Shown: positions 1-64,000 of the stretch, one piece after another
How positions within the stretch are numbered: position 1 is the first letter of the stretch
How the letters are laid out: each line of letters starts with the position of its first letter
Source of the DNA: Nafulsella turpanensis ZLM-10
GTDB lineage: Bacteria > Bacteroidota > Bacteroidia > Cytophagales > Cyclobacteriaceae
Length of the DNA: 64,000 nucleotides
Reading direction: 5' to 3'
NCBI RefSeq assembly: GCF_000346615.1
Contig: NZ_ANNU01000032.1
Location: 1 to 64,000, forward strand
The notes under the pieces: generated by a model
The model's database searches: none
Seen by the model: only the letters and a program-made list of their open reading frames with translations
What the model was told of the DNA's origin: nothing
Translations under genes and position numbers: made by a program

Positions 1-1
1 T

Positions 2-118
2 TTTGCCATTACAGCTCATTCTAAAGGGACCGTCTTTGCAGTCACTTCTTCTAGTGAAGTACTGTCGCTGTTTGATAAGAGCGGCTGTGAATGTAAGCTT
101 ACCCGCAACAGGGGCTGA
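2..118 (+). CDS. Possible 3' end of a gene entering from the left edge
   Basis: An open frame of 38 codons runs from the window edge to a TGA at 116-118 and ends in residues KLTRNRG. No start codon is visible, so it could only be the tail of a gene beginning upstream. The stretch AHSKGTVFAV loosely resembles the C-terminal part of GHMP kinases, but this is too short to assign. An open frame of this length also arises often by chance, so the call is weak. Confidence 0.22.
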   Translation, partial: FAITAHSKGTVFAVTSSSEVLSLFDKSGCECKLTRNRG

Positions 119-220
119 ATATGCCTGCCACTGGCCCTGAAGTTTATCAATAAGGCTGGCATGGAGTATTTTATTACAGAAGGAACCCTTTCTAACAAAA
201 TAAAAATGTTCTATTAGCTC

Positions 221-243
221 AAAAAAAGGCCTTAAACCAGGCC
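221..243 (-). terminator. Rho-independent terminator overlapping the end of the LuxR-type gene
   Basis: Read on the minus strand, AGGCC/GGCCT arms of 5 bp enclose a short loop and are followed by seven T residues. The left arm lies within the last codons of the regulator gene. The stem is short, so strength is uncertain. Confidence 0.45.
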
Positions 244-1008
244 ATGGGTAATTCCGTAAGCAACCAACTCACTGGTTGACTTCATTTCCAGCTTTTGCAG
301 CATGTTTTTGCGATGAGTACGAACGGTGTGGTAACTAATAAACAGTTTACAGGCAATTTCTTTGCTGTTTAAGCCCTGTGCCAGCAGGCGAATGACTTCC
401 TTCTCTCTTTCACTTAGCTGCATCTTATCGTTTTCGTGAGGGAATTCTGCTGTATACAAAGTTTCGTATGTCTGGCCACTGCTTAGCTTATTTATCAGCA
501 TCTTTACTTTAAAAGGCTGCACCATTGGCATTTCATACACATGCACCAGCATGGCCTGGTGCTTTCCCTGCTCGTCGGCTTTCATAACCGATACCTGTTC
601 CATCAGGTGAACATAATATCCCTCTCTATGCCGGAAACGATAATTATGCTGCAGCAGCATTTTTTTCTGGTCTTCAAAAGAATGAGACGCCAGCAGCTGG
701 CTAAAGGTAGGATAACTGTGCTTAACAATAAATTCTCCATCCTCTGGGTGCATATTTCTTATCTGAAACTGAACGCCTTCTTTTTCCACCACCTCGTTAT
801 CGTAGCCTGATAAAAAGGACTGCCCCCTCCCGATATAATCGTAGTGGAAGGTGCTGAAATTCACTACCAGGTAAAAACGTGGGCCTGGCGGAACAATTTT
901 ATCCATATGCTTTAAATACTGGATATGAGGCTCAACATCCTTAAAAGCGATGCCGGCTCCGTTGTACCACTTGTCGCGGTGAAAATCCAGTAATAAATTT
1001 TTACTCAT
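232..1008 (-). CDS. LuxR-family transcriptional regulator with N-terminal PAS-like sensor region
   Basis: This 258-residue protein ends in a LuxR/FixJ-type DNA-binding helix-turn-helix (about residues 196-258). The typical pattern LSEREKEVIRLLAQG, followed by NSKEIA and the recognition-helix segment SYHTVRTHRKNM, is visible. The N-terminal 190 residues have no receiver domain with the usual phosphoacceptor Asp. A segment near residues 120-150 (YRFRHREGYYVHL) resembles a PAS fold, so it is more likely a one-component sensor-regulator than a classical response regulator; this is inference. It stands alone, divergent from the GH3-family gene, with about 250 bases between them. Its ligand and targets cannot be read from the sequence. 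Confidence 0.85.
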   Translation of the reverse strand: MSKNLLLDFHRDKWYNGAGIAFKDVEPHIQYLKHMDKIVPPGPRFYLVVNFSTFHYDYIGRGQSFLSGYDNEVVEKEGVQFQIRNMHPEDGEFIVKHSYPTFSQLLASHSFEDQKKMLLQHNYRFRHREGYYVHLMEQVSVMKADEQGKHQAMLVHVYEMPMVQPFKVKMLINKLSSGQTYETLYTAEFPHENDKMQLSEREKEVIRLLAQGLNSKEIACKLFISYHTVRTHRKNMLQKLEMKSTSELVAYGITHGLV

Positions 1009-1260
1009 CCTTTTGTTTAAATGAATAATACAATATAATAATTTAATACTAATTCAAAAACTCCCTGATGCTCCGAAACCTTATCCCGCCCGGGGCAAAG
1101 GACAACCGTTTAGCGCACCAATAAGAACAGATCACTTTACTGGTTTTCTGTCAACTTGCCCTCCCTTTCAGGAAACCCTGAATCTCCACCAAAGTCAGGC
1201 TGCTACCGACAGCAAAAACCTTTTACCATATCAGAAAGTTGAGGGATAAAAGAATTTGAT

Positions 1261-2799
1261 ATGCCCCTGATAGGAAAAATAGTTAAAACTGTTATAGACC
1301 TCTCCAGCAGTCTTTCGAAGCAGGAAGATGCCCTGAAGGCCCAGGAAAATGTGCTGAAAATGCTACTACAAAAAGCCGAACAAACCGAATTTGGCCGGCA
1401 TTATAACTTTAGCCGGATACTGGAGGCTGAAGACAGGAAGAAGGCTTTTGCAGAAAGCGTTCCGCTCCATGACTACAGTAAAATGTATGAAGACTGGTGG
1501 AAAGAACAGCTGAAGGATAAAGAAGACGTTACCTGGCCTGGCAAAACGCTTTATTATGCCCTGAGTGCGGGCACGACCGGCAAAAGCAGTAAAAAAATTC
1601 CGGTAACTGATGATATGATACAGGCTATCCGCGATACGGGTATGAAGCAGGCCCTTGTGCTCTCGGAGTTTGACCTGCCGGACGAGTTTTTCCAGAGTAA
1701 TGTGCTGATGCTGGGCAGCAGCACTCAGTTAAAAGAAAGAAATGAGCACTACGAGGGAGAAATCAGCGGCATCAGTGCCAGTAATGTTCCCTTCTGGTTC
1801 AGGGGCTTTTATAAACCGGAGGAGGAGGTTACCTCCATTGATGAGTGGGATGAAAGGGTGCGGGAAATCGCCAAAAGAGCACCTGAGTGGAATATTGGGG
1901 CCTTGTCCGGCATCCCTTCCTGGATAGAGCTGATGCTGAAAGAGGTGGTTTCCTACAATGGATTGAAAAACATTCACGAAATATGGCCCAACCTTTCTGT
2001 TTATACTACCGGTGGTACAGCCTTTGGTCCTTACCGTAAGAGCATGGAAAAGCTGTTCGAGCGCCCACTCATATACCTCGACACCTACCTGGCCTCCGAA
2101 GGTTTTCTGGCTTACCAGCAACGGCCGAATGAGGAGATGGCGATGACCCTTTCGTACGATACGGGCATATATTTTGAGTTTATCCCCTTCGAAGAGGAGT
2201 ACTTTGATGAAGCAGGCTCTCCCCTCCCCGATGCGCCTGTTGTACCGTTGGCCGGAGTAAAAGAAGGAAAGGAATATGCTATTATTATTTCGACTGTAGC
2301 AGGCGCCTGGCGTTACAGCATAGGTGATACGGTAAAAATCACTGATAAGGAAAGGAGTGAGATTATTATTACCGGCCGTACTAAACATTTTATGAACGTG
2401 GTAGGCTCAAAGCTATCGGTCAATATCATGAACGAGGCAGTAAAGGAACTTGAGGAACAGTTTAAAATTTCCATCCCTGAATTTACCATGGCAGCCGTAC
2501 AGCTGAATGGCGAGTATTACCATAAATGGTACCTGGGGGTAGAGGAAGAAGGAGCCGTACAGGCAGAAGAAATTACCGAATCGCTCGATGAGATATTAAA
2601 AAAAAGCAATAAAAGCTACCGGGGCGCCCGCACAAAAGCTCTTAAAGGCATTATGGCAGAGATAGTACCCAAGGAACTGTTTTACGACTGGTCTGAAGAA
2701 GAAAAGAAAAAGGGAGGCCAGGTAAAAACACCCCGCATGATGAAGGATGAGCAGTTTGAAAGGTGGGAGGCTTTCGTGAAAAAACGTTTATCCTCCTGA
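1261..2799 (+). CDS. GH3 auxin-responsive promoter family protein (acyl-adenylating enzyme)
   Basis: The 512-residue product belongs to the GH3 family. Plant members adenylate a carboxylic acid with ATP and join it to an amino acid. The nucleotide-binding motif LSAGTTGKSSKKIP is at about residues 101-114, matching the family's SSGTT-GK-K-P pattern. Later family features include the YLASEGF segment (about 280) and the YSIGDTVKI segment (about 358), followed by the hinge into a smaller C-terminal lobe (RTKHFMNVVGSKLS). The length is normal for bacterial members, which are common in Bacteroidota but mostly uncharacterised, so the substrates are unknown. The 3' end overlaps the convergent metallopeptidase-like gene by 12 bases. 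No signal peptide is seen, so it is probably cytoplasmic. Confidence 0.88.
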   Translation: MPLIGKIVKTVIDLSSSLSKQEDALKAQENVLKMLLQKAEQTEFGRHYNFSRILEAEDRKKAFAESVPLHDYSKMYEDWWKEQLKDKEDVTWPGKTLYYALSAGTTGKSSKKIPVTDDMIQAIRDTGMKQALVLSEFDLPDEFFQSNVLMLGSSTQLKERNEHYEGEISGISASNVPFWFRGFYKPEEEVTSIDEWDERVREIAKRAPEWNIGALSGIPSWIELMLKEVVSYNGLKNIHEIWPNLSVYTTGGTAFGPYRKSMEKLFERPLIYLDTYLASEGFLAYQQRPNEEMAMTLSYDTGIYFEFIPFEEEYFDEAGSPLPDAPVVPLAGVKEGKEYAIIISTVAGAWRYSIGDTVKITDKERSEIIITGRTKHFMNVVGSKLSVNIMNEAVKELEEQFKISIPEFTMAAVQLNGEYYHKWYLGVEEEGAVQAEEITESLDEILKKSNKSYRGARTKALKGIMAEIVPKELFYDWSEEEKKKGGQVKTPRMMKDEQFERWEAFVKKRLSS

Positions 2800-3363
2800 A
2801 GCTGCAGGAAGTTGAGGAGAGCCAAACTCCTCAACCAGCTCCCTTATTTCATCAGGGGAGAGATACAACCGCCTTATCCGCTCTTTATAAACTTCGGCAA
2901 AACCGGCCTGCTGCAAAATGTATTCCTTTACTGAAAGGATGTGCTGTCCCAGCCCGTGCTGCACGGCAATAGTATCGGCTCTACGCTCTGCTTCCCTTAA
3001 AAAGCTTTCGGAAAAGAGGTATTTTAATCCGAAAATGGCCATGGCAGGAAGAGAGCGCGGAAGGTAATCGACAATATGTCCCAGTTCATGCCCCAGCCAG
3101 CCCACCAGCACGTTATAGGGCATGTTCCGGATATGGAATACCTCCTCTCCTATTTTAAAATCCTGTGAAATCCGGATGACATAGGCTCTGCTCCAGCGCC
3201 CTCTGAGAAGCCCATCCAGCTTAGGCTGGGCCAACATAACGGATTTACGGATGCGGCCGGCATAAACAAAATGAATCTCCACCCCGGCCAGTTCAGGATA
3301 AAAGGAAAGGCTTTCCAGTACCGCCGCCTCCAGCTCCGGTGGGTAAAATTTATTTCTGTACAT
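2788..3363 (-). CDS. Small zinc-metallopeptidase-like protein (HELGH)
   Basis: This 191-residue protein has HELGH at residues 92-96, the zinc-binding helix of gluzincins. Downstream at 124-130 is EAERRAD, which fits the third ligand (Glu) and the conserved E-x-x-AD signature of M48-like peptidases. It has no signal peptide and no strong membrane segments, and it is shorter than HtpX or BepA. It may therefore be a soluble peptidase-like protein of the minimal-gluzincin kind. No precise family name is assignable by eye. It converges on the GH3-family gene and overlaps its last 12 bases. Substrate unknown. Confidence 0.7.
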   Translation of the reverse strand: MYRNKFYPPELEAAVLESLSFYPELAGVEIHFVYAGRIRKSVMLAQPKLDGLLRGRWSRAYVIRISQDFKIGEEVFHIRNMPYNVLVGWLGHELGHIVDYLPRSLPAMAIFGLKYLFSESFLREAERRADTIAVQHGLGQHILSVKEYILQQAGFAEVYKERIRRLYLSPDEIRELVEEFGSPQLPAASGG

Positions 3364-3687
3364 AAAAAGAATTCTTCAACGGTAACTCTTCTCCGGGCAT
3401 AACGGAAAAGCTTCCCCTGCCCCTACTCCACTTCAAAAACGGTATCTTACATCAACTTGTTCTTTTCCCCTTTAACTTTCCGGTTGTGCGGCAAACCTGG
3501 TGATAGCATGCGCCATATTAATGAGGAGAATGAATTCTAAAAAATGCACCTGTCTCCTTACCCTTAAAAGATCCCTACTGTAGGCATTCGCACTATAAGT
3601 TTGATAAAGAAGGTATTATCAAAAACAGCTTTCCTATGAGGCTGTTAAAGAAATGGAAGTCAGCGAACGGCCTGACATAAATCATTT
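3364..3687. other. Intergenic stretch upstream of pta
   Basis: This gap separates the starts of the divergent metallopeptidase-like gene and pta. Apart from the pta promoter at its right edge, I see no open frame, RNA gene or clear repeat. The minus-strand promoter presumably lies at its left end, but I found no TAnnTTTG match there. Confidence 0.5.
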
Positions 3688-3715
3688 TTGCCATGCAGGG
3701 CACCTTTTAGCTTTG
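3688..3715 (+). promoter_or_regulatory. Bacteroidota-type promoter of pta
   Basis: TTG at 3688-3690 and TAGCTTTG at 3708-3715 are separated by exactly 17 bases. This matches the -33 TTG and -7 TAnnTTTG elements known for the primary sigma factor of Bacteroidota. The pta ATG lies 16 bases downstream, implying a very short leader. Confidence 0.62.
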
Positions 3716-3731
3716 CATAAAATTTTCACCC

Positions 3732-5822
3732 ATGACAAAATCTGTCTTTATTGCCACCACAGAACCCTATAGCGGAAAATCCATTATTGCACTGGGCCTC
3801 GTGGATATGCTCTTAGGAAAAGCCCGCAAAGTAGGTTATTTCAAACCTGTTATCAATACTTCATCCGGCGAAAAGAAGGATGCTCATATCGAAACGATTG
3901 TCAGCTATTTTAAGCTCGACATTCCTTATGAGGAAACCTACGCCTACAGCCGCCAGGAGGTAATGCAGCTGATTGATGCCGGTAAGCAGGGCGAAATTTT
4001 CGATACCATCATCAGCAAATATAAAAAGCTGGAAGAAGAGTATGACTTCATCATTGTAGAAGGCAGCGATTTTTTAGGCGAGGGTACGGCATTTGAGTTT
4101 GATGCCAATGTTTCCATTGCCAAAAACCTGGGGGCCCCTGTTATTATTGTTATTTCGGGCGAAGGAAAAACCACCGCACAAACCATTAATTCTGCCCTGG
4201 CAGCCAGCCGCAACTTTCAGGTAAGGGATTTACAGGTACTCAGCCTGATTGCCAATAAGGTAAGGCACGACCAGGTAGAGGATGTGCGGGAACTGCTGGA
4301 AAAACAACTCTCCGACCGCATTAACTGTGTGGTAATTCCTTCCGACCCAAGCCTTAAAAGCCCTACCATTAAGGAAATAGTTGATATTATTGGAGGCAAA
4401 CTGCTGTTTGGAGAGCAGCATCTCAGCAACCAGGCCGACCATTTTATAATGGGCGCCATGCAGGTGCCTAATTTCCTGAACCATATTAAAGATAATGTAC
4501 TAATTGTTACCCCGGGCGACAGGGGCGATATTATTATGAGTGCGCTGCAGGCTCACATCTCGGCGAATTACCCTAAAGTAGCCGGCATAGTGCTTACGGG
4601 TGGCTTTGAGCCGGAAGAACCTATTATGCGCCTGATCCAGGGCCTTGAAACGGTTGTTCCTGTTATTGCGGTGCAGTCAGCCTCTTTCCTTACTGCCACC
4701 AGAATCGGCGCTATCCAGTCGCGCATCAGTCCTGATAATGAGAAAAAAATTCAGCTGGCCATTAATACCTTTAAGAAATATGTAGATGTACAGGCACTGG
4801 ACGAAAGGCTGATTACCTTTAAACCCGAAGGCATGACGCCCCATATGTTCCAGTACCAGCTGGTAAAATGGGCCCGCCGGAAGAAAAAACATATTGTATT
4901 ACCGGAAGGGAATGATGAGCGAATCCTGCGGGCCACTGCAAGACTGATTGCTCAGGATATCGTAGACATTACCCTCCTGGGCGATGCCAATGAAATTGCC
5001 GGCATCATTCGGAGGCTTGGAATTAAGCTCGAGCTGGAGCAGATTAACATCATCCAGCCTACTGCCTCTGAAAAATATGAGGATTATGTGGAAACCCTTT
5101 ATGAGCTTCGGAAAGAAAAGAACGTGCAGCTGGAGATGGCCCGCGACCTGATGACGGATGTTTCTTACTTCGGCACCATGATGGTGTATAAAGGACATGC
5201 CGATGGAATGGTTTCGGGGGCAGTGCATACCACTATGCATACCATTCGCCCGGCCCTGCAGTTTGTAAAAACCAAACCCGGAGTATCGGTGGTATCGTCT
5301 GTATTTTTTATGTGTCTGCCCGACCGGGTGTCGGTTTTTGGCGACTGTGCCGTAAACCCGAACCCCACGGCCGATGAGCTTGCGGAAATTGCCATTTCCT
5401 CGGCCGAAAGCAGCCAGCGCTTCGGCATCGAGCCACGGGTAGCCATGCTCTCTTATTCCAGCGGCACTTCCGGCGCCGGGGCCGATGTGGAAAAAGTTCG
5501 TATGGCTACAGAGATAGTACGAAAAGAGCGGCCCGAACTAAAAGTAGAAGGACCCATTCAATACGACGCCGCCGTTGACCCTTCGGTAGGCAGACAGAAA
5601 ATGCCGAACTCAGAGGTGGCCGGGCAGGCGAGCGTGCTTATCTTTCCCGACCTGAACACAGGCAATAACACCTACAAAGCCGTTCAGCGCGAAACAGGAG
5701 CCCTGGCCATTGGTCCTATGCTGCAGGGCCTTAACAAACCTGTAAATGACCTGAGCCGCGGCTGTACCGTAGATGATATTTTCAATACCGTTGTTATTAC
5801 GGCCATACAGGCACAGGAATAG
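3732..5822 (+). CDS. pta: Phosphate acetyltransferase (long, multidomain form)
   Basis: Pta converts acetyl-CoA and phosphate to acetyl phosphate and CoA; with AckA it makes ATP and acetate, or works in reverse for acetate uptake. The 696-residue protein is the long form. An N-terminal P-loop/BioD-like domain has EPYSGKS near residues 11-17, a DRTGG-type regulatory domain lies in the middle (about 215-325), and the catalytic PTA_PTB domain spans about 375-690. The latter shows LPEGNDERIL, the SYSSGTSGAG segment and the PVNDLSRG stretch typical of the C-terminus. A well-formed promoter precedes it, and ackA follows after 144 bases that are mostly heptamer repeats. The long form is usually allosterically controlled through the N-terminal part. 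Confidence 0.96.
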   Translation: MTKSVFIATTEPYSGKSIIALGLVDMLLGKARKVGYFKPVINTSSGEKKDAHIETIVSYFKLDIPYEETYAYSRQEVMQLIDAGKQGEIFDTIISKYKKLEEEYDFIIVEGSDFLGEGTAFEFDANVSIAKNLGAPVIIVISGEGKTTAQTINSALAASRNFQVRDLQVLSLIANKVRHDQVEDVRELLEKQLSDRINCVVIPSDPSLKSPTIKEIVDIIGGKLLFGEQHLSNQADHFIMGAMQVPNFLNHIKDNVLIVTPGDRGDIIMSALQAHISANYPKVAGIVLTGGFEPEEPIMRLIQGLETVVPVIAVQSASFLTATRIGAIQSRISPDNEKKIQLAINTFKKYVDVQALDERLITFKPEGMTPHMFQYQLVKWARRKKKHIVLPEGNDERILRATARLIAQDIVDITLLGDANEIAGIIRRLGIKLELEQINIIQPTASEKYEDYVETLYELRKEKNVQLEMARDLMTDVSYFGTMMVYKGHADGMVSGAVHTTMHTIRPALQFVKTKPGVSVVSSVFFMCLPDRVSVFGDCAVNPNPTADELAEIAISSAESSQRFGIEPRVAMLSYSSGTSGAGADVEKVRMATEIVRKERPELKVEGPIQYDAAVDPSVGRQKMPNSEVAGQASVLIFPDLNTGNNTYKAVQRETGALAIGPMLQGLNKPVNDLSRGCTVDDIFNTVVITAIQAQE

Positions 5823-5857
5823 TGATTAGTGGTGGGTCATGAGTAGTGAGTCCTGAG
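5823..5857 (+). repeat. Five heptamers of the GTcatGA type after pta
   Basis: Directly after the pta stop, five consecutive 7-base units read GTGATTA, GTGGTGG, GTCATGA, GTAGTGA, GTCCTGA. They resemble, on the opposite strand, the units before the dnaE2-like gene at 21412. Period 7 cannot encode an in-frame peptide repeat of one unit. Confidence 0.75.
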
Positions 5858-5880
5858 AAAAAAGCAGCACCTTGCCTCCA

Positions 5881-5964
5881 ATCTCAAATCCTAAATCCTA
5901 AGTCTTATGTCTTATGTCTTATGTCTTATGTCTTATGTCTAACTTCTAACTTCTAACTTCTAAT
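5881..5964 (+). repeat. Twelve-unit heptanucleotide tandem repeat before ackA
   Basis: The 84 bases form twelve unbroken 7-base units: ATCTCAA, ATCCTAA twice, GTCTTAT five times, GTCTAAC, TTCTAAC twice, TTCTAAT. The block stops two bases before the ackA ATG, so the leader of any ackA message starting upstream carries it. Slipped-strand copy-number change is possible. Its effect on ackA expression is not known. Confidence 0.93.
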
Positions 5965-5966
5965 AC

Positions 5967-7166
5967 ATGAACATATTCGTTATCAATTCCGGCAGCAGTT
6001 CTATTAAGTACCAGTTATTTCGTTTGCCATCGGAGCTGCCGGTTTGCAGTGGATTAGTTGAGCGGATAGGGCTGGAAAATTCTCTCATTATGCATAAGGT
6101 GTACCGGGAGGGAGAAGAAGAGGTAGTTCGCAAAAGCATAAAGTTACCCGACCACGAAGCCGGATTAAAAGAGGTGGTAAACCTGCTAACAGATGCGAAG
6201 GTTGGGGTAATTCAAAATCTGGACGATATTGAGGTGGTAGGCCACCGGGTGGTACATGGGGGCGAAAGCTTTGCCGCCACAACCCTCATTACTCCGGAGG
6301 TAAAGGCAGAGGTGAAGAAGCTCTTTGCCCTGGCTCCCCTTCACAACCCCTCTAACTACCTCGGCATTGAGGTGGCCGAAAAAATCTTTTCCAAAGCCAG
6401 CCAGGTAGCCGTTTTTGACACTGCCTTTCACCAGAGTATGCCTGAAAGGGCCTACCGCTATGCTGTCCCTAATGAGTTATATTCCAGGGAAGGCATCCGT
6501 GCCTATGGTTTCCATGGTACCAGCCACAAGTATGTTGCGCAGGAAGCCGCTCGTTACCTGAATAAAGCAGACAGCAAGCTGATTACCATCCACCTCGGTA
6601 ATGGCTGTAGCATGACGGCCGTCAAAAACGGAAAGTCGGTTGACACCAGTATGGGTTTTGGTCCGTTGGGAGGCTTGATAATGGGCACCCGTTCCGGCGA
6701 TATTGACCCTTCCATCCTCTTCCACCTCATCCGGCAGGGCAGGTATACTGCGGATGAGCTTCATACCCTGCTGAACAAAAAGAGCGGCATGCTGGGATTA
6801 ACCGGCTACAGCGATATGCGCGATGTAGGCAGGGCAATAGTAGAGGGCAAGGAAGAAGCAAAGCTCGCGCATGAGCTCTATGCCTATCGGATTAAGAAGT
6901 ATATCGGCGCCTTTGCCGCTGTACTCAACGGGCTGGATGCGATTGTTTTCACCGCCGGTGTAGGTGAAAATGATGCCAGTGTGCGGGAGGCAGTTTGCCG
7001 GAATATGGACTACCTGGGTATAAATGTCGATGTGGAAAAGAATAAAGAACGCAATGGGCGACTGCGCGAAATAAATACGGAAGATTCCCGGGTAAAAGTG
7101 CTTGTAATTCCTACCAATGAAGAGCTTGAAATTGCCCGGCAGTGTTTCGAGATGCTGAACAATTGA
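5967..7166 (+). CDS. ackA: Acetate kinase
   Basis: AckA transfers phosphate between acetyl phosphate and ADP, giving ATP and acetate. The 399-residue protein has the expected size. The ASKHA-fold signatures are present: phosphate-1 segment NSGSSSIKYQLF (residues 7-18), the VVGHRVVHGG segment, DTAFHQSMP, FHGTSHKYV, GFGPLGGLIMGTRSGDIDP and the C-terminal GVGEND. It follows pta in the same direction. The gap is occupied by heptamer repeats and contains no obvious terminator, so the two genes could be co-transcribed or ackA could have its own start within the repeat. Confidence 0.97.
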   Translation: MNIFVINSGSSSIKYQLFRLPSELPVCSGLVERIGLENSLIMHKVYREGEEEVVRKSIKLPDHEAGLKEVVNLLTDAKVGVIQNLDDIEVVGHRVVHGGESFAATTLITPEVKAEVKKLFALAPLHNPSNYLGIEVAEKIFSKASQVAVFDTAFHQSMPERAYRYAVPNELYSREGIRAYGFHGTSHKYVAQEAARYLNKADSKLITIHLGNGCSMTAVKNGKSVDTSMGFGPLGGLIMGTRSGDIDPSILFHLIRQGRYTADELHTLLNKKSGMLGLTGYSDMRDVGRAIVEGKEEAKLAHELYAYRIKKYIGAFAAVLNGLDAIVFTAGVGENDASVREAVCRNMDYLGINVDVEKNKERNGRLREINTEDSRVKVLVIPTNEELEIARQCFEMLNN

Positions 7167-7447
7167 TGAGTTTTAGAGGAAGAATGATGTCTCATGTGTT
7201 GGAACAAAGGAGCTACAGTAGCAAAATCGCCAATGCCTTTTAGGAGTAGACTTACTTTTACCAGCCTTACAAAGAGTCTACCGGCATTAGGTACAGGTTC
7301 CTTTTCAATATCAAACCACCCAAAACACCTTCATCTTCAGTAGTAGGTTTCCTTCCAACCGCTATCTGTCGCGCGTTTACAAGGCGTACCATCTTCTTAT
7401 ATTGAAGCACCTTCCTGCCAGTTGTTATAAACTATTGAAATGAAACT

Positions 7448-8467
7448 TCATTTCTCTTCTTCCAGGAAAGTAACCAAAGGTTCGATAAAACGATCAAAAG
7501 CTTCGATATGCGGTAGGTGACCGACATTATTTAACTCCACGAGTTTAGAATTTTTAATTTTACGTGCCGTGGCTTTTCCCAGATCAGGGTAGTTACCCAG
7601 TGTTTCCCGGACCTCCGGCGAAACCAGGTTCTTTCCGAGCGCCGTCCGGTCGCGCTGGCCAATAATCAGCAGTGTTGGCACCTCCAGCTGGTCGAATTCA
7701 TACACCACCGGCTGTGTAAAAATCATATCGTAGGTAAGGGCGGCATTCCATGCAATAAGAGGATAATTGATGTTCTTTGTCCAGCCCGCCAGCACATTTA
7801 CCCATGGGTCGTAAGCCGGCTTCCACTGCCCGTCGTAATAGCTCTGGAGCTGATAGTTTTTGATGCTCGCATAATCCTTCTTCAATTCATTCTCATACCA
7901 CCATTCCACTGGCCGGTAAGGCACCTTCAGCTTCCAGTCTTCCAGGCCAATAGGGTTCTCCAGTACCAGCTCTGTTGTTCGTTCCGGAAACATAAGGGCA
8001 AAGCGAGTAGCAAGCATCCCTCCCATGGAATGGCCAAGTACGGCAGTTTTTTCCACTCCTAAAGAGTCCAGTAGTGCTTTGGTATTAAGGGCTAACTGCT
8101 GAAAAGAATACTGAAAGTTTACCGGCTTCGAGGATTTACCAAAGCCAATCTGGTCAGGTATAATTACCCTAAATCCTTCTTTTGCCAAAGCGCGGGCCGT
8201 CTCCTCCCAATAGGCACCGTTAAAGTTCTTCCCGTGCAGGAGCATGACCGTTTCGCCATTAGGCTGCTCGGGCTGCACATCCATATAAGCCATTTGGTAA
8301 GGACTGCCCGCAGGCATGGCTCCCGCCTGATTGGAGATATTTATATAATTTACCTCAAAAGGATACTCATAATTTTCAAGGTAAAGGCCTAATGCCTGCA
8401 CTTTATCTTCCTGAGCCAGTACATTAGCAGAGAAAAAAAGAAAGGCTACAAAAAATACATTTTTCAT
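7448..8467 (-). CDS. Secreted alpha/beta hydrolase
   Basis: The 339-residue protein starts with a signal peptide (MKNVFFVAFLFFSANVLAQ), so it should be exported to the periplasm or beyond. It has the alpha/beta hydrolase fold: the oxyanion segment LLHGKNFNG near residues 77-85, the nucleophile elbow GHSMGG with Ser147, an acid in IIGQRDRT and the catalytic His in NVGHLPHIE near the C-terminus. Family relatives include epoxide hydrolase- and haloperoxidase-like esterases; the true substrate cannot be told. It lies alone, with no obvious operon partner. Confidence 0.87.
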   Translation of the reverse strand: MKNVFFVAFLFFSANVLAQEDKVQALGLYLENYEYPFEVNYINISNQAGAMPAGSPYQMAYMDVQPEQPNGETVMLLHGKNFNGAYWEETARALAKEGFRVIIPDQIGFGKSSKPVNFQYSFQQLALNTKALLDSLGVEKTAVLGHSMGGMLATRFALMFPERTTELVLENPIGLEDWKLKVPYRPVEWWYENELKKDYASIKNYQLQSYYDGQWKPAYDPWVNVLAGWTKNINYPLIAWNAALTYDMIFTQPVVYEFDQLEVPTLLIIGQRDRTALGKNLVSPEVRETLGNYPDLGKATARKIKNSKLVELNNVGHLPHIEAFDRFIEPLVTFLEEEK

Positions 8468-8679
8468 AAGATCTTATTAAATTAAACGAGTGGATAACCG
8501 GACATATGGAACTCCGGGCGCTGCAACGCTTCTTTCCGAACTTTCTCCGTCTTTTTCCTCCAGCTACTACCCAGCATATAGGGCTGTCTTATTTTTTTAC
8601 CTAATCCGCTATGCTTGTTGACAGAGGATGGCTTTGCTGTATCTTACCTTCAATGTTTAATCCCTGCCCGCAATCACCT

Positions 8680-9372
8680 TTAATCGTCAGACCTTCTAAA
8701 GTCCATGTTCAGAAAGAGCGCCAGCTGCAGTCGGTCTAAATTACCAGCCGACACTTTATGCCGGAGGTAGCCCGCCTGTAAGCTGAGGAATGCGTTAAAC
8801 TTATACCCAAGTGCGGCATAAAGCCTGTTCTGATCGAAAGGGTTTTCAACTACATTTAAAAACACCTCATCATAAAAAGTTGCGAACAAGGTATTCTCTG
8901 TTAACTCTGCATGGTTCAGGGGAATATTGACCAGCAGGCGGTAGCGCAGTCGGTTGAGGTATTTGTCATTGAGAGTTGATGAAATCCATCGCTGCTCAAT
9001 TCTGTAGCGGTGCTCGAAGTAGAGCCTTCCTAATTGGTTAGTAAGCACGAGCTGCTCCCATATTCTATGTTCAATGGTACTGCTCTTAAACTCTTCCTTA
9101 TCGAAAGAAGAGGTTGGAATATAGCCATACCCTGCCATTACACTTGCCTGGGGACTTAACTTCCTGCCCAGTCCCACCCTCAGGAGCAGCTGGTTGAAAT
9201 TACTCAATGGTTCGTACAACCTCAGCTGTGCTTCTGCGTGCAGGTTATATTGATCTGAAAGTTTTGCATTGCCGAATAACATAAGCCAGTTTCCCAGCTC
9301 TTCTTCACCCGTTGTTTGTGCCTGTAATTGTGTGGCTCCCAAAAAAAGGAGTAACAGTAAATATTTTTTCAT
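8680..9372 (-). CDS. DUF2490-type outer membrane protein
   Basis: I place the start at the internal ATG at 9370-9372, giving 230 residues, because it opens a clean signal peptide (MKKYLLLLLFLGATQLQAQ). A longer reading from 9420 would put charged residues before it. The mature part has alternating hydrophobic and aromatic residues typical of beta-barrel strands. Segments such as HAEAQLRLYEP, EHRIWEQLVL and FEHRYRIEQRW fit DUF2490 proteins of Bacteroidota. Function is unknown for the family. The following hydrolase gene on the same strand is 212 bases away, so linkage is uncertain. Confidence 0.75.
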   Translation of the reverse strand: MKKYLLLLLFLGATQLQAQTTGEEELGNWLMLFGNAKLSDQYNLHAEAQLRLYEPLSNFNQLLLRVGLGRKLSPQASVMAGYGYIPTSSFDKEEFKSSTIEHRIWEQLVLTNQLGRLYFEHRYRIEQRWISSTLNDKYLNRLRYRLLVNIPLNHAELTENTLFATFYDEVFLNVVENPFDQNRLYAALGYKFNAFLSLQAGYLRHKVSAGNLDRLQLALFLNMDFRRSDD

Positions 9373-9643
9373 CTCTTTTCTTTTATCATTAGCCTGTCCT
9401 TCTATTCTCCGGATGGTCATCCGCTACAACTATTCTTACTTCTTCATCCTCAATTATGCGTCCTGTTACATTCGCCCGTCTAAACTTTCACCATCACCTT
9501 CCGCTGCAAAAGGGGAGCTTGTAGTTATTACTATAAAAGAATAAAAAGGTTAAAAAACTAAAATATCATGCAGCAAAACCTCACATATTATGGGCGCAGT
9601 CTTTATTCTATTTTACACGTTCCACTTCAGTTATATCAATAAA
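9373..9643. other. Intergenic stretch between the DUF2490 gene and the monooxygenase terminator
   Basis: No credible gene is seen. A plus-strand open frame reaching into this stretch lacks any recognisable protein features and mostly opposes the DUF2490 signal-peptide region. The promoter of the DUF2490 gene should lie near its left end, but no good TAnnTTTG element is visible. Confidence 0.45.
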
Positions 9644-9673
9644 AAGAGGCTACCATTTAACTGATAGCCTCTT
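9644..9673 (-). terminator. Terminator of the ATP-grasp/monooxygenase operon
   Basis: Arms of 9 bp, AAGAGGCTA and TAGCCTCTT, surround a 12-base loop. On the minus strand the hairpin is followed by a T-rich run. It lies about 40 bases past the stop of the monooxygenase gene, the last gene of the operon. Confidence 0.8.
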
Positions 9674-9714
9674 AATTTATTTAAGCTGAAAAGCCGTTTC
9701 CGAAACTCACCTGC

Positions 9715-10734
9715 TTACTGCAGTACACCTATAACGGACTCAGAAAAACGCTCCATTTCTTCCAGCTGCGGACTGCACTGCAGCAGGAAGAAGTCCACTC
9801 CTACTTTTTCGAAAGCAGCAATCTGGTCCTGCACCTGGGCGGGGGTGCCGGTTAAACCGCTACGCAGGCCGCGATTCGATACTGAATAATCTTCGAGCGA
9901 GGGTTTATGCTGCAGCTGTGTATTCGCCAGCCACTCCTGGTAATTTTTGTAGCTGACAGAGCTGGCTTCCACATTTGTAATGCGCTCCAGCTCCTTTTTT
10001 ACCTCCTGCTCATTATTTCGGACGATGGAATAAGCAGCCACACCAAACTTCATTGGCGGAAGGCCCTTTTGTTCGCGGCGCTGCTTCATATCGGCTATTT
10101 TTTCACCAATCTGTTCCGGGCTGGCACCATGCATTACATAGCCATCGCACTGGCTGGTAATCATATTCCGAGCCGCTTCCGATTCCCCTCCTGCATAGAG
10201 GAAGGGCTTTTTAGCTGGTTTTGGCTGCAGTACATTATCAGCTACCTGGTAGTACTTTCCTTCATAGCTTACATGGTCTTTTTCCCAGAGGCGATGAATA
10301 ACTTCAATCCATTCGCTGGTACGGGCATATCGGTCGTCGTGCTCTTCAAAATCAATGCCGTATTTTAAGGCCTCGGTTTTCCACCAGGAAGCCACCACGT
10401 TCAGCGATATTCTATCGCTACTGATGTGGGCCAGGTTTGCCACCTGCTTTGCCAGCAGGGCCGGATTATGAAAGGTAGGCCGTACCGCCACCATAATTTC
10501 CAGTTCTTTGGTAACAGCTGCAAGGGCTGCTGCCGTAGACCAGGCATCCATGGAAGGCGCCTCCTCCCCTTTTATATCGTTCAGGTATAATTCTGCAATC
10601 AGGCTAAGACTATAGCCCCAGTCTTCGCTCTTTTGGGCCAGTGTGCGAATGTAGTCCCAGGAGATATCCATTTTTTCATCCTCTACATTCCGCAGCCAGC
10701 CGCCAAATACGGGTAACCAATATCCAAACTCCAT
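9715..10734 (-). CDS. LLM-class flavin-dependent oxidoreductase (bacterial luciferase-like monooxygenase)
   Basis: This 339-residue TIM-barrel protein has the features of FMNH2-dependent monooxygenases of the SsuD/SfnG group. These are the N-terminal strand FGYWLPVFGG, the conserved segment VAVRPTFHNPALLAKQVANLAHISSDR (shown here as its start and end around residues 85-112), LNVVASWW, and YAGGESEAARN near residue 180. Relatives cleave C-S bonds or oxidise other small molecules using reduced flavin supplied by a reductase; no reductase is next door. The start lies one base past the stop of the ATP-grasp gene, so the two are almost surely translated together. That pairing suggests a tailoring step on a product of the ligase (inference). 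Confidence 0.88.
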   Translation of the reverse strand: MEFGYWLPVFGGWLRNVEDEKMDISWDYIRTLAQKSEDWGYSLSLIAELYLNDIKGEEAPSMDAWSTAAALAAVTKELEIMVAVRPTFHNPALLAKQVANLAHISSDRISLNVVASWWKTEALKYGIDFEEHDDRYARTSEWIEVIHRLWEKDHVSYEGKYYQVADNVLQPKPAKKPFLYAGGESEAARNMITSQCDGYVMHGASPEQIGEKIADMKQRREQKGLPPMKFGVAAYSIVRNNEQEVKKELERITNVEASSVSYKNYQEWLANTQLQHKPSLEDYSVSNRGLRSGLTGTPAQVQDQIAAFEKVGVDFFLLQCSPQLEEMERFSESVIGVLQ

Positions 10735-10735
10735 C

Positions 10736-11719
10736 TTATACCTCCTCCAGTTTTAGGTTCGCTTTTCTTTCAAGGAAATCGACCAGGCGCTCATGCGGGT
10801 TAAAACCTATCACGTTTACGGCATCGGCCACAAAGTTCGACAGTGCGTTGATGTCGTAATAGTAAAGCTGCCCGTCGCGGTCGTCGACCATGTATTCAAT
10901 TCCACCTACATCAATACCAGCTGCCTGAACAGTTCGTTCAATAGCCTCAATCACTTCATTCGGAGGCGTAAAGGCTTCGACTTTTAAGCCGTTCTTCGGT
11001 GCATCGAGGGCGCAGGCATTACGGGTGAGTTCCTGTCCATTCGTGGTCTGGCAAATATCGGCCGGGCAAAGGTTAAAACTTTCGCCGGAGGTGTAGACTT
11101 TAATGGCATAGAGGTACTTGCCCCCCAGGGTTTCCACCCGGTTAATATGCCCTCCACGGGCTGTAATATACTCCTGCACCAGGGCAGTATGGTCAAGGCC
11201 GAGGCTGATCTCGCCAGCATCAACCGCCGCCTGCAGCTCTTCAGGGGAGTTATAGCGGGTAATACCTGCACCGCTACCGCCAATATTGGCTTTTACTACC
11301 ACCGGAAAGCGTAGTCCATCCGCCGCGGCCACCGCCTGGGAAGGGTGGTTAATAACCCTTGCCTTTGGGTAGGGAAGCTTCAGCGACTGTAAAAGACTCA
11401 TCTGCAGGGCTTTTGAAGTTTCGTACTGAAAGGCCTTGTAACCATTTACCACCGGTACTCCAAGCTTTTCGAGCTGGGCCAGTAATCCGAGAGTATAAAA
11501 AATTCCCTGCTCATTGTTCCGCAGATAGGCCGAAGGGCTCATGCGGTTAAAGAACAGGTTATAGGGAGGCTCCTGCTCCGCCACATCAAAATAATGCTGA
11601 GCAGCATTGAGCTTTACAAAGGGAAGCCCTCTGGACTCAAGCTCGCTGAATAAAGGACGAAACCAGTCGGGGTGTTCATAAAAAACCGCAATGGCTTTTT
11701 CTTGCTGAAGATTAGACAT
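10736..11719 (-). CDS. ATP-grasp ligase (RimK/glutathione-synthetase-like)
   Basis: I choose the ATG at 11717-11719 (327 residues). The longer open frame to 11830 adds 37 residues rich in Lys, Phe and Cys that look like untranslated sequence. The fold is ATP-grasp: a small N-terminal domain (FYEHPDWFRPLF), then the ATP lid with VVKANIGGSGAGI near residue 140, a VQEYI adenine-contact segment and the metal-binding YDINALSNF near 290. Such enzymes join a carboxylate, through an acyl phosphate, to an amine or thiol. The protein is not close enough to RimK, GshB or Ddl for the substrate to be named. It is first in a two-gene operon with a flavin monooxygenase. Confidence 0.82.
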   Translation of the reverse strand: MSNLQQEKAIAVFYEHPDWFRPLFSELESRGLPFVKLNAAQHYFDVAEQEPPYNLFFNRMSPSAYLRNNEQGIFYTLGLLAQLEKLGVPVVNGYKAFQYETSKALQMSLLQSLKLPYPKARVINHPSQAVAAADGLRFPVVVKANIGGSGAGITRYNSPEELQAAVDAGEISLGLDHTALVQEYITARGGHINRVETLGGKYLYAIKVYTSGESFNLCPADICQTTNGQELTRNACALDAPKNGLKVEAFTPPNEVIEAIERTVQAAGIDVGGIEYMVDDRDGQLYYYDINALSNFVADAVNVIGFNPHERLVDFLERKANLKLEEV

Positions 11720-12672
11720 ATAAATAAATTTAGGTATAATTAAGCTTAATAGATGTTTAAACACTAATGCAATAAAAATGCATTTAGTTCTCTGGTGAGT
11801 AAAGCAAAAGTTTTTTGCCTTGTGTACCATTAAAATTAGATGGAGGTATTATTCCGGCAGATACAGGAAACGAAGAGAGAAGTGAGTGAACACAGCCTCC
11901 CCTGCCTCTGCAGAGAGTTGGCTTATGCCTTCAGAATATCTTTCTTTTGCCGGAAAAAGATTAGCAACAACAACAGCAACAACAAGAGGTATCTACCGCT
12001 GAAACCTGAGACTGAAAGCCCTGGTGAAAAAATAAATGACGGGTAAACAAAGCGTTGTGCATCGGTTTGGTATTTATATCTCCTAAATAGGCAGGAATTA
12101 GCACCGTTGCCGGGCCGCGTAGGCTGGGCAGGGTTGCTAGAAGTTCATAGAGCCTGTTCTCTCCCTTCTTCTTTATAAATCAACCACTGGTAAGTAATTG
12201 ACTTGTTCTGCAAAGGTGTAGTAGAACAGATGAAATACCAAAATTGAACACTATTATTTTTTACTGCACATGCATAATGGGCTGATCCAGGCGCTGAAAC
12301 AGAAGCATTACAGGCTTTTCAGACAGCCGCCTGGCTACCAGAAGAGGGACCAGCAAAGCCATTAATAGCCCGGGGGAAATCCCCTCTCCCTGCCACTTTT
12401 AACAATATACTTTCTTTGAAAAAGCAGGTTCATCTTTTAGCGCTACCATTTAGCCTCACCCCCGCATCAGACTCCTTTTAGCCTGCCAACTATAAACTTC
12501 CGGCAACTATTTGTAAATTAGCGTGATTTTGTTTTAATTATACAGTAGCAACATATTTTTAATTTGTCCGGGCATTTAGTTGCTTATACTCCCGGAAGCT
12601 CATGTGTAGAGAATAATAAAAGCGCCGGATTCCGGTCTTATTCTTTGGTGTACAACTTTTTTAGTAAACTTT
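11720..12672. other. Long non-coding gap between the ATP-grasp gene and the first PAS kinase
   Basis: About 950 bases without a convincing gene. A 68-codon plus-strand frame at 11840-12046 has odd composition and a run of Asn/Ser codons from a CAA/CAG-rich stretch (about 11965-11990). I see no RNA gene or strong hairpin. Both flanking genes start outward, so the gap must hold two divergent promoters; none matches the consensus well. Confidence 0.45.
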
Positions 12673-15600
12673 ATGGCATCTTCGAAGCAATCGTCAAAAG
12701 ATAAGCCGTTACGGCAAAGTCAATACCAGCAAAGTTTCCTGCAGCAATTAGCTGATTTCACACCAGAGCTCCTGTTCGTTATCGACCTCAATAGCCATGA
12801 GATTCTCTATGTCAACAGCAGGGTAGAGTATTTACTCGGGCATGATGCGAATTACATTTACGATAAAGGCTCCGACATTTTTAAAATGCTGGTACACCCG
12901 CAGGATTACGAGCTCCGCATGGCGAACCTCGAGGCCTGCAGGCAACTGCCCGACCACAACGAAAAAGTGGTTGAGGTACGACTAAAATTAGCCGGCAGGG
13001 ACTGGAACTGGTTCAGGATCAAAGACAAAGTGTTTAAGCGCGATGCAGAAGGGCAGGTAGTACAAACCATCGGCATTGCCCAGAATATTCATGAGCAGAA
13101 ACTAGCAGAGAAAAAGCTACAGGAAGAGCACCGGCGCTTTAAGGATGCCCAGGCCATTGGCCACATCGGGAGCTTTGAGCGGAATTTACCAGGAGACATG
13201 GTATACTGCTCTGATGAATTTTTCCGCATTCACGGTCTGGAGCCGCAGGCAGAACCTATGAGCACCGAAAAGTTCATGTCTTTTATTCACCCGGATGATG
13301 TAGATGAATGCATGGAAGCCATTCGCCATTCTCATAAAACCGGTGAACCTTTTGACTTAATCAACCGCATTATTCGCCCCGATGGCAGTGTGCGCTATGT
13401 GCACCGGAGGGCAGCTCTTTCTTGCAATGAGAAGGGAATACCCCTTCGGGTATATGGAACCCTTCAGGATATTACTGAGCAAAAGAAAACAGAGGAGGAA
13501 GTTCTCCGGCTAAAAGATGAGCTTACACAACAGCTTAGCAACCGGTACCGCACGCTCTTTGACTCCATAGACGAAGGTTTCTGTATTCTGGAGGTAGTTT
13601 TTAGCGAGGAGAAGGAGTCTTCAGAAAAACAGGTTGCTGATTACCGCTTCATTGATACCAATCCTGCTTTCGAAAAATATTCAGGCATAAAAAATGCCCC
13701 TGGCAAAAGTTTAGCAGAACTGCTACCGGATATTAGTTTTTCTCGTTTCGCCAACTATGGACAGGTGGCACTTACAGGGGAACCCATGCGATTTGAGGAT
13801 TATGTAGCGGCGACTGAAAAATGGTTCGACATAAGTATTTTCCGGATAGGCGCTCCGGAGGATCGGCAGGTGGCAGTGCTCTTTAATGATATCACTGACC
13901 GCAAGCGCCATGAAGAAGTCCTTCGCGAATCGGAAGAGCGTTTCCGGCTTATGGCCGATACAATTCCACAGATTATCTGGATTACCGATGCAGAAGGCCG
14001 GGCAGAGTTTCTTAACAAACAATGGTCCGCCTACTCAGGAGTACTCTTCGAACCTACTACGGCCGCAGAGATTGCCGCTAACTTTATCCACCCTGAGGAT
14101 GCGCCAAAGGTAATGGCCGCCTTTAATGAGGCAATGCAAACGGGCAACAGCATGGAAGTTGAGCAGCGCACCCGTTCAGCAACAGGAGAATACCGCTGGT
14201 TTCTGAACCGGGCCAATCCCTATCGCGACCCAAAGACCGGTAAAATAAGCAGGTGGTTTGGTGCATCGACCGATATACATGACCGCAAGCTTGCCGAAGA
14301 ATCTTTACATCGTTCGAAGAAGCGCCTGCAAAAGGCCATTTCAATTAAAACTGTTGGTATTACTTTCTTCGATCTCGAAGGTAAAATTTACGATGCCAAT
14401 AAGGCTTTCCAGCAAATGAGCGGCTACTCACATGAAGACTTCATCAGTGGCAAAGTACGCTGGGATAAAGCAACGCCACCGGAATTTATGGAAGCCACCC
14501 TTAAAGCCAGGGAGGAACTCTTAAGCGAAGGACAAAATACCCCCTACGAAAAACAATACTTCCGCCCGGATGGCTCACGCTGGTGGGGGCTTTTTGCCGG
14601 CAAACGCCTGAGCGAAAACGAATGTGTAGGATTTGTCGTCGATATTGGCAAGCAGAAAAGGGCCGAACAGCAGCTTAAAGAGTTTAACAACTCGCTGGAG
14701 CAGCAGGTGGCAGAACGCACGCATGCACTGCAGGAGAATGTTCATTTTATTCAGAAAATAGCCGACATTACACCCGATATTCTGTTTGTGTATGACCTGG
14801 AGCAAATGCGACTGAAGTATATAAACCGCGACCTGTATTCGCTGCTGGGCAAGAGCCTTAAAACCCTCCGGGCCATGCCCCCCGAAGTACTATTCTCTCT
14901 GCTCCACCCCGACGATAGAGAATCGGCACAGACTTTTACCCAGAGCTTCGAAGATGCCTCTGACGAAGAACTTAAAGAAATAGAATTACGCCTGCAGAAC
15001 AGGCAAAGGGAATGGCGCTGGTTCCACTGCAGAACCCGGGTTTTTAAGCGAAACGAAGAAGGAAAGGTAGTACAGTTGCTCTCTATTATGCGCGATGTTA
15101 CGGAAGAGAAAAACACCACCAAGGCCCTGCTGGAAGCCGAAAAGCTCTCGGTAAAAGGAACCATGGCCCGCACCATTGCACATGAGGTACGAGGACCAGC
15201 CGCCAACATTGCCTTGTCTATGGAAATCATCCAGAAAGAACTGGAGCAGGAGCTGAAAGGTAAAGAGGATGCGCTGGTTTATTTCGATATTGTTTTGAAA
15301 AGCTGCCATCGCATAAGCAATTATATAAACGAGCTTCTCAATATTTCCGTAGCAGAACCCGGTGCTTTTATCGAGAGCGATTTAGCGGTGCTGGCCGAAG
15401 AAGTACTCAACCAGGCCCAGGACCGCATTTTCCTGAAAGAAATCAGAGTAGAGCGACATTTCAGCAAGGGTTGTATCGTCCATGCCGACCGGGAGCGATT
15501 GAAAGTGGCTTTCCTCAATATTATCATGAATGCCATAGAAGCCATGGAAGAGCAGAAAGGGATTTTAGCGCTCTCCGTCCGCCAGCAGAATGATAAAATA

Positions 15601-15810
15601 CTCTTGAGTGTTCAGGATAATGGCTGCGGCATGACAAAGGAGCAGCTCTCTAAAATGTTCGACGCCTATTACACCAGTAAACCTAAAGGCATGGGTGTAG
15701 GGCTGGCAAATGTAAAAGCTATTTTGCAGGACCACTCGGCCAATATTAAAGTAGAAAGTGAACCTGGCAAAGGCACTAATTTTACTGTTATTTTTACTGA
15801 GCAGCCATAA
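12673..15810 (+). CDS. Multi-PAS sensor histidine kinase
   Basis: The 1045-residue protein has about six PAS/PAC modules (roughly 25-135, 150-275, 285-415, 420-545, 548-665, 690-815). HisKA and HATPase_c kinase domains follow. The phosphoacceptor is His837 in TIAHEVRGPAANI. The ATP-binding part shows IIMNAIEAM, DNGCGMT and GMGVGLANVKAI. No membrane segment or signal peptide is seen, so sensing is likely cytoplasmic. Many PAC ends read IGIAQNIHEQK or similar. PAS 1 and 6 resemble each other (TPELLFVIDL and TPDILFVYDL), suggesting internal duplication. There is no receiver domain and no adjacent response regulator, so the partner is encoded elsewhere. The signal is unknown. Confidence 0.93.
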   Translation: MASSKQSSKDKPLRQSQYQQSFLQQLADFTPELLFVIDLNSHEILYVNSRVEYLLGHDANYIYDKGSDIFKMLVHPQDYELRMANLEACRQLPDHNEKVVEVRLKLAGRDWNWFRIKDKVFKRDAEGQVVQTIGIAQNIHEQKLAEKKLQEEHRRFKDAQAIGHIGSFERNLPGDMVYCSDEFFRIHGLEPQAEPMSTEKFMSFIHPDDVDECMEAIRHSHKTGEPFDLINRIIRPDGSVRYVHRRAALSCNEKGIPLRVYGTLQDITEQKKTEEEVLRLKDELTQQLSNRYRTLFDSIDEGFCILEVVFSEEKESSEKQVADYRFIDTNPAFEKYSGIKNAPGKSLAELLPDISFSRFANYGQVALTGEPMRFEDYVAATEKWFDISIFRIGAPEDRQVAVLFNDITDRKRHEEVLRESEERFRLMADTIPQIIWITDAEGRAEFLNKQWSAYSGVLFEPTTAAEIAANFIHPEDAPKVMAAFNEAMQTGNSMEVEQRTRSATGEYRWFLNRANPYRDPKTGKISRWFGASTDIHDRKLAEESLHRSKKRLQKAISIKTVGITFFDLEGKIYDANKAFQQMSGYSHEDFISGKVRWDKATPPEFMEATLKAREELLSEGQNTPYEKQYFRPDGSRWWGLFAGKRLSENECVGFVVDIGKQKRAEQQLKEFNNSLEQQVAERTHALQENVHFIQKIADITPDILFVYDLEQMRLKYINRDLYSLLGKSLKTLRAMPPEVLFSLLHPDDRESAQTFTQSFEDASDEELKEIELRLQNRQREWRWFHCRTRVFKRNEEGKVVQLLSIMRDVTEEKNTTKALLEAEKLSVKGTMARTIAHEVRGPAANIALSMEIIQKELEQELKGKEDALVYFDIVLKSCHRISNYINELLNISVAEPGAFIESDLAVLAEEVLNQAQDRIFLKEIRVERHFSKGCIVHADRERLKVAFLNIIMNAIEAMEEQKGILALSVRQQNDKILLSVQDNGCGMTKEQLSKMFDAYYTSKPKGMGVGLANVKAILQDHSANIKVESEPGKGTNFTVIFTEQP

Positions 15811-16118
15811 GATATACAGGCAAAGTTGCAGGTATCACCTTCCTCACCACCTCTGTCAATGCTATTTTTTGAATGATGCCAAAAAGACCTTATCGCCTGC
15901 CCCTGGTGCTGCCAACGGCAAAGCTAGCTGATAGCGGCCAGGCATGCACACTTTAATGCCCTCATCAGGCAACATCAACTATTTTTCTGGCCGGCTATTG
16001 AAGGAGAATATACAAATTGTAAGTATATTAGAGATCTGAATTAAGCAGCCATAAATTCATTTTTAACCATAACACCAGTACCGGGAGCGTCTCAATTAGC
16101 TTTTTCAGCAAAATAACT
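15811..16118. other. Non-coding stretch after the first PAS kinase
   Basis: No open frame of note is visible. There is no T-run hairpin directly behind the kinase stop; the first strong structure is the palindrome starting at 16119. Confidence 0.45.
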
Positions 16119-16174
16119 TATTATTCCACCCACTGAACCACAGCAGCGCCTGTGGTTCAGTGGGTGGAATAATA
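16119..16174. repeat. 25-bp perfect inverted repeat between the two sensor kinase genes
   Basis: Arms 16119-16143 and 16150-16174 pair without mismatch around a 6-base CAGCGC loop. The core of the arm is CCACCCACTGAACCACAG. The transcript would form a very stable hairpin on either strand. The flanks are AT-rich without a clean T-run, so it may act as a terminator, a processing or stability element, or the folded remnant of a mobile repeat. Confidence 0.95.
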
Positions 16175-16335
16175 TAAAACTCCACAGGGAAGCGGCACCA
16201 GAGCTTTTAACGAACAGCCAGATGAACAAACCCGGTGCTGCACTTTCTGTTTTCCTGTATCGCAGCCTGTTTAAGAGGATTAAACCGGAGGTAGTAAATA
16301 TTTTTCAAATGACTTTTCTCTAATTTTTCTCTTTA

Positions 16336-19300
16336 ATGCCCCAGACAGATTTTCTCACATTCGATAAGCTTAAAGTATTTGAGTCCATTCCGGATTTGTA
16401 CCTTATCCTTTCACCGGAACTGCATGTGCTCACCGCCAGCAACGCTTACCTTGCTGCAACTTTTACCGAACGCCCGGCGATTGTGGGTAAATATGTATTC
16501 GATGCTTTTCCCGACAACCCCGATACACCAGATGCCAATTCAGTCAGTAATTTATTTACCTCTCTGCAGGAGGCACTAAAAACTAAGCAGCCTCATCAAA
16601 TGCCCCTGCAACGCTACGATGTGCCACGACCGCAGTCTATGGGAGGAGGTTTTGAAGAGAAGTACTGGAACCCCACCAATACACCTGTACTGGATGAAGA
16701 AGGCGAGGTTTTGTACATCATCCATAAAGTAAGCGATGTAACAGACAGTATTAAAAACCAGCGCCACATCGAGCATCTTGCCGCCCGCGAGCAATATGCA
16801 CTTTCGCAGCTAAACTGGGAGCAGAAAAGGCTGGAGGCTGTTTTTATGCAGCTCCCGGTAGGCGTTGCCATTTTTAAAGGCAAAGAGCATGTTGTTGAAT
16901 TGGTAAACCCGCAGATGAGCGAAATACTGGGTCGTGCACCGGAGGATTTAGTAGGCAAAGCTATTTTTGATGCACTGCCGGAAGTAAAAGGCCAGGGCTT
17001 TGAAGATATTCTTGCAGGAGTATTTACCTCCGGCCGCCCTTACGAGGCACTGGAAGTGCCTGTAAGCATGACACGGGCAGGAAAGCCTGCCATTGGTTTT
17101 TACAATATCATTTACCAGCCACTCCGGAATCATGAGCAACAGGTCATTGGCATTATACAACTTATTACGGAAGTAAGCGACCAGGTAGAGGCCCGCTTTG
17201 AATCTGAGAACAGGGAAAGACAGCTCCGCCTGATTACCGATGCCCTCCCTGTACTAATCGGCTATCTCGACAAAGAAGAAAGGTACCGTTTTGCCAATAA
17301 GGCATATGAGGAATGGTTCCCGCTCAGGGCCGGGGAACTGATAGGCCGGCCCGTTCGCCAGGTAGTGGGCGACAAGGCATATTTTGGTCTAAAAGAGTAT
17401 ATTGATCGGGCACTGGCCGGCGAACGGCTGGATTTTGAATCAAGGATGCCTTACCGCGAAGATTTTGTTAAGCATATCCGCACCAGCTATATACCCGATA
17501 TTCGCGATGGCAAAGTAGAGGGTTTTTATACCCTTGTGAATGATATTACCGAACAGGTAGTGAGCCGGCAGAAAGTAGAAGAAAGTGAAGCAAAATACCG
17601 CAACCTGTTCGAATCGATGGAACAGGGCTTTTGTATCATTGATCTCATATTCGATGCCGATAATAAGCCGGTAGATTACCGTTTTATTGAAACCAACCCC
17701 ATGTTTGAGGTGCAGACAGGACTGAAGCAGGCAGAAGGAAAAACCGCTCGCGAACTTGTACCCGATTTAGAGCCCCACTGGTTTGAACAGTACGGAAAGG
17801 TAGCCTTAACCGGTACCCCCCTCCGCTTTACGCAAGGCTCCGATGCCATGGGGCGCTGGTTCGATGTGTATGCCTTCCGGATGAGCGACCAGAACAACCA
17901 CAGAATTGCGCTTCTCTTCAGTGATATTTCGGAGCGCAAGCAGGCCGAAAATGAATTAAAAGAAAGCGAAGAACGCTTCAGCAGCATTTTCAATCAAACA
18001 TCCGTAGGCATTGCGCTAACCGATTTATCAGGAAAATTTACCCTCGTAAATGAGCGCTACTGCGAAATGCTGGGGAGGAGCAGAGAGGAACTCTATCAGA
18101 TGCGTATAACCGACCTCACTCACCCGGAAGACCTGCAGGCCAACATTCCCCTGTTTAAGAGGGCTGCAGAAGATGGCATTCCTTTTAAGATTGAAAAGCG
18201 TTACCTGTGCGGTGATGGCTCCTATATATGGGTAAACGTTTACGGCGCCTCTATCAAAGATGCCGAAGGAAAGCCAAAATATATTGCAGGAGTTGCGCAG
18301 GACATTACGGAAAGCAAACTGGCGGAGGAAAGCCTGAAACGTACCAATTCGTGGTATCAGCTGGTGAATCAGGCCACACAGGATGCCATCTGGGACTGGA
18401 ATTTACAAACACAGGAAATCAACTGGAACGAAGGAATTTATTCCATGTTCAACTATAAGCCCGAAGAAGTGGACAGAACCGCCAGCTGGTGGTATGAGCA
18501 TGTACACCCCGAAGACCGCGACCGGGTGGTAAATGGCATCCACGCAGTAATTGATTCAGGGGAAGAGCACTGGTCGGAAGAGTACCGCTACCTTACCGGT
18601 GATGGTGGCTTCAAAATTGTTTTTGACAGAGGCTTTGTACTTCACGATAAAGAGGGCCGGCCCATTCGTATGATTGGTTCTATGCAGGACATCAGCGACC
18701 GCAAGCAAACCGAAGAAGCCTTAAAGGAAAGTAAGGAGCTTTTCTCCCGCGTAATTGACGGCTCCAACGATGGTATATGGGAATGGGATTTTAAAGATGA
18801 CAGAGCATGGTGGAATCAGCGCTTTTCTGAAATAATAGGTATCGATATACCCGAGGCTCAGCGCAGTTTTAAGTCCGTTGCAGATTGTATACACCCCGAA
18901 GATCAGCCTTCGATTGATGAAGCCCTCACCGGACACCTCGAGCGTAACGAAAAGTTTGAGGTGGAATGTCGTGTGGTGCATCCTTCCGGTAAAATCAGGA
19001 ATGTGCTGTTAAAAGGCAAAGCCATACTCGACAGGCAGGGAACTACCGCAAAGCTCTCCGGTACCATGACGGATATTACAGAACGCAGACAGGCCGCAGA
19101 GCATCTTCGACACAAAAACGAGCAGCTTACAAAAATTAATAACGACCTCGATAACTTTATTTATACCGCTTCGCACGATCTGAAAGCTCCTATCACGAAT
19201 ATCGAAGGACTGGTAAATCTGCTCAGTAAATTCTTTAACACTAACCCTCCGAACCACGAAAAAATAGCAAGCCTGATGGAGCTGATTCATACTTCCATCG

Positions 19301-19833
19301 ACAGGTTTAAGGCCACTATTAAGGATTTAGCAGAAGTGGCCAAAGTGCAAAGCAGTACAGAAGAGGACCTTGCGGAGGTTTCGTTTACAGAGGTGTTTGA
19401 AGAAGTAAAATCGAATATAAAAACTACAATCGACGAGTCAAAAGCCCTCATTACCGAAGATTTCTCCGGGGCACCTGCAATATACTTCTCCAAAAAGAAC
19501 CTTGGCAGCATCCTTTATAACCTTGTTTCCAATGCCATTAAATACCGCTCCCCTGAGCGACAGCCACAAATTACAGTAAGTACTACTGTAGACGAAAACT
19601 TCATTTTACTGAGTGTACAGGATAACGGGCTGGGTATTAAAGAAAAAGACCGGCACAAGGTGTTTATGATGTTTAAAAGGCTGCACCAGCATGTCGAAAG
19701 CACAGGGGTAGGCATGGCCATCGTTAAAAGGATAGTCGACAATAACGAGGGAAGAATAGAGATTGAGAGTAAAGAAGGGAAAGGCTCTCTTTTTAGAATC
19801 TATTTAAAATCAGAAACTCCTCCTGAGGCTTAG
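16336..19833 (+). CDS. Multi-PAS sensor histidine kinase, paralogous to the preceding one
   Basis: The 1165-residue protein carries about seven PAS/PAC modules (roughly 15-140, 170-290, 300-410, 420-545, 550-670, 675-800, 805-930), then HisKA with His947 in TASHDLKAPITNIEG and HATPase_c (VSNAIKYRS, DNGLGIKEKD, GVGMAIVKRIVDNNEG). The fourth PAS (SMEQGFCIIDL, then YRFIETNP) closely matches the third PAS of the upstream kinase (SIDEGFCILEV, then YRFIDTNP), so the two genes share ancestry. No membrane segments are seen and no receiver domain or regulator lies nearby. The H-box type resembles phytochrome-like and light/redox-sensing kinases, but the stimulus cannot be inferred. A weak hairpin overlaps its stop codon. 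Confidence 0.93.
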   Translation: MPQTDFLTFDKLKVFESIPDLYLILSPELHVLTASNAYLAATFTERPAIVGKYVFDAFPDNPDTPDANSVSNLFTSLQEALKTKQPHQMPLQRYDVPRPQSMGGGFEEKYWNPTNTPVLDEEGEVLYIIHKVSDVTDSIKNQRHIEHLAAREQYALSQLNWEQKRLEAVFMQLPVGVAIFKGKEHVVELVNPQMSEILGRAPEDLVGKAIFDALPEVKGQGFEDILAGVFTSGRPYEALEVPVSMTRAGKPAIGFYNIIYQPLRNHEQQVIGIIQLITEVSDQVEARFESENRERQLRLITDALPVLIGYLDKEERYRFANKAYEEWFPLRAGELIGRPVRQVVGDKAYFGLKEYIDRALAGERLDFESRMPYREDFVKHIRTSYIPDIRDGKVEGFYTLVNDITEQVVSRQKVEESEAKYRNLFESMEQGFCIIDLIFDADNKPVDYRFIETNPMFEVQTGLKQAEGKTARELVPDLEPHWFEQYGKVALTGTPLRFTQGSDAMGRWFDVYAFRMSDQNNHRIALLFSDISERKQAENELKESEERFSSIFNQTSVGIALTDLSGKFTLVNERYCEMLGRSREELYQMRITDLTHPEDLQANIPLFKRAAEDGIPFKIEKRYLCGDGSYIWVNVYGASIKDAEGKPKYIAGVAQDITESKLAEESLKRTNSWYQLVNQATQDAIWDWNLQTQEINWNEGIYSMFNYKPEEVDRTASWWYEHVHPEDRDRVVNGIHAVIDSGEEHWSEEYRYLTGDGGFKIVFDRGFVLHDKEGRPIRMIGSMQDISDRKQTEEALKESKELFSRVIDGSNDGIWEWDFKDDRAWWNQRFSEIIGIDIPEAQRSFKSVADCIHPEDQPSIDEALTGHLERNEKFEVECRVVHPSGKIRNVLLKGKAILDRQGTTAKLSGTMTDITERRQAAEHLRHKNEQLTKINNDLDNFIYTASHDLKAPITNIEGLVNLLSKFFNTNPPNHEKIASLMELIHTSIDRFKATIKDLAEVAKVQSSTEEDLAEVSFTEVFEEVKSNIKTTIDESKALITEDFSGAPAIYFSKKNLGSILYNLVSNAIKYRSPERQPQITVSTTVDENFILLSVQDNGLGIKEKDRHKVFMMFKRLHQHVESTGVGMAIVKRIVDNNEGRIEIESKEGKGSLFRIYLKSETPPEA

Positions 19834-19840
19834 CAGGAGG
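19819..19840 (+). terminator. Weak terminator-like hairpin at the end of the second PAS kinase
   Basis: CCTCCTG and CAGGAGG (7 bp) flank an 8-base loop containing the end of the gene and are followed by a pyrimidine-rich run (TTCCTTCC). The run is not pure T, so termination is uncertain. Confidence 0.35.
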
Positions 19841-19890
19841 TTCCTTCCTTTCCCCACATCCGGCTGCTAATCAGTGGATTAATACCCCTC

Positions 19891-19915
19891 CTATTACTAA
19901 AAATTATAGTAATAG
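19891..19915. promoter_or_regulatory. Inverted repeat in the dinB upstream region
   Basis: CTATTACT and AGTAATAG (8 bp each) are separated by 9 AT bases. It lies about 100 bases before the dinB ATG and could be a regulator site; no regulator is identifiable. Confidence 0.3.
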
Positions 19916-19977
19916 AGAATTATTGTGGATAAGTTGATAACTTTTTTAGCAAATAAAGTGGCTTTTCAGCAGTATTG

Positions 19978-19996
19978 ATTTTAGTATTGCTAAAAT
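19978..19996. promoter_or_regulatory. Candidate damage-response operator just before dinB
   Basis: ATTTTAG and CTAAAAT form a perfect 7-bp palindrome around TATTG, ending 14 bases before the dinB ATG. Its position suits repression. LexA control of dinB/dnaE2 is common in bacteria, but the LexA motif of this lineage is not known to me, so the link is inference. Confidence 0.35.
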
Positions 19997-20010
19997 TAAT
20001 AGCCAAAGCC

Positions 20011-21168
20011 ATGTCTTATCCAACCACCTCATCGCGCAGTATACTGCACCTCGACCTCGATGCTTTTTTCGTATCGGTCGAGCGCTTAAAAAATTCTTTG
20101 CTCGAGGGGAAGCCCGTTATTATTGGCGGAACCGGCAGCCGTGGCGTAGTGGCTTCCTGCAGTTACGAAGCCCGTGCCCATGGTATTAGCTCAGCCATGC
20201 CCATGCAGCTGGCCCGCCAGCTCTGCCCCCACGCCATCTATATCCGCGGCGATATGGAAAGCTATTCCGGCTACTCCCGACTGGTTACAGACATTATTTC
20301 CGAAAAGGTACCGCTGCTCGAAAAAGCATCTATCGACGAATTTTATGCCGATATGAGTGGCATGGACCGCTTCTTCGGTATCTACCAGTACGCACAGGAG
20401 CTGAAGCAGACAGTACTGAAGGAAGCCGGCCTTCCCGTCAGCTTCGGGCTGTCGACCAGCAAGCTTATTTCGAAAATGGCCACCAACGAAGGCAAACCCG
20501 GCGGCAAAATACAGGTCAGGAGCGGCATTGAAAAAGAGTTTATTGCACCCCTTTCCATTAAAAAGATTCCCTCCATCGGTAAGGTTACTTTTCAGCAGCT
20601 CAGCGCCATGGGCGTTAAAAAAATTCATACCCTCAGCAAGGTACCTGTACGACTGCTGGAGCGGGAGTTTGGCAGCCGCGGAAGGGAGCTGTGGAACAAG
20701 GCCCAGGCTATCGACACCACTCCTGTCGTCCCCTATTCCGAAGCAAAATCCATCTCTACCGAAAGAACTTTTCAGCAGGACACCATCGACCTGCACTTCC
20801 TGAGAGCCGCCTTAAGTAAAATGAGCGAGGAGCTGGGCTTTCGGCTAAGGCAGCATAATAAGCTCACCGGCTGTATTACCGTAAAAGTCCGCTATTCCGA
20901 TTTTAACACCTATACCCGGCAGAAGAGCATTGCCCTCAACGCCAGCGATAAGCTTATTCAGGCCCATGCCCTTGAGCTTTTTGAAAAGCTGTACCAGAAA
21001 AGAGTGCTGGTGCGCCTCATCGGGCTACGGCTCAGCCAGCTGGTGCACGGTCATCAGCAAATCAGCCTGCTGGAAGATACCCCAAAGGAAATCCGCCTCT
21101 ACCAGGCACTGGACTATATCAAAAACAAGCATGGCATCGACAAAGTACTCCGTGCCTTTTCGCTCTGA
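20011..21168 (+). CDS. dinB: DNA polymerase IV (Y-family translesion polymerase)
   Basis: I take the ATG at 20011 (385 residues). A TTG-initiated extension to 19975 would run through the palindrome and adds nothing conserved. Y-family signatures are clear: metal-binding HLDLDAFFVSVE (Asp15, Asp17), the catalytic SIDEFYADMS with Asp109/Glu110, the GLSTSKLISKMATNEGKP finger/palm segment and helix-hairpin-helix IPSIGKVT. A little-finger domain occupies the C-terminal third. The enzyme inserts bases across damaged template at the cost of accuracy. The neighbour downstream is a DnaE2-like alpha subunit, so together they form a mutagenic repair cassette, but no imuA or classical imuB is here. The clamp-binding peptide is not evident by eye. 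Confidence 0.95.
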   Translation: MSYPTTSSRSILHLDLDAFFVSVERLKNSLLEGKPVIIGGTGSRGVVASCSYEARAHGISSAMPMQLARQLCPHAIYIRGDMESYSGYSRLVTDIISEKVPLLEKASIDEFYADMSGMDRFFGIYQYAQELKQTVLKEAGLPVSFGLSTSKLISKMATNEGKPGGKIQVRSGIEKEFIAPLSIKKIPSIGKVTFQQLSAMGVKKIHTLSKVPVRLLEREFGSRGRELWNKAQAIDTTPVVPYSEAKSISTERTFQQDTIDLHFLRAALSKMSEELGFRLRQHNKLTGCITVKVRYSDFNTYTRQKSIALNASDKLIQAHALELFEKLYQKRVLVRLIGLRLSQLVHGHQQISLLEDTPKEIRLYQALDYIKNKHGIDKVLRAFSL

Positions 21169-21316
21169 GAGCAGAGCGGTATGTTCATGACAGGCCGGCT
21201 TTTTGAGACCGGAAGTAGCTTTTCCAGGGAAATCACGCATTATAGACGTGCGTTAAAAAGAGAAGGGCACACCTGAGAGAGGCAAGGGCTTTTACTCAAG
21301 AAGAAAGAGAAGAGGT

Positions 21317-21335
21317 CACGCGTTGCAAACGCGTG
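21317..21335. repeat. GC-rich short palindrome between dinB and the DnaE2-like gene
   Basis: CACGCGTT and AACGCGTG (8 bp) flank GCA. It lies in a 274-base gap with no other gene. There is no T-run, so it is not a typical terminator. Confidence 0.4.
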
Positions 21336-21411
21336 GCAGCTTAACAGCTAAAACCGATGAGCTCGGGGCAAGGGTACTTCGCCACAAGGTGCTTCAGCTA
21401 CGAAAGCTAAG

Positions 21412-21439
21412 GACTCAATACTCATGACTCAATACTAAA
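21412..21439 (+). repeat. Four heptamers before the DnaE2-like gene
   Basis: GACTCAA, TACTCAT, GACTCAA and TACTAAA follow each other and end 3 bases before the ATG. On the other strand they read TTGAGTC/ATGAGTA, the same type as the heptamers after pta at 5823. Their placement right before a start codon matches the situation at ackA. Confidence 0.8.
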
Positions 21440-21442
21440 ATT

Positions 21443-24424
21443 ATGTTCCTCAACTGCCACACCTGGTACAGCCTGCGCTTCGGCACACTCAGCCCTCTTC
21501 AGCTGGTGCGGCTGGCTGCCGCGAAGGGTATTCGTAAGCTCGCCCTCACGGATATCAACAACACCTCCTGCATGCTTGAATTTTACAGCGCCTGTCGGCA
21601 GCAGGGCATAGAGCTAATTGCCGGCATTGAGTTTCGCGATAAAGAGAATAAGCTGCTGTACATTGGTCTCGCACAGAACAATAAGGGCTTTTACCTGCTC
21701 AACCACTTTTTATCGGAGCATTCCAAAGAAGGAAAAACACTGCCGGAACGGGCTCCTTATATGGAGCACACCTATATTATTTACCCCCTCAGCTTCGACT
21801 TACGGCAGCCGCCCGAAGAGCACGAATTTATTGGCATCCGGCCGCAGGAAGTTACGAAAATATACTCCTCTCCCATTCGCTATGCTCTTAATAAAGCGCT
21901 TATCCTGCAGCCGGTTTCTCTTGCCACAACAGAAGACTACCAGCTTCTTTCCACCCCCGACGAGAATTTCAGCGGCACCAACGGCTATGAACTGCACTGC
22001 CTGCTACAGTCAGTCGACCAGAACGTACTCCGCAGCCGGCTCGACACCACCCACCTTGCCCTGCCCGGCGACCACTTTGTGCCGCAGGAAAAGCTGGAAG
22101 AGATATTTGCCCCCTATCCGAAAGTAATCGAAAACACCCGAAAGCTGCTGAATGCCTGCAGCATCCACTTCGAGCTAAATACACCCAAAAACCGCAAAAG
22201 CTTTACCGGCAGTACGGAAGATGACCGGCTTCTGCTCGAAAAACTGGCACAGGACGGCTTTAAGAACCGCTATCCGGCTCCCTCAAAAGAAATACTGAAG
22301 CGCTTTGAGCGGGAAATTGAAATGATTGACCAGCTCCATTTTGCTCCTTACTTTCTTATTACCCACGACATTATCCGCTATGCCCAGATGCGCGGCTTCC
22401 GCCATGTAGGCCGCGGCAGCGGAGCCAATTCCCTTGTGGCTTACTGCCTCGGCATTACGGAGGTAGATCCTATCGCCCTCAACCTTTATTTCGAACGCTT
22501 TATCAATCCACAGCGCTCCTCCCCGCCCGATTTCGATATCGACTTCAGCTGGGACGAGCGCGATGAGATTGTCGACTATATCTTCAAACGTTATGCCCGC
22601 GGCCATGTGGCCCTGCTCGCCACCGTTACCACTTTTCAGGCGAAGGCACTGATACGGGAGCTGGGAAAGGTGTTTGGCCTTCCTCCACAGGAAATTGAAA
22701 GTCTGCTCAGGCAGCGAAGTGCCACCGACGAAATAGGGCAGCAGATTCTCCACTATGCCCGGCAGCTGGACGGCTTTCCCAACCACCTCTCCATCCATGC
22801 CGGCGGGGTACTGATTACAGAAGAGCCCATTAACTGCTATTCGGCCAAAATGCTGATGCCCAAGGGCTTCCCCATTGTGCACTTCGATATGTATACTGCC
22901 GAGGAGTTCGGCTTTTACAAATACGACATCCTGAGCCAGCGCGGCCTGGGGCACATAAAGGAAGCCGTGCAGCTGGTTCGGGAAAACAGGGGCATCCATA
23001 TCGATATTCAGCAGACTGAGAAGTTTAAGAAAGATAAAAAGGTGCTGGAGATGCTGCTGAACGCCCAAACCATTGGCTGCTTCTACATTGAGTCGCCGGG
23101 TATGCGGGGCCTGCTCTCCAAGCTTCGCTGCAACAGCTTTGAAATATTAGTGGCCGCCAGCTCCATTATCCGCCCGGGCGTATCGCAGTCGGGCATGATG
23201 CAGGAGTACATCCGCCGCCATAACGAGCCGGAGACTATCCGCTACCTGCACCCCGTGTTTGAAGAGCTGCTGGCCGAAACCTACGGGGTAATGGTGTATC
23301 AGGAAGATGTAATTAAAATTGCCCACCACTTTGCCGGGCTCGATTTAGGCGAGGCCGATGTGCTCCGGCGGAGCATGAGCGGCAAGGGCCGCAGCCGCGA
23401 GCAGATGTTACGCATTAAGCAGCGCTTCTTCGAGGGCTGTAAAGCAAAAGGCCATACCGATGAGCTTAGCCACGAAGTATGGCGGCAGATGGAGAGTTTT
23501 GCCGGCTACAGCTTCTGCAAGGCCCACTCCGCCTCCTATGCCGTGGAAAGTTTTCAGAGTCTTTACCTCAAGGCGTATTATCCACTGGAATTTATGGTGG
23601 CCGTTATCAATAACTTCGGCGGCTTTTATGCCATGGAGCACTATGTGCACGAGGCACGTATGTGCGGAGCCACCACAGAACCTCCCTGCGTAAACCACAG
23701 CCAGTACCTCAGCACCATTAAAGGCAGCACCATTTACCTTGGCTTCGTACACCTGAAGGAGTTCGAAATAAAAGTAGCGAGTCAGCTCATCAGGGAGCGT
23801 GAAGAAAATGGTCCCTACACCGGATTTGCCGATTTCCTGCAAAGGGTACCCGTACAAAAAGAACAGCTAAACTTACTAATTCGCATCAATGCCTTTCGCT
23901 TCACCGGAAAGTCACGCCATTTACTGCTCTGGGAAAAGAACAGTTACGGGCAGGCAAAAAGGAGTAGTTCCAGCTCGCTATTTCCACAGACAGAAGAAAA
24001 GGAAAGCAAACTGCCCAGGCTGGACATTCATGCACTGGAAGATGCCTTTGAGCAGACAGAACTGCTGGGTTTTCCGCTCTGCTCGCCCTTTGAACTGCTG
24101 GAGCAGCAGCCTGCTACCAAACTAACGGCCGGCGAACTGCCCCTCCATATTGGCCGGCAGGTAGAAATTGCAGGTTACTTCGTCACCAATAAAGTAATCC
24201 GCACCCGGCAGCAAAAGCTCATGAGCTTCGCCAGCTGGATTGATACGGAAGGACACTTCTTCGACACCACCCATTTTCCGCAGGTACTGACAAAGTACCC
24301 CTTTACCGGTCCCGGCTGCTATTTAATTAAAGGAAAGGTGGTCGAAGAGTTTGGCTTCCCCAGCATTGAGGTAGCCGAAATGAGCTACCTGAGGCGCATC
24401 ACCGACACCCGCTTCAGCAGCTGA
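21443..24424 (+). CDS. dnaE2: DNA polymerase III alpha subunit, short error-prone (DnaE2/ImuC-like) form
   Basis: The 993-residue C-family polymerase is shorter than a replicative DnaE (about 1150 or more). The catalytic palm has the two-Asp motif PDFDIDFSWDERDE with Asp365 and Asp367, and the HAGGVLI and GKGRSREQM segments follow. The N-terminal PHP domain is atypical: where active PHP domains have H-x-H and TDH, this one has LNCHTWYS (Asn4, His6) and LTDINN (Ile). Several metal ligands therefore appear lost, in line with lack of proofreading. The C-terminal part has a helix-hairpin-helix region and an OB-like fold (QVEIAGYFV). It follows dinB in the same direction, which supports a role in damage-induced mutagenesis rather than bulk replication. 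Confidence 0.87.
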   Translation: MFLNCHTWYSLRFGTLSPLQLVRLAAAKGIRKLALTDINNTSCMLEFYSACRQQGIELIAGIEFRDKENKLLYIGLAQNNKGFYLLNHFLSEHSKEGKTLPERAPYMEHTYIIYPLSFDLRQPPEEHEFIGIRPQEVTKIYSSPIRYALNKALILQPVSLATTEDYQLLSTPDENFSGTNGYELHCLLQSVDQNVLRSRLDTTHLALPGDHFVPQEKLEEIFAPYPKVIENTRKLLNACSIHFELNTPKNRKSFTGSTEDDRLLLEKLAQDGFKNRYPAPSKEILKRFEREIEMIDQLHFAPYFLITHDIIRYAQMRGFRHVGRGSGANSLVAYCLGITEVDPIALNLYFERFINPQRSSPPDFDIDFSWDERDEIVDYIFKRYARGHVALLATVTTFQAKALIRELGKVFGLPPQEIESLLRQRSATDEIGQQILHYARQLDGFPNHLSIHAGGVLITEEPINCYSAKMLMPKGFPIVHFDMYTAEEFGFYKYDILSQRGLGHIKEAVQLVRENRGIHIDIQQTEKFKKDKKVLEMLLNAQTIGCFYIESPGMRGLLSKLRCNSFEILVAASSIIRPGVSQSGMMQEYIRRHNEPETIRYLHPVFEELLAETYGVMVYQEDVIKIAHHFAGLDLGEADVLRRSMSGKGRSREQMLRIKQRFFEGCKAKGHTDELSHEVWRQMESFAGYSFCKAHSASYAVESFQSLYLKAYYPLEFMVAVINNFGGFYAMEHYVHEARMCGATTEPPCVNHSQYLSTIKGSTIYLGFVHLKEFEIKVASQLIREREENGPYTGFADFLQRVPVQKEQLNLLIRINAFRFTGKSRHLLLWEKNSYGQAKRSSSSSLFPQTEEKESKLPRLDIHALEDAFEQTELLGFPLCSPFELLEQQPATKLTAGELPLHIGRQVEIAGYFVTNKVIRTRQQKLMSFASWIDTEGHFFDTTHFPQVLTKYPFTGPGCYLIKGKVVEEFGFPSIEVAEMSYLRRITDTRFSS

Positions 24425-24426
24425 GC

Positions 24427-25785
24427 TTACACCTCCCGGGGGCGGATGATTCTCTGGCGATCGCGGTTTCGCAGCGGAGTTCTTTCTGCAGGAGAAACAG
24501 CTTTTTTCTCCATAGATGTCACCTTCTTCAGAATCAGGGACAGGAGTAAGCTGAACAGGACAAAGCCTATAAAGAGCAAAAAGCCTGGCTGCAGGGAGGT
24601 TTTATTGGTCGAAATGCTCATGAGCGATTCAGTATCTACATTTAAAATAGAGAGCTGGTTATCGAGTATTCCCTGAAAACCAATGTAGGCCATAAAAATA
24701 GCGATAACATATACATCGGCCATGCTCCATTTTCCGGACTTAAATGCAAAGAAGTTGAGGATTTTATTGCTTCTTATGCGCTTACTCCCCATCAGGTAAA
24801 TTTGTGTAGAAATTAATTTGGCAATCGGAAAAAGAATACTAAAGGCCAGAATCAACACTCCAACTAGTACAGAATCGATCTGTCCTGTTTCCAGCAGAAT
24901 CTGTACTACATCGATAATACTTTTACTCTGAAAGAAAATAACCTGGTCGTTAAAGGAAATTTTTTCTCCTATCAGTAAAAAATTAACCTCCTGGAAACGG
25001 GCATCTATTTCAATCATGGGAGCGCTAATACCTGCTGCCAGAATTACCAGCGACACCAGTACCGACATTACAAACAGAGGAATATGAACCGCCTTCTGCT
25101 TCTTTAACACCCACCACAGAATTAAAAACACCAATACAACCGCCAGGGCAATATAGGTATAGAAATAAGTAGATTCCTGCAGGATCTTCAGTTCCGCGGC
25201 AGTTTGCCGGTTAAAATCATCGAGACTGGCAGCCTCATACTTGTTCAGGAGGGAATCCAGCAGCAACGAATCAGGTGCATTCGCATGTGTAATATTACTG
25301 TATTCCAGCAGCTTACTCCTGACAATGTATTTCAAAGCCTCCTTATTCTCCGGTTTCTGGATTTCATTCACGAGGGTTTGAGAAAACAAGGGTACCGTTT
25401 CTCTTATCTTCTCCTCGTCTACCAGGGTTTTAAAAGCAAACTTCTTTAACTTTCCCTTGATGGTGGTTTGCTTCCGGTCTACCAGGCTGTCTACTTTATC
25501 AATACCTGCATACATGAGGTTCCCTACCATGTGTACCAGCGTATCTTCCTGCGCAGGAGTAAATTCAAAGTCTTCAATCCGGTTGAGCGCGATGGTAGTA
25601 AGGTGGTCGCGCCAGGTATTCACCGATAATAATCCATAAGTAATACTATTGACTTCGCTGTAGTCTTTCTTTATTTCAGCCCGTTGAGAGGAATATTGAT
25701 ATACCTGAAAGCAGCTCCATCCGGCAATTAAAAGCAGGGCTCCTGTAAACAAAACCAGGAGACTTTGTTGTAAAAATTTAGGCAT
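24427..25785 (-). CDS. PqiA-like integral membrane protein
   Basis: I choose the ATG at 25783-25785 (452 residues) because it opens a membrane anchor (FLQQSLLVLFTGALLLIAG); the longer frame adds a charged 27-residue leader. A soluble region follows (about 30-205), with further membrane segments in the C-terminal half (about 213-235, 240-262, 305-330, 360-380, 405-430). The stretch GKWSMADVYVIAIFMAYIG matches the hallmark of PqiA/YebS proteins, which sit in the inner membrane and help lipid traffic with MCE proteins. It has one PqiA-like half instead of two and a large periplasmic insertion. No MCE gene is adjacent. It converges on the dnaE2-like gene with only two bases between stops. Confidence 0.72.
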   Translation of the reverse strand: MPKFLQQSLLVLFTGALLLIAGWSCFQVYQYSSQRAEIKKDYSEVNSITYGLLSVNTWRDHLTTIALNRIEDFEFTPAQEDTLVHMVGNLMYAGIDKVDSLVDRKQTTIKGKLKKFAFKTLVDEEKIRETVPLFSQTLVNEIQKPENKEALKYIVRSKLLEYSNITHANAPDSLLLDSLLNKYEAASLDDFNRQTAAELKILQESTYFYTYIALAVVLVFLILWWVLKKQKAVHIPLFVMSVLVSLVILAAGISAPMIEIDARFQEVNFLLIGEKISFNDQVIFFQSKSIIDVVQILLETGQIDSVLVGVLILAFSILFPIAKLISTQIYLMGSKRIRSNKILNFFAFKSGKWSMADVYVIAIFMAYIGFQGILDNQLSILNVDTESLMSISTNKTSLQPGFLLFIGFVLFSLLLSLILKKVTSMEKKAVSPAERTPLRNRDRQRIIRPREV

Positions 25786-26336
25786 AAAGAGTTGATTAAA
25801 TCTCTGTAGTGTACGGTATTCATACGGTTTTGTTAGTAGAGGAGCTTTTGCCTTCAAAAAGAGCATAAAAGAAAAAGGCCATTCTTCCGCTCCTTTTCTT
25901 AATACTTAGGAAGGTTTTTTGAAGAATCAGAAAGTAAGCGCTTACTGAAACAAGTTAAAATTCCGGCTACGGGAAGAGCTTACCTTTCTTTACTTTTAGT
26001 AGTGTTTCTTTTGCAGCTGAATTGCTCCTCAAGGATGTAAAACCACCAGACTTTCCTCTATAATCTGCTCCACTCCTTACCGGCAGATGCTTTAAATTAG
26101 CCTGGCTGAAGCAGGCATGCGCATTTCTTCAGCCCCTTTACTATCAGTGGCTACAATCTTACTGTTGAAAAAGTCCTGGATAACCTGCTTAATTACAGTT
26201 TTGAAAATATACAGGTACACCGTTAGAACAGGATTCTAAAGAATTTTAAAGTGGAAGTGCTTAATAACTACTACAAAGAATCAGGAAAGGGGGGAATGCG
26301 GGATAAATTATACTGAGCGATAACAAAACAGCAGCA
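25786..26336. other. Non-coding gap between the PqiA-like and DUF6089-like genes
   Basis: About 550 AT-rich bases. No credible gene, RNA or terminator hairpin is visible. The promoter of the PqiA-like gene should lie in the left part, but no TAnnTTTG match was found. Confidence 0.45.
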
Positions 26337-27467
26337 TCAGGGCCCAATCACCCTGTTATAACCAAAGCCACTCCCTATATAATAGATAACTGTAATTTTT
26401 GTAACGATAAAAATATCATACGCATCCTTTCCACGGATATAATCCGGGCCTTCCATTCCATAGGTATTAATCAATTCATAGGGTCCCGGACCGAACTCAT
26501 CCGGCAATTCACCAAAAGAAACTGCCGGATAAACATTTTCCAGGACATATTCTAAATTGCGCTTTTCTCCTGTAACGGCTGTTACCGGTTCTTTACTTCT
26601 GTTACTCATCAATCGAACCAGGTTAGCCTTCGGTCCCTCTCCGAAAGCACCGGGGTTAATATATTCCGTACTCACATCATCAAGATAATCTGTAAATGTT
26701 TGCCGCATCCCTAATTCCAGATTAATATCATATAAGCGGTTTACACGAAATCTGGCCCCAATACCTCCCGGAACAGCAAACTGCCAGTTGCTGTAGGGCT
26801 TAATATCTGATCCTGGCAAATGCTGTCCTTCCGTACCCAAAGGTTTTAAGGCAATCCAATCGCCGGGAGAAACACCATTATAGCGGGGATCATTTTCCTG
26901 TATTGGCTGTGACTCAAAAATATCATAATGCAGAGCGTCCATTTCAGGTACTTTAGCCCTTGGGTTATGATGAAATACAGCCACACCGAAAAACAGGTAA
27001 GGTGAAAGCTTTCTCCGTGTGGCAAAAGTCCTGTGGTGATTAAAAAAGTCTACCACAAATTCAAACGATAATTCTTTTATATCATTTCGAAAATGAAGGT
27101 TCCTGGCATAGCGAAACCTTCCATCTTCATCTTCCATATCTGCCGTAATATCGTCACCCCTCAACCGCCCCCACATAAAGTTAGACCTTACGGAGAGGTA
27201 CCTTTTAAACCTGTAGGAACCCGTAATGCCCAAACCTGCCCTTGTAAGAGGGATGTAGGTACTTCCTATCTCATTTGTGGGCGCTAAATCACCAAAATAA
27301 TTAAGCCCGGCAATAAAACCTCCTATAGCATAATAGCGCTGATTTCTTCCAAATGAAGAAGGATGTTCTCTGTATTGAATTGATCTACGACTTTGTGCAT
27401 ACAAGGCTGTGCAAAAAAAGAATCCCAGGAGAATTATTATTATCGAAGCAATAGAAAACTTTTTCAT
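26337..27467 (-). CDS. DUF6089-like outer membrane protein
   Basis: The 376-residue protein has a signal peptide (ending FFFCTALYAQ). A mature region follows with small-residue turns and amphipathic strands: YYAIGGFIAGLNYFGDL, GLGITGSYRFKRYLSVR, and the C-terminal KITVIYYIGSGF. This looks like DUF6089-type beta-barrel proteins found beside T9SS cargo and gliding genes. It lies 52 bases downstream of the giant Ig/cadherin protein on the same strand. Because large T9SS adhesins often pair with a PorP/SprF-like barrel, the two may form a secretion/anchoring pair (inference). Both genes have nearly the same leader, AATATTTTTTATG. Confidence 0.72.
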   Translation of the reverse strand: MKKFSIASIIIILLGFFFCTALYAQSRRSIQYREHPSSFGRNQRYYAIGGFIAGLNYFGDLAPTNEIGSTYIPLTRAGLGITGSYRFKRYLSVRSNFMWGRLRGDDITADMEDEDGRFRYARNLHFRNDIKELSFEFVVDFFNHHRTFATRRKLSPYLFFGVAVFHHNPRAKVPEMDALHYDIFESQPIQENDPRYNGVSPGDWIALKPLGTEGQHLPGSDIKPYSNWQFAVPGGIGARFRVNRLYDINLELGMRQTFTDYLDDVSTEYINPGAFGEGPKANLVRLMSNRSKEPVTAVTGEKRNLEYVLENVYPAVSFGELPDEFGPGPYELINTYGMEGPDYIRGKDAYDIFIVTKITVIYYIGSGFGYNRVIGP

Positions 27468-27519
27468 AAAAAATATTTAAGGAATATTTATTCCTGGCGC
27501 ACTAATACTATTTCAAGCT

Positions 27520-30500
27520 TTACTGTTTCAGCAGTCTGTATCGCTTTGAGAATCCGTTCATACGAACAGAAACAATGTAAACCCCGCTCTGCAGAGAGGA
27601 ATCAAAGATGAGTTCTTCTATACTTACCCCTTCCTTTATCTGAATTGTCTGTTGCAGCAATTGTGCACCTACTGCATTAGTGACAGAAATAAATAATTCT
27701 CCCTCCCCTTCCGCTCTTATCTCTGCCTTAAGTTCAGTATTGAAGGGGTTAGGATAAAAAGACACCTCATTCCTTGCCTCAATCCCTACATGTACAGGAC
27801 CATGAAAGGAGGCCGTTCCGTCAACATCAATCTGCTTTAACCTGTAGTAGAGCGAACCTTGCAGGCCTGGCTCCTTATGGATAAATTCATATTCCTGTAT
27901 GGCGCTGGAGTTGCCATTTTGGGTTTTCACAAAAGCAACGGGTCTGTAATTCTTTGCATCTGAGGAGACCTGCACCTCAAAACCCGTATTATCTTTTTCC
28001 ATTGCCGTTGACCACTTCAGCAAAACATCTCCTCCCTGCTGCTCGGCCTTAAAGGAAAATAATTCCACAGGAAGAGGGTTACTATTATCCGGAGCACTTA
28101 AGTTGTATAGAATACAGCTTGTGGTATTCACCACTTCCGCCATAATTTCTACATTGGCAGAGGAATTTCGTTCTATATAGGTATCGGAAGGGCCTTCCTG
28201 CACAATGTCCCATTCCGGAGAAACAGAATTGTCTCTTCGGTACCAGACGAAAGTAGGTTTCGACCCAAAGCCCCCCGGCTCAATCGGGGCTTTTTCCACC
28301 GCTCTAATTTCCCATGTATGCTGATCTATCCAGGTATATTCAAGCTCCGCCTCTACCACGGAAAGAGGTTCAATGGTAAGTGTACCGACATCGAGTGGAC
28401 CTATTTCCTCGCATCCGTTTGTTACCTCAACAGAATAAACTCCTTCATCTGAATACTGGGCATCCTCAATAGTAATAGTCCCGGATGTCTGGCCTTCTAT
28501 AAGTGTTCCATTCAGGTACCATTGATAAGTTACAGGAGCGGTACCTGTAGCAGTTACATTAAGTGTAAAGCTTCCGGAGCCCGTTTGGCATACTTCCATG
28601 CTCTGATCCTCTGCCTGGGCAGAAATATCATTTACTACTACATCTACAATCTCACTCCTATTAGCTTCTCCACTTGTGCCACATTTCTGCCGAACCACTC
28701 TGTCAATGTCCGAGACATAGTCAATAAAAACCTCGTCGCCGTCTACCAGCTCTGCCGGAGAAACAGGAGGGCTCTGCGATTCCAATCCCTGCCGGATCTC
28801 CTCCGCAGTCAGGCTGAAATAATCACTGAGTTGTGCCTCGGTAGCATCGGGCGGTATGGCAATAGTGGCAAGAGAATATTCAACACCATCTCTCCTGAGC
28901 TTCCATGTTATTTCAGCGTTTGTTTCGGTCCATTTAAATGAACCCTGTGAAAATGCTATCTCTACAGAATTATCCCCCGCACAGATATTAACAGGAGGGG
29001 CATCATCTGCCTGCACCAGTGAATAATCCGGCTCAGAGAAGAACAAAAAGTTTGAAGGCATCCCATTCTGGACACCTCCGTTACTAACCGTTGGCCCTGA
29101 CCAGGTAATACAGTTATTGGTATTTTTAGGTTTTACCAGCACCCTGATGTAGTCAGTAGATGATAGAGCCGCGATGCTTCTTACATCCTTATCATTCCCT
29201 TGCGCGCCCCCGTTTCTTTCCCACTGGTAAGAGAAATCACTGGCTGGTACTACTAAGTGAGAAACATTGAGCTGCTGCTGAATGCTTAAGGCAGGATTGG
29301 GGTTAATGACGATAGGTTGCAGTAACCTTTCAGGGTAAGTCTTTTCAATAAGCGAGGGCTCCCTTCCAAACTTCGCAAAGAAGTAAGCAGTATACGCTTC
29401 ATTATAAACAGCATTATTACGCAGGCTAATATCCGTTGGAGAATTGATGTAGGGGTAAATTACCTGCACATCTCTGTACACAACTGCTGTAAAAGAAGTA
29501 TTCTGGCCTTTGCAAATCGGGAAATATGGTTCACTTACAACATTGGTTACTGCGTAGGTCGAGCGTTTAACGGTAACCGTCTTGGAAATGGAATAAGTAC
29601 AGCCATCATACACACCGGAATAAGTGATACTGACGGTCTTTTCATTTGCATCTCCCAGTGCCGTGCATGGAGAAAAAACAGTGGCTTTATTATTCCCGGT
29701 ACCAGTTGTACTTACCCCCGGTCCGGAAAATGTACCTCCGGCAGGTGAGCCGCCGCTTAAGGTTTTGTTACTTTCTCCGGAGTAATAAGTTGCGCCGTCC
29801 GTTATGCCGCTAAAAGAAGCTATAATTTCAGGCTTAACCGTAATGGTAGCCGAAGTGGAAGTGACCTCCGCGCAAATACCACTTTGCACTACCGCCCGGT
29901 ATCGCGTGGTCTTAGTTAAATTACTATAAGACTGGCTAATAGTCGTATTAGCAATAGGAGTCCAGTTAGTACCGTCAAGGCTGGATTCCCACCTGATTAT
30001 ATCGCCCGTCTGCCCTGAAAGTTGCAGCGTTCCGGAGTTGGCATTATAGCAAACAGTGGCTGGACTGGCTACTGTACCTCCTACAGATGCAGGATCAACC
30101 GTTACACTCACTGCAGTTTTATTACTCTCGCAACCGTCTACGGTAGTGGTTACATAGTAAGTGCCTGTAGCAAGAGCGGTTGATGGAGAGAGCTCGGAAG
30201 TCGATGAAGCACTGGCATACCAATTGAAAGCACCTTCGTTCTGAGGCAAAGAAGCGACTGAAGGGTTTGCACTACTACAGAAGCGCTGTGCTTCAACTAC
30301 AGGTGCATCTGGCACACTCTTAATAATCGCCTGCACTTCAGTTTTGGCACTCTCGCAGCCATCTGTATTCACCACCGATACATAATATGTTTCGGTTGCA
30401 CTTAATTCCGGTGTAGTATAAACTGCCGTCGTTACAGGTGCTCCGTTGGCATCCACTATCTGAGAACCATCAGCTCTATACCAGCGGTAGCCATTCGTTA

Positions 30501-31284
30501 CCCCTCCCGAGGCCACTATCTCCACGACTCCGGGACCACAGTGCCTGCCATCTTCTGCGCCTGGTGCTGCTGGTTTCGTCCCTGGATCTGCCACACCAGT
30601 GTCAGGCTCACTTTCAAGACCATTAACCGTCTGGGTAACTGAATAAGTACCCGCTTCTGATACGGTAATAACAGACGTGGTTGCCCCTGTGCTCCACTTT
30701 AACTCTCCGGTATAATTGCTCGCTGTTAGCGTAGAGGTTCCATCGCAATTATCAACCACCGTTACTGTAGGGGCAGGAGGAGGTGTTTCCTCTACATCCT
30801 GAATATTGATGGTAATGTTAGCGGTATCTGAAGCAGTTCCATCCGACACCTTTACTTCTAATACAAACTGTGGGGTTATTTCATAATTTAGCTTACTTGC
30901 ATCTGCTACTGTAATCTGCCCTGTTGCAGCATCAAGAATCTGAAAGGCCCCGGCACCATTCCCTGCTATAATGGTATAGGTAAGAGCCTCTCCATCCGTA
31001 TCCTGTGCCACAACTGTGTGTACTGCTGTTCCGTTTTGGGTATTTTCATTTAAAGGGACTTCAGCATCACTGGCTACCGGAGCTGCTAAAAATTCATTTC
31101 CTGCCACCACTACAGTGCCGCCTTCCGTTTCGCCTGAAGGATTCAGCTTCCGCTTTAGAGAACCAAGGTCTTCTGCATTTACGCCGCTGCTTAGCGTTAG
31201 CAGTAGAACAATAAATGCCAGAATGGATACAAAATACTGCAGGTACTTTGCTTTATGATTGGAACAGGTAAAATATCTTTCCAT
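27520..31284 (-). CDS. Large surface protein with cadherin/Ig-like repeats and T9SS sorting domain
   Basis: I start at the ATG at 31282-31284 (1254 residues), just before a long signal peptide (YLQYFVSILAFIVLLLTLSSG). A cadherin-like module lies at about 85-170 (PLNENTQNGTAVHTVVAQD, then NYEITPQFVLEVKVSDGT). It is followed by PKD/Ig-like modules rich in Cys, Gly and Thr (GTYSVTQTV, GTYYVTTTV, an immunoglobulin-type EDAQYSDEGVYSVEV) and a C-terminal module typical of secreted Bacteroidota proteins. The end holds a type A sorting domain: SFYPNPFN then SGVYIVSVRMNG. It should cross the outer membrane through T9SS and be fixed to the surface or released; adhesion is the likeliest role. It heads a two-gene unit with the DUF6089-like protein. 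Confidence 0.85.
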   Translation of the reverse strand: MERYFTCSNHKAKYLQYFVSILAFIVLLLTLSSGVNAEDLGSLKRKLNPSGETEGGTVVVAGNEFLAAPVASDAEVPLNENTQNGTAVHTVVAQDTDGEALTYTIIAGNGAGAFQILDAATGQITVADASKLNYEITPQFVLEVKVSDGTASDTANITINIQDVEETPPPAPTVTVVDNCDGTSTLTASNYTGELKWSTGATTSVITVSEAGTYSVTQTVNGLESEPDTGVADPGTKPAAPGAEDGRHCGPGVVEIVASGGVTNGYRWYRADGSQIVDANGAPVTTAVYTTPELSATETYYVSVVNTDGCESAKTEVQAIIKSVPDAPVVEAQRFCSSANPSVASLPQNEGAFNWYASASSTSELSPSTALATGTYYVTTTVDGCESNKTAVSVTVDPASVGGTVASPATVCYNANSGTLQLSGQTGDIIRWESSLDGTNWTPIANTTISQSYSNLTKTTRYRAVVQSGICAEVTSTSATITVKPEIIASFSGITDGATYYSGESNKTLSGGSPAGGTFSGPGVSTTGTGNNKATVFSPCTALGDANEKTVSITYSGVYDGCTYSISKTVTVKRSTYAVTNVVSEPYFPICKGQNTSFTAVVYRDVQVIYPYINSPTDISLRNNAVYNEAYTAYFFAKFGREPSLIEKTYPERLLQPIVINPNPALSIQQQLNVSHLVVPASDFSYQWERNGGAQGNDKDVRSIAALSSTDYIRVLVKPKNTNNCITWSGPTVSNGGVQNGMPSNFLFFSEPDYSLVQADDAPPVNICAGDNSVEIAFSQGSFKWTETNAEITWKLRRDGVEYSLATIAIPPDATEAQLSDYFSLTAEEIRQGLESQSPPVSPAELVDGDEVFIDYVSDIDRVVRQKCGTSGEANRSEIVDVVVNDISAQAEDQSMEVCQTGSGSFTLNVTATGTAPVTYQWYLNGTLIEGQTSGTITIEDAQYSDEGVYSVEVTNGCEEIGPLDVGTLTIEPLSVVEAELEYTWIDQHTWEIRAVEKAPIEPGGFGSKPTFVWYRRDNSVSPEWDIVQEGPSDTYIERNSSANVEIMAEVVNTTSCILYNLSAPDNSNPLPVELFSFKAEQQGGDVLLKWSTAMEKDNTGFEVQVSSDAKNYRPVAFVKTQNGNSSAIQEYEFIHKEPGLQGSLYYRLKQIDVDGTASFHGPVHVGIEARNEVSFYPNPFNTELKAEIRAEGEGELFISVTNAVGAQLLQQTIQIKEGVSIEELIFDSSLQSGVYIVSVRMNGFSKRYRLLKQ

Positions 31285-31490
31285 AAAAAATATTAAAAAA
31301 GTATTCAGCTTATCAAATACCCAGCCTCCCCGGATAAGAAAGACCTGATTTCTGAACATCCTCAAAGGCCATTAAAATCTGATAATAAAGAAGGTTCATC
31401 TTACTCATCAGCGTACTTTCACAAAACAAAGCAACCCTAATCTATCTCATAAGGTACATGTGTATGAATTTAACCTATCACTTATTTTTC

Positions 31491-31527
31491 ATACATAAAG
31501 TTAAATCACTTTTTTAACTTTATGTAT
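31491..31527. repeat. AT-rich 15-bp perfect inverted repeat
   Basis: ATACATAAAGTTAAA pairs perfectly with TTTAACTTTATGTAT across a 7-base spacer. It lies about 210 bases before the large surface-protein gene and 360 before the efflux operon. It could be an operator or a cruciform-forming site. Confidence 0.85.
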
Positions 31528-31852
31528 AAATTTATGTGTTTTTTAGCAGACATTTCAATTTATTTATCTGTGTATCAATATTTTGATAATTGAAGGGGTG
31601 CAACAGCGTTCACACGTATGGAAACCGTTCATTTTTTGAATTGTTTCATCTTTTTTTATAAAAAATCAATTTAATACTTCAACAATGAAAGTCATGACAT
31701 TCCAAAACAGAGTTTAAGTTGTAGAGAAGGGATGGATATGCTCAAAAGGATTCAGCGCCACTCAGGAGGAATTAAAGAAAGCCGCCGCGCTTATACTCCT
31801 TCAGCAGCCGTAAACATCATTCCATATCAGCCGGTTACAAATCACGGGAGGC

Positions 31853-31865
31853 CGTTAGGCTAACG
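31853..31865. promoter_or_regulatory. Candidate operator before the efflux operon
   Basis: CGTTAG-G-CTAACG is a perfect palindrome 22 bases before the start of the outer membrane factor gene, and a further CTAAC half follows. Such a site would suit a TetR- or MarR-type repressor; none is encoded nearby. Confidence 0.33.
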
Positions 31866-31887
31866 CTAACCGATTAGCAAGAGCATC

Positions 31888-33366
31888 ATGGAGGAGCATT
31901 CAACACCAAAGAAAAAACAAAACATACCAGCTGATAATCAGGCATTTACTTTTTTACACCATCCCTCTTTTCCAGCCTGTTCAGCTTCCAGGCTTCTCCT
32001 GCCCGTCTTTTTCCTGCTCTCTCTTATAGCCTGTACTCCCGAAACCTCTAAAGTTGCTCTTCCGCTCGAACCACCGGAAGCTTTTTCTTTGTCCGGCGAA
32101 TCAGAGGCCCCGGAAAGGTGGTGGAGGACCTTTAACGACCCGGAGTTGAATACCATGCTCAGCCATGCGCTTGATTCTAACTTTAGCCTGATGATTGCCT
32201 GGCAGCGGTTTAAGGCCGCAGAAGCAGTAGTGGATCGGGAATCATCTTACCTCTTTCCTGATATCGAAGCTTCTTTGCAGGGAGGAACAAGCTACCCGCA
32301 ACCGGATTTTGTAGGAGGCGAAAACATTCGCTTTGGCCTGTCCTCTGCCTACGAAGCAGATATCTGGGGTAGAATTCGCGCCCGCATTGAGGCAGAAGAG
32401 TTCAGGGCCGAAGCTTCTTTCTTCGACTATCGCGCAGCCGCTGTTTCTCTCTCGGCAGAGGTTGCCCAAACCTGGTACCAGCTCCTGGCAACATGGCAAC
32501 AACTGGAAATTGTAGAGCGACAGATAGAAACTAACGAAAAAATTCTTGAACTCATCAGGGCACGCTTTGGCAGCGGAATGGTGAGAGGAGTTGACATCCT
32601 GCGGCAGGAACAATTACTGGAAGCCGGCCGGGAGCAGTTAATTCTCCTGGAATCGCGAATTGAGGTTCTCGAACACCAGCTGACGGTATTACTGGGGCTC
32701 CCTCCCACAGATGAAATGGACTACCTCCCCGATACCCTCCCTGCTCTCCCTCCCCTGCCTGCTACGGGCATTCCTGCCGAACTTATTCAGAGACGGCCCG
32801 ATGTACAGGTGGCCTTTCTCCTGCTAAAGGCAGCCGACCGTGAAGTGGCAGCAGCCATCAGTGACCAGTACCCCAGATTTTCAATATCGGGCGCTGTATC
32901 GGCAAGAGCAAATAGTGCCGAAGCTCTTTTTCAGGACTGGGCCTACTCCCTTGCCGGCAATCTTCTTGCCCCCCTCTTTTATGGCGGAAGGCTCAGTGCT
33001 GAAGTAGAGCGAAGCAGGGCGGTTAAGGAGCAGCTGCTTTACGAATACGGCCAAACCGTTCTGTTCGCGCTGCAGGAAGTAGAGGATGCTCTGGTACTGG
33101 AGAGGAAACAACAGGAGAGAATTGAGGTTTTAATAGAACAACTGGAGCTTGCTGAACAGACCTATGAACAGTTGCAGATAGAATATTTTAACGGCCTGCG
33201 GGATTATCTTGATGTACTCACCGCCCTTGACCAGGAGCAGGAGCTTCGTCGCAATCTTGTTTCGGCAAAGTTAGCGCTAATTGAATACCGGATTGCCCTT
33301 TACCAGGCACTCTCAGGAGGTTTTGAAACAGAAAGGGAGCCCGAAGACGAGCCTGACACCGAATGA
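31888..33366 (+). CDS. TolC/OprM-family outer membrane efflux lipoprotein
   Basis: The 492-residue protein is the outer membrane channel of a tripartite pump. It has a long n-region, a hydrophobic core and a lipobox LIAC with Cys49 as the acylated residue, so it is of the NodT/OprM lipoprotein kind. The two repeats of the outer membrane efflux fold are visible: ERWWRTFNDPELNTM and DIWGRIRARIEAEEFRAEA in the first, LIQRRPDVQVAFLLLKAADREV and the long helices YGQTVLFALQEVEDALVLE in the second. It is the first gene of the operon with the adaptor (134 bases later) and the RND pump. The start is the first ATG of the frame; a shorter start cannot be excluded. Confidence 0.9.
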   Translation: MEEHSTPKKKQNIPADNQAFTFLHHPSFPACSASRLLLPVFFLLSLIACTPETSKVALPLEPPEAFSLSGESEAPERWWRTFNDPELNTMLSHALDSNFSLMIAWQRFKAAEAVVDRESSYLFPDIEASLQGGTSYPQPDFVGGENIRFGLSSAYEADIWGRIRARIEAEEFRAEASFFDYRAAAVSLSAEVAQTWYQLLATWQQLEIVERQIETNEKILELIRARFGSGMVRGVDILRQEQLLEAGREQLILLESRIEVLEHQLTVLLGLPPTDEMDYLPDTLPALPPLPATGIPAELIQRRPDVQVAFLLLKAADREVAAAISDQYPRFSISGAVSARANSAEALFQDWAYSLAGNLLAPLFYGGRLSAEVERSRAVKEQLLYEYGQTVLFALQEVEDALVLERKQQERIEVLIEQLELAEQTYEQLQIEYFNGLRDYLDVLTALDQEQELRRNLVSAKLALIEYRIALYQALSGGFETEREPEDEPDTE

Positions 33367-33500
33367 ATTAAGGATAAGGCAGCCGCCAAACAACTGCCTA
33401 ACACAGGCTATTAGTATTTACCTGAAATACAATATTGCTACTAAACATAATATATCGAAAAGAGCGGTGCTTAGCCCGTCCCTGAAAATATTTCGTTCTT

Positions 33501-34739
33501 ATGAATAAGAAAAAGACGCTTCTCATCTGTGCTATTATCCTTCTTTCAGGAGGAGCGGTTACTGCTTTTATTTTATTAACCGAACCTACTGCAAGTCGTT
33601 CAGGAGCCTCTAAAGAAACAGCCATGCTGGTGGAAGTTACCCCTGCTGAACAAGGCACCTACAGGCCGGTAATTGTCGTTACAGGAACCGTTCAGCCATC
33701 AAGAGACATTATACTGAGCCCCAGAGTGAGTGGGGAGGTCGTCTCCCTCGCCCCTAATTTTATTCCCGGCGGGTTTATACAAAAAGGAGAGGTTATTTTA
33801 CAGATAGACCCGGCTGATTACAGGAACAGGCTCGCCCTGCAGAAAAGTGCCTTAAGCCAGGCCCTGGCCGATTTGCAAATCGAGGAAGGCCGGCAGGATA
33901 TCGCCCGTAAAGACTATCAGCTGGTGGATGAATCCTTACCTGATATTAATGAAGACCTTGTGCTCCGTGAACCCCAGCTGAATGCAGTAAAAGCAAGAGT
34001 AGAAGCAGCCCGTGCCGCTGTGGAGCAGGCAGAGCTGGAGGTAGAGCGCACCACCATAAGAGCCCCATTCGATGCCTACGTCCTTAGCCGCAAGGTAAAT
34101 GTAGGCTCACAGGTAGCCCCTGCCGAAAACCTGGGGCGCCTGGTGGGCAGAGAGGTATACTGGGTGGAAGCCACAATACCGCTCTCCAAACTTCGCTGGC
34201 TTTCTTTTCCTGAAAGCGAAGAAGAAAAGGGCTTAAAAGTGCTGATTACCGATTTACGTGCTTGGCAGGAAGGCGTATACAGAACCGGCTACCTTTTTAA
34301 ACTGATAGGGGCGCTGGAAGACCAGACCCGCCTGGCACGGGTATTGATTTCCGTACCGGATCCGCTGGCGCTCCGGAGCGATTCTTCCGAACTTCCTCCA
34401 CTTATTATTAATGCATTTGTAGAAGCGCGTATACAGGGCAAACCTCTGGAGGACGTGGTGCAACTCGAGCGGGAGTATGTACGACAGGATGAAACCGTGT
34501 GGGTAATGGAAGAAGACAAACTCAGCATCCGGGAGGTGGATATTGCCCTGAGTACTGAAGAATATGCCTATATAACAGAAGGCCTGCAGGAGGGCGAGCT
34601 GGTGGTAAAAACCAACCTGTCTACCGTTACAGAAGGAGCGCCGCTCCGCCTTAAAGCAGCTGATACCCGCACCACAGCTGCAAGTCCTGGCGAAGAACAA
34701 CAGGCTCCACACGAAATTCAAAACCAGGGAAATTACTAA
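33501..34739 (+). CDS. RND efflux periplasmic adaptor (membrane fusion protein)
   Basis: The 412-residue protein has an N-terminal anchor (LLICAIILLSGGAVTAFILL). The barrel-sandwich half motifs are SPRVSGEVVSLAPNFIPGG and TIRAPFDAYVLSRKVNVGS, with an alpha-helical hairpin between them (about residues 110-185) that meets the TolC-type channel. A beta-barrel region follows (about 215-310), then a C-terminal membrane-proximal part. It couples the inner-membrane RND pump to the outer-membrane channel. Its stop codon is immediately followed by the ATG of the pump gene, with no base between, indicating tight translational coupling. Confidence 0.93.
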   Translation: MNKKKTLLICAIILLSGGAVTAFILLTEPTASRSGASKETAMLVEVTPAEQGTYRPVIVVTGTVQPSRDIILSPRVSGEVVSLAPNFIPGGFIQKGEVILQIDPADYRNRLALQKSALSQALADLQIEEGRQDIARKDYQLVDESLPDINEDLVLREPQLNAVKARVEAARAAVEQAELEVERTTIRAPFDAYVLSRKVNVGSQVAPAENLGRLVGREVYWVEATIPLSKLRWLSFPESEEEKGLKVLITDLRAWQEGVYRTGYLFKLIGALEDQTRLARVLISVPDPLALRSDSSELPPLIINAFVEARIQGKPLEDVVQLEREYVRQDETVWVMEEDKLSIREVDIALSTEEYAYITEGLQEGELVVKTNLSTVTEGAPLRLKAADTRTTAASPGEEQQAPHEIQNQGNY

Positions 34740-37700
34740 ATGGAAAAGGCTCCTTCAAATAACCACCTTCCGGAAAAGCATAAAGGCCTCATTGCCTATA
34801 TGGTATACAACCCTATTGTAGCTAACTTACTGATGATTATTCTTATCGGGGGCGGCCTGTGGTCGGTATACAATGTCCAGAAGGAGGTATATCCCGAGTT
34901 TCAGCTGGACATAGTCGAGGTGAGTGTGGAGTACCCGGGAGCAGCGCCTGCCGAGGTGGAACAGGGCATACTGTTACCCATAGAAGAGGCCGTAGAAGGC
35001 GTGCAGGGCATCAGGGAAATTACCTCCACGGCCGATGAAGGATCCGGAACTGTACTTATTGAACTGGTGTCCGGCACCGACCGCATGAAGGCCTTTCAGG
35101 ACATTGACCAGGCCATTGCCAGAATCCGAACTTTTCCGGACGAAACAGAAGAACCCGAGGTGCGCCTGCAATCGCAGCAGCGTTCGGTTATAGAAGTAAA
35201 GCTGTATGGTAACACCGACATTTGGACACTCCGAAAATTAGGCGAGAGGCTCCGCGATCAATTATTAAATAATCCGGCAATTACACAGGTAGAAATTTCA
35301 AATGTACCGGAATATGTTACCCATATCGAAATTCCCCACCATCGTTTACGCGAATACAATCTTACCCTTGGCCAGGTGGCCGAAATTGTAAGCCAGTCGA
35401 GTCGGGATGTTCCGGCCGGCGCAGTAGAAACGGCCACAGGCGAGATTCTTCTGCGCATGAATGAGCGCAAGCAGTGGGCAGAAGAGCTCGCACAAATTGA
35501 AGTGGTTACCAGTGCACAGGGAGCCTCCGTTAGCCTGGGAGAGATAGCTGAAATTACGGACGGCTTTTCAGAAGAGGGTTTTCACGCCCAGTTTAATCAG
35601 CAGCCTTCCATTGAGCTGGAGGTTTTCAGAATTGGAGAGCAGTCGCCCCTGGAGATTGCCTCGGCCGTAAAAGATGTTTTGGCCGAGTTTCAAAAGTCTC
35701 TTCCGGAGGGTATCCATCACCAGTTAGATGGCAATATCGCTGAAGATTACCGCGAACGTATGTACCTGCTCACTGAAAACGGTATCATGGCCATCGTGAT
35801 TGTACTATTCATACTGGCACTTTTTCTGGAATACAAATTAGCCTTCTGGGTTATGATGGGGATGGCCATTGCCTTTATTGGCGGCATGCTGTTCCTGCCT
35901 CTGTTCGACCTGAGCATCAACATGATTTCGATGTTTGGTTTTTTAGTCGTATTGGGTATTGTGGTGGACGATGCTATTGTGGTGGGCGAAAACATTTATG
36001 AATACCGGCAACAGGGCATGAGTTTTCTCGATGCCGCTGTTAAAGGCGCCAGAGACATCTCCAAACCAGTAATTTTCAGTATTTTAACCAATATCATCGC
36101 CTTTATTCCGCTGTTGTTTATTCCCGGCACTACTGGTAAGTTCTGGTGGCCGTTGCCTGCAGTGGTCATTATTGTTCTGACTGTTTCCTTATTCGAAGCC
36201 CTGTTCATCCTCCCGGCGCACCTTGCCCACAGCTCAAAGAAATCATTTAAAGGCGCCCTTTATCTTGAGCGCCTGCAGCATGGTTTCGCTAACCGCTTTC
36301 AAGGCTTCGTCGATGGATTTTATAACCCGTTACTAAAAACCTGCCTCCATAACCGCTACATTACTTTTAGCGCAGCGATTGCCCTCCTGGTGATGGTGGG
36401 CGGCTATGGCTACAGCGATCATATGGGCATTATTATGATGCCAGAGGTAGCTGCCGATGAAATTGAGGCGGGGGGCCGGCTTCCGGTGAGCACCACCCCT
36501 GAGCAGGCAAAAGAAGTTGCCGACCAGATTACCGCCTCCACCCTTCGGATGTTCGAAGAGCACGAATTATTTAAAGTAGCTAAAGGGGTTGAAACCAATG
36601 TACGGGGCCAGAACTTTATTGATGTGGAAATTGAAATGAAGCCCTCGGATGAGCGCGATATGACGGCTCGTGACGTGATCCAGCTCTGGCGTGAGGAGAT
36701 CGGCGACATTGAGGGGGTGGACCAGATTACCTTCGAAGCCGAACGTGGTCCCGGTGGTGCTGCGCAGGACATTAGTGTTGACCTGAGCCACTCCGATATT
36801 GCCGTGCTGGAAAAAGCCAGCCAGGCCTTTATGGAAAGGGTAAAATCGTTTGAGAATACGCGGGATGTAAGTGATAATTATAATAAAGGAAAGCTCCAGT
36901 TTAATTTTGAGCTTCTCCCCGAAGGCCGCAACTTAGGCTTAACCTCTTCCGAAGTAGGACAACAGGTTCGGAATGCCTTTTATGGCGCCCTTGCCATGCG
37001 GCAGCTAAGAGGAACGAACGAGGTAGAGGTTCGGGTAAAGCTGCCCCTCGAAGAAAGAAAGGACCTGTACAACCTGGAGAACTTTATTATCCGTACCCCT
37101 GATGGCACAGAAGTCCTGCTGATGGACGTAGTGGATATAAAGCAGCGGGAAGCATTTACGAGCATTAACAGGCGAAATGGCCGAAGGGTGGTAACAGTAG
37201 GCATGGATGTAGAGCCGGCAAATACCGTAACCCAGGTGCTGGAATCGCTGCAACAGAAGGTACTTCCCCAGTTAAGGGCAGACTTCCCGGGCATTACCTG
37301 GACTTTTGAAGGGAGCCAGGCCGAAATGCGGGAATCCACCCAGGCGCTCTGGGGCGGTTTTGCCCTGGCCATGTTTGTCATTTATGCCCTGCTGGCAATA
37401 GCTTTTAATAACTACCTTCAGCCCTTAATTGTAATGACCGCTATTCCGTTTGGCATTGTGGGCGCTGTAATTGGCCATATACTGCTGGGTTACGACCTTT
37501 CGCTGGTAAGCTTAATGGGAGTAATTGCCTTATCGGGAGTGGTGGTAAATGACTCCCTGATCATGATCGACTATGCTAATAAAAAACGGGCAGGGCAATC
37601 AGTCTTTGAAGCCATCCATGAGGCAGGCATCCGGCGCTTCCGGCCAATTATTCTCACTACCTTAACCACTTTCGGAGGTCTCACCCCTATTATTATGGAA

Positions 37701-37856
37701 ACCTCTCCGCAGGCGAATAATCTCATTCCTATGGCCATTTCCCTCGGGTTTGGCATAATCTTTACTACCTCACTTATTCTGCTGATGGTCCCTTCCCTGT
37801 ACCTTATTCTGGAAGACATTATTTCTGCATTTAAATCAAAGGCAAAGTCAGCTTAA
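34740..37856 (+). CDS. RND-family efflux transporter permease (AcrB/MexF type)
   Basis: The 1038-residue protein has the full AcrB architecture: one membrane helix at about 22-42, a large periplasmic loop, a helix bundle, then a second such half. TM4 contains [18 protein letters not shown] with the paired Asp residues of the proton relay, and the second half has [18 protein letters not shown]. The pump exports compounds from periplasm or inner membrane to outside using the proton gradient. The substrate range cannot be predicted; the protein is of the broad hydrophobe/amphiphile type and lacks the charged heavy-metal signature of CusA. It is the last gene of the three-gene operon. Confidence 0.95.
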
Positions 37857-38097
37857 CAGCTCACCCGGGACCCTTGCCTGTTGTAGCAGACTAGGAGGGC
37901 ATTTCTCTCCCGACAATTAAGGGTGCTCCTGTTATAATTCTATCAAAAGGATGCCTGCGCCACTACACCCTCTTGCTAACTCAGAATATTTTATAGCTTT
38001 GAAAGGAAGTTTTGAACTGACAAAACAGAGCCGGTGTTGAAACTGGTGGGAATTATGGATAAGGATTAGTAAATTGGCCCCTCAATATATTTACAAA

Positions 38098-38364
38098 ATG
38101 GAAAAAGTTGGAAGAAATGAACCCTGCCACTGCGGGAGCGGGAAAAAATATAAAAACTGCCATCAACCGATAGAGGCAGTTGAGGCGAAAAAAGGAATGA
38201 AGAACAAGAATATCCTGATAGGTGGGCTGGTCGCTCTTTTCTTTACCATCTTAGCCATGGTGTTGTATTTAAATAACCAGCCCTCCAATGCGGCCCCTCC
38301 CGGAGAAGCTCCGGCCGGAAAAGTATGGTCGCCTGAACACGGACACTGGCACGATGCCGGCTAA
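38098..38364 (+). CDS. Small SEC-C zinc-motif membrane protein with a C-terminal His motif
   Basis: I place the start at the ATG at 38098 (88 residues). The SEC-C metal-binding motif is near the N-terminus: [18 protein letters not shown], with Cys10, Cys12, Cys21 and His22 as zinc ligands. A single membrane helix follows (about 38-58). The C-terminus ends [15 protein letters not shown] and contains three His residues. SEC-C occurs at the end of SecA and in many stand-alone proteins. If the N-terminus is cytoplasmic, the His motif would face the periplasm; orientation and function are inference. It stands alone between the efflux operon and the acetylesterase. Confidence 0.75.
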
Positions 38365-38533
38365 GAGAAAATTATTATTAAGAGCCGTTCCTGCTTTCCT
38401 CCCCTGGTAATTGAAGCTAAAAAACGCCAGCACCAGTCTTACGGTTGTTAGCCGGTAAGCTGTATGCAGCTGAAACGGTAATGGCTTCTTTTTAAGTTTT
38501 GGGCTGAACAGCTCACACCTACAAGAATGTAAC

Positions 38534-38570
38534 AAAAAGGCTGCTCAGATTATTTCTAAGCAGCCTTTTT
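38534..38570. terminator. Bidirectional terminator after the SEC-C and acetylesterase genes
   Basis: AAAAAGGCTGCT and AGCAGCCTTTTT (12 bp) flank a short loop, so a T-run follows the hairpin on both strands. It serves the minus-strand acetylesterase and probably the plus-strand SEC-C gene. Confidence 0.88.
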
Positions 38571-38612
38571 GTTGTACAGGGGTGCAGGCCATGGCAGCAA
38601 TGGCAGGTCTTA

Positions 38613-40562
38613 CTACTGATGATCAGTATATGTTGCCTGAAAGGGGGAAGCCGGTAATCCTTCTTTATTGTACAGGTTAGCCCCTTCCGGATTATCGGCC
38701 CAGGCGTAACGCACTGCCACCGGCTTAGCTACTTTATCGCTCCAGACCACTACTTTGTTTCCTTTTATTTTTGCCTTTGCCCAAAACCAGTTCCCGTCAG
38801 CACCGGCAATAGCAAACGCTTTCAACTCCTCTTCCCCATTGGTAGTTAACCCACCTCCTACATTTTTAAAGGAAAGTACCGCCTTATTCCCCTTTACTTC
38901 CATCGATTTAAACACCGGGCCGGAAAACACTACACTCTCATCACCATAGGCCACTTTTTGTGCTGCCAGCGCCAGTCGCTTCCCTACATCCTCTTTGTTT
39001 AAAGGATGGATATCATTCCACTCACCAATATCAATGGTCACTGCCATGGCGGTATTTGGCACACTGAGTGTTTTCAACTGGGCATCCCGCAGTTCTGCCC
39101 AGTTACTTTCCGATGGCTGCTCTGCTGCTTCCATAAAATTGGCCAGCTGAACATACAGGAAGGGAAAATCGCCCTGTCCCCACTTTTGCCTCCAGTTTGA
39201 AATAAGGGCAGAAAACATTCCATCATATTCCGCTGCGTCATTTGTATTTGACTCTCCCTGGTACCATATCACACCCTTGATGGGGTACTTCAGCAGCGGT
39301 GCAATCATTCCGTTGTACAAACCCAATGGTTTCCAGCGAATAAATGTCTGCCCCGGAAGCGGCCCCATAGCAGCTCCCAGCCTGTACTTCCATGCTCCTT
39401 TCAAATCAATAGTATCTCCTCCGGCAGCAATCTGATAGGGCTTGTCCTCCACAAAACCGCCTCTACCGGATTCGTTAATGACCCTTATCACCAGTGTGTT
39501 TTTCCCTTCCTTCAACAAACCGGCAGGAATTTCATACCTCCTCGGCGGGTACTGATATCCGGTTGTGCCTACAAATTCTCCGTTCAGGTAAACCGAATCA
39601 CTGTCTACAATTCTTCCCAGCAGCAGCCCGGCCGGCTTACCTGCGAGGGAGGCGGGTACATCTATTTCTTTCCTAAACCAAACCACGCCATTCACCGGCC
39701 CCAGCTCAGTATCTGCCCAGTATCCTGGTATTTCCATTGCTGCCCAACGAGAATCATCCAAACCGGGCTTATACCAGGGAGCTTCCGGATTCCTGTATCC
39801 CTGATCCTTCTTCCTCAGCGTTCCATACCATGCATTGCCCCTGGCTTTATCCTTCTCCTGGATTTCACGAATCAGGGTACTGTCTTTAAACCTTTGTGCC
39901 TCCGCATAAGGAACAGGAAATTCTTTCAGTGCTTCTTCGCTTATCCATGCTTCAACCGGAGAGCCTCCTAAACTGGCATTAATGATTCCAACAGGGACCT
40001 CGTATTTTTCATACAGCTCTTTGGCAAAGAAGTAAGCAACAGCAGAGAAGTTCAGCACATTTTCTGGCGTAGCTGCCTTCCAGCTTCCCCCTTCCAAATC
40101 TTCCTGTGGCTGGTTAAAATCATAGCGGTCCGGAACATCAAAGTATCGGATGTCAGGATTCTCTGCCTGCGCAATAACTTCCTGGTAAATTGGTGATGCC
40201 CGCTCCATGGTAAGCTCCATGTTCGATTGGCCTGAGGCCAGCCATACATCGCCAATTAAAATATTTTTGACTGTTAGCTGCTTATCCGCCTGAACATCCA
40301 TTTCATACGGACCTCCGGCTTCCATAGGGGGTAAGTTTACTTCCCAGCGTCCTTCCTCACCGGCAGTAGTTTTCCAGCTTTTTCCTTTGAACTCAATGCT
40401 CACCTCATCTCCCGGAGTTGCCCATCCCCATATCTTCAGGTCTGTATCTCTTTGCAGAACCATTCCATCGCTAACCAGACGCGGTAGCCTTAGCTGGCTG
40501 TACACATTTAATGACAAAAGAAGGGCAGCTATCAGCAGGCTGTATTTCACAAGCTTATTCAT
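38613..40562 (-). CDS. Secreted sialate O-acetylesterase family protein
   Basis: The 649-residue protein has a signal peptide (LLIAALLLSLNVYSQ). The SGNH-hydrolase features are GQSNME with Ser113 as nucleophile, WYQGESN with the oxyanion Asn/Gln block, and the catalytic DIHPLNKEDVGKR with Asp and His. An inserted beta-sandwich (about 270-400, SVYLNGEFVG, VIRVIN) is common in the family. Members remove acetyl groups from sialic acids, and in plant-polymer degraders also from acetylated polysaccharides. Given the divergent pectinesterase next door, acetylated pectin or hemicellulose is a plausible substrate (inference). Confidence 0.9.
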   Translation of the reverse strand: MNKLVKYSLLIAALLLSLNVYSQLRLPRLVSDGMVLQRDTDLKIWGWATPGDEVSIEFKGKSWKTTAGEEGRWEVNLPPMEAGGPYEMDVQADKQLTVKNILIGDVWLASGQSNMELTMERASPIYQEVIAQAENPDIRYFDVPDRYDFNQPQEDLEGGSWKAATPENVLNFSAVAYFFAKELYEKYEVPVGIINASLGGSPVEAWISEEALKEFPVPYAEAQRFKDSTLIREIQEKDKARGNAWYGTLRKKDQGYRNPEAPWYKPGLDDSRWAAMEIPGYWADTELGPVNGVVWFRKEIDVPASLAGKPAGLLLGRIVDSDSVYLNGEFVGTTGYQYPPRRYEIPAGLLKEGKNTLVIRVINESGRGGFVEDKPYQIAAGGDTIDLKGAWKYRLGAAMGPLPGQTFIRWKPLGLYNGMIAPLLKYPIKGVIWYQGESNTNDAAEYDGMFSALISNWRQKWGQGDFPFLYVQLANFMEAAEQPSESNWAELRDAQLKTLSVPNTAMAVTIDIGEWNDIHPLNKEDVGKRLALAAQKVAYGDESVVFSGPVFKSMEVKGNKAVLSFKNVGGGLTTNGEEELKAFAIAGADGNWFWAKAKIKGNKVVVWSDKVAKPVAVRYAWADNPEGANLYNKEGLPASPFQATYTDHQ

Positions 40563-40587
40563 GTCGTGCAGAGTTAAACGATTACTC

Positions 40588-40595
40588 CAAATGTA
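40588..40595 (-). promoter_or_regulatory. Candidate -7 element for the acetylesterase
   Basis: On the minus strand TACATTTG matches TAnnTTTG and lies 25 bases before the ATG. No TTG at the right distance upstream was found, so this is only a half-match. Confidence 0.35.
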
Positions 40596-41069
40596 AATAA
40601 TCAGGGGCTTATAAAGTAAAAATGACAGGATTAGATTCTTCGAAGTCAGATTTTTTCATCAACCAGCTGGGATTTTACAGGTACTCAAGATGGTCTGGAG
40701 CGTCTTATACCTTTCAGCAGCACTTATTTTAAAGTACCAGCATACAGGATTTTAAAAGAAGAAGATCTTAATACCTATAATGCTTAAGTATAATCTCCTC
40801 ATACACCTGACAACTCTTTGGAATAAGCCTGCCTTTTTGAAATTTTATTGCGGTTTTTTGGTGACAAATTCGATTATCTTTGTTAAATTAAAATTCTTTT
40901 TATTCTTTAACCTATTCTTTAACCTATAGTTAAAGCTGCGGCTGCCGGAGTAAAAGCCTCACCAGAGGCCCCTGCTAAGCACCTTCATTCATCGCCTTTA
41001 AATAAAATCCTATGCAAAAAAGACTACTGTATTTTTTCCTGTAAAGAACAAGATTTTTTTTCTCCGCCA

Positions 41070-41085
41070 GTGCAATCGATTGCAC
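41070..41085. promoter_or_regulatory. LacI-type palindromic operator before the pectinesterase
   Basis: GTGCAATCGATTGCAC is a 16-bp perfect palindrome with the central CG typical of LacI/GalR-family operators. It ends 32 bases before the ATG, overlapping the likely leader, a good place for repression by a sugar-sensing regulator. No LacI-family gene is in the window. Confidence 0.6.
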
Positions 41086-41117
41086 AAGTTTTAACAGTCA
41101 TATTTTAATATAAACCT

Positions 41118-44100
41118 ATGAAAGTAAAATTCTACCTATCCTATTTATCATTTGCTTTTCTGCTACTGTGCACTTCCGTAGTGCATGGGCAAACAACCGG
41201 CTCCCGAACCTATGATTTTAGAGACGGAACCATTGTAAACAATGGACAAAGTGAGGATGGCTCCCTTAGCCTGAGTGGCACTTACGGTCATCATGGCTCC
41301 ACCTACGGACTGAATATGAAAGTAGATGGAGAAATCAACCTTACGGTAGACGGAAGTAACACCATCAGGTTCCTGGGTTCCCAGCATTCAGGTTTAAACA
41401 TGCTGGGTACTGCGACTACTGAAGGCGATTTGGGCACCCAGAATACGAAGGTAGCCAATGACCTGAGCGATACCTACGACTTCGTTTACTCAGGCAATGG
41501 ACAGCCATTAAATTTTAAACTTACCGCCGGGGCAGGTAACGACCTGTACCTGCCAACCATTGAAGTGATTCCTGCTCAATCAGGTGCGGCGGCTACTGTG
41601 GCCGAGAAAAACATCATTTATTATTACGACTTCAGGGATGGCAGTATTGTACCCACTAATACTACCGGACAAGAGGATATAAACCTTGGCCTGATAGGAA
41701 TTACACCGGGTTCCAGCAATGCTTACGGCTACAATGGTGAGCAGCACGGTTCTGTATTTAAAACGGGAAATCAGATTAGCCTGCAGGTAGATGGGAACTC
41801 CTACATTAAGGTAGGAGGCAGTATCTATTCAAGCGGTACGATTTCCGTTTCAAGCGCAAGCGGCGATTTCGATGTAAGCTCACAGTCTTCCACCACCTCT
41901 GGAAACTTTGGCAACGATGGTTCTACAGTAGACTTCCTGTATATAGGCACTGCGGGTACTGTTACGCTGGACTTCACAGGCACTAATTATGTACCCTACA
42001 TTGAGGTCGCGCCCGTTCCTTATGAGGTGAGCCTGACCCCATGGATACAAAAAGCAGGCACCATTACGCTCAACGGCACGGACATAGGAGTTACCTCCGG
42101 CGCAGATGCAAACAGCGATGCCACCATTACCCTGAGCTCCGGTACTGTTATCAGTGCTACGAATGAGGAAGCCAGCATCCTGATGGATTTAGGAGGCAAT
42201 GCTTTATCTACCTTCACCCCTGCCTTTACCGGAGATATTGCCGCGGTAAATGCCAATGGCGATATGCTGGAGATCACCTTTGTAGATGAGGCCTCGAACC
42301 CAACAAGCTATGTCATTAAAGTAGCTGACAACAGCCTAACGGCAGAGGCTGAGCCCGGCAAAACCTATATCTACAATTTTGCCGACGGCTCGGAGATGCC
42401 TCAAACCAGCTATAATTCCTTACGGTATAAAACCTTTGTAACCAAAGATGGCCTGGTAACCATCAACAGCAATACAGATACGGAATCTTTACAGTTTGGC
42501 TACCATGACTCAAGCCACGGCGGCGTCTTTTTCCCCGGAAATTCATTTGATATTGCTGTAGCAGGAAATGCCACTATCACCTTTCTGGTAGATACCTATG
42601 GAAACGCGACAGATGCGGTTTTTGAATTTACAGATGCCCAGGGAAATGTATTGGGTACTGCACCAGCTACCAATATAGGCGGGGCCGATGGGTTCCCGAG
42701 CAACTTCAGCTATGAAGGACCTAAGGGAGTCATTACGGCTACATTAAGGAGTGAGAATTTCCCAACTGCAGAAATTTACCTCCATGGGTTAAGTGTCGCA
42801 AACGAGGCGACAATCGAGGCATCAAACGGAAAAACAGATGTCTGGGACTTTGGGGCTGTTCAGTTAGACGAGACGCTTTATAATAATCAATTAACTGAAG
42901 AAATCATCAACTCATGGTACGATCCTTCCATCACTGTGGGTAGTTCAGGAAATGTATTGCCAAGCTTCAGCGCAGGGGTTTTGAGCTGGATAGGCGGCGG
43001 AAATGACAGGCTCAGAACAACCAATACCAACCTTACCCGCTACGACGAAAATATCAGCGATGCCGAGGGTTATACAGGCCGTATTTATGTGAACTCTGCA
43101 GGTGCCACTGGCAGATACCTGAGCCTGACCCTGAGTGAAGACGATGAAGTGACAATTGTAACCAAAACAGATGCCGGAGGTACCATCCATTTTGAATATG
43201 TAGCCGATCCGGCCGCGCAAACCGATGTAGTGGAAATTACCAGCGAGCTTACCGAGCTGAATTTTGTGGCGAAAGAAGCCGGCACTTACCGCATCTACGA
43301 CACCCAGGGTAAGCCAAGCTACTACCGAATTTACAGAAAAGATGCAGATTACGCAGCAGTGTCAGGCGCTGTGGATGTTAGCCAGGCAGCCGATATTCCG
43401 GCAGACTACCAGATTGTCTTTACCAATGAGGCAGGTAAATCGTGGGCGGTTCCGGTAACAAACGGAGTATATACTGCCAGTCTGCCTGTCGGGTATACCT
43501 ACGAATTAAGTCTGGCAAATGCAGAGGCCTACATTATCAGCAATGGAACGACTCTGGAAGTTACAGGTGAAGCAGTTACACATGACATAGCCATTAAAAA
43601 AGTAGAGCTTTATAATGTAAGCGGTGCAATTGCAGGTTTGGCAGGCCAGGACCTTTCCAGTTTAGAACTGGTATTTACACCAGATCCGGCAGCCAATAAA
43701 TCTTATATGCCTTCTCCTGTAGTGGATGCTACCAACGCTACCTATACCGTGAAGTTAGAGCCGGGTACCGAATATACTATTTCAGCTGAAGGAGTGAATG
43801 ATTATTATATTCCTGCCAACACCATTACCATTGGTCAGGCAGATGAAACGGCTGATATTACCTTTGCGCCTAAACCGCTGTACAAGGTTACCATCGATGC
43901 AGCTGACCTCACTGCTGAGCAGCTGGCTAAACTGGCCTTAACCTTTACCAATATGGCCGATGAGTATACCTACACCTTTACCTCTGTCGATGATATCGCC
44001 CTGAGAGATGGCACTTATACCATTTCCTATGATGGCCTGGATGAATACCCGCTAACGATGGGGCTGACTTCTAACCTGACTATTGATGGAGAAGCTGCAA

Positions 44101-46019
44101 CCAAAGTGCTCTCATTTGAGCCTGTAAGAAACTGGTCGTTCGACGACGAGGAAATTACCAATGATACACAGGCGTATAAAGGACTGCTCTTTAGCGGAAA
44201 TATTGCCAACGAGATGAGTAAAGGACACCTGACCGCCAAAGCCGGAGCCACCATTCAAGTACCGGTAGAGGTGGGCGATAAAATTACGGTAAGCTACTAC
44301 TATTCTGCCGATTTCTCTATTGAGGGTGGCGAAGCTGTTACAACGGAGAGCAACAGTACTTCCAATGTGGAGACTGTAGATTATGTATACCCCGGCACTG
44401 AGGCTGGTTATGTAACCATCACTATCGGAGAAGGAGCTTCCACTACCTACATCACTGATATTGCGATTAGTGAAGCCCTGCCGTATACACCTACTTTGTA
44501 TGTTGGGGCTGATAAAGAGTACAAGACCATTAATGCCGCCCTGGATGCCATTGCTACCATGGATCGGGAAGATGACCAAAGAGTAACGGTAATGATTGAT
44601 CCGGGTAATTACGAAGAGATGCTGGTGATTACAGAGCCTTCTGTTACCTTAAAAAATGCAGCCGCCTCCCCAAGTATAGATTTACTCAATAAAGGGGTTG
44701 ATATTGCGGAAAATGCTGTTCGCATCACATCCTATTACGGGCATGGATATAACTACTACAGCATGGGCAGCGACCAGAAATGGGATGCGGATGTGTTAAG
44801 AGTCAACAAAGAAAATGGCTATTTAAGTTATGAAAATAAAGGCTCCGGCACTACCAATGGCTCCTACTGGAATGCTACCGTGGTAGTTAGCGCCGATAAC
44901 TTTGTGGCAGAAGACATTATCTTTGAAAACTCTTTTAACCAGTATATCTCCAAAAAGGAATCGGAAGATATTGTGGTGATGTGGGAAGCCGGAAGCAAAG
45001 GAGAACGCCCGACAACGGTAGGCTCTACCGAAGTGCAGGACAGAAGCTTCGTGGAAAGGGCAGCAGCACTTGCCATTACCAATAATACGGATAAAGTAAT
45101 TCTCGATAATGTTCGTGTAGTGGGTCGCCAGGACTCCTTCTTCGGTGGTTCTAATGCGAGAGTGGCAGTATACAAAGGCGTTATGATGGGAGCCGTGGAC
45201 TATATTTTCGGTGGCATGACGGCCGTATTCTACCAAACCGGATTGGTAATGAATGTGAGTGATGCAAGCAATGATGCCTCCTACCTTACCGCCGCTCAGC
45301 AGCGTGAAGGAAGGGGCTACCTGATGTACGAAACCACCGTCAGATCGGCTATCCCTGGTGTGGAAACAGCTTCTACCTACCTTGCCAAGCCGGGCTATTT
45401 TGGTCGCCCCTGGGAAGCGACCACCAGCGAAGTGGTATTTTACAATACCACCGTCGAAACCTCGGATTATCCTGGTTCTGAAGGAGAATCGCTTATTATG
45501 CCGCTTGGGTGGCAAAATACCCTTGGCGGAGAGTCAAGCATGATGTACGAGTATGGAACGATAGAAGAATCGGGAGTGGATAATTCTGATAAACGTGCTT
45601 CATGGTCCACCGTGCTAGCAGAACCAGTACTGTCAGACGGAACCGAAATTACGCCTTTTAATTTCACAAAAGGAAATGATGGCTGGGATCCGATAGCCAC
45701 ACTTATTGCAGAGGAAGAGAAGCCTGATGAAGAAGTTACAGGAATCAATGACGGCATTGGTGCCAGCGGATTACAGGTTTACCCTAACCCTTCCCGGCAA
45801 AAGGCGGTAACCATCTCCTACGAGGTCACAAAAACGGGTGTGGTAACCCTGCAGGTAATTAATTTACAGGGCAAAGTTGTAAAGCAGCTCACCCATGAAA
45901 CCTTAAAGGCTGGCACTCATCAGATTCAGTTTAAGACGGGTGGCCTGCATTCCGGCATGTACATCATTCAACTGAAAACAGGAAGTGGAATGAGTAACAC
46001 GAAGCTTTACCTGAGATAG
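41118..46019 (+). CDS. Large secreted pectinesterase with T9SS sorting domain
   Basis: The 1633-residue protein has a signal peptide (YLSYLSFAFLLLCTSVVHGQ). Three to four related N-terminal modules follow, each starting with a pattern like YDFRDGTIV, YDFRDGSIVP, YNFADGSEMP and WDFGAVQLDE (about 32, 168, 418, 575). Then come beta-sandwich repeats (about 750-1000). The catalytic right-handed helix is at about 1127-1530, with GRQDSFFGG (Asp1339), VDYIFGG (Asp1361) and GRPW (Arg1430), the acid/base, nucleophile and binding residues of pectin methylesterases. The C-terminus ends with a type A sorting domain (YPNPSRQ, then SGMYIIQLKTG). It removes methyl esters from pectin outside the cell. Its length is several times the catalytic domain, and the role of the N-terminal modules is unknown, perhaps carbohydrate binding. 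Confidence 0.88.
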   Translation: MKVKFYLSYLSFAFLLLCTSVVHGQTTGSRTYDFRDGTIVNNGQSEDGSLSLSGTYGHHGSTYGLNMKVDGEINLTVDGSNTIRFLGSQHSGLNMLGTATTEGDLGTQNTKVANDLSDTYDFVYSGNGQPLNFKLTAGAGNDLYLPTIEVIPAQSGAAATVAEKNIIYYYDFRDGSIVPTNTTGQEDINLGLIGITPGSSNAYGYNGEQHGSVFKTGNQISLQVDGNSYIKVGGSIYSSGTISVSSASGDFDVSSQSSTTSGNFGNDGSTVDFLYIGTAGTVTLDFTGTNYVPYIEVAPVPYEVSLTPWIQKAGTITLNGTDIGVTSGADANSDATITLSSGTVISATNEEASILMDLGGNALSTFTPAFTGDIAAVNANGDMLEITFVDEASNPTSYVIKVADNSLTAEAEPGKTYIYNFADGSEMPQTSYNSLRYKTFVTKDGLVTINSNTDTESLQFGYHDSSHGGVFFPGNSFDIAVAGNATITFLVDTYGNATDAVFEFTDAQGNVLGTAPATNIGGADGFPSNFSYEGPKGVITATLRSENFPTAEIYLHGLSVANEATIEASNGKTDVWDFGAVQLDETLYNNQLTEEIINSWYDPSITVGSSGNVLPSFSAGVLSWIGGGNDRLRTTNTNLTRYDENISDAEGYTGRIYVNSAGATGRYLSLTLSEDDEVTIVTKTDAGGTIHFEYVADPAAQTDVVEITSELTELNFVAKEAGTYRIYDTQGKPSYYRIYRKDADYAAVSGAVDVSQAADIPADYQIVFTNEAGKSWAVPVTNGVYTASLPVGYTYELSLANAEAYIISNGTTLEVTGEAVTHDIAIKKVELYNVSGAIAGLAGQDLSSLELVFTPDPAANKSYMPSPVVDATNATYTVKLEPGTEYTISAEGVNDYYIPANTITIGQADETADITFAPKPLYKVTIDAADLTAEQLAKLALTFTNMADEYTYTFTSVDDIALRDGTYTISYDGLDEYPLTMGLTSNLTIDGEAATKVLSFEPVRNWSFDDEEITNDTQAYKGLLFSGNIANEMSKGHLTAKAGATIQVPVEVGDKITVSYYYSADFSIEGGEAVTTESNSTSNVETVDYVYPGTEAGYVTITIGEGASTTYITDIAISEALPYTPTLYVGADKEYKTINAALDAIATMDREDDQRVTVMIDPGNYEEMLVITEPSVTLKNAAASPSIDLLNKGVDIAENAVRITSYYGHGYNYYSMGSDQKWDADVLRVNKENGYLSYENKGSGTTNGSYWNATVVVSADNFVAEDIIFENSFNQYISKKESEDIVVMWEAGSKGERPTTVGSTEVQDRSFVERAAALAITNNTDKVILDNVRVVGRQDSFFGGSNARVAVYKGVMMGAVDYIFGGMTAVFYQTGLVMNVSDASNDASYLTAAQQREGRGYLMYETTVRSAIPGVETASTYLAKPGYFGRPWEATTSEVVFYNTTVETSDYPGSEGESLIMPLGWQNTLGGESSMMYEYGTIEESGVDNSDKRASWSTVLAEPVLSDGTEITPFNFTKGNDGWDPIATLIAEEEKPDEEVTGINDGIGASGLQVYPNPSRQKAVTISYEVTKTGVVTLQVINLQGKVVKQLTHETLKAGTHQIQFKTGGLHSGMYIIQLKTGSGMSNTKLYLR

Positions 46020-46054
46020 CCTTCTTTTAACCCTTAAATAGTTAATCACTTATT

Positions 46055-46097
46055 AACCTCAACGGAAAGTTTACAAGCTTTGCGTTGAGGTTTTTTT
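46055..46097 (+). terminator. Terminator of the pectinesterase gene
   Basis: AACCTCAACG and CGTTGAGGTT (10 bp) surround an 18-base loop, and a run of T follows the right arm. It lies 35 bases past the stop. Confidence 0.82.
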
Positions 46098-46610
46098 GTT
46101 ATCCAACATTAGCTGGAAAAGATGGATATTCAAACAGCCAGAAAAACAACCTTTACTTGCATCCCCACTCTCCCAACATTGCAAAACAAAAGAACCGCAT
46201 TTTCAGCCTTAAAAATTCCACTGGAAGCTGCCAGTTTATTTTGGAGAAAGCCGGCTTTCAGCTACAGCTAGGGTATTTTCTGGTGAGTCATTACTAGTAA
46301 TGTATAGTTAAGAATATAACTTTTACTGAATAACCGAAAGGTGAATCTGCACCATTTGACGTTTGGGTGCTCTCCTCTTCTATCTCTTTCCTACATTTAA
46401 GTTCTTATATCTCCTGATACCTTTGACCATCGCGCCAGTAGTCCATCGCCAATAGATTTGAGGACTTATTATTCATTTTTCAACAGCGCGGCTGGGGCAG
46501 CCCCGCTGCCGCTTTTAAATACCCGAAGTTCAGGTAAACTTACAGTGTCGCAGAATATAGTTAATTGTCTCACCATCTTTATAACCTGCCAATGAATACT
46601 TTACCCTTTT
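46098..46610. other. Non-coding gap between the pectinesterase and the ABC permease gene
   Basis: No credible gene. A GC-rich hairpin (GCGGC...GGGG...CCCC...GCCGC, about 46488-46516) lies downstream of the permease stop on its strand, but no T-run follows, so it is not a clear terminator. Confidence 0.45.
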
Positions 46611-48944
46611 TTACTCTGCTTTTAAAACTTTTACAGGTTTTATTTTACCCGCTCGAATGGTTTGTGACAGGACAGTGAGCAACCCGACTATGGCAACCAA
46701 AACAAAACCTATGCTTATATTTATAAGACCTAAATCAAGATGACTGCCCATTTCTTCTCTTACTAAATCACCGATTAACATGCCCCCTGGAACACCAATA
46801 AGTCCGGCAATCAGGATAAGAATGCCAAAATTTTTGGTGACTGTCCACACCAGTCTTATTTTGCCTGCTCCCAATACTTTTCTTATACCTAGTTCTTTAG
46901 TGCGTGTTTCTACGGAGTAACTGGCTATGCCTAAAATGCCCAAAGCAGCGATTATCATGACTATAAGGGCAAAGCCTCCAAAAAAACCTATCCTGTCGCC
47001 ACTACTTGCTCCTGAATAACGGTGATCTTTTAAGTTATGAATATTTGCCGTTTTTTCAGGAAAATTGTTTTTCCATATGGATTGAATGGCTTTGGTCACT
47101 TCCAATTCTGTATCTGGCTTTATTTTTATAGTCAGGGTGGCTATTTCATTTGGCAAATACCGATAAATTAAAGGGAGTTGTTGGCCAATAACTTCATTGG
47201 GCATGATGCCAATGACTTGTACATTGGAAGAATCCAGTAATAGATTTTGCCCCACTACAGTCTCCGATTTAGATTCCAATATTTTTGCGGCAGCTTCATT
47301 CACCAACACATAATGCTCAATATTCCGGGGCATATTTTCAGGAAAATTTTGCCCGGCTTTTAAGCTGATACCTTCTGTTTCAATTGTTTCCGGGTCAATA
47401 CTTACGTAATTTATTTCCAGAATCTTATCGTTCAATGTGACAGAATCTTTGCCCATTTTAATCGGTTCATAATACCAGTTAGTGGCCAAAGCCGTTTCTA
47501 CCTGACTTAACTGACTTATTTCGTTTTGCAGGTTTTCATATTTTTCACCTTTCAAATCAAGTGTCAGGACGTTAGGTGGCACGGTCGAATTAATAATTGC
47601 ACTGTTTTTTCTTTCATAATCGGCCAGTATGACCACCTGTATCATAAGGATGATAGCAACTGAAAATTGCACAACAACTAAAATCTTGTAGAATGAAACA
47701 GTCTGAAACAACCTTACATTCTTCATTTTACGCAATGTCTGTACGGGCTTAAAAGCTGACAGCAGCCATGAGGGAAGTGCCCCAGCGACTAAGCCTGTGA
47801 TAACTGCGTAGATCAACAAGCCTGAAATTAAGGTTATATCCCAGGAAAACGTCACCTCCATATCAGGTATGTGGTCCATTAAAATATTAACACAGGGCAC
47901 TGTAAACAACAAAGCAAATACGGAAACAAGGGTCGCTTCCATTAAAAATTGACCAACAATTTGTCCTCTTGTTGCGCCTATGGTTTTGCGAATACCCACT
48001 TCTTGCGCTCGAGATAAGGCACGCGCTAATGATAAACTGATATAATTGAAAGCAGATAAAAGAGTTAAGGATAGAATTAAAAACAGCTGCGTTTTTATGC
48101 CCATCCAATTGACGCCCGCATTAGGGTCATTTTTAATGCCATTGTTTCCAGGGGTAACATCTTCTATGGGTTGTGCCAAAAATTGAAGATTGCTGTTATC
48201 CAATTTCCGATTATAGTTTTGGAGCTTTGTATTGAGTTGCTTTAAATTATCTTCTGATTTTAAACGGGCATAAATTGCAGAGCTCTTGAATTGCTCCCAA
48301 TCTTGCGAAATATTACTGACTGCTCCTTCCTTTTCAAGCATTTCAGCAGCATTGTTAGAAAGCATTGCCTCAATAGGCAGGTGTGTCTCTAAAGGTGGGT
48401 CCTGGATAATTCCCCCAACGGTATAAGAACCTAAATTTTCAAATTGAACCGTTTGTCCTAAAACATTGGCGCTGCCAAATATTTTTTCTGCTGTTTTTTC
48501 AGTTAGAAAAAGGCTGGTGGGATTATTTGTAAGGCTTTGTGCATTGCCTGATAGCAATTTGAAGCCAAAGACATCAAAAAAAGAAGGCTCTGAAAATTTT
48601 ATGTCAATAGGGATATCGCCTTTATCGGTTTGTAAGTTATGTTTTCCTGCCAGCCGTACTTTTACCGTTTTTTCAATAAAGGAGAAATTGTTTATTTGAT
48701 GCGCCAACGGCAATGGAGCTGTTGCCCATTTTGCTTGTCCCGTCTCATTTGTTTCCTGCGTAAGTATCCGTACTATTTGATTTAATTCTGGATGAAAATG
48801 GTCTGTATCGTAAGTGGCTTTTATGCCTGTAAAAAGAATAACACCAACTGCCATACTCATTGACAAGCCAAATATGTTGACAAATGAAAAAAGTTTGTTT
48901 TTCCAAAGTGTCCGGATAGCGATTTTTAGATAGTTCTTTATCAT
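46611..48944 (-). CDS. MacB/FtsX-type ABC transporter permease
   Basis: The 777-residue protein has the duplicated FtsX-type build common in Bacteroidota: N-terminal helix (FSFVNIFGLSMSMAVGVILF), a MacB-like periplasmic domain, three helices (about 285-385), a linker, a helix near 430, a second periplasmic domain, and three C-terminal helices (about 670-770) with RTKELGIRKVLGAGKIRLVW. Such permeases move no known single substrate; MacB-like systems transmit mechanical force to export lipoproteins, peptides or macrolides. No ABC ATPase gene is adjacent, so it is an orphan. Its DNA is visibly more AT-rich than its neighbours and Asn/Ile/Lys codons are frequent, suggesting it may have been acquired more recently. 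Confidence 0.88.
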   Translation of the reverse strand: MIKNYLKIAIRTLWKNKLFSFVNIFGLSMSMAVGVILFTGIKATYDTDHFHPELNQIVRILTQETNETGQAKWATAPLPLAHQINNFSFIEKTVKVRLAGKHNLQTDKGDIPIDIKFSEPSFFDVFGFKLLSGNAQSLTNNPTSLFLTEKTAEKIFGSANVLGQTVQFENLGSYTVGGIIQDPPLETHLPIEAMLSNNAAEMLEKEGAVSNISQDWEQFKSSAIYARLKSEDNLKQLNTKLQNYNRKLDNSNLQFLAQPIEDVTPGNNGIKNDPNAGVNWMGIKTQLFLILSLTLLSAFNYISLSLARALSRAQEVGIRKTIGATRGQIVGQFLMEATLVSVFALLFTVPCVNILMDHIPDMEVTFSWDITLISGLLIYAVITGLVAGALPSWLLSAFKPVQTLRKMKNVRLFQTVSFYKILVVVQFSVAIILMIQVVILADYERKNSAIINSTVPPNVLTLDLKGEKYENLQNEISQLSQVETALATNWYYEPIKMGKDSVTLNDKILEINYVSIDPETIETEGISLKAGQNFPENMPRNIEHYVLVNEAAAKILESKSETVVGQNLLLDSSNVQVIGIMPNEVIGQQLPLIYRYLPNEIATLTIKIKPDTELEVTKAIQSIWKNNFPEKTANIHNLKDHRYSGASSGDRIGFFGGFALIVMIIAALGILGIASYSVETRTKELGIRKVLGAGKIRLVWTVTKNFGILILIAGLIGVPGGMLIGDLVREEMGSHLDLGLINISIGFVLVAIVGLLTVLSQTIRAGKIKPVKVLKAE

Positions 48945-48988
48945 GGCTTAAAGTGTTGATTTTTAATAAAAAAAAAGCCAAACACTGA

Positions 48989-49005
48989 GGGAGGGGATCC
49001 CTCCC
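48989..49005. repeat. Short GC-rich hairpin before the permease gene
   Basis: GGGAGGG and CCCTCCC form a 7-bp perfect stem with a GAT loop. On the minus strand it lies in the 5' leader of the permease, and a T-rich run follows 11 bases later, so an attenuator-like role is possible but unproven. Confidence 0.4.
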
Positions 49006-49028
49006 AATTCTATCGGCAAGGTTTGCGC

Positions 49029-49054
49029 CAAAAATACAACAACTTAATTATCAA
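49029..49054 (-). promoter_or_regulatory. Candidate promoter of the permease gene
   Basis: On the minus strand TATTTTTG (49029-49036) matches TAnnTTTG, with TTG 15 bases upstream (49052-49054). The spacing is slightly short. The leader would be about 80 bases and include the GC hairpin. Confidence 0.35.
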
Positions 49055-49090
49055 TATCTTAGACAACTATTTATTAAAACCTGCTCGATT

Positions 49091-49120
49091 TTGATACACT
49101 AGTTGTATCGATTTGATACA
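49091..49120. promoter_or_regulatory. Repeated TTGATACA half-sites upstream of the permease
   Basis: TTGATACA occurs at 49091 and again, as TTTGATACA, at 49112; between them TTGTATCG is an inverted copy. The arms GATACA and TGTATC are 5 bases apart. The spacing suggests a dimer-binding site, but no regulator is known. Confidence 0.35.
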
Positions 49121-49397
49121 GTCAGGTACAAAATATTTTACACCCAATTAAGACTGCGGCACTTACTTTTAGCTCAGTGGGTGTTTGCCGTGGAGAAGCT
49201 TACTGGTAGGGTTGTCAAACATTTCTTTGTTGCCTGGGAACACTTGTCGGGTTACAGGGAAGGGAATTGTAACCACCTTTAGATTATAGATTAGCCCTAA
49301 AGGTTATTTCCAAGTTCGAAGGAGTTTAAGTGGAATTCCCCTGAAAAAGTGGAGGGTTAGAAAAGAGTATTTTAACTTAATCTAACCAACAACTACT

Positions 49398-49699
49398 ATG
49401 GCAAAAAGGGATGAGGCTATCAGGCTGGCTCAGGTGAGCGGCAATGTCAGCGAGACAGCTCGTAATCTGGGCCTGCATCTAAGCATCCTATGCAGGTGGA
49501 AGAATGAGGTGGAACAATAGCCGCTGCCGCGCTGGTAGAGAAAGCATTTCCAGGCAAGGGATATGCTAAAGATAAAGAATTCAGGCAGTTACAAAGAAAG
49601 AATCAACGTCTAAAGGAGAGGGGCTCCCCTGCGGTTGAAATCCTAAAAAAGGCAGCGCATCGGCGCCCGATCGGTATCTTCAGCAGCCGCTCCCAATGA
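49398..49699 (+). pseudogene. IS3-family transposase OrfA, frameshifted
   Basis: From the ATG at 49398, 40 codons read MAKRDEAIRLAQVSGNVSET and on to a helix-turn-helix with LCRWKNEVEQ, then TAG at 49518. In another frame AFPGKGYAKDKEF continues into a leucine-zipper-like QLQRKNQRLKE and EILKKA, as in OrfA of IS3 elements, ending in TGA at 49697-49699. So one frameshift and one stop break the gene, and the first part is short of the usual N-terminus. Confidence 0.72.
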
Positions 49700-49753
49700 G
49701 ACACCAGCGACCGACACCCGGCTTATTCGGGAGCAAAGAAGGGGGGTATATTG

Positions 49754-49782
49754 CCTCTAGTGCCTCTGCCAGGCACTAGAGG
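49754..49782. repeat. 12-bp inverted repeat inside the IS3 relic
   Basis: CCTCTAGTGCCT and AGGCACTAGAGG flank CTGCC. Part of the right arm codes for the OrfB remnant CQALEV. It may have arisen by a local inversion or duplication during decay. Confidence 0.7.
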
Positions 49783-49853
49783 TTTCCTTGAGTAGCTATT
49801 ATGCCTGAATCAGCAGGCCAGAGAATAAGCGAAAAGTTGAGAATGAGCAAATA
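49764..49853 (+). pseudogene. Fragment of IS3-family transposase OrfB
   Basis: The frame reads LCQALEVSLSSYYA, a TGA stop at 49806-49808 where the family has Trp (YYAW), then ISRPENKRKVENEQI. This matches the start of OrfB just after the HTH-like segment (MC-AL-VS-SGYYAW...RP). The catalytic DDE core is missing. It is the second half of the relic that carries the frameshifted OrfA. Confidence 0.65.
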
Positions 49854-49885
49854 CACTTTTACTTCTACTTCACTATTGTACATAA

Positions 49886-49920
49886 AAAAACCGCATTTAC
49901 AAACTGTAAATGCGGTTTTT
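49886..49920 (-). terminator. Terminator of the tRNA-Ser/tRNA-Pro unit
   Basis: 16-bp perfect arms (AAAAACCGCATTTACA and its complement) around a 3-base loop, with T-runs on both sides. It follows tRNA-Pro on the minus strand by 5 bases. Confidence 0.9.
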
Positions 49921-49925
49921 AGTTG

Positions 49926-49999
49926 TCGGGGTGGCAGGATTCGAACCTACGACCTCCTCGTCCCAAACGAGGCGCGATACCGGGCTACGCTACACCCCG
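49926..49999 (-). tRNA. tRNA-Pro (UGG)
   Basis: On the minus strand CGGGGTG pairs with CACCCCG in a 7-bp acceptor stem. The anticodon loop of CCTCGTTTGGGACGAGG has TGG, reading Pro codons CCN. The T loop has GTTCGAATC. The 3' CCA is not encoded and must be added by the CCA enzyme. Length is 74 nt. Confidence 0.95.
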
Positions 50000-50105
50000 C
50001 ACAATCTTTTAATTTCCCCTCTCTCGATAGGGGACTGCAAAGGTATTAAATTAGTTTTAATTTCCGCAAGTAAGCGACAAAAAAATTTAAACCTTTTTTC
50101 AACAC

Positions 50106-50195
<90 letters not shown>

Positions 50196-50201
50196 GTTAA
50201 C

Positions 50202-50220
50202 CTTTCCCCGTCCGGGAAAG
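50202..50220 (-). other. Leader hairpin before tRNA-Ser
   Basis: CTTTCCC and GGGAAAG (7 bp) enclose a 5-base loop between the promoter and the tRNA. It may help processing of the precursor. Confidence 0.35.
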
Positions 50221-50225
50221 TGATG

Positions 50226-50257
50226 CAAATATAAAGGAAGTAATTTTATTAAACCAA
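50226..50257 (-). promoter_or_regulatory. Promoter of the tRNA unit
   Basis: On the minus strand TATATTTG (50226-50233) fits TAnnTTTG, with TTG 21 bases upstream (50255-50257). It sits about 30 bases before the tRNA-Ser 5' end. Confidence 0.55.
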
Positions 50258-50336
50258 ACCCTCAGTCCTTTTTTCAGCGCTTTTTAAAATAATTTTTCAT
50301 CCTGTCGTTGATAATCAGCACCTTTATCAGCAGGCG

Positions 50337-50367
50337 TTGTTTCTCCTTCTTAAAAATAATATATTTC
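50337..50367 (+). promoter_or_regulatory. Weak candidate promoter of the Bat-like genes
   Basis: TTG at 50337-50339 and TATATTTC at 50360-50367 are 20 bases apart; the last base deviates from TAnnTTTG. The start codon lies about 50 bases downstream. Confidence 0.3.
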
Positions 50368-50416
50368 GACTTCCAAAGGCAGCCAGTGTGCCTTTTAAAA
50401 CCATTTAAGCTTTTAC

Positions 50417-51385
50417 ATGATCTGGCTAAAAGATTTTACCAATCTCGAATTAACTTTTCTGCTCTGCTTTCTACTGGGCTACCTCTTTTACTTTTTCAGG
50501 GTTGTACGAGCTGCCCGCCTGGCAGGCGCACGATTTGGCACCGTACTATTTAAATTCCTGCTTCGCTCAGCCGCCCTCGCCCTCCTGTTAATTGCCCTTA
50601 TGGGGCCCTCCTTCGGCACTACCGGACGGGAGGTAAAAACGGTCGGAAAGGATATTTTTATTGCCGTCGACCTTTCTAAATCCATGGATGCCTTTGACGT
50701 TCAGCCCACCCGGCTCGAAAAAGTAAAGTTTGAGCTGAAGAATATTGTCCGGGCCCTCTCCTCTGACCGCATTGGCCTTATCATCTTTTCGGGCGATGCT
50801 TTTATACAATCTCCCCTCACTTACGACCAAAGTGCCCTCAACCTCTTTATTGAAACCCTCAGCACGGAACTGGTCCCGAATAGCGGCACAGATTTTGCCC
50901 CTCCCCTGAGGCTGGCGATGGAAAAGCTCCAGAATGAGCCGGACATGGCAGGACAGGAGGCCGCTGAAATTATTATCCTTATCAGTGATGGGGAAGATTT
51001 TGGGGACGAAACAGAAATTGTAGCCGAAAAAATAAATGAAGCAGGTATCCGCCTCTTTACGCTTGGGGTGGGGACCGAAGAGGGCAGCCGAATAATGGAA
51101 AGGCGACGTTACCTGCGCGACGAACAGGGCAATGAAGTTATTACCCGCCTCGACCCCTCGGCTCTTAAGGAGCTGGCGAACCTTACAAACGGACAGTATT
51201 TCGAAATAAACAAACAGGAAAACGAAGTTGACCGTTTAATTAACGTTCTTCAGAGTATTGAAGGAGAAGTTCGGGATGCAAGAACCGTACAGGCCTCGGC
51301 CAATAAGTATTATTATTTTGTGGCAGCAGCGCTTGCCCTACTGGCTCTCGACCTTTTGCTAAGCTTAAAAGTGATTAAATTATGA
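50417..51385 (+). CDS. VWA-domain membrane protein of the BatA/BatB type
   Basis: The 322-residue protein has two N-terminal membrane helices (LTFLLCFLLGYLFYFF; SAALALLLIALMG), a von Willebrand A domain (about 80-280) and a C-terminal helix (YYFVAAALALLALDLLLSL). The metal-ion-dependent adhesion site is present as DLSKSMD, with the downstream Thr in SPLTYDQ and Asp in LISDGEDFGDE. This is the classical build of BatA/BatB proteins of the Bacteroides aerotolerance operon, which are thought to protect the envelope under oxidative or other stress. Only one VWA gene is here, whereas the complete operon has two. Its stop overlaps the ATG of the next gene. Confidence 0.88.
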   Translation: MIWLKDFTNLELTFLLCFLLGYLFYFFRVVRAARLAGARFGTVLFKFLLRSAALALLLIALMGPSFGTTGREVKTVGKDIFIAVDLSKSMDAFDVQPTRLEKVKFELKNIVRALSSDRIGLIIFSGDAFIQSPLTYDQSALNLFIETLSTELVPNSGTDFAPPLRLAMEKLQNEPDMAGQEAAEIIILISDGEDFGDETEIVAEKINEAGIRLFTLGVGTEEGSRIMERRRYLRDEQGNEVITRLDPSALKELANLTNGQYFEINKQENEVDRLINVLQSIEGEVRDARTVQASANKYYYFVAAALALLALDLLLSLKVIKL

Positions 51386-52053
51386 AGTGGTACCTGATGA
51401 TAAGCCTCTTATTGTTCCTGCAGGGGAATCCTGGCCTATCCCGGCCGGGCGGCTTTAATGGTATAGCCAAAACTAATGAACTTAAAGAAGAGGCTGCGGA
51501 AGCCTATAAAAACGGCGAGTTTGAAAAAGCCAGCCAGCTCTACGCAGTGCTGGTCGATTCCTTTCAGGTAGAAGGGGAAGCCCTGCGGCTCAATTATGCA
51601 AACAGCCTGTATATGGGCGGCAAGCCGAAGGTAGCAGACCTGGTTTACCGCAATTTAGCAGCTAATGCAGAAAATGAAACCCTGCAGTCGGCCGCCTTTC
51701 AGCAGTTGGGTATACTGGCCACCAAAGACCAGAATTTAAAGGATGCGGTAAGCTATTTTAAACAATCGCTTAAAAGCGACCCGACCAACGATGCAGCCCG
51801 CTATAATTATGAGCTTGCCCGCAAAAAGCTTGAGCAACAGGAAAAACAGCAGCAAGAGAACAAAGAAGAGCAGATTGAACCATCTGAGTGGGCAAAAGAG
51901 TTAAAAAAGAAGGCAGAGGAACTTGTTGCCCGCTACCGCTTTGGAGAAGCTTATCAGCTGATGCAGGAGGGACTGCAGCAAGACCCTACGGTAGCCGCCT
52001 TTAATGACTTTACAGAGCGTATCCGGATTATTCACGAAATTGAACAATTATAA
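51382..52053 (+). CDS. TPR-repeat periplasmic protein, BatC-like
   Basis: The 223-residue protein has a signal peptide (MISLLLFLQGNPGLS region) and several tetratricopeptide repeats. Examples are EAYKNGEFEKASQLYAVLVD, AFQQLGILATKDQNLKDAVS and SYFKQSLKSDPTNDAARYNY, the last with the typical Gly/Pro/Asn turns. A Gln/Glu/Lys-rich linker follows (about residues 150-170), then more helices. It overlaps the VWA gene by four bases (ATGA), a strong sign of translational coupling, and the next gene starts one base after its stop. TPRs bind proteins, so it likely scaffolds the VWA protein (inference). Confidence 0.8.
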   Translation: MKWYLMISLLLFLQGNPGLSRPGGFNGIAKTNELKEEAAEAYKNGEFEKASQLYAVLVDSFQVEGEALRLNYANSLYMGGKPKVADLVYRNLAANAENETLQSAAFQQLGILATKDQNLKDAVSYFKQSLKSDPTNDAARYNYELARKKLEQQEKQQQENKEEQIEPSEWAKELKKKAEELVARYRFGEAYQLMQEGLQQDPTVAAFNDFTERIRIIHEIEQL

Positions 52054-52054
52054 A

Positions 52055-52678
52055 ATGAAATACCTGCTTATCCTCTTCATGAGTACAGCCCTTACCCTTG
52101 GGCTCCAGCTGGAAAGCGAGGCACAATCGCCTGCACTTGCCTTTAACAGGGCTGCGAACCTTTTTATTGAAGGCGATAACCAACAGGCGCTTCGGAATGT
52201 AAATGCAGCTCTTCGTCGCTACCCCAACGACCCGCAGTTAAAAGCGCTGAAAGAAAAACTCGAAAAGAAACAGGAAGAGGAAAAGAAAAAACAGCAACAA
52301 CAGGAACAGCAGAAAAAAGACCAGCAGGACAAAAAGGAACAACAACAGGACGGCCAGTCTTCTGAGGAAGAGAAAAAAGAAGAAGGCCAGGAGGAGAAGA
52401 AGCCACAGGAAGGCGAAGAAAAGAGTAAAGAAGAAAAAGAGCAGCAGGAAAAAGAGGGAGAGAAACCTTCCGAAGAAGAAGAAAAAGAAGGAAAGGAAAA
52501 GCAGGAGCAGCAAGCCCCTACTCCTTCCGAAACCGAAAAGCGGCTGGAACAAATGGATATTAGCCCCGAAAAAGCCCGCATGATTCTCGAAGCCATGAAG
52601 AGCAAGGAAGTCCAGTACCTGCAGCAGAAAAAGAGGAGGGCTCCCCAAAGAACCGACGACGGCAAGCCGGACTGGTAA
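52055..52678 (+). CDS. Periplasmic protein with TPR-like start and long Glu/Lys/Gln-rich region
   Basis: I use the ATG at 52055 (207 residues); the earlier frame start at 52004 lies in the preceding gene. A signal peptide (MKYLLILFMSTALTLGLQL) is followed by one or two TPR-like helices (LAFNRAANLFIEGDNQQAL). Next is a coiled, highly charged stretch of Glu, Lys and Gln from about residue 70 to 160. The C-terminal part (EKARMILEAMKSKEVQYLQQ) resembles the conserved end of BatC-type proteins. It is the third gene of the VWA/TPR operon. The middle DNA is strongly purine-rich on this strand. Confidence 0.75.
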   Translation: MKYLLILFMSTALTLGLQLESEAQSPALAFNRAANLFIEGDNQQALRNVNAALRRYPNDPQLKALKEKLEKKQEEEKKKQQQQEQQKKDQQDKKEQQQDGQSSEEEKKEEGQEEKKPQEGEEKSKEEKEQQEKEGEKPSEEEEKEGKEKQEQQAPTPSETEKRLEQMDISPEKARMILEAMKSKEVQYLQQKKRRAPQRTDDGKPDW

Positions 52679-52807
52679 CAGCCCCGCTGCTTGCAAACGA
52701 TTGAACGGAGCGTTGAGGCATTTAATTTAAGCCCGAAACTTTTTATCTCCTGCAAAAATTAAATAATTTTACCCCTGAGTATCGTACTCCTGATTTTTTA
52801 ACAGATG

Positions 52808-52824
52808 AACTCCTGCAGGGAGTT
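52808..52824 (+). terminator. Possible weak terminator after the Bat-like operon
   Basis: AACTCC and GGAGTT (6 bp) with loop TGCAG, followed by TTAG. The run of T is short, so this is uncertain. Confidence 0.25.
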
Positions 52825-52875
52825 TTAGTACTCTAACGGTCAGGGCATCTTTTCACCTTTTTAAAAATTATACTA

Positions 52876-54054
52876 ATGAAAGAAGTTTATATTGTGTCAG
52901 CAGTCCGCACTCCTATCGGGAGCTTTGGCGGCAGCCTTTCCGCTTTATCTGCCACAGAATTAGGTTCCATTGCTATCAAAGGAGCCTTGCAGAAAGCCGG
53001 CGTCGACGGCAAAGAAGTAAATGAAGTGTTTATGGGCAATGTGGTTTCGGCTAATCTAGGCCAGGCTCCAGCCCGCCAGGCTGCCGTTGGTGCCGGTCTT
53101 GGCTACAATGTTCCCTGTACCACTATTAACAAAGTTTGTTCGTCGGGCATGAAGGCCGCCATGTTTGGTGCACAGTCTATTATGCTTGGCCAAAACGATG
53201 TGGTAGTCGTAGGCGGTATGGAAAGTATGAGCAATATTCCTTTCTACATTCCTAAAGCCCGCTATGGCTATAAGTATGGCAACGGAGAGTTGGTGGATGG
53301 TCTGCTGAAGGACGGTCTGTTCGAGGTATACCACAAGTTCCCGATGGGCAACTGTGCCGATAATACAGCCAGAGAATGCGGTATTACCCGCGAGCAGCAG
53401 GATGAGTATGCCATCAACTCCTACAAGCGTGTGGCCAATGCGGTGGAAAGTGGTTACTTTAAAGATGAAATCGTTCCTGTGGAAATCCCTCAGCGCAAAG
53501 GCGATCCTATTGTAATGGATACCGACGAGGAATATAAGAACGTAAAATTCGATAAAATCCCTGGCCTTCGCCCGGTTTTCAGCAAAGAAGGAACGGTAAC
53601 GGCAGCCAATGCCTCTACCATTAACGATGGTGCTGCCGCCATGGTGCTAATGAGCAAGGAAAAGGCCGATGCGCTTGGTATTAAGCCATTGGCTAAAATC
53701 CGTGGCTTCGGCGATGCTGCCCAGGAACCTATCTGGTTTACCACCTCTCCTGCCCTTGCCATTCCGAATGCCCTTAAAATGGCTGGCATCAGCAAATCAG
53801 AAGTCGATTTCTTTGAAATCAACGAAGCTTTTTCTGTGGTAGCACTGGCCAACATTCAAAAGCTGGAGCTGGATCCTGAAAAAGTAAACGTATTTGGCGG
53901 TGCGGTAGCCCTTGGCCACCCGCTGGGAGCTTCCGGTGCCCGTATTATGACTACGCTTAATAGTGTACTGCACCAGAAGAGCGGCAGCATAGGCGTTGCA
54001 GGCATCTGTAATGGCGGCGGCGGTGCTTCTGCCATCGTACTGGAAAAAATGTAA
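52876..54054 (+). CDS. Acetyl-CoA C-acetyltransferase (thiolase)
   Basis: The 392-residue protein is a type II thiolase, joining two acetyl-CoA to acetoacetyl-CoA or cleaving beta-ketoacyl-CoA. The nucleophile lies in KVCSSGMKA (near Cys89). The second-half motifs are NEAFSVVALAN, GHPLGASGAR (His) and GICNGGGGAS (catalytic Cys). Length and motifs are those of normal family members. No hydratase or dehydrogenase is adjacent, so whether it serves fatty-acid breakdown or acetoacetyl-CoA synthesis is open. A strong terminator follows. Confidence 0.95.
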   Translation: MKEVYIVSAVRTPIGSFGGSLSALSATELGSIAIKGALQKAGVDGKEVNEVFMGNVVSANLGQAPARQAAVGAGLGYNVPCTTINKVCSSGMKAAMFGAQSIMLGQNDVVVVGGMESMSNIPFYIPKARYGYKYGNGELVDGLLKDGLFEVYHKFPMGNCADNTARECGITREQQDEYAINSYKRVANAVESGYFKDEIVPVEIPQRKGDPIVMDTDEEYKNVKFDKIPGLRPVFSKEGTVTAANASTINDGAAAMVLMSKEKADALGIKPLAKIRGFGDAAQEPIWFTTSPALAIPNALKMAGISKSEVDFFEINEAFSVVALANIQKLELDPEKVNVFGGAVALGHPLGASGARIMTTLNSVLHQKSGSIGVAGICNGGGGASAIVLEKM

Positions 54055-54073
54055 GATACACCCACTCATTTTT

Positions 54074-54110
54074 AAAGGCCTGATGGTTATCCATCGGGCC
54101 TTTTATTTTA
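54074..54110 (+). terminator. Terminator of the thiolase gene
   Basis: AAAGGCCTGATGG pairs with CCATCGGGCCTTT (13 bp with one T-G pair) around a TTAT loop; TTTATTTTA follows. It lies 20 bases past the stop. Confidence 0.88.
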
Positions 54111-54194
54111 CCGCAGGGGAGCCTTCAAATCAATTACCGCACGAATTTTGTCGTGATTGCGTTATAAACCTGCAAATGAAAATAAGCACCATTT

Positions 54195-55529
54195 ATGAAC
54201 TTAATTACCCGGCTTTTCACTTTCCTGCTCCTGGCCACCTCCCCGCTAACCCTCGCCTTGGGCCAGACAAAAATCGTCACCTATCACGATTCCGCCTCCA
54301 CCCAGGTTAAATCAGTCTATACCATACTCGATGGCGACAGCAGCAAAATAGATGGCCCATTCAAGCAGTTTCACCCCAATGGCAGCGTCCTTACCGAAGG
54401 AGTTTTCGAGGAGGGACAGAAAGTAGGCGTCTTTAAGCAGTACTATTCTGATGGAAGCCTGCAGCGCGAAATTCCTTTTGTAGATGGCCTCCGCCAGGGA
54501 AGCATGAAAGTATATAACCCTGATGGTTCTCTCCTGCAGCTGGCTAATTTTGAACAGGACGAACTGCACGGGGAAATGCTCATCTATTTTTCCAAAGACA
54601 AAGTAAAAAGCAGTGCCCAATTCAAGAACGGGCAGCCCGACGGACTGGTAAAAGACTATTTTGAAAGCGGCAAACTGCGGCAGGAAATAAGCTACGCCAA
54701 CGGAAAACCCAATGGTCCTACTAAAATCTATTACCCTGAAGGAGGGCTACAGTCGGAAGCGAACTACCAGAATGGCATTCTCCACGGCTATTTCCGCACC
54801 TATTACCCGAATGGACAAATCAATACCGAAAGCTATAATGAAGAGGGCCGAAAAAGCGGCACCTTTAAACATTATGCAGAAAACGGTACGCTCCTAACCG
54901 AAGGTGCTTACAAAGGAGGTGCCTTGCATGGCCCAAATAAAGCATGGTATGAGAATGGAAATCCTCAACATATATTCCAATACACTAAAGGCGCTAAGTC
55001 CGGCCTTAACCAAACTTTTTACCTCGAGGGCGGACTGGAAACAGAAGCCAACTACAGTAATAGCGGCAAAGATTACCGCCTGAAGGAGTTCTGGCCCAAT
55101 GGAAAACTTAAAGCAGAGAAAGCGTTCGTTACCGAGCTCGCGCATGGCTCCTGGAAATTTTATAATGAGGAAGAAAAACTAATAAGAGAAGAAGACTGGC
55201 TAAACGGCAAAGAACATGGCCTTTTCAGGGAATATCATACCAACGGGCAGCTAAAGTGGGAGCTCAATTACCAGAACGGTACACCTCTGGGAGAAGAAAA
55301 AGCTTTTTATGAAGACGGCACTCCTCAATCCGTAGCCACTTACCAGAGCGGTAAGCGTTTTGGCCCCTATAAAGCCTGGCACCCTAACGGGCAACTAAAG
55401 GAAAGTGGAGAATGGAAAGGCACCACCCGCATAGGTGAGTGGAAGTTCTATTCCGAAGAAGGAAAGCTCCTCAAAACCACTACCTACCGGAATGGGGAAG
55501 TCATTAAAGAGCAGCCTGCAGGGGAATAA
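54195..55529 (+). CDS. YwqK/MORN-repeat secreted protein
   Basis: The 444-residue protein has a signal peptide (LFTFLLLATSPLTLALGQ) and then consists mainly of repeats of about 21-24 residues with the pattern Y-x-NG-x-L-x-E-x-x-Y-x-G-x-x-G. Examples are YHTNGQLKWELNYQNG and YYPNGQINTESYNEEG. This is the YwqK-type MORN variant. Although named as antitoxins in some annotations, there is no toxin gene next to it, and its signal peptide suggests a surface or periplasmic role. Ligand unknown. It stands alone between thiolase and purC. Confidence 0.85.
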   Translation: MNLITRLFTFLLLATSPLTLALGQTKIVTYHDSASTQVKSVYTILDGDSSKIDGPFKQFHPNGSVLTEGVFEEGQKVGVFKQYYSDGSLQREIPFVDGLRQGSMKVYNPDGSLLQLANFEQDELHGEMLIYFSKDKVKSSAQFKNGQPDGLVKDYFESGKLRQEISYANGKPNGPTKIYYPEGGLQSEANYQNGILHGYFRTYYPNGQINTESYNEEGRKSGTFKHYAENGTLLTEGAYKGGALHGPNKAWYENGNPQHIFQYTKGAKSGLNQTFYLEGGLETEANYSNSGKDYRLKEFWPNGKLKAEKAFVTELAHGSWKFYNEEEKLIREEDWLNGKEHGLFREYHTNGQLKWELNYQNGTPLGEEKAFYEDGTPQSVATYQSGKRFGPYKAWHPNGQLKESGEWKGTTRIGEWKFYSEEGKLLKTTTYRNGEVIKEQPAGE

Positions 55530-55581
55530 GTTCAACCGAACTATTTTTATATTAGCTGAACTTCTCTAATTTTAAGGCTGT

Positions 55582-56523
55582 ATGGCACAGGCAATAAAAG
55601 AAACTAACTTTACTTTTGCCGGACAAACCCGGTCTTATAGGGGAAAGGTCCGCGATATTTATTACTTTCCGGACAAGCTGGTGGTAGTCGCTACCGATCG
55701 CATTTCTGCCTTCGATGTAGTCCTTCCAAAAGCCATTCCATATAAAGGACAGGTTCTGAACCAGATAGCAGCCTACTTCTTGCAGGCCACCGCCGAGCTA
55801 GTACCTAACTGGCTTACCCAGGTGCCCCACCCAAATGTAAGTATAGGCAGGCTCTGCGAGCCCTACCCTGTCGAAATGGTCATCAGGGGGTATCTGGCCG
55901 GCCATGCCTGGCGGGAGTATAAGGCGGGTAAACGCAGCATTTGCGGGGTTTCCCTTCCGGAAGGACTAAAAGAAAATGACCCGCTGCCGGAGCCTATTAT
56001 AACGCCTACCACCAAAGCGCACGAAGGTCACGATATGGACATTAGCCGCGAAGAAATCATTAAAAGCGGCCGGGTAAGCGAAATCGACTATCTTGTGCTG
56101 GAAAAGTATACCCGGGCTCTTTTTGCCCGCGGAACTGAAATGGCCTTTGAAAAAGGACTCATCCTGGTAGACACTAAATATGAATTTGGTAAAGGCGATG
56201 ATGAAAAAATTTACCTGATTGATGAGGTTCATACCCCCGACTCCAGCCGCTATTTTTACCTCAATGGCTATGAAGAAAGGCAGCAGTCCGGCGAGCCACA
56301 AAAGCAGCTGAGCAAGGAGTTTGTGCGCCAGTGGCTTATAGCCAAAGGTTTCCAGGGCCAGGAGGGCCAGCAGATACCGGAAATGACCGACGAAATTGTT
56401 ACGATGATTTCTGATAGATACATCGAACTATACGAGAAAGTAACGGGTTTACCCTTTAACAAAATCAACACCAGCGGAAGCCTTACCGAAGAGATAAAGG
56501 CAAACATAATTGAAAACATTTAG
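55582..56523 (+). CDS. purC: Phosphoribosylaminoimidazole-succinocarboxamide synthase
   Basis: PurC joins CAIR and aspartate with ATP, giving SAICAR in purine synthesis. The 313-residue protein has the N-terminal GKVRDIYY segment, [13 protein letters not shown], the [18 protein letters not shown] block, the catalytic TTKAHEGHD loop, and [14 protein letters not shown] with [11 protein letters not shown]. The length is the longer form seen in Bacteroidota and eukaryotes (about 300) rather than the 240-residue E. coli type. It is not in a purine operon here. Confidence 0.96.
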
Positions 56524-56576
56524 TTGAATTAGTTAATTTACACTTCGACACACTTACATTTTTTAACACAAATCTT

Positions 56577-56960
56577 ATGAAATATTCGGTTGACAAGCAG
56601 GAAAAATACTGTATAGTGGTGCTTCATGAAGAGAAGCTCGATACAACACTGGCTCCAAAATTAAAGTCTGAGCTGATTACCCTGCACGCCAAAGGAGTGA
56701 AAAATATTATTTTAGACATGTCGGAAGTTAAATACACCGACTCCTCGGGGCTGAGCTCTCTATTAGTAGGAAATCGTATTATGCAGGAAGAAGGTGGTTC
56801 TTTTATCCTGGCCAGCCTTACCGACCATGTTAACAAGCTGATAAAAATATCTCAGCTCGACAATGTGTTAACCATTCTTCCTACCAAAGAAGAGGCTGTC
56901 GACTATGTGTTTATGAATGAAATTGAAAATGATTTAAACAGCGGAGAAAATCTTAACTAA
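56577..56960 (+). CDS. STAS-domain protein (anti-sigma factor antagonist-like)
   Basis: The 127-residue protein is a single STAS domain: LDTTLAPKLKSEL, NIILDMSEV and the phospho-loop YTDSSGLSSLL with Ser56/Ser57. In the SpoIIAA family a Ser of this loop is phosphorylated by an anti-sigma factor kinase, which controls partner binding. No kinase or sigma factor gene lies nearby. The last about 15 residues (EIENDLNSGENLN) extend beyond the domain. It lies 8 bases before rnz and is probably co-transcribed with it. Confidence 0.87.
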   Translation: MKYSVDKQEKYCIVVLHEEKLDTTLAPKLKSELITLHAKGVKNIILDMSEVKYTDSSGLSSLLVGNRIMQEEGGSFILASLTDHVNKLIKISQLDNVLTILPTKEEAVDYVFMNEIENDLNSGENLN

Positions 56961-56968
56961 AGTACTCC

Positions 56969-57886
56969 TTGAGTTTTCAGATAAAAATACTGGGTTCCAA
57001 CTCCGCAACACCTGCTCATAACAGAAATCAATCTTCTCAACTGCTCAACATAGGCAGTGAGTATTTCCTGATCGACTGTGGAGAAGGAACCCAGATGCAA
57101 CTCATCCGCTACCGCACCCGCTTTCATAAAATTTCTCATATATTCATCAGCCACCTGCATGGCGACCATTACCTGGGCCTCATGGGCCTCTTGCTCACCA
57201 TGCACCTGCAAAAACGTTCGCACGACCTCTATATTTTTGGTCCGCAGGGGCTGGATGAAATTATTACGGTTCAGCTAAAACACTCCCGTACTGTATTAAG
57301 CTATAAACTACACTTTACCGCCCTGCAAGCCGATAGCCATACACTGATTTACGAAAGCAATCAGCTGAGTGTATATACCCTGCCGCTGGTCCACCGCATT
57401 CCCTGTACGGGCTTTCTCTTTAAAGAAAAACCGAAGGACAGGAGAATGAACAAAGCCAAGCTGCTACCGGAAATGACCGGCGAAGAAATTACCCGCCTTA
57501 AGAAAGGGGAAGATATTTACAGTACCGAAGGCCAGCTCCGGTACCGCTGCCTGGATTATACCCTTCCTCCCAGGCGCTCCCGCTCTTTTGCCTATTGCTC
57601 CGACACCAAATACGAGCCGGCCCTTATCCCTTACATTAAAAATGTAGACCTCCTGTACCACGAAGCTACTTTTGCCCAGGACCAGGCCGAGCGGGCAGCA
57701 GAAACCTTCCACTCCACCGCCGAACAGGCCGCCCATATGGCCAGGGAAGCAAATGCAGCTACTTTAGTGCTGGGCCATTATTCTGTTCGCTACAAAGACC
57801 TGAGCCCTTTGCTTTCCGAAGCACAAGGCATCTTCCCTAATACCAGGCTGGCCATTGAGGGCGAAACCATTGAGGTAAAAGACTAA
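56969..57886 (+). CDS. rnz: Ribonuclease Z
   Basis: RNase Z trims the 3' trailer of tRNA precursors that lack encoded CCA, which fits the two tRNA genes in this window. The 305-residue protein has the metallo-beta-lactamase motif SHLHGDH (residues 61-67), GSNSATP and DCGEGTQ near the start, a Pro/Arg exosite-like segment (RMNKAKLLP) and later ligands in YCSDTKYEP, LYHEATF and LGHYSVRY. The start is TTG at 56969, chosen because no ATG precedes the conserved strand; spacing to the STAS gene is 8 bases. The YhhQ-type transporter starts 3 bases after its stop. Confidence 0.95.
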   Translation: MSFQIKILGSNSATPAHNRNQSSQLLNIGSEYFLIDCGEGTQMQLIRYRTRFHKISHIFISHLHGDHYLGLMGLLLTMHLQKRSHDLYIFGPQGLDEIITVQLKHSRTVLSYKLHFTALQADSHTLIYESNQLSVYTLPLVHRIPCTGFLFKEKPKDRRMNKAKLLPEMTGEEITRLKKGEDIYSTEGQLRYRCLDYTLPPRRSRSFAYCSDTKYEPALIPYIKNVDLLYHEATFAQDQAERAAETFHSTAEQAAHMAREANAATLVLGHYSVRYKDLSPLLSEAQGIFPNTRLAIEGETIEVKD

Positions 57887-57889
57887 CAC

Positions 57890-58717
57890 ATGAAGATAGA
57901 GGCCACTGCACCTGCCCGCAGGCGAAATAATCTGTTCCTCATTCTTTCCGGCATTTTCCTTACCAATGCCATTCTTGCCGAGCTCATTGGTGTCAAAATT
58001 TTCTCGGCCGAAGGGAGCCTGGGGCTTCCGCCCGCCCAAATCCCCTTACTGGATAATTTCAGGCTGGACTTTAACCTTACTGCCGGGGCTATTATCTGGC
58101 CGCTTGTGTTTGTTACCACCGATATTATTAATGAATATTTTGGTCCGAAAGGAGTCAGGAAAATAAGCTTTCTCACTGCAGGCTTAATCCTCTATGTTTT
58201 CGGGGTAATTCTGCTGGTAACTGAGCTGGAGCCGGCTGCTTTTTGGCTGGAGGTAAACCGGACCGATGCTGAAGGAAGGCCCTTTGATATTAACACGGCC
58301 TTTAATGCTGTTTTCCGGCAGGGAATGGGCATTATAATCGGTTCCCTTACCGCCTTCCTTATTGGTCAGCTGCTCGATGCATGGGTATTTCAGCGCCTGA
58401 GAAGCATTACAGGATCTAAAAAAATATGGCTGAGAGCAACCGGCTCTACTCTTATTTCTCAATTAGTCGACAGCTTTGTCGTGCTCTTTATAGCCTTCAA
58501 ACTGTTTGGCAACTGGTCATGGCCACAGCTTATTTCCGTTGCCCTAATCAACTATCTCTATAAATTTGTAGTAGCGGTTCTGCTCACCCCACTTCTCTAC
58601 CTGGCTCACTACCTGATTGACCGTTATCTTGATGGCCGTCACCACGGTGGCCGGCATTCCGGTGGCCGTCACCACGGTGGCCGACATCCCGGTGCAACTG
58701 AGAATGCTGGTCTCTAG
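57890..58717 (+). CDS. yhhQ: Queuosine-precursor transporter (YhhQ/VUT family) with a His-Gly-Arg tail
   Basis: The 275-residue inner-membrane protein has about six helices. The family signature is LAELIGVKIFS, then FVTTDIINEYFG near residue 75, which marks transporters for queuosine precursors (preQ0/preQ1 type). The end is unusual: after the last helix (VALINYLYKFVVAVLLTPLLYL) comes a tail RYLDGRHHGGRHSGGRHHGG continuing to the stop. It is encoded by four 15-base tandem units at 58634-58693. The tail is not part of the family and could bind metal ions. It lies 3 bases after rnz, so the operon concerns tRNA maturation and modification. Confidence 0.88.
   Translation: MKIEATAPARRRNNLFLILSGIFLTNAILAELIGVKIFSAEGSLGLPPAQIPLLDNFRLDFNLTAGAIIWPLVFVTTDIINEYFGPKGVRKISFLTAGLILYVFGVILLVTELEPAAFWLEVNRTDAEGRPFDINTAFNAVFRQGMGIIIGSLTAFLIGQLLDAWVFQRLRSITGSKKIWLRATGSTLISQLVDSFVVLFIAFKLFGNWSWPQLISVALINYLYKFVVAVLLTPLLYLAHYLIDRYLDGRHHGGRHSGGRHHGGRHPGATENAGL
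58634..58693 (+). repeat. Four 15-bp tandem repeats in the transporter gene
   Basis: Units are GGCCGTCACCACGGT, GGCCGGCATTCCGGT, a second exact copy of the first, and GGCCGACATCCCGGT. Each codes for Gly-Arg-His-x-Gly. The identity of units 1 and 3 hints at recent expansion. Confidence 0.9.
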
Positions 58718-59469
58718 GCACTGTATTCTTCTCCCCTTCGTAAATTATCACAGATAATAGCTGTTGCAATCGCTACATTCAGCGACTCAGCCCCTCCATA
58801 AGCAGGGATTCTTATTTTCTTGCTGATAAAAGGATAAAGATCCGGATGGATCCCATTGGCTTCATTCCCCATTAGCAAATAACCCCCGCCGCTAAAGGAA
58901 AAATGATGGACATCGGCACCCTCCAGGTCGGCACCATAAACCGGCAGCCTGTTGCCCGCTAAAAAGCCGGGAAGATTGGTATAGTAAGCCCGAACGCGGG
59001 TAAAAGAACCTTTAGCAGCCGCCACCACCTTAGGACTGTAAAAGTCGACGGTATTTTCTGAACAGATGAGCTTCTTTATTCCATACCAGTCGGCAATCCG
59101 GATAATCGTACCCAGGTTTCCCGGGTCATTGACATCATCGAGCAGCAGCGCATATTCACCGGCCGTTGCTTCCAGTGGCTGGTTTGGCTTCATTTCGGCT
59201 ACTGCCAGGGCGCTGTCGTTCGTCTTAAACGTACCCAGACCGGCGAGGATATCTGCCGGTACTGAAACCAGCTCCACATTTGCTTTTTCTAATTCCTTAG
59301 CGTTATCTTGCAAAAACAATGGAGTTGCATAAACAGTTCTTGTTTCATAATCTGATTCCAAAAGTTCCAGCACGCTTTTTGTGCCCTCGACAAAGAAGAG
59401 CTGTTCTTTTTTGCGATACTTTTTGAGGTGCAGTGATTTTATGAGCTGGCTTTGTTTTTTTGTAATCAT
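58714..59469 (-). CDS. TrmH/SpoU-family RNA 2'-O-methyltransferase
   Basis: The protein is 251 residues from the ATG at 59467-59469; the longer frame to 59625 would add a 52-residue Cys/Phe/Arg-rich leader over the tamL gene. An N-terminal substrate-binding part (ITKKQSQLIKSLHLKKY, then EGTKSVLELLE) is followed by the SPOUT methyltransferase core: LLDDVNDPGNLGTIIR (motif 1), GSFTRV, and the C-terminal LLMGNEANGI and PAYGGAESLNVAIA, which form the knot. It methylates a ribose in rRNA or tRNA, exact site unknown. A TACTTTTG promoter-like element is just upstream at 59474. It is divergent from tamL with only 22 bases between starts and overlaps the transporter stop. Confidence 0.9.
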   Translation of the reverse strand: MITKKQSQLIKSLHLKKYRKKEQLFFVEGTKSVLELLESDYETRTVYATPLFLQDNAKELEKANVELVSVPADILAGLGTFKTNDSALAVAEMKPNQPLEATAGEYALLLDDVNDPGNLGTIIRIADWYGIKKLICSENTVDFYSPKVVAAAKGSFTRVRAYYTNLPGFLAGNRLPVYGADLEGADVHHFSFSGGGYLLMGNEANGIHPDLYPFISKKIRIPAYGGAESLNVAIATAIICDNLRRGEEYSA

Positions 59470-59473
59470 AAAG

Positions 59474-59481
59474 CAAAAGTA
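59474..59481 (-). promoter_or_regulatory. Candidate -7 element of the methyltransferase
   Basis: On the minus strand TACTTTTG matches TAnnTTTG and ends four bases before the ATG, so the mRNA would be nearly leaderless. No TTG at the right distance was found. Confidence 0.35.
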
Positions 59482-59491
59482 AAACGAGATT

Positions 59492-62017
59492 TTGAAGTTT
59501 CTAAATAAATTAACCGTCCTCTGCCTCCTGCTCGGCCTATCCTCCTGCCTGGGTACCAAGCATCTGCCAGAGGGCAAGCTCCTGCTGAGCGAGCAGAAAA
59601 TTGTAGGAAATGAGGTAATAAGCACCAGTGAGCTGGCCGATTTTTACCGGCAGGAGCCTAATCTGGAGTTCCCCCTCATTCCATGGACCCCCTATGTTTC
59701 CCTCCACTACCTGGGAAAACAGTTTTACGATAAGGATAAAATCCGGCGGAAACGGGATGAAAAGGCAGAAGAGCTGGACAGGAAAATTGCCGAAGCTGTT
59801 GAAGAAGGAAGAGAAAACCGCGCAGAACGACTCCGAGAGAAGAAAAGAGAAAAAATAGAGAAAAAGAACAAAGTACTGGAAGAGGGAAACCTGCTCATGC
59901 AGATTGGAGAGCCTATTGTAATTTACGATAGTGCCCTTACCGTCCAGACTGCCGAGCAAATGGAGCTTTACCTGGAGTCGAAGGGCTTCTTTCATGGTGA
60001 AGTGGGTTTCGACCTGGATATAAAAGGAGGCAATAAAGCAATTGTAACCTATTTGATTGAAGAAAATCTTCCGTGGACCATCGACACGCTTTACCTGACC
60101 GTTGCCAACAACCAGATAAGGGACATCCTGGATGAATACCAGGAAGATAGCTACCTCGACACCACCCAGCTGTACGACCAGTATGAACTCTCCCTGGAAC
60201 GAAACCGGATTGATAATCTGCTTAAAAACCACGGGTACTATGAGTTTAGCCCTCAGTATGTACATTTTAAGGTAGACACCACTCTGGGCGAACGAAAAGT
60301 ATCTATCGAAACCATTATTTACCAGCCGGCCGACAGGGGCTATCATAAACAGTTCAGAATTGACTCTGTCATTTTTACCACGGATGCCACCATACAAGGC
60401 GACCTAGCCGGGAGGGAAAGCAGGCTGTACAACGGCATTATCTATAAGTTTTTTGAAGAGCAATATTCGAAACGCGTACTGGATAACAGGGTATTTATGC
60501 GCCCCGACAGCCTGTACAGCAGAAGGGCGACTCTGGAAACACAAAAGCAACTGGCGAACCTCGACATATTCAAGTTTATTAATGTTACCTACGACACCAC
60601 CGGCGATACCTTCAATGCACTCATTTTCACCAGTCCGCTCAAAAAATTCCAGACCAGCAATGAAGTAGGGATCACCTACAGCCACAGCACCCCTGGTCCC
60701 TATTTTAATTCAACCTGGACCAACCGTAACACTTTTGGCGGTATGGAAACACTGCAGCTCAATTTGCTCGCAGGGATAGAAGGAGTACCCGGAACGACCG
60801 ATCCGACCGCCAACCTTACCAGCCAGCAGATTGGCGCTAATCTTTCTCTTATTTTTCCTCACTTCCTGGCACCTCTCGGCCCCAGGCTGCGCTACAGGTT
60901 AGGTAACTTAAACCCTAAATCAAGGCTGTTAATTGGCTACGCCTATACCAACCGGCCGGAATTTGTCCGCTCCACTTACAACACCTCTTTAACCTATACC
61001 TGGCAAACAGAGAAGGAAGCCGATGAGAGCTTCTATAATAACCTTTATACCTTCTCTCCGCTGGATGTCAGCTATATTAACTCCTCCTTCCAGGGTGCAG
61101 AAGGCGCAGAGTTTCTGGCACTGCTGAAAGAATGGCAGGCCGAAGGGAACCCCTATATCCATTCTTTCGACCCCGCCTTTGTATCTAGCATGTATGCCTA
61201 TGCTATTTTTAATAAAAATAATTACGGTACCTATGTGGAAAGATCGCGCTATATAAGGCCTTTTATTGAGAGTGGAGGCACTTCACTTAACTTTATTGAT
61301 CTCCCTTTTGCCAGTGAAACTCCGGTAGATGGAGAGCCTTTAGAAGGAGAAGATGAACTCAGGGCTTATCGGTTTGTAAAACTGAGCAACGATTTCCGGG
61401 TGTACATTCCTCTGGAGGATAAGATAGGATTGGCCTATCGCTTAAATGCAGGGGTTGCCGTTCCATATGGCTCCGAAAATGCCACGCTCCCATATGAGAA
61501 GTTCTTCTTTGCCGGAGGGAGTAATAGCGTACGTTCTTACCGCCCCCGCCGTCTGGGCCCGGGGGTTTACAACCCAGCGCTGTATGGTGTTGATGAATTT
61601 GGCGAAAATGAAATTATCACCAACCAGCTGGAACAGCCTGGGGAAGTCCTGATTGAAGGAAGTGTCGAATACCGTCACAATATTTTTGGTTTCCTGAATG
61701 GAGCAGTTTTTGTCGACTTCGGAAACATCTGGCACCTCGAGGAATCTCCCGTTTTTCCGGGCGGTGAATTTAAGGTAGATGAGTTTTATAAGCAGTTGGC
61801 CCTTGGCGCCGGCTATGGCCTCCGGATGGACTTCTCCTTCCTGGTTGTGCGCTTCGACCTTGGTGTAAAAATTTACAACCCTATGGCCGTTACGCCTGAT
61901 GGAGAAGGTGGCTATAATTACAGCGAGGGCTGGACCTTCGATAAATTTGAAGGCTTTCCTTTCAGTGCTCCCCAGGACCTTATCATTCTTAATATTGGTA
62001 TTGGTTATCCTTTCTAA
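59492..62017 (+). CDS. tamL: TamL, lipidated TamA/BamA-type outer membrane assembly protein
   Basis: The 841-residue protein starts with a lipoprotein signal (MKFLNKLTVLCLLLGLSSC), with Cys19 as the acylation site; the TTG at 59492 is chosen because it opens this signal. POTRA-like repeats follow (about 30-300), interrupted by a highly charged helical insert (about 85-135: RENRAERLREKKREKIEKK region). A C-terminal 16-strand Omp85 barrel follows (about 390-841), with VRSYRPRRLGPG resembling the conserved VRGY-type loop motif. In Bacteroidota, TamL works with TamB to assemble or move outer membrane components. No tamB is next door. It converges on the E1 gene, with a terminator between. Confidence 0.9.
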   Translation: MKFLNKLTVLCLLLGLSSCLGTKHLPEGKLLLSEQKIVGNEVISTSELADFYRQEPNLEFPLIPWTPYVSLHYLGKQFYDKDKIRRKRDEKAEELDRKIAEAVEEGRENRAERLREKKREKIEKKNKVLEEGNLLMQIGEPIVIYDSALTVQTAEQMELYLESKGFFHGEVGFDLDIKGGNKAIVTYLIEENLPWTIDTLYLTVANNQIRDILDEYQEDSYLDTTQLYDQYELSLERNRIDNLLKNHGYYEFSPQYVHFKVDTTLGERKVSIETIIYQPADRGYHKQFRIDSVIFTTDATIQGDLAGRESRLYNGIIYKFFEEQYSKRVLDNRVFMRPDSLYSRRATLETQKQLANLDIFKFINVTYDTTGDTFNALIFTSPLKKFQTSNEVGITYSHSTPGPYFNSTWTNRNTFGGMETLQLNLLAGIEGVPGTTDPTANLTSQQIGANLSLIFPHFLAPLGPRLRYRLGNLNPKSRLLIGYAYTNRPEFVRSTYNTSLTYTWQTEKEADESFYNNLYTFSPLDVSYINSSFQGAEGAEFLALLKEWQAEGNPYIHSFDPAFVSSMYAYAIFNKNNYGTYVERSRYIRPFIESGGTSLNFIDLPFASETPVDGEPLEGEDELRAYRFVKLSNDFRVYIPLEDKIGLAYRLNAGVAVPYGSENATLPYEKFFFAGGSNSVRSYRPRRLGPGVYNPALYGVDEFGENEIITNQLEQPGEVLIEGSVEYRHNIFGFLNGAVFVDFGNIWHLEESPVFPGGEFKVDEFYKQLALGAGYGLRMDFSFLVVRFDLGVKIYNPMAVTPDGEGGYNYSEGWTFDKFEGFPFSAPQDLIILNIGIGYPF

Positions 62018-62145
62018 AAAGGTGGAGTTTCTGTCTGCCCTGGCACTTGCTTAAAAAAAGGTGTTGAATGGAGATCCTTTCCATCGGGAAGTTACCAGAA
62101 GAATGAAAAGCGCCTCTTTTTTCCAAACCTCTTTTACCCAAAAAC

Positions 62146-62182
62146 AAAAAACCCATACTCCCGCTCGAAGTATGGATTTTTT
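62146..62182. terminator. Bidirectional terminator between tamL and the E1 gene
   Basis: CCATACT and AGTATGG (7 bp) around a 9-base loop, with A-rich and T-rich flanks on the two sides. It lies between convergent genes and serves both directions. Confidence 0.75.
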
Positions 62183-62200
62183 GCTTTCGTTAGGTCCTGC

Positions 62201-64000
62201 TTAATAATCCAGCAGTTCCTGCAATTTTACCTGTACCTTATCGGCATTGGGCAACATTTCTTTTTCAAGCCCCACATTCAGCGGAATGGCGGGCAGGTTT
62301 TTGGCACCGATGGTCATAACCGGCGCATCGAGCTGCTGGAAACATTGTTCGCTAATCCGGCCGGCAAGGGATTCTGCAAAGGAATTCATGAGTGGTTCTT
62401 CCGTTACCACCAGCACCTTGCCATGTCGCTTAACCAGTTCCTTTACAGCAGTCCAGTCTAATGGATTGAGGGTACGGAGGTCGAGAATTTCTACCTGACC
62501 CGGAAAAGCTCCACTGGCAGCACGCGACCAATGCACACCCATACCATAGGTTATGACACCCACCGTATCTCCTTCTTCCAGTTTTTCAGCAGAAGCTTCC
62601 TGTGCTATCCTTGCTTTGCCTAAAGGAATAATGTAATCCTCATCCGGCTCCAGGGTTTTAGCTTCTTCTGTTCCTGGTACTTTACTCCAGTAAAGCCCTT
62701 TATGCTCCAGCATTACTACTGGGTTCGGATCGTAAAAAGCCGCTTTGAAAAGACCTTTCATATCGGCTGCATTGGAGGGGTACACTACTTTTATACCCCG
62801 GATATTCAGGAGTGTAGATTCCACACTACCGGAGTGATAAGGTCCTCCCCCGCCGTATGCGCCAATCGGCACACGAATAAGCGACTGGATGGGGAATTTA
62901 CCTCTGGAAAGATAACAGCTCTTGCTCAGCTCCTCTACCAGCTGGTTAATACCCGGCCAGATATAGTCGGCAAACTGAATCTCTACCATGGGTTTTGCCC
63001 CTACGGCCGACATACCCGCTGTGGAACCAACAATATAAGCTTCCTGTATGGGCGTGTTAAAAACTCTTTCTTCCCCGTACTTGCCTGCCAGGGTAGCCGC
63101 TTCGCGGAAAACACCCCCAAGACGACCGCCCACATCCTGGCCATACAATAAAGCATCTGGGTGCTTTTTCAAAATCTCATCCACCGCATGCAGGGCGGCA
63201 TCGACCATTACTACTTTTTCGGCTCCCTTTGGTTTCCGCTCTCCTTTTTCTTCTGTAACCGGCGTGGCAGCAAACTCATTTTCCATGAGCGTTTCCGGAG
63301 CTGGTTCAGGAGCGTTTAATGCAGTTTCATAGGCCTTCGCAATTTCCTGCACCGCCTCTTCTTCAATTTTTTCTATTTCCTCAACCGAAGCTATTCCTTC
63401 CTCGAGTAAGAAAGCCCGTAACTTCGGCCGCGGGTCATCCTGACTGTGCAGGGCCAGGTCCTTCTCTCCGCGATACCATTCCTTACGAACTCCGGAGGTA
63501 TGGTGCCCCAGCAAAGGACAGGTGGCGTGCACCAGAACAGGCTTTCTTTCCTTCCGCACATATTCATAAGCCTTTTGCATGCCGAGGTAAGAGGCTGTAA
63601 AATCAGCGCCATCGAGCTGCATCCGCTCCAGCCCTTTAAAACCGGCTGCAAATTCATAGGCATTCATGGCGCGCATTTCTTTACCGCTTGCCGATATACC
63701 CCACTCATTATCCTGCACCAGGTAAACCACCGGCAGTTGCTTGAGCACAGCCATCTGCATGGCTTCCGATACTTCGCCTTCCGTTACCGAGCCATCGCCC
63801 AGCGAGCAAAGTACCACCGCTTTTTCACTTCCATTGAGCAGCCCCTGGCTTTCGAGGTAAGAAAGCCCATGGGCCATGCCGGTCGCCGGAATCGCCTGCA
63901 TACCGGTAGCAGAGCTTTGGTGCGGAATGGTAGGCATTCCTTCTCTTTTAAGGGAAGGATGCGAATAATAGGTTCTGCCTCCGGAGAAAGGATCGTCGGC
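62201..64000 (-). CDS. Fused 2-oxo acid dehydrogenase E1 (alpha and beta parts), partial at the window edge
   Basis: The frame stays open to position 64000, so the N-terminus lies beyond the window; 599 residues are visible. The alpha part has the thiamine-diphosphate motif GDGSVTEG at about residues 68-75 of the visible part, followed by Asn in VYLVQDNEWGIS. The beta part has KVVMVDAALHAVDEILKKHP, YGQDVGGRLGGVF and MVEIQFADYIWPG, ending in the C-terminal dimer domain (GVITYGMGVHW, LDLRTLNPLDW, VVTEEP). Fused E1 alpha/beta of about 660-690 residues is typical of Bacteroidota. It decarboxylates a branched-chain or similar 2-oxo acid and passes the acyl group to the E2 core. E2 and E3 are not in the window. 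Confidence 0.92.
   Translation of the reverse strand, partial: ADDPFSGGRTYYSHPSLKREGMPTIPHQSSATGMQAIPATGMAHGLSYLESQGLLNGSEKAVVLCSLGDGSVTEGEVSEAMQMAVLKQLPVVYLVQDNEWGISASGKEMRAMNAYEFAAGFKGLERMQLDGADFTASYLGMQKAYEYVRKERKPVLVHATCPLLGHHTSGVRKEWYRGEKDLALHSQDDPRPKLRAFLLEEGIASVEEIEKIEEEAVQEIAKAYETALNAPEPAPETLMENEFAATPVTEEKGERKPKGAEKVVMVDAALHAVDEILKKHPDALLYGQDVGGRLGGVFREAATLAGKYGEERVFNTPIQEAYIVGSTAGMSAVGAKPMVEIQFADYIWPGINQLVEELSKSCYLSRGKFPIQSLIRVPIGAYGGGGPYHSGSVESTLLNIRGIKVVYPSNAADMKGLFKAAFYDPNPVVMLEHKGLYWSKVPGTEEAKTLEPDEDYIIPLGKARIAQEASAEKLEEGDTVGVITYGMGVHWSRAASGAFPGQVEILDLRTLNPLDWTAVKELVKRHGKVLVVTEEPLMNSFAESLAGRISEQCFQQLDAPVMTIGAKNLPAIPLNVGLEKEMLPNADKVQVKLQELLDY

Follow-up and report, generated by a model that had tools for sequence, protein, structure and literature searches.

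Convergent heptamer arrays between pta and ackA of Nafulsella turpanensis resemble arrays at other gene edges of its genome and of related Cytophagales

The window, the stretch of 64,000 nucleotides of contig NZ_ANNU01000032.1 of Nafulsella turpanensis ZLM-10 analysed here, carries pta and ackA as neighbours on the same strand, separated by a gap of 144 nt (5823–5966) that is largely filled by tandem heptamers (Table 1). As a sequence-only reading had counted, 17 heptamers cover 119 of the 144 bases: five directly 3' of the pta stop (the R arm, 35 bases) and a run of 12 (the Y arm, 84 bases) that ends, in the phase used there, two bases before the ackA ATG. Depending on the phase, the end of the Y arm lies 1–2 bases 5' of the start codon. 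The 12 units had been called unbroken, and they are contiguous but exact in part only. Read in the other phase, the arm is TCTCAAA, TCCTAAA, TCCTAAG, TCTTATG five times, TCTAACT three times and TCTAATA, so that eight heptamers are exact copies of one of two units and the remaining ones are degenerate. Tandem Repeats Finder reported GTCTTAT in 5.6 copies at 5902–5940 and TCTAACT in 3.7 copies at 5938–5963, both at 100%. No two of the five heptamers after pta are alike, and this array was detected at a threshold of 12 and missed at 13, so that it passes a low detection threshold only.

Table 1. Features of the pta–ackA region (positions in the window)
Feature	Coordinates	Strand	Remarks
pta, phosphate acetyltransferase, long form (696 aa)	3732..5822	+	NF004167, TIGR00651 over cut-off
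R arm of five degenerate heptamers, abutting the pta TAG stop: TGATTAG TGGTGGG TCATGAG TAGTGAG TCCTGAG	5823..5857	+	
Core separating the arms, AAAAAAGCAGCACCTTG	5858..5874	.	
Outer end of a thirteenth, degenerate heptamer (CCTCCAA, 5875–5881)	5875..5880	+	by eye
Y arm, 12 contiguous heptamers before the ackA ATG	5881..5964	+	
ackA, acetate kinase (399 aa)	5967..7166	+	TIGR00016 over cut-off

The self-match in 42-base windows peaks at 39 for lag 7, against at most 29 for lags 3–6 and 8–13; over this array lag 14 also gives 36. Three consecutive TCTTATG units with up to three mismatches gave five overlapping matches in the window, all of them here, and none in 100 dinucleotide shuffles. A chance origin of the heptamer runs is excluded, and the array is, as had been described, real, non-coding and adjacent to the ackA start codon. 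The heptamers after pta had been taken for a second type; they are present, but carry the motif of the Y arm in reverse orientation. When reverse-complemented, the Y arm reads ...TTAGAAG TTAGACA TAAGACA..., with the same TNAG pattern as TTAGTGG, TGAGTAG and TGAGTCC in the R arm. Judged by their letters, both unit types belong to a single degenerate motif that is turned round from one arm to the other, TNAGWNN (or NNTNAGW) in the R arm and WCTNANN in the Y arm.

A known RNA family was rejected, as Rfam gave no match in 5600–6200 up to E = 1. Simple consensus scans of the same interval found no promoter-like or terminator-like sites, although Bacteroidota promoters use sites of a type other than the sigma-70 consensus scanned. 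Within 5903–5966, the TCTTATG units place an ATG every 7 bases 5' of ackA, and one of these opens a short frame, MSYVLCLMSYV, that ends in a stop.

We compared the placement of arrays in relatives for two gaps, pta–ackA and metH–metF. The named genomes closest by AckA belong to Cesiribacter, namely sp. SM1 (L199, 74%) and C. andamanensis (L200, 72%), and N. turpanensis may lie in or next to this genus. These two and a third genome, G001 (together the three nearest, at 72–74% identity), as well as G002, have both arms in the pta–ackA gap, made of other units. The gap measures 97 and 98 nt in L199 and L200 and 146 nt in G001, in the order R arm, core, Y arm, with units of the TATTGAG and CAATACC types in the two Cesiribacter genomes and of the GTTAGTT (five copies) and CTTGACT types in G001. 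The gap of G002 (AckA 66%) spans 277 nt and holds TAGATTT-type units and a long TCTTGTT...TCTTATG arm. G022, next in AckA identity (69%) after the three nearest, has a gap of 23 nt with no array, and arrays are likewise lacking from the pta–ackA gaps of G010 (19 nt) and G017 (11 nt). Among 25 other named Bacteroidota in which the upstream pta could be read, 22 have no array in this gap and three have a detected one, each on the pta side (L207, L208, L221); the gap is 12 nt or less in 10 of the 25. Outside these 25 fall L201, with another upstream frame, and L206, L212, L218 and L244, which were unreadable. In G015 (L017), a 15-nt array of CCTAATAACCATTAA, in about seven copies, ends before ackA in the place of the heptamers, and its unit could be a sum of 7 and 8.

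The metH–metF gap has R and Y arms in N. turpanensis (G000) and G001, where in either genome a single arm was detected and its counterpart seen by eye, and no arrays in G002, G010 and G022, where it measures 3, 51 and 56 nt. No array was detected upstream of metF in G015, G017, G018 and G013, in which the upstream gene is perhaps not metH. At pta–ackA, both the sequence and the number of the units differ between species (one genome per species). In the two gaps compared, near relatives keep the element at the same site, with turnover of its units and their counts.

Arrays of this kind are not confined to pta–ackA. We sampled 0.46 Mb of the N. turpanensis genome (9.6%, window included) and about 0.4 Mb from each of G001, G002 and G056, with genes called by a simple home-made ORF finder that places starts approximately. 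Period 7, taken with 14, was the leading tandem-repeat period in three of these four genomes; G056 had equal numbers for it and for lag 12 (15 each at a lower threshold). A period-7 motif fitted over all arrays of a genome, with strand and phase left free, carried 4.0–4.3 bits in the four genomes against 2.8–3.3 bits in six phase-permuted controls per genome. The fitted unit was WCTNANN in G000 and G001, of TCTT type in G002 and AT-rich in G056. Nine gaps of the sampled N. turpanensis sequence bear arrays, which speaks against the array as a device for ackA. They include gaps beside aspS and beside a dGTPase gene, and spoT–fur, hisA–hisF, hisF–hisIE, ferredoxin–metC-like, pta–ackA and metH–metF, where all names except pta and ackA are readings of the translations. 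Gaps between co-directional genes are preferred: arrays occur in 50 of 546 of these, but in 6 of 191 gaps between divergent genes and in 6 of 138 between convergent ones.

Of 59 genomes from the order, 37, N. turpanensis included, have a pattern of three CT.A..T units, the matches per genome ranging from 0 to about 200 over the set. In G000, the whole-genome count was 24 against 3 for the backward control, and 10 against 0 for four units, but in several genomes the control was equally frequent (G001: 126 against 102), and these counts alone are weak evidence. A GC hairpin outside the arrays was rejected as a general part of the element: it occurs in 0 of 9 array gaps of G000, 1 of 17 of G001 and 7 of 21 of G002, compared with 13 of 180, 6 of 134 and 6 of 137 array-free gaps, an excess in G002 only. 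Two observations concern single gaps. In G002, positions 10162–10852 of L089 (G002:C14:40001-60000) hold four Y-form array blocks in one 831-nt gap; two of the blocks, spaced 192 nt apart, share an identical stretch of 89 nt, and the blocks seem tandemly duplicated. In L070 (G000:C19:100001-120000), the spoT–fur and hisF–hisIE gaps both hold TGTCATTGCGAG...GCAATCTC in opposite orientations (by eye), apparently another dispersed repeat.

The orientation of the arrays follows the edges of the gaps. In the four sampled genomes whose motif is of CT/AG type (G000, G001, G002 and G018), the R form lay at the left gap edge and the Y form at the right for 67 of 77 arrays between genes (10/11, 20/21, 24/30 and 13/15, respectively), irrespective of gene direction and with no distinction of stops from starts; this count left aside, from 93 arrays, 7 within coding sequence and 9 at the ends of the sampled stretches. 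When each gap was counted once, the rule held in 53 of 62 cases. Among the 67 rule-following arrays, 44 have an end no more than 10 nt away from the gene border. The sequence-only reading had tied the heptamers to start codons; stops are bordered at least as often (38 against 29 of the 67 in the four genomes). Three fresh genomes were tried after the rule had been formed: G018 fitted, G052 did not and G013 had a single array. By fitted labels the rule is unmet in G056 (8/18), G052 (13/24) and G013 (0/1).

Two counts that use the words themselves bear on the same asymmetry. AG repeated at lag 7 was enriched 1.37- to 2.51-fold in left gap parts and CT repeated at lag 7 1.51- to 2.39-fold in right gap parts of G000, G001, G002, G056 and G052, G002 showing also a CT enrichment of 1.49 on the left; the pattern is present in these five of seven genomes and absent in G018 and G013. 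Clusters of two-unit arrays, counted without gene calls, formed 35 convergent against 15 divergent pairs over the seven genomes (9:2 in G000, 9:4 in G001, 9:4 in G052, 1:0 in G018 and 1:0 in G013), with no convergent excess in G002 (3:3) or G056 (3:2). For three-unit clusters, the numbers were nine convergent (two in G000, two in G001, four in G052 and one in G018) and none divergent in any of the seven. Counted by word position, which weighs long arrays more since one array counts several times, two units at lag 7 gave 68:16 in favour of convergence; a comparable excess was absent at lags 6, 8 and 9 from G000, G001 and G052, although G013 gave 9:2 at lag 6.

Both arms share a gap more often than expected in G001 (7 against 0.71) and G002 (7 against 1.24), weakly so in G052 (3 against 0.55) and not significantly in G000 (1 against 0.09) or G056; in G018 they never do. 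The arms of a pair matched their own partners no better than arms from other gaps of the same genome (mean percentile 0.52, SE 0.09, n = 17), so their pairing is a property of the shared motif and not of matched copies. Own-arm complementarity as proof of fold-back copying was rejected on the same figure.

We folded 12 array gaps, eight from G000, G001 and G002 with both arms detected and shorter than 420 nt and four added by hand. Their mean folding z was −2.29, and −2.16 with each segment shuffled apart, ranging from +1.28 to −5.45 with five of the 12 below −3 and four above −1; co-directional gaps without arrays had a mean of −0.79 with 12% below −3 (60 of 150 folded). The pta–ackA gap of the window folds little better than its shuffles (z −0.71, −1.18 and −1.07 in three runs). 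The corresponding gap reaches −3.49 in Cesiribacter sp. SM1 and forms a nearly unbroken stem in C. andamanensis (−7.83). By these models, mRNA pairing of the two arms is possible, being strong in some relatives and weak in N. turpanensis.

On this evidence we tentatively favour, short of real confidence, the view that the pta–ackA gap is one member of a genome-wide set of convergent heptamer-array elements, lengthened by slippage and possibly forming hairpins between co-directional cistrons. From the anatomy observed, we infer slippage, transcription and effect. The arms would lengthen and shorten in 7-nt steps through slipped-strand replication, with a few unit positions kept. The elements sit between genes, mostly co-directional ones, with the R arm starting at one edge and the Y arm ending at the other. 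On a pta–ackA transcript the R arm would precede the Y arm, and the two could pair into an intercistronic hairpin of variable strength. Such a hairpin would separate ackA from pta, loosen their coupling and could shift the relative translation or stability of both cistrons. As the predicted hairpin is weak in N. turpanensis, any effect there would be small or length-dependent. A function of the element is a prediction, and the main rival of this view follows close behind.

That rival, a neutral satellite, is a serious though somewhat doubtful possibility: 7-nt arrays would arise and turn over, functionless, wherever a spacer tolerates a change of length. Slippage of this kind fits the variation of units and counts among relatives with constant flanking genes, the lack of a common theme (by eye) among the nine array-bearing gaps, the avoidance of divergent, promoter-rich gaps (6/191) and the small share of arrays in coding sequence (7/93, four genomes). 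From slippage alone, however, one would not expect arms that face opposite ways or that occur together in a gap, nor unit positions common to separate arrays.

Less probable by far is an array of DNA sites for a heptad-binding protein, a nucleoid protein or a regulator, as with the RHH protein Omega/ParB of pSM19035. In the account of that system available to us, the parS heptads form a plasmid centromere with six sites of unit WATCACW, an Omega dimer binds one 7-bp repeat, in direct or inverted order, and the ParA ATPase is fully activated only with four contiguous repeats (PMC9499535). The arrays here share with the heptads the contiguous 7-bp units in direct and inverted arrangement (PMC9499535); the units of the arrays have fixed and variable positions. 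They differ in that the WATCACW unit is absent and the units do not fit it (by eye), and the unit sequence shifts between relatives.

The sequence-only reading had proposed a contingency locus in which the number of leader units tunes ackA against pta. The exact 7-nt run near the start codon and the difference in unit number between species would suit such a locus. Against it, the same kind of array stands at unrelated genes and at stop codons, and G010, G017 and G022 have gaps of 11–23 nt with no array. Given its genome-wide presence and its occurrence at stops, the array is hardly an ackA-specific device, and we consider this reading most improbable. Scarcely credible is a REP/BIME-like palindromic element mobilised by a RAYT transposase. 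The inverted arms, the intergenic position and the short gaps at the same place in relatives recall such elements; yet G001 has 26 arrays in 0.39 Mb while neither it nor G000 has a Y1_Tnp (PF01797) match, the nine cores look unrelated (by eye), and arms and units differ from locus to locus with no single conserved palindrome sequence. G-quadruplex formation was rejected, the Y arm having no GGG on either strand and the R arm a single one; with no G-tract per unit, the architecture cannot rest on quadruplexes. Stop codons in every frame fail as a purpose, as the G002 unit (CAAGA/TCTTG) carries none.

Heptanucleotide repeats have a longer history in bacteria. Mrazek and colleagues reportedly described in 2007 long simple sequence repeats of heptanucleotides, with 7 nt as a favoured unit length; as two later papers describe it, theirs is a statistical class without polarity or paired arms, unlike the arrays here. 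The closest known system, in the parts of the literature available to us, is that of the G-rich heptamer repeats (GGGANTN)n around GGGAATC in Xanthomonas and GGGGA(C/T)T in Nostoc, which are convergent and gene-proximal, with 70 and 75 convergent pairs reported (PMC4692102). In the part of that paper available, the authors identify no regulatory role and frame the repeats by G-quadruplex formation (PMC4692102). So far as that account goes, the arrays described here resemble them in the 7-nt unit with fixed and variable positions, the intergenic location, the convergent pairs, the under-representation of divergent gaps and the retention, for the most part, between the same genes with length and sequence changed; they also share the polarity at gene ends, in four of seven genomes, not in G056, G052 or G013 by fitted labels (PMC4692102). 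They are unlike them in lacking the G-tract on which those units are built, here as in the fitted motifs of four genomes (PMC4692102).

A second set of parallels comes from the TAACTGA direct repeats that MacGregor (2015) reported in Beggiatoaceae, Cyanobacteria and five Bacteroidetes. In the part of that work available, the arrays mostly end a few bases before start codons in a Beggiatoaceae genome, with 2–6 copies per set in the main genome and up to 43 elsewhere, and 36 sets are split by related 7-mers; Flexibacter litoralis has one set reversed directly 3' of a stop codon, and other heptamer repeats stand beside TAACTGA in some Bacteroidetes gaps (PMC4679880). The Y arm, in one orientation and ending 1–2 nt before the ackA start, is similar, while the many unit dialects and paired arms here contrast with one defined unit and one inverted repeat in that account (PMC4679880). 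The TAACTGA unit is absent from the pta–ackA gap. Complemented and rotated, it reads TCAGTTA and fits the R form TNAGWNN, so that TAACTGA forward before starts has the Y-form polarity found here.

These parallels allow a broader reading, in which the Xanthomonas, Nostoc, Beggiatoaceae and Cytophagales arrays form one cross-phylum gene-edge class with the polar consensus TNRGDNN as R form, kept up by a shared, quadruplex-independent mechanism that would read or produce 7-nt units and point them outward from genes. We regard it as unlikely, if a little less so than the heptad-binding protein. All five published units tried fit the loose TNRGDNN, a consensus drawn post hoc that 29% of all heptamers match when rotations and both strands are allowed; the strict TNAGWNN, which 10% match, accommodates only TAACTGA and GTGATTA.

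Among the matches listed in the open-access literature, subscription journals being mostly outside it, no title concerned polar, paired heptamer arrays in Cytophagales. What is new here is a convergent gene-edge heptamer architecture without a G-tract per unit; the architecture itself was already known. Its occurrence without such tracts means that G-quadruplexes are not the general cause of this architecture and directs attention to mechanisms that act on the inverted arrangement as such, be it mRNA hairpins, hairpin-mediated copying or a binding protein, and it bears on why bacteria favour 7-nt repeats. It is also a warning that leader repeats before a metabolic gene need not mean gene-specific regulation. 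As the elements occur also in named, sequenced genomes (the two Cesiribacter records), they are open to transcript data and reporter tests. Elsewhere in the window, at 58633–58694, lies a 15/30-base tandem repeat of TGGCCGTCACCACGG-like units in about four copies.
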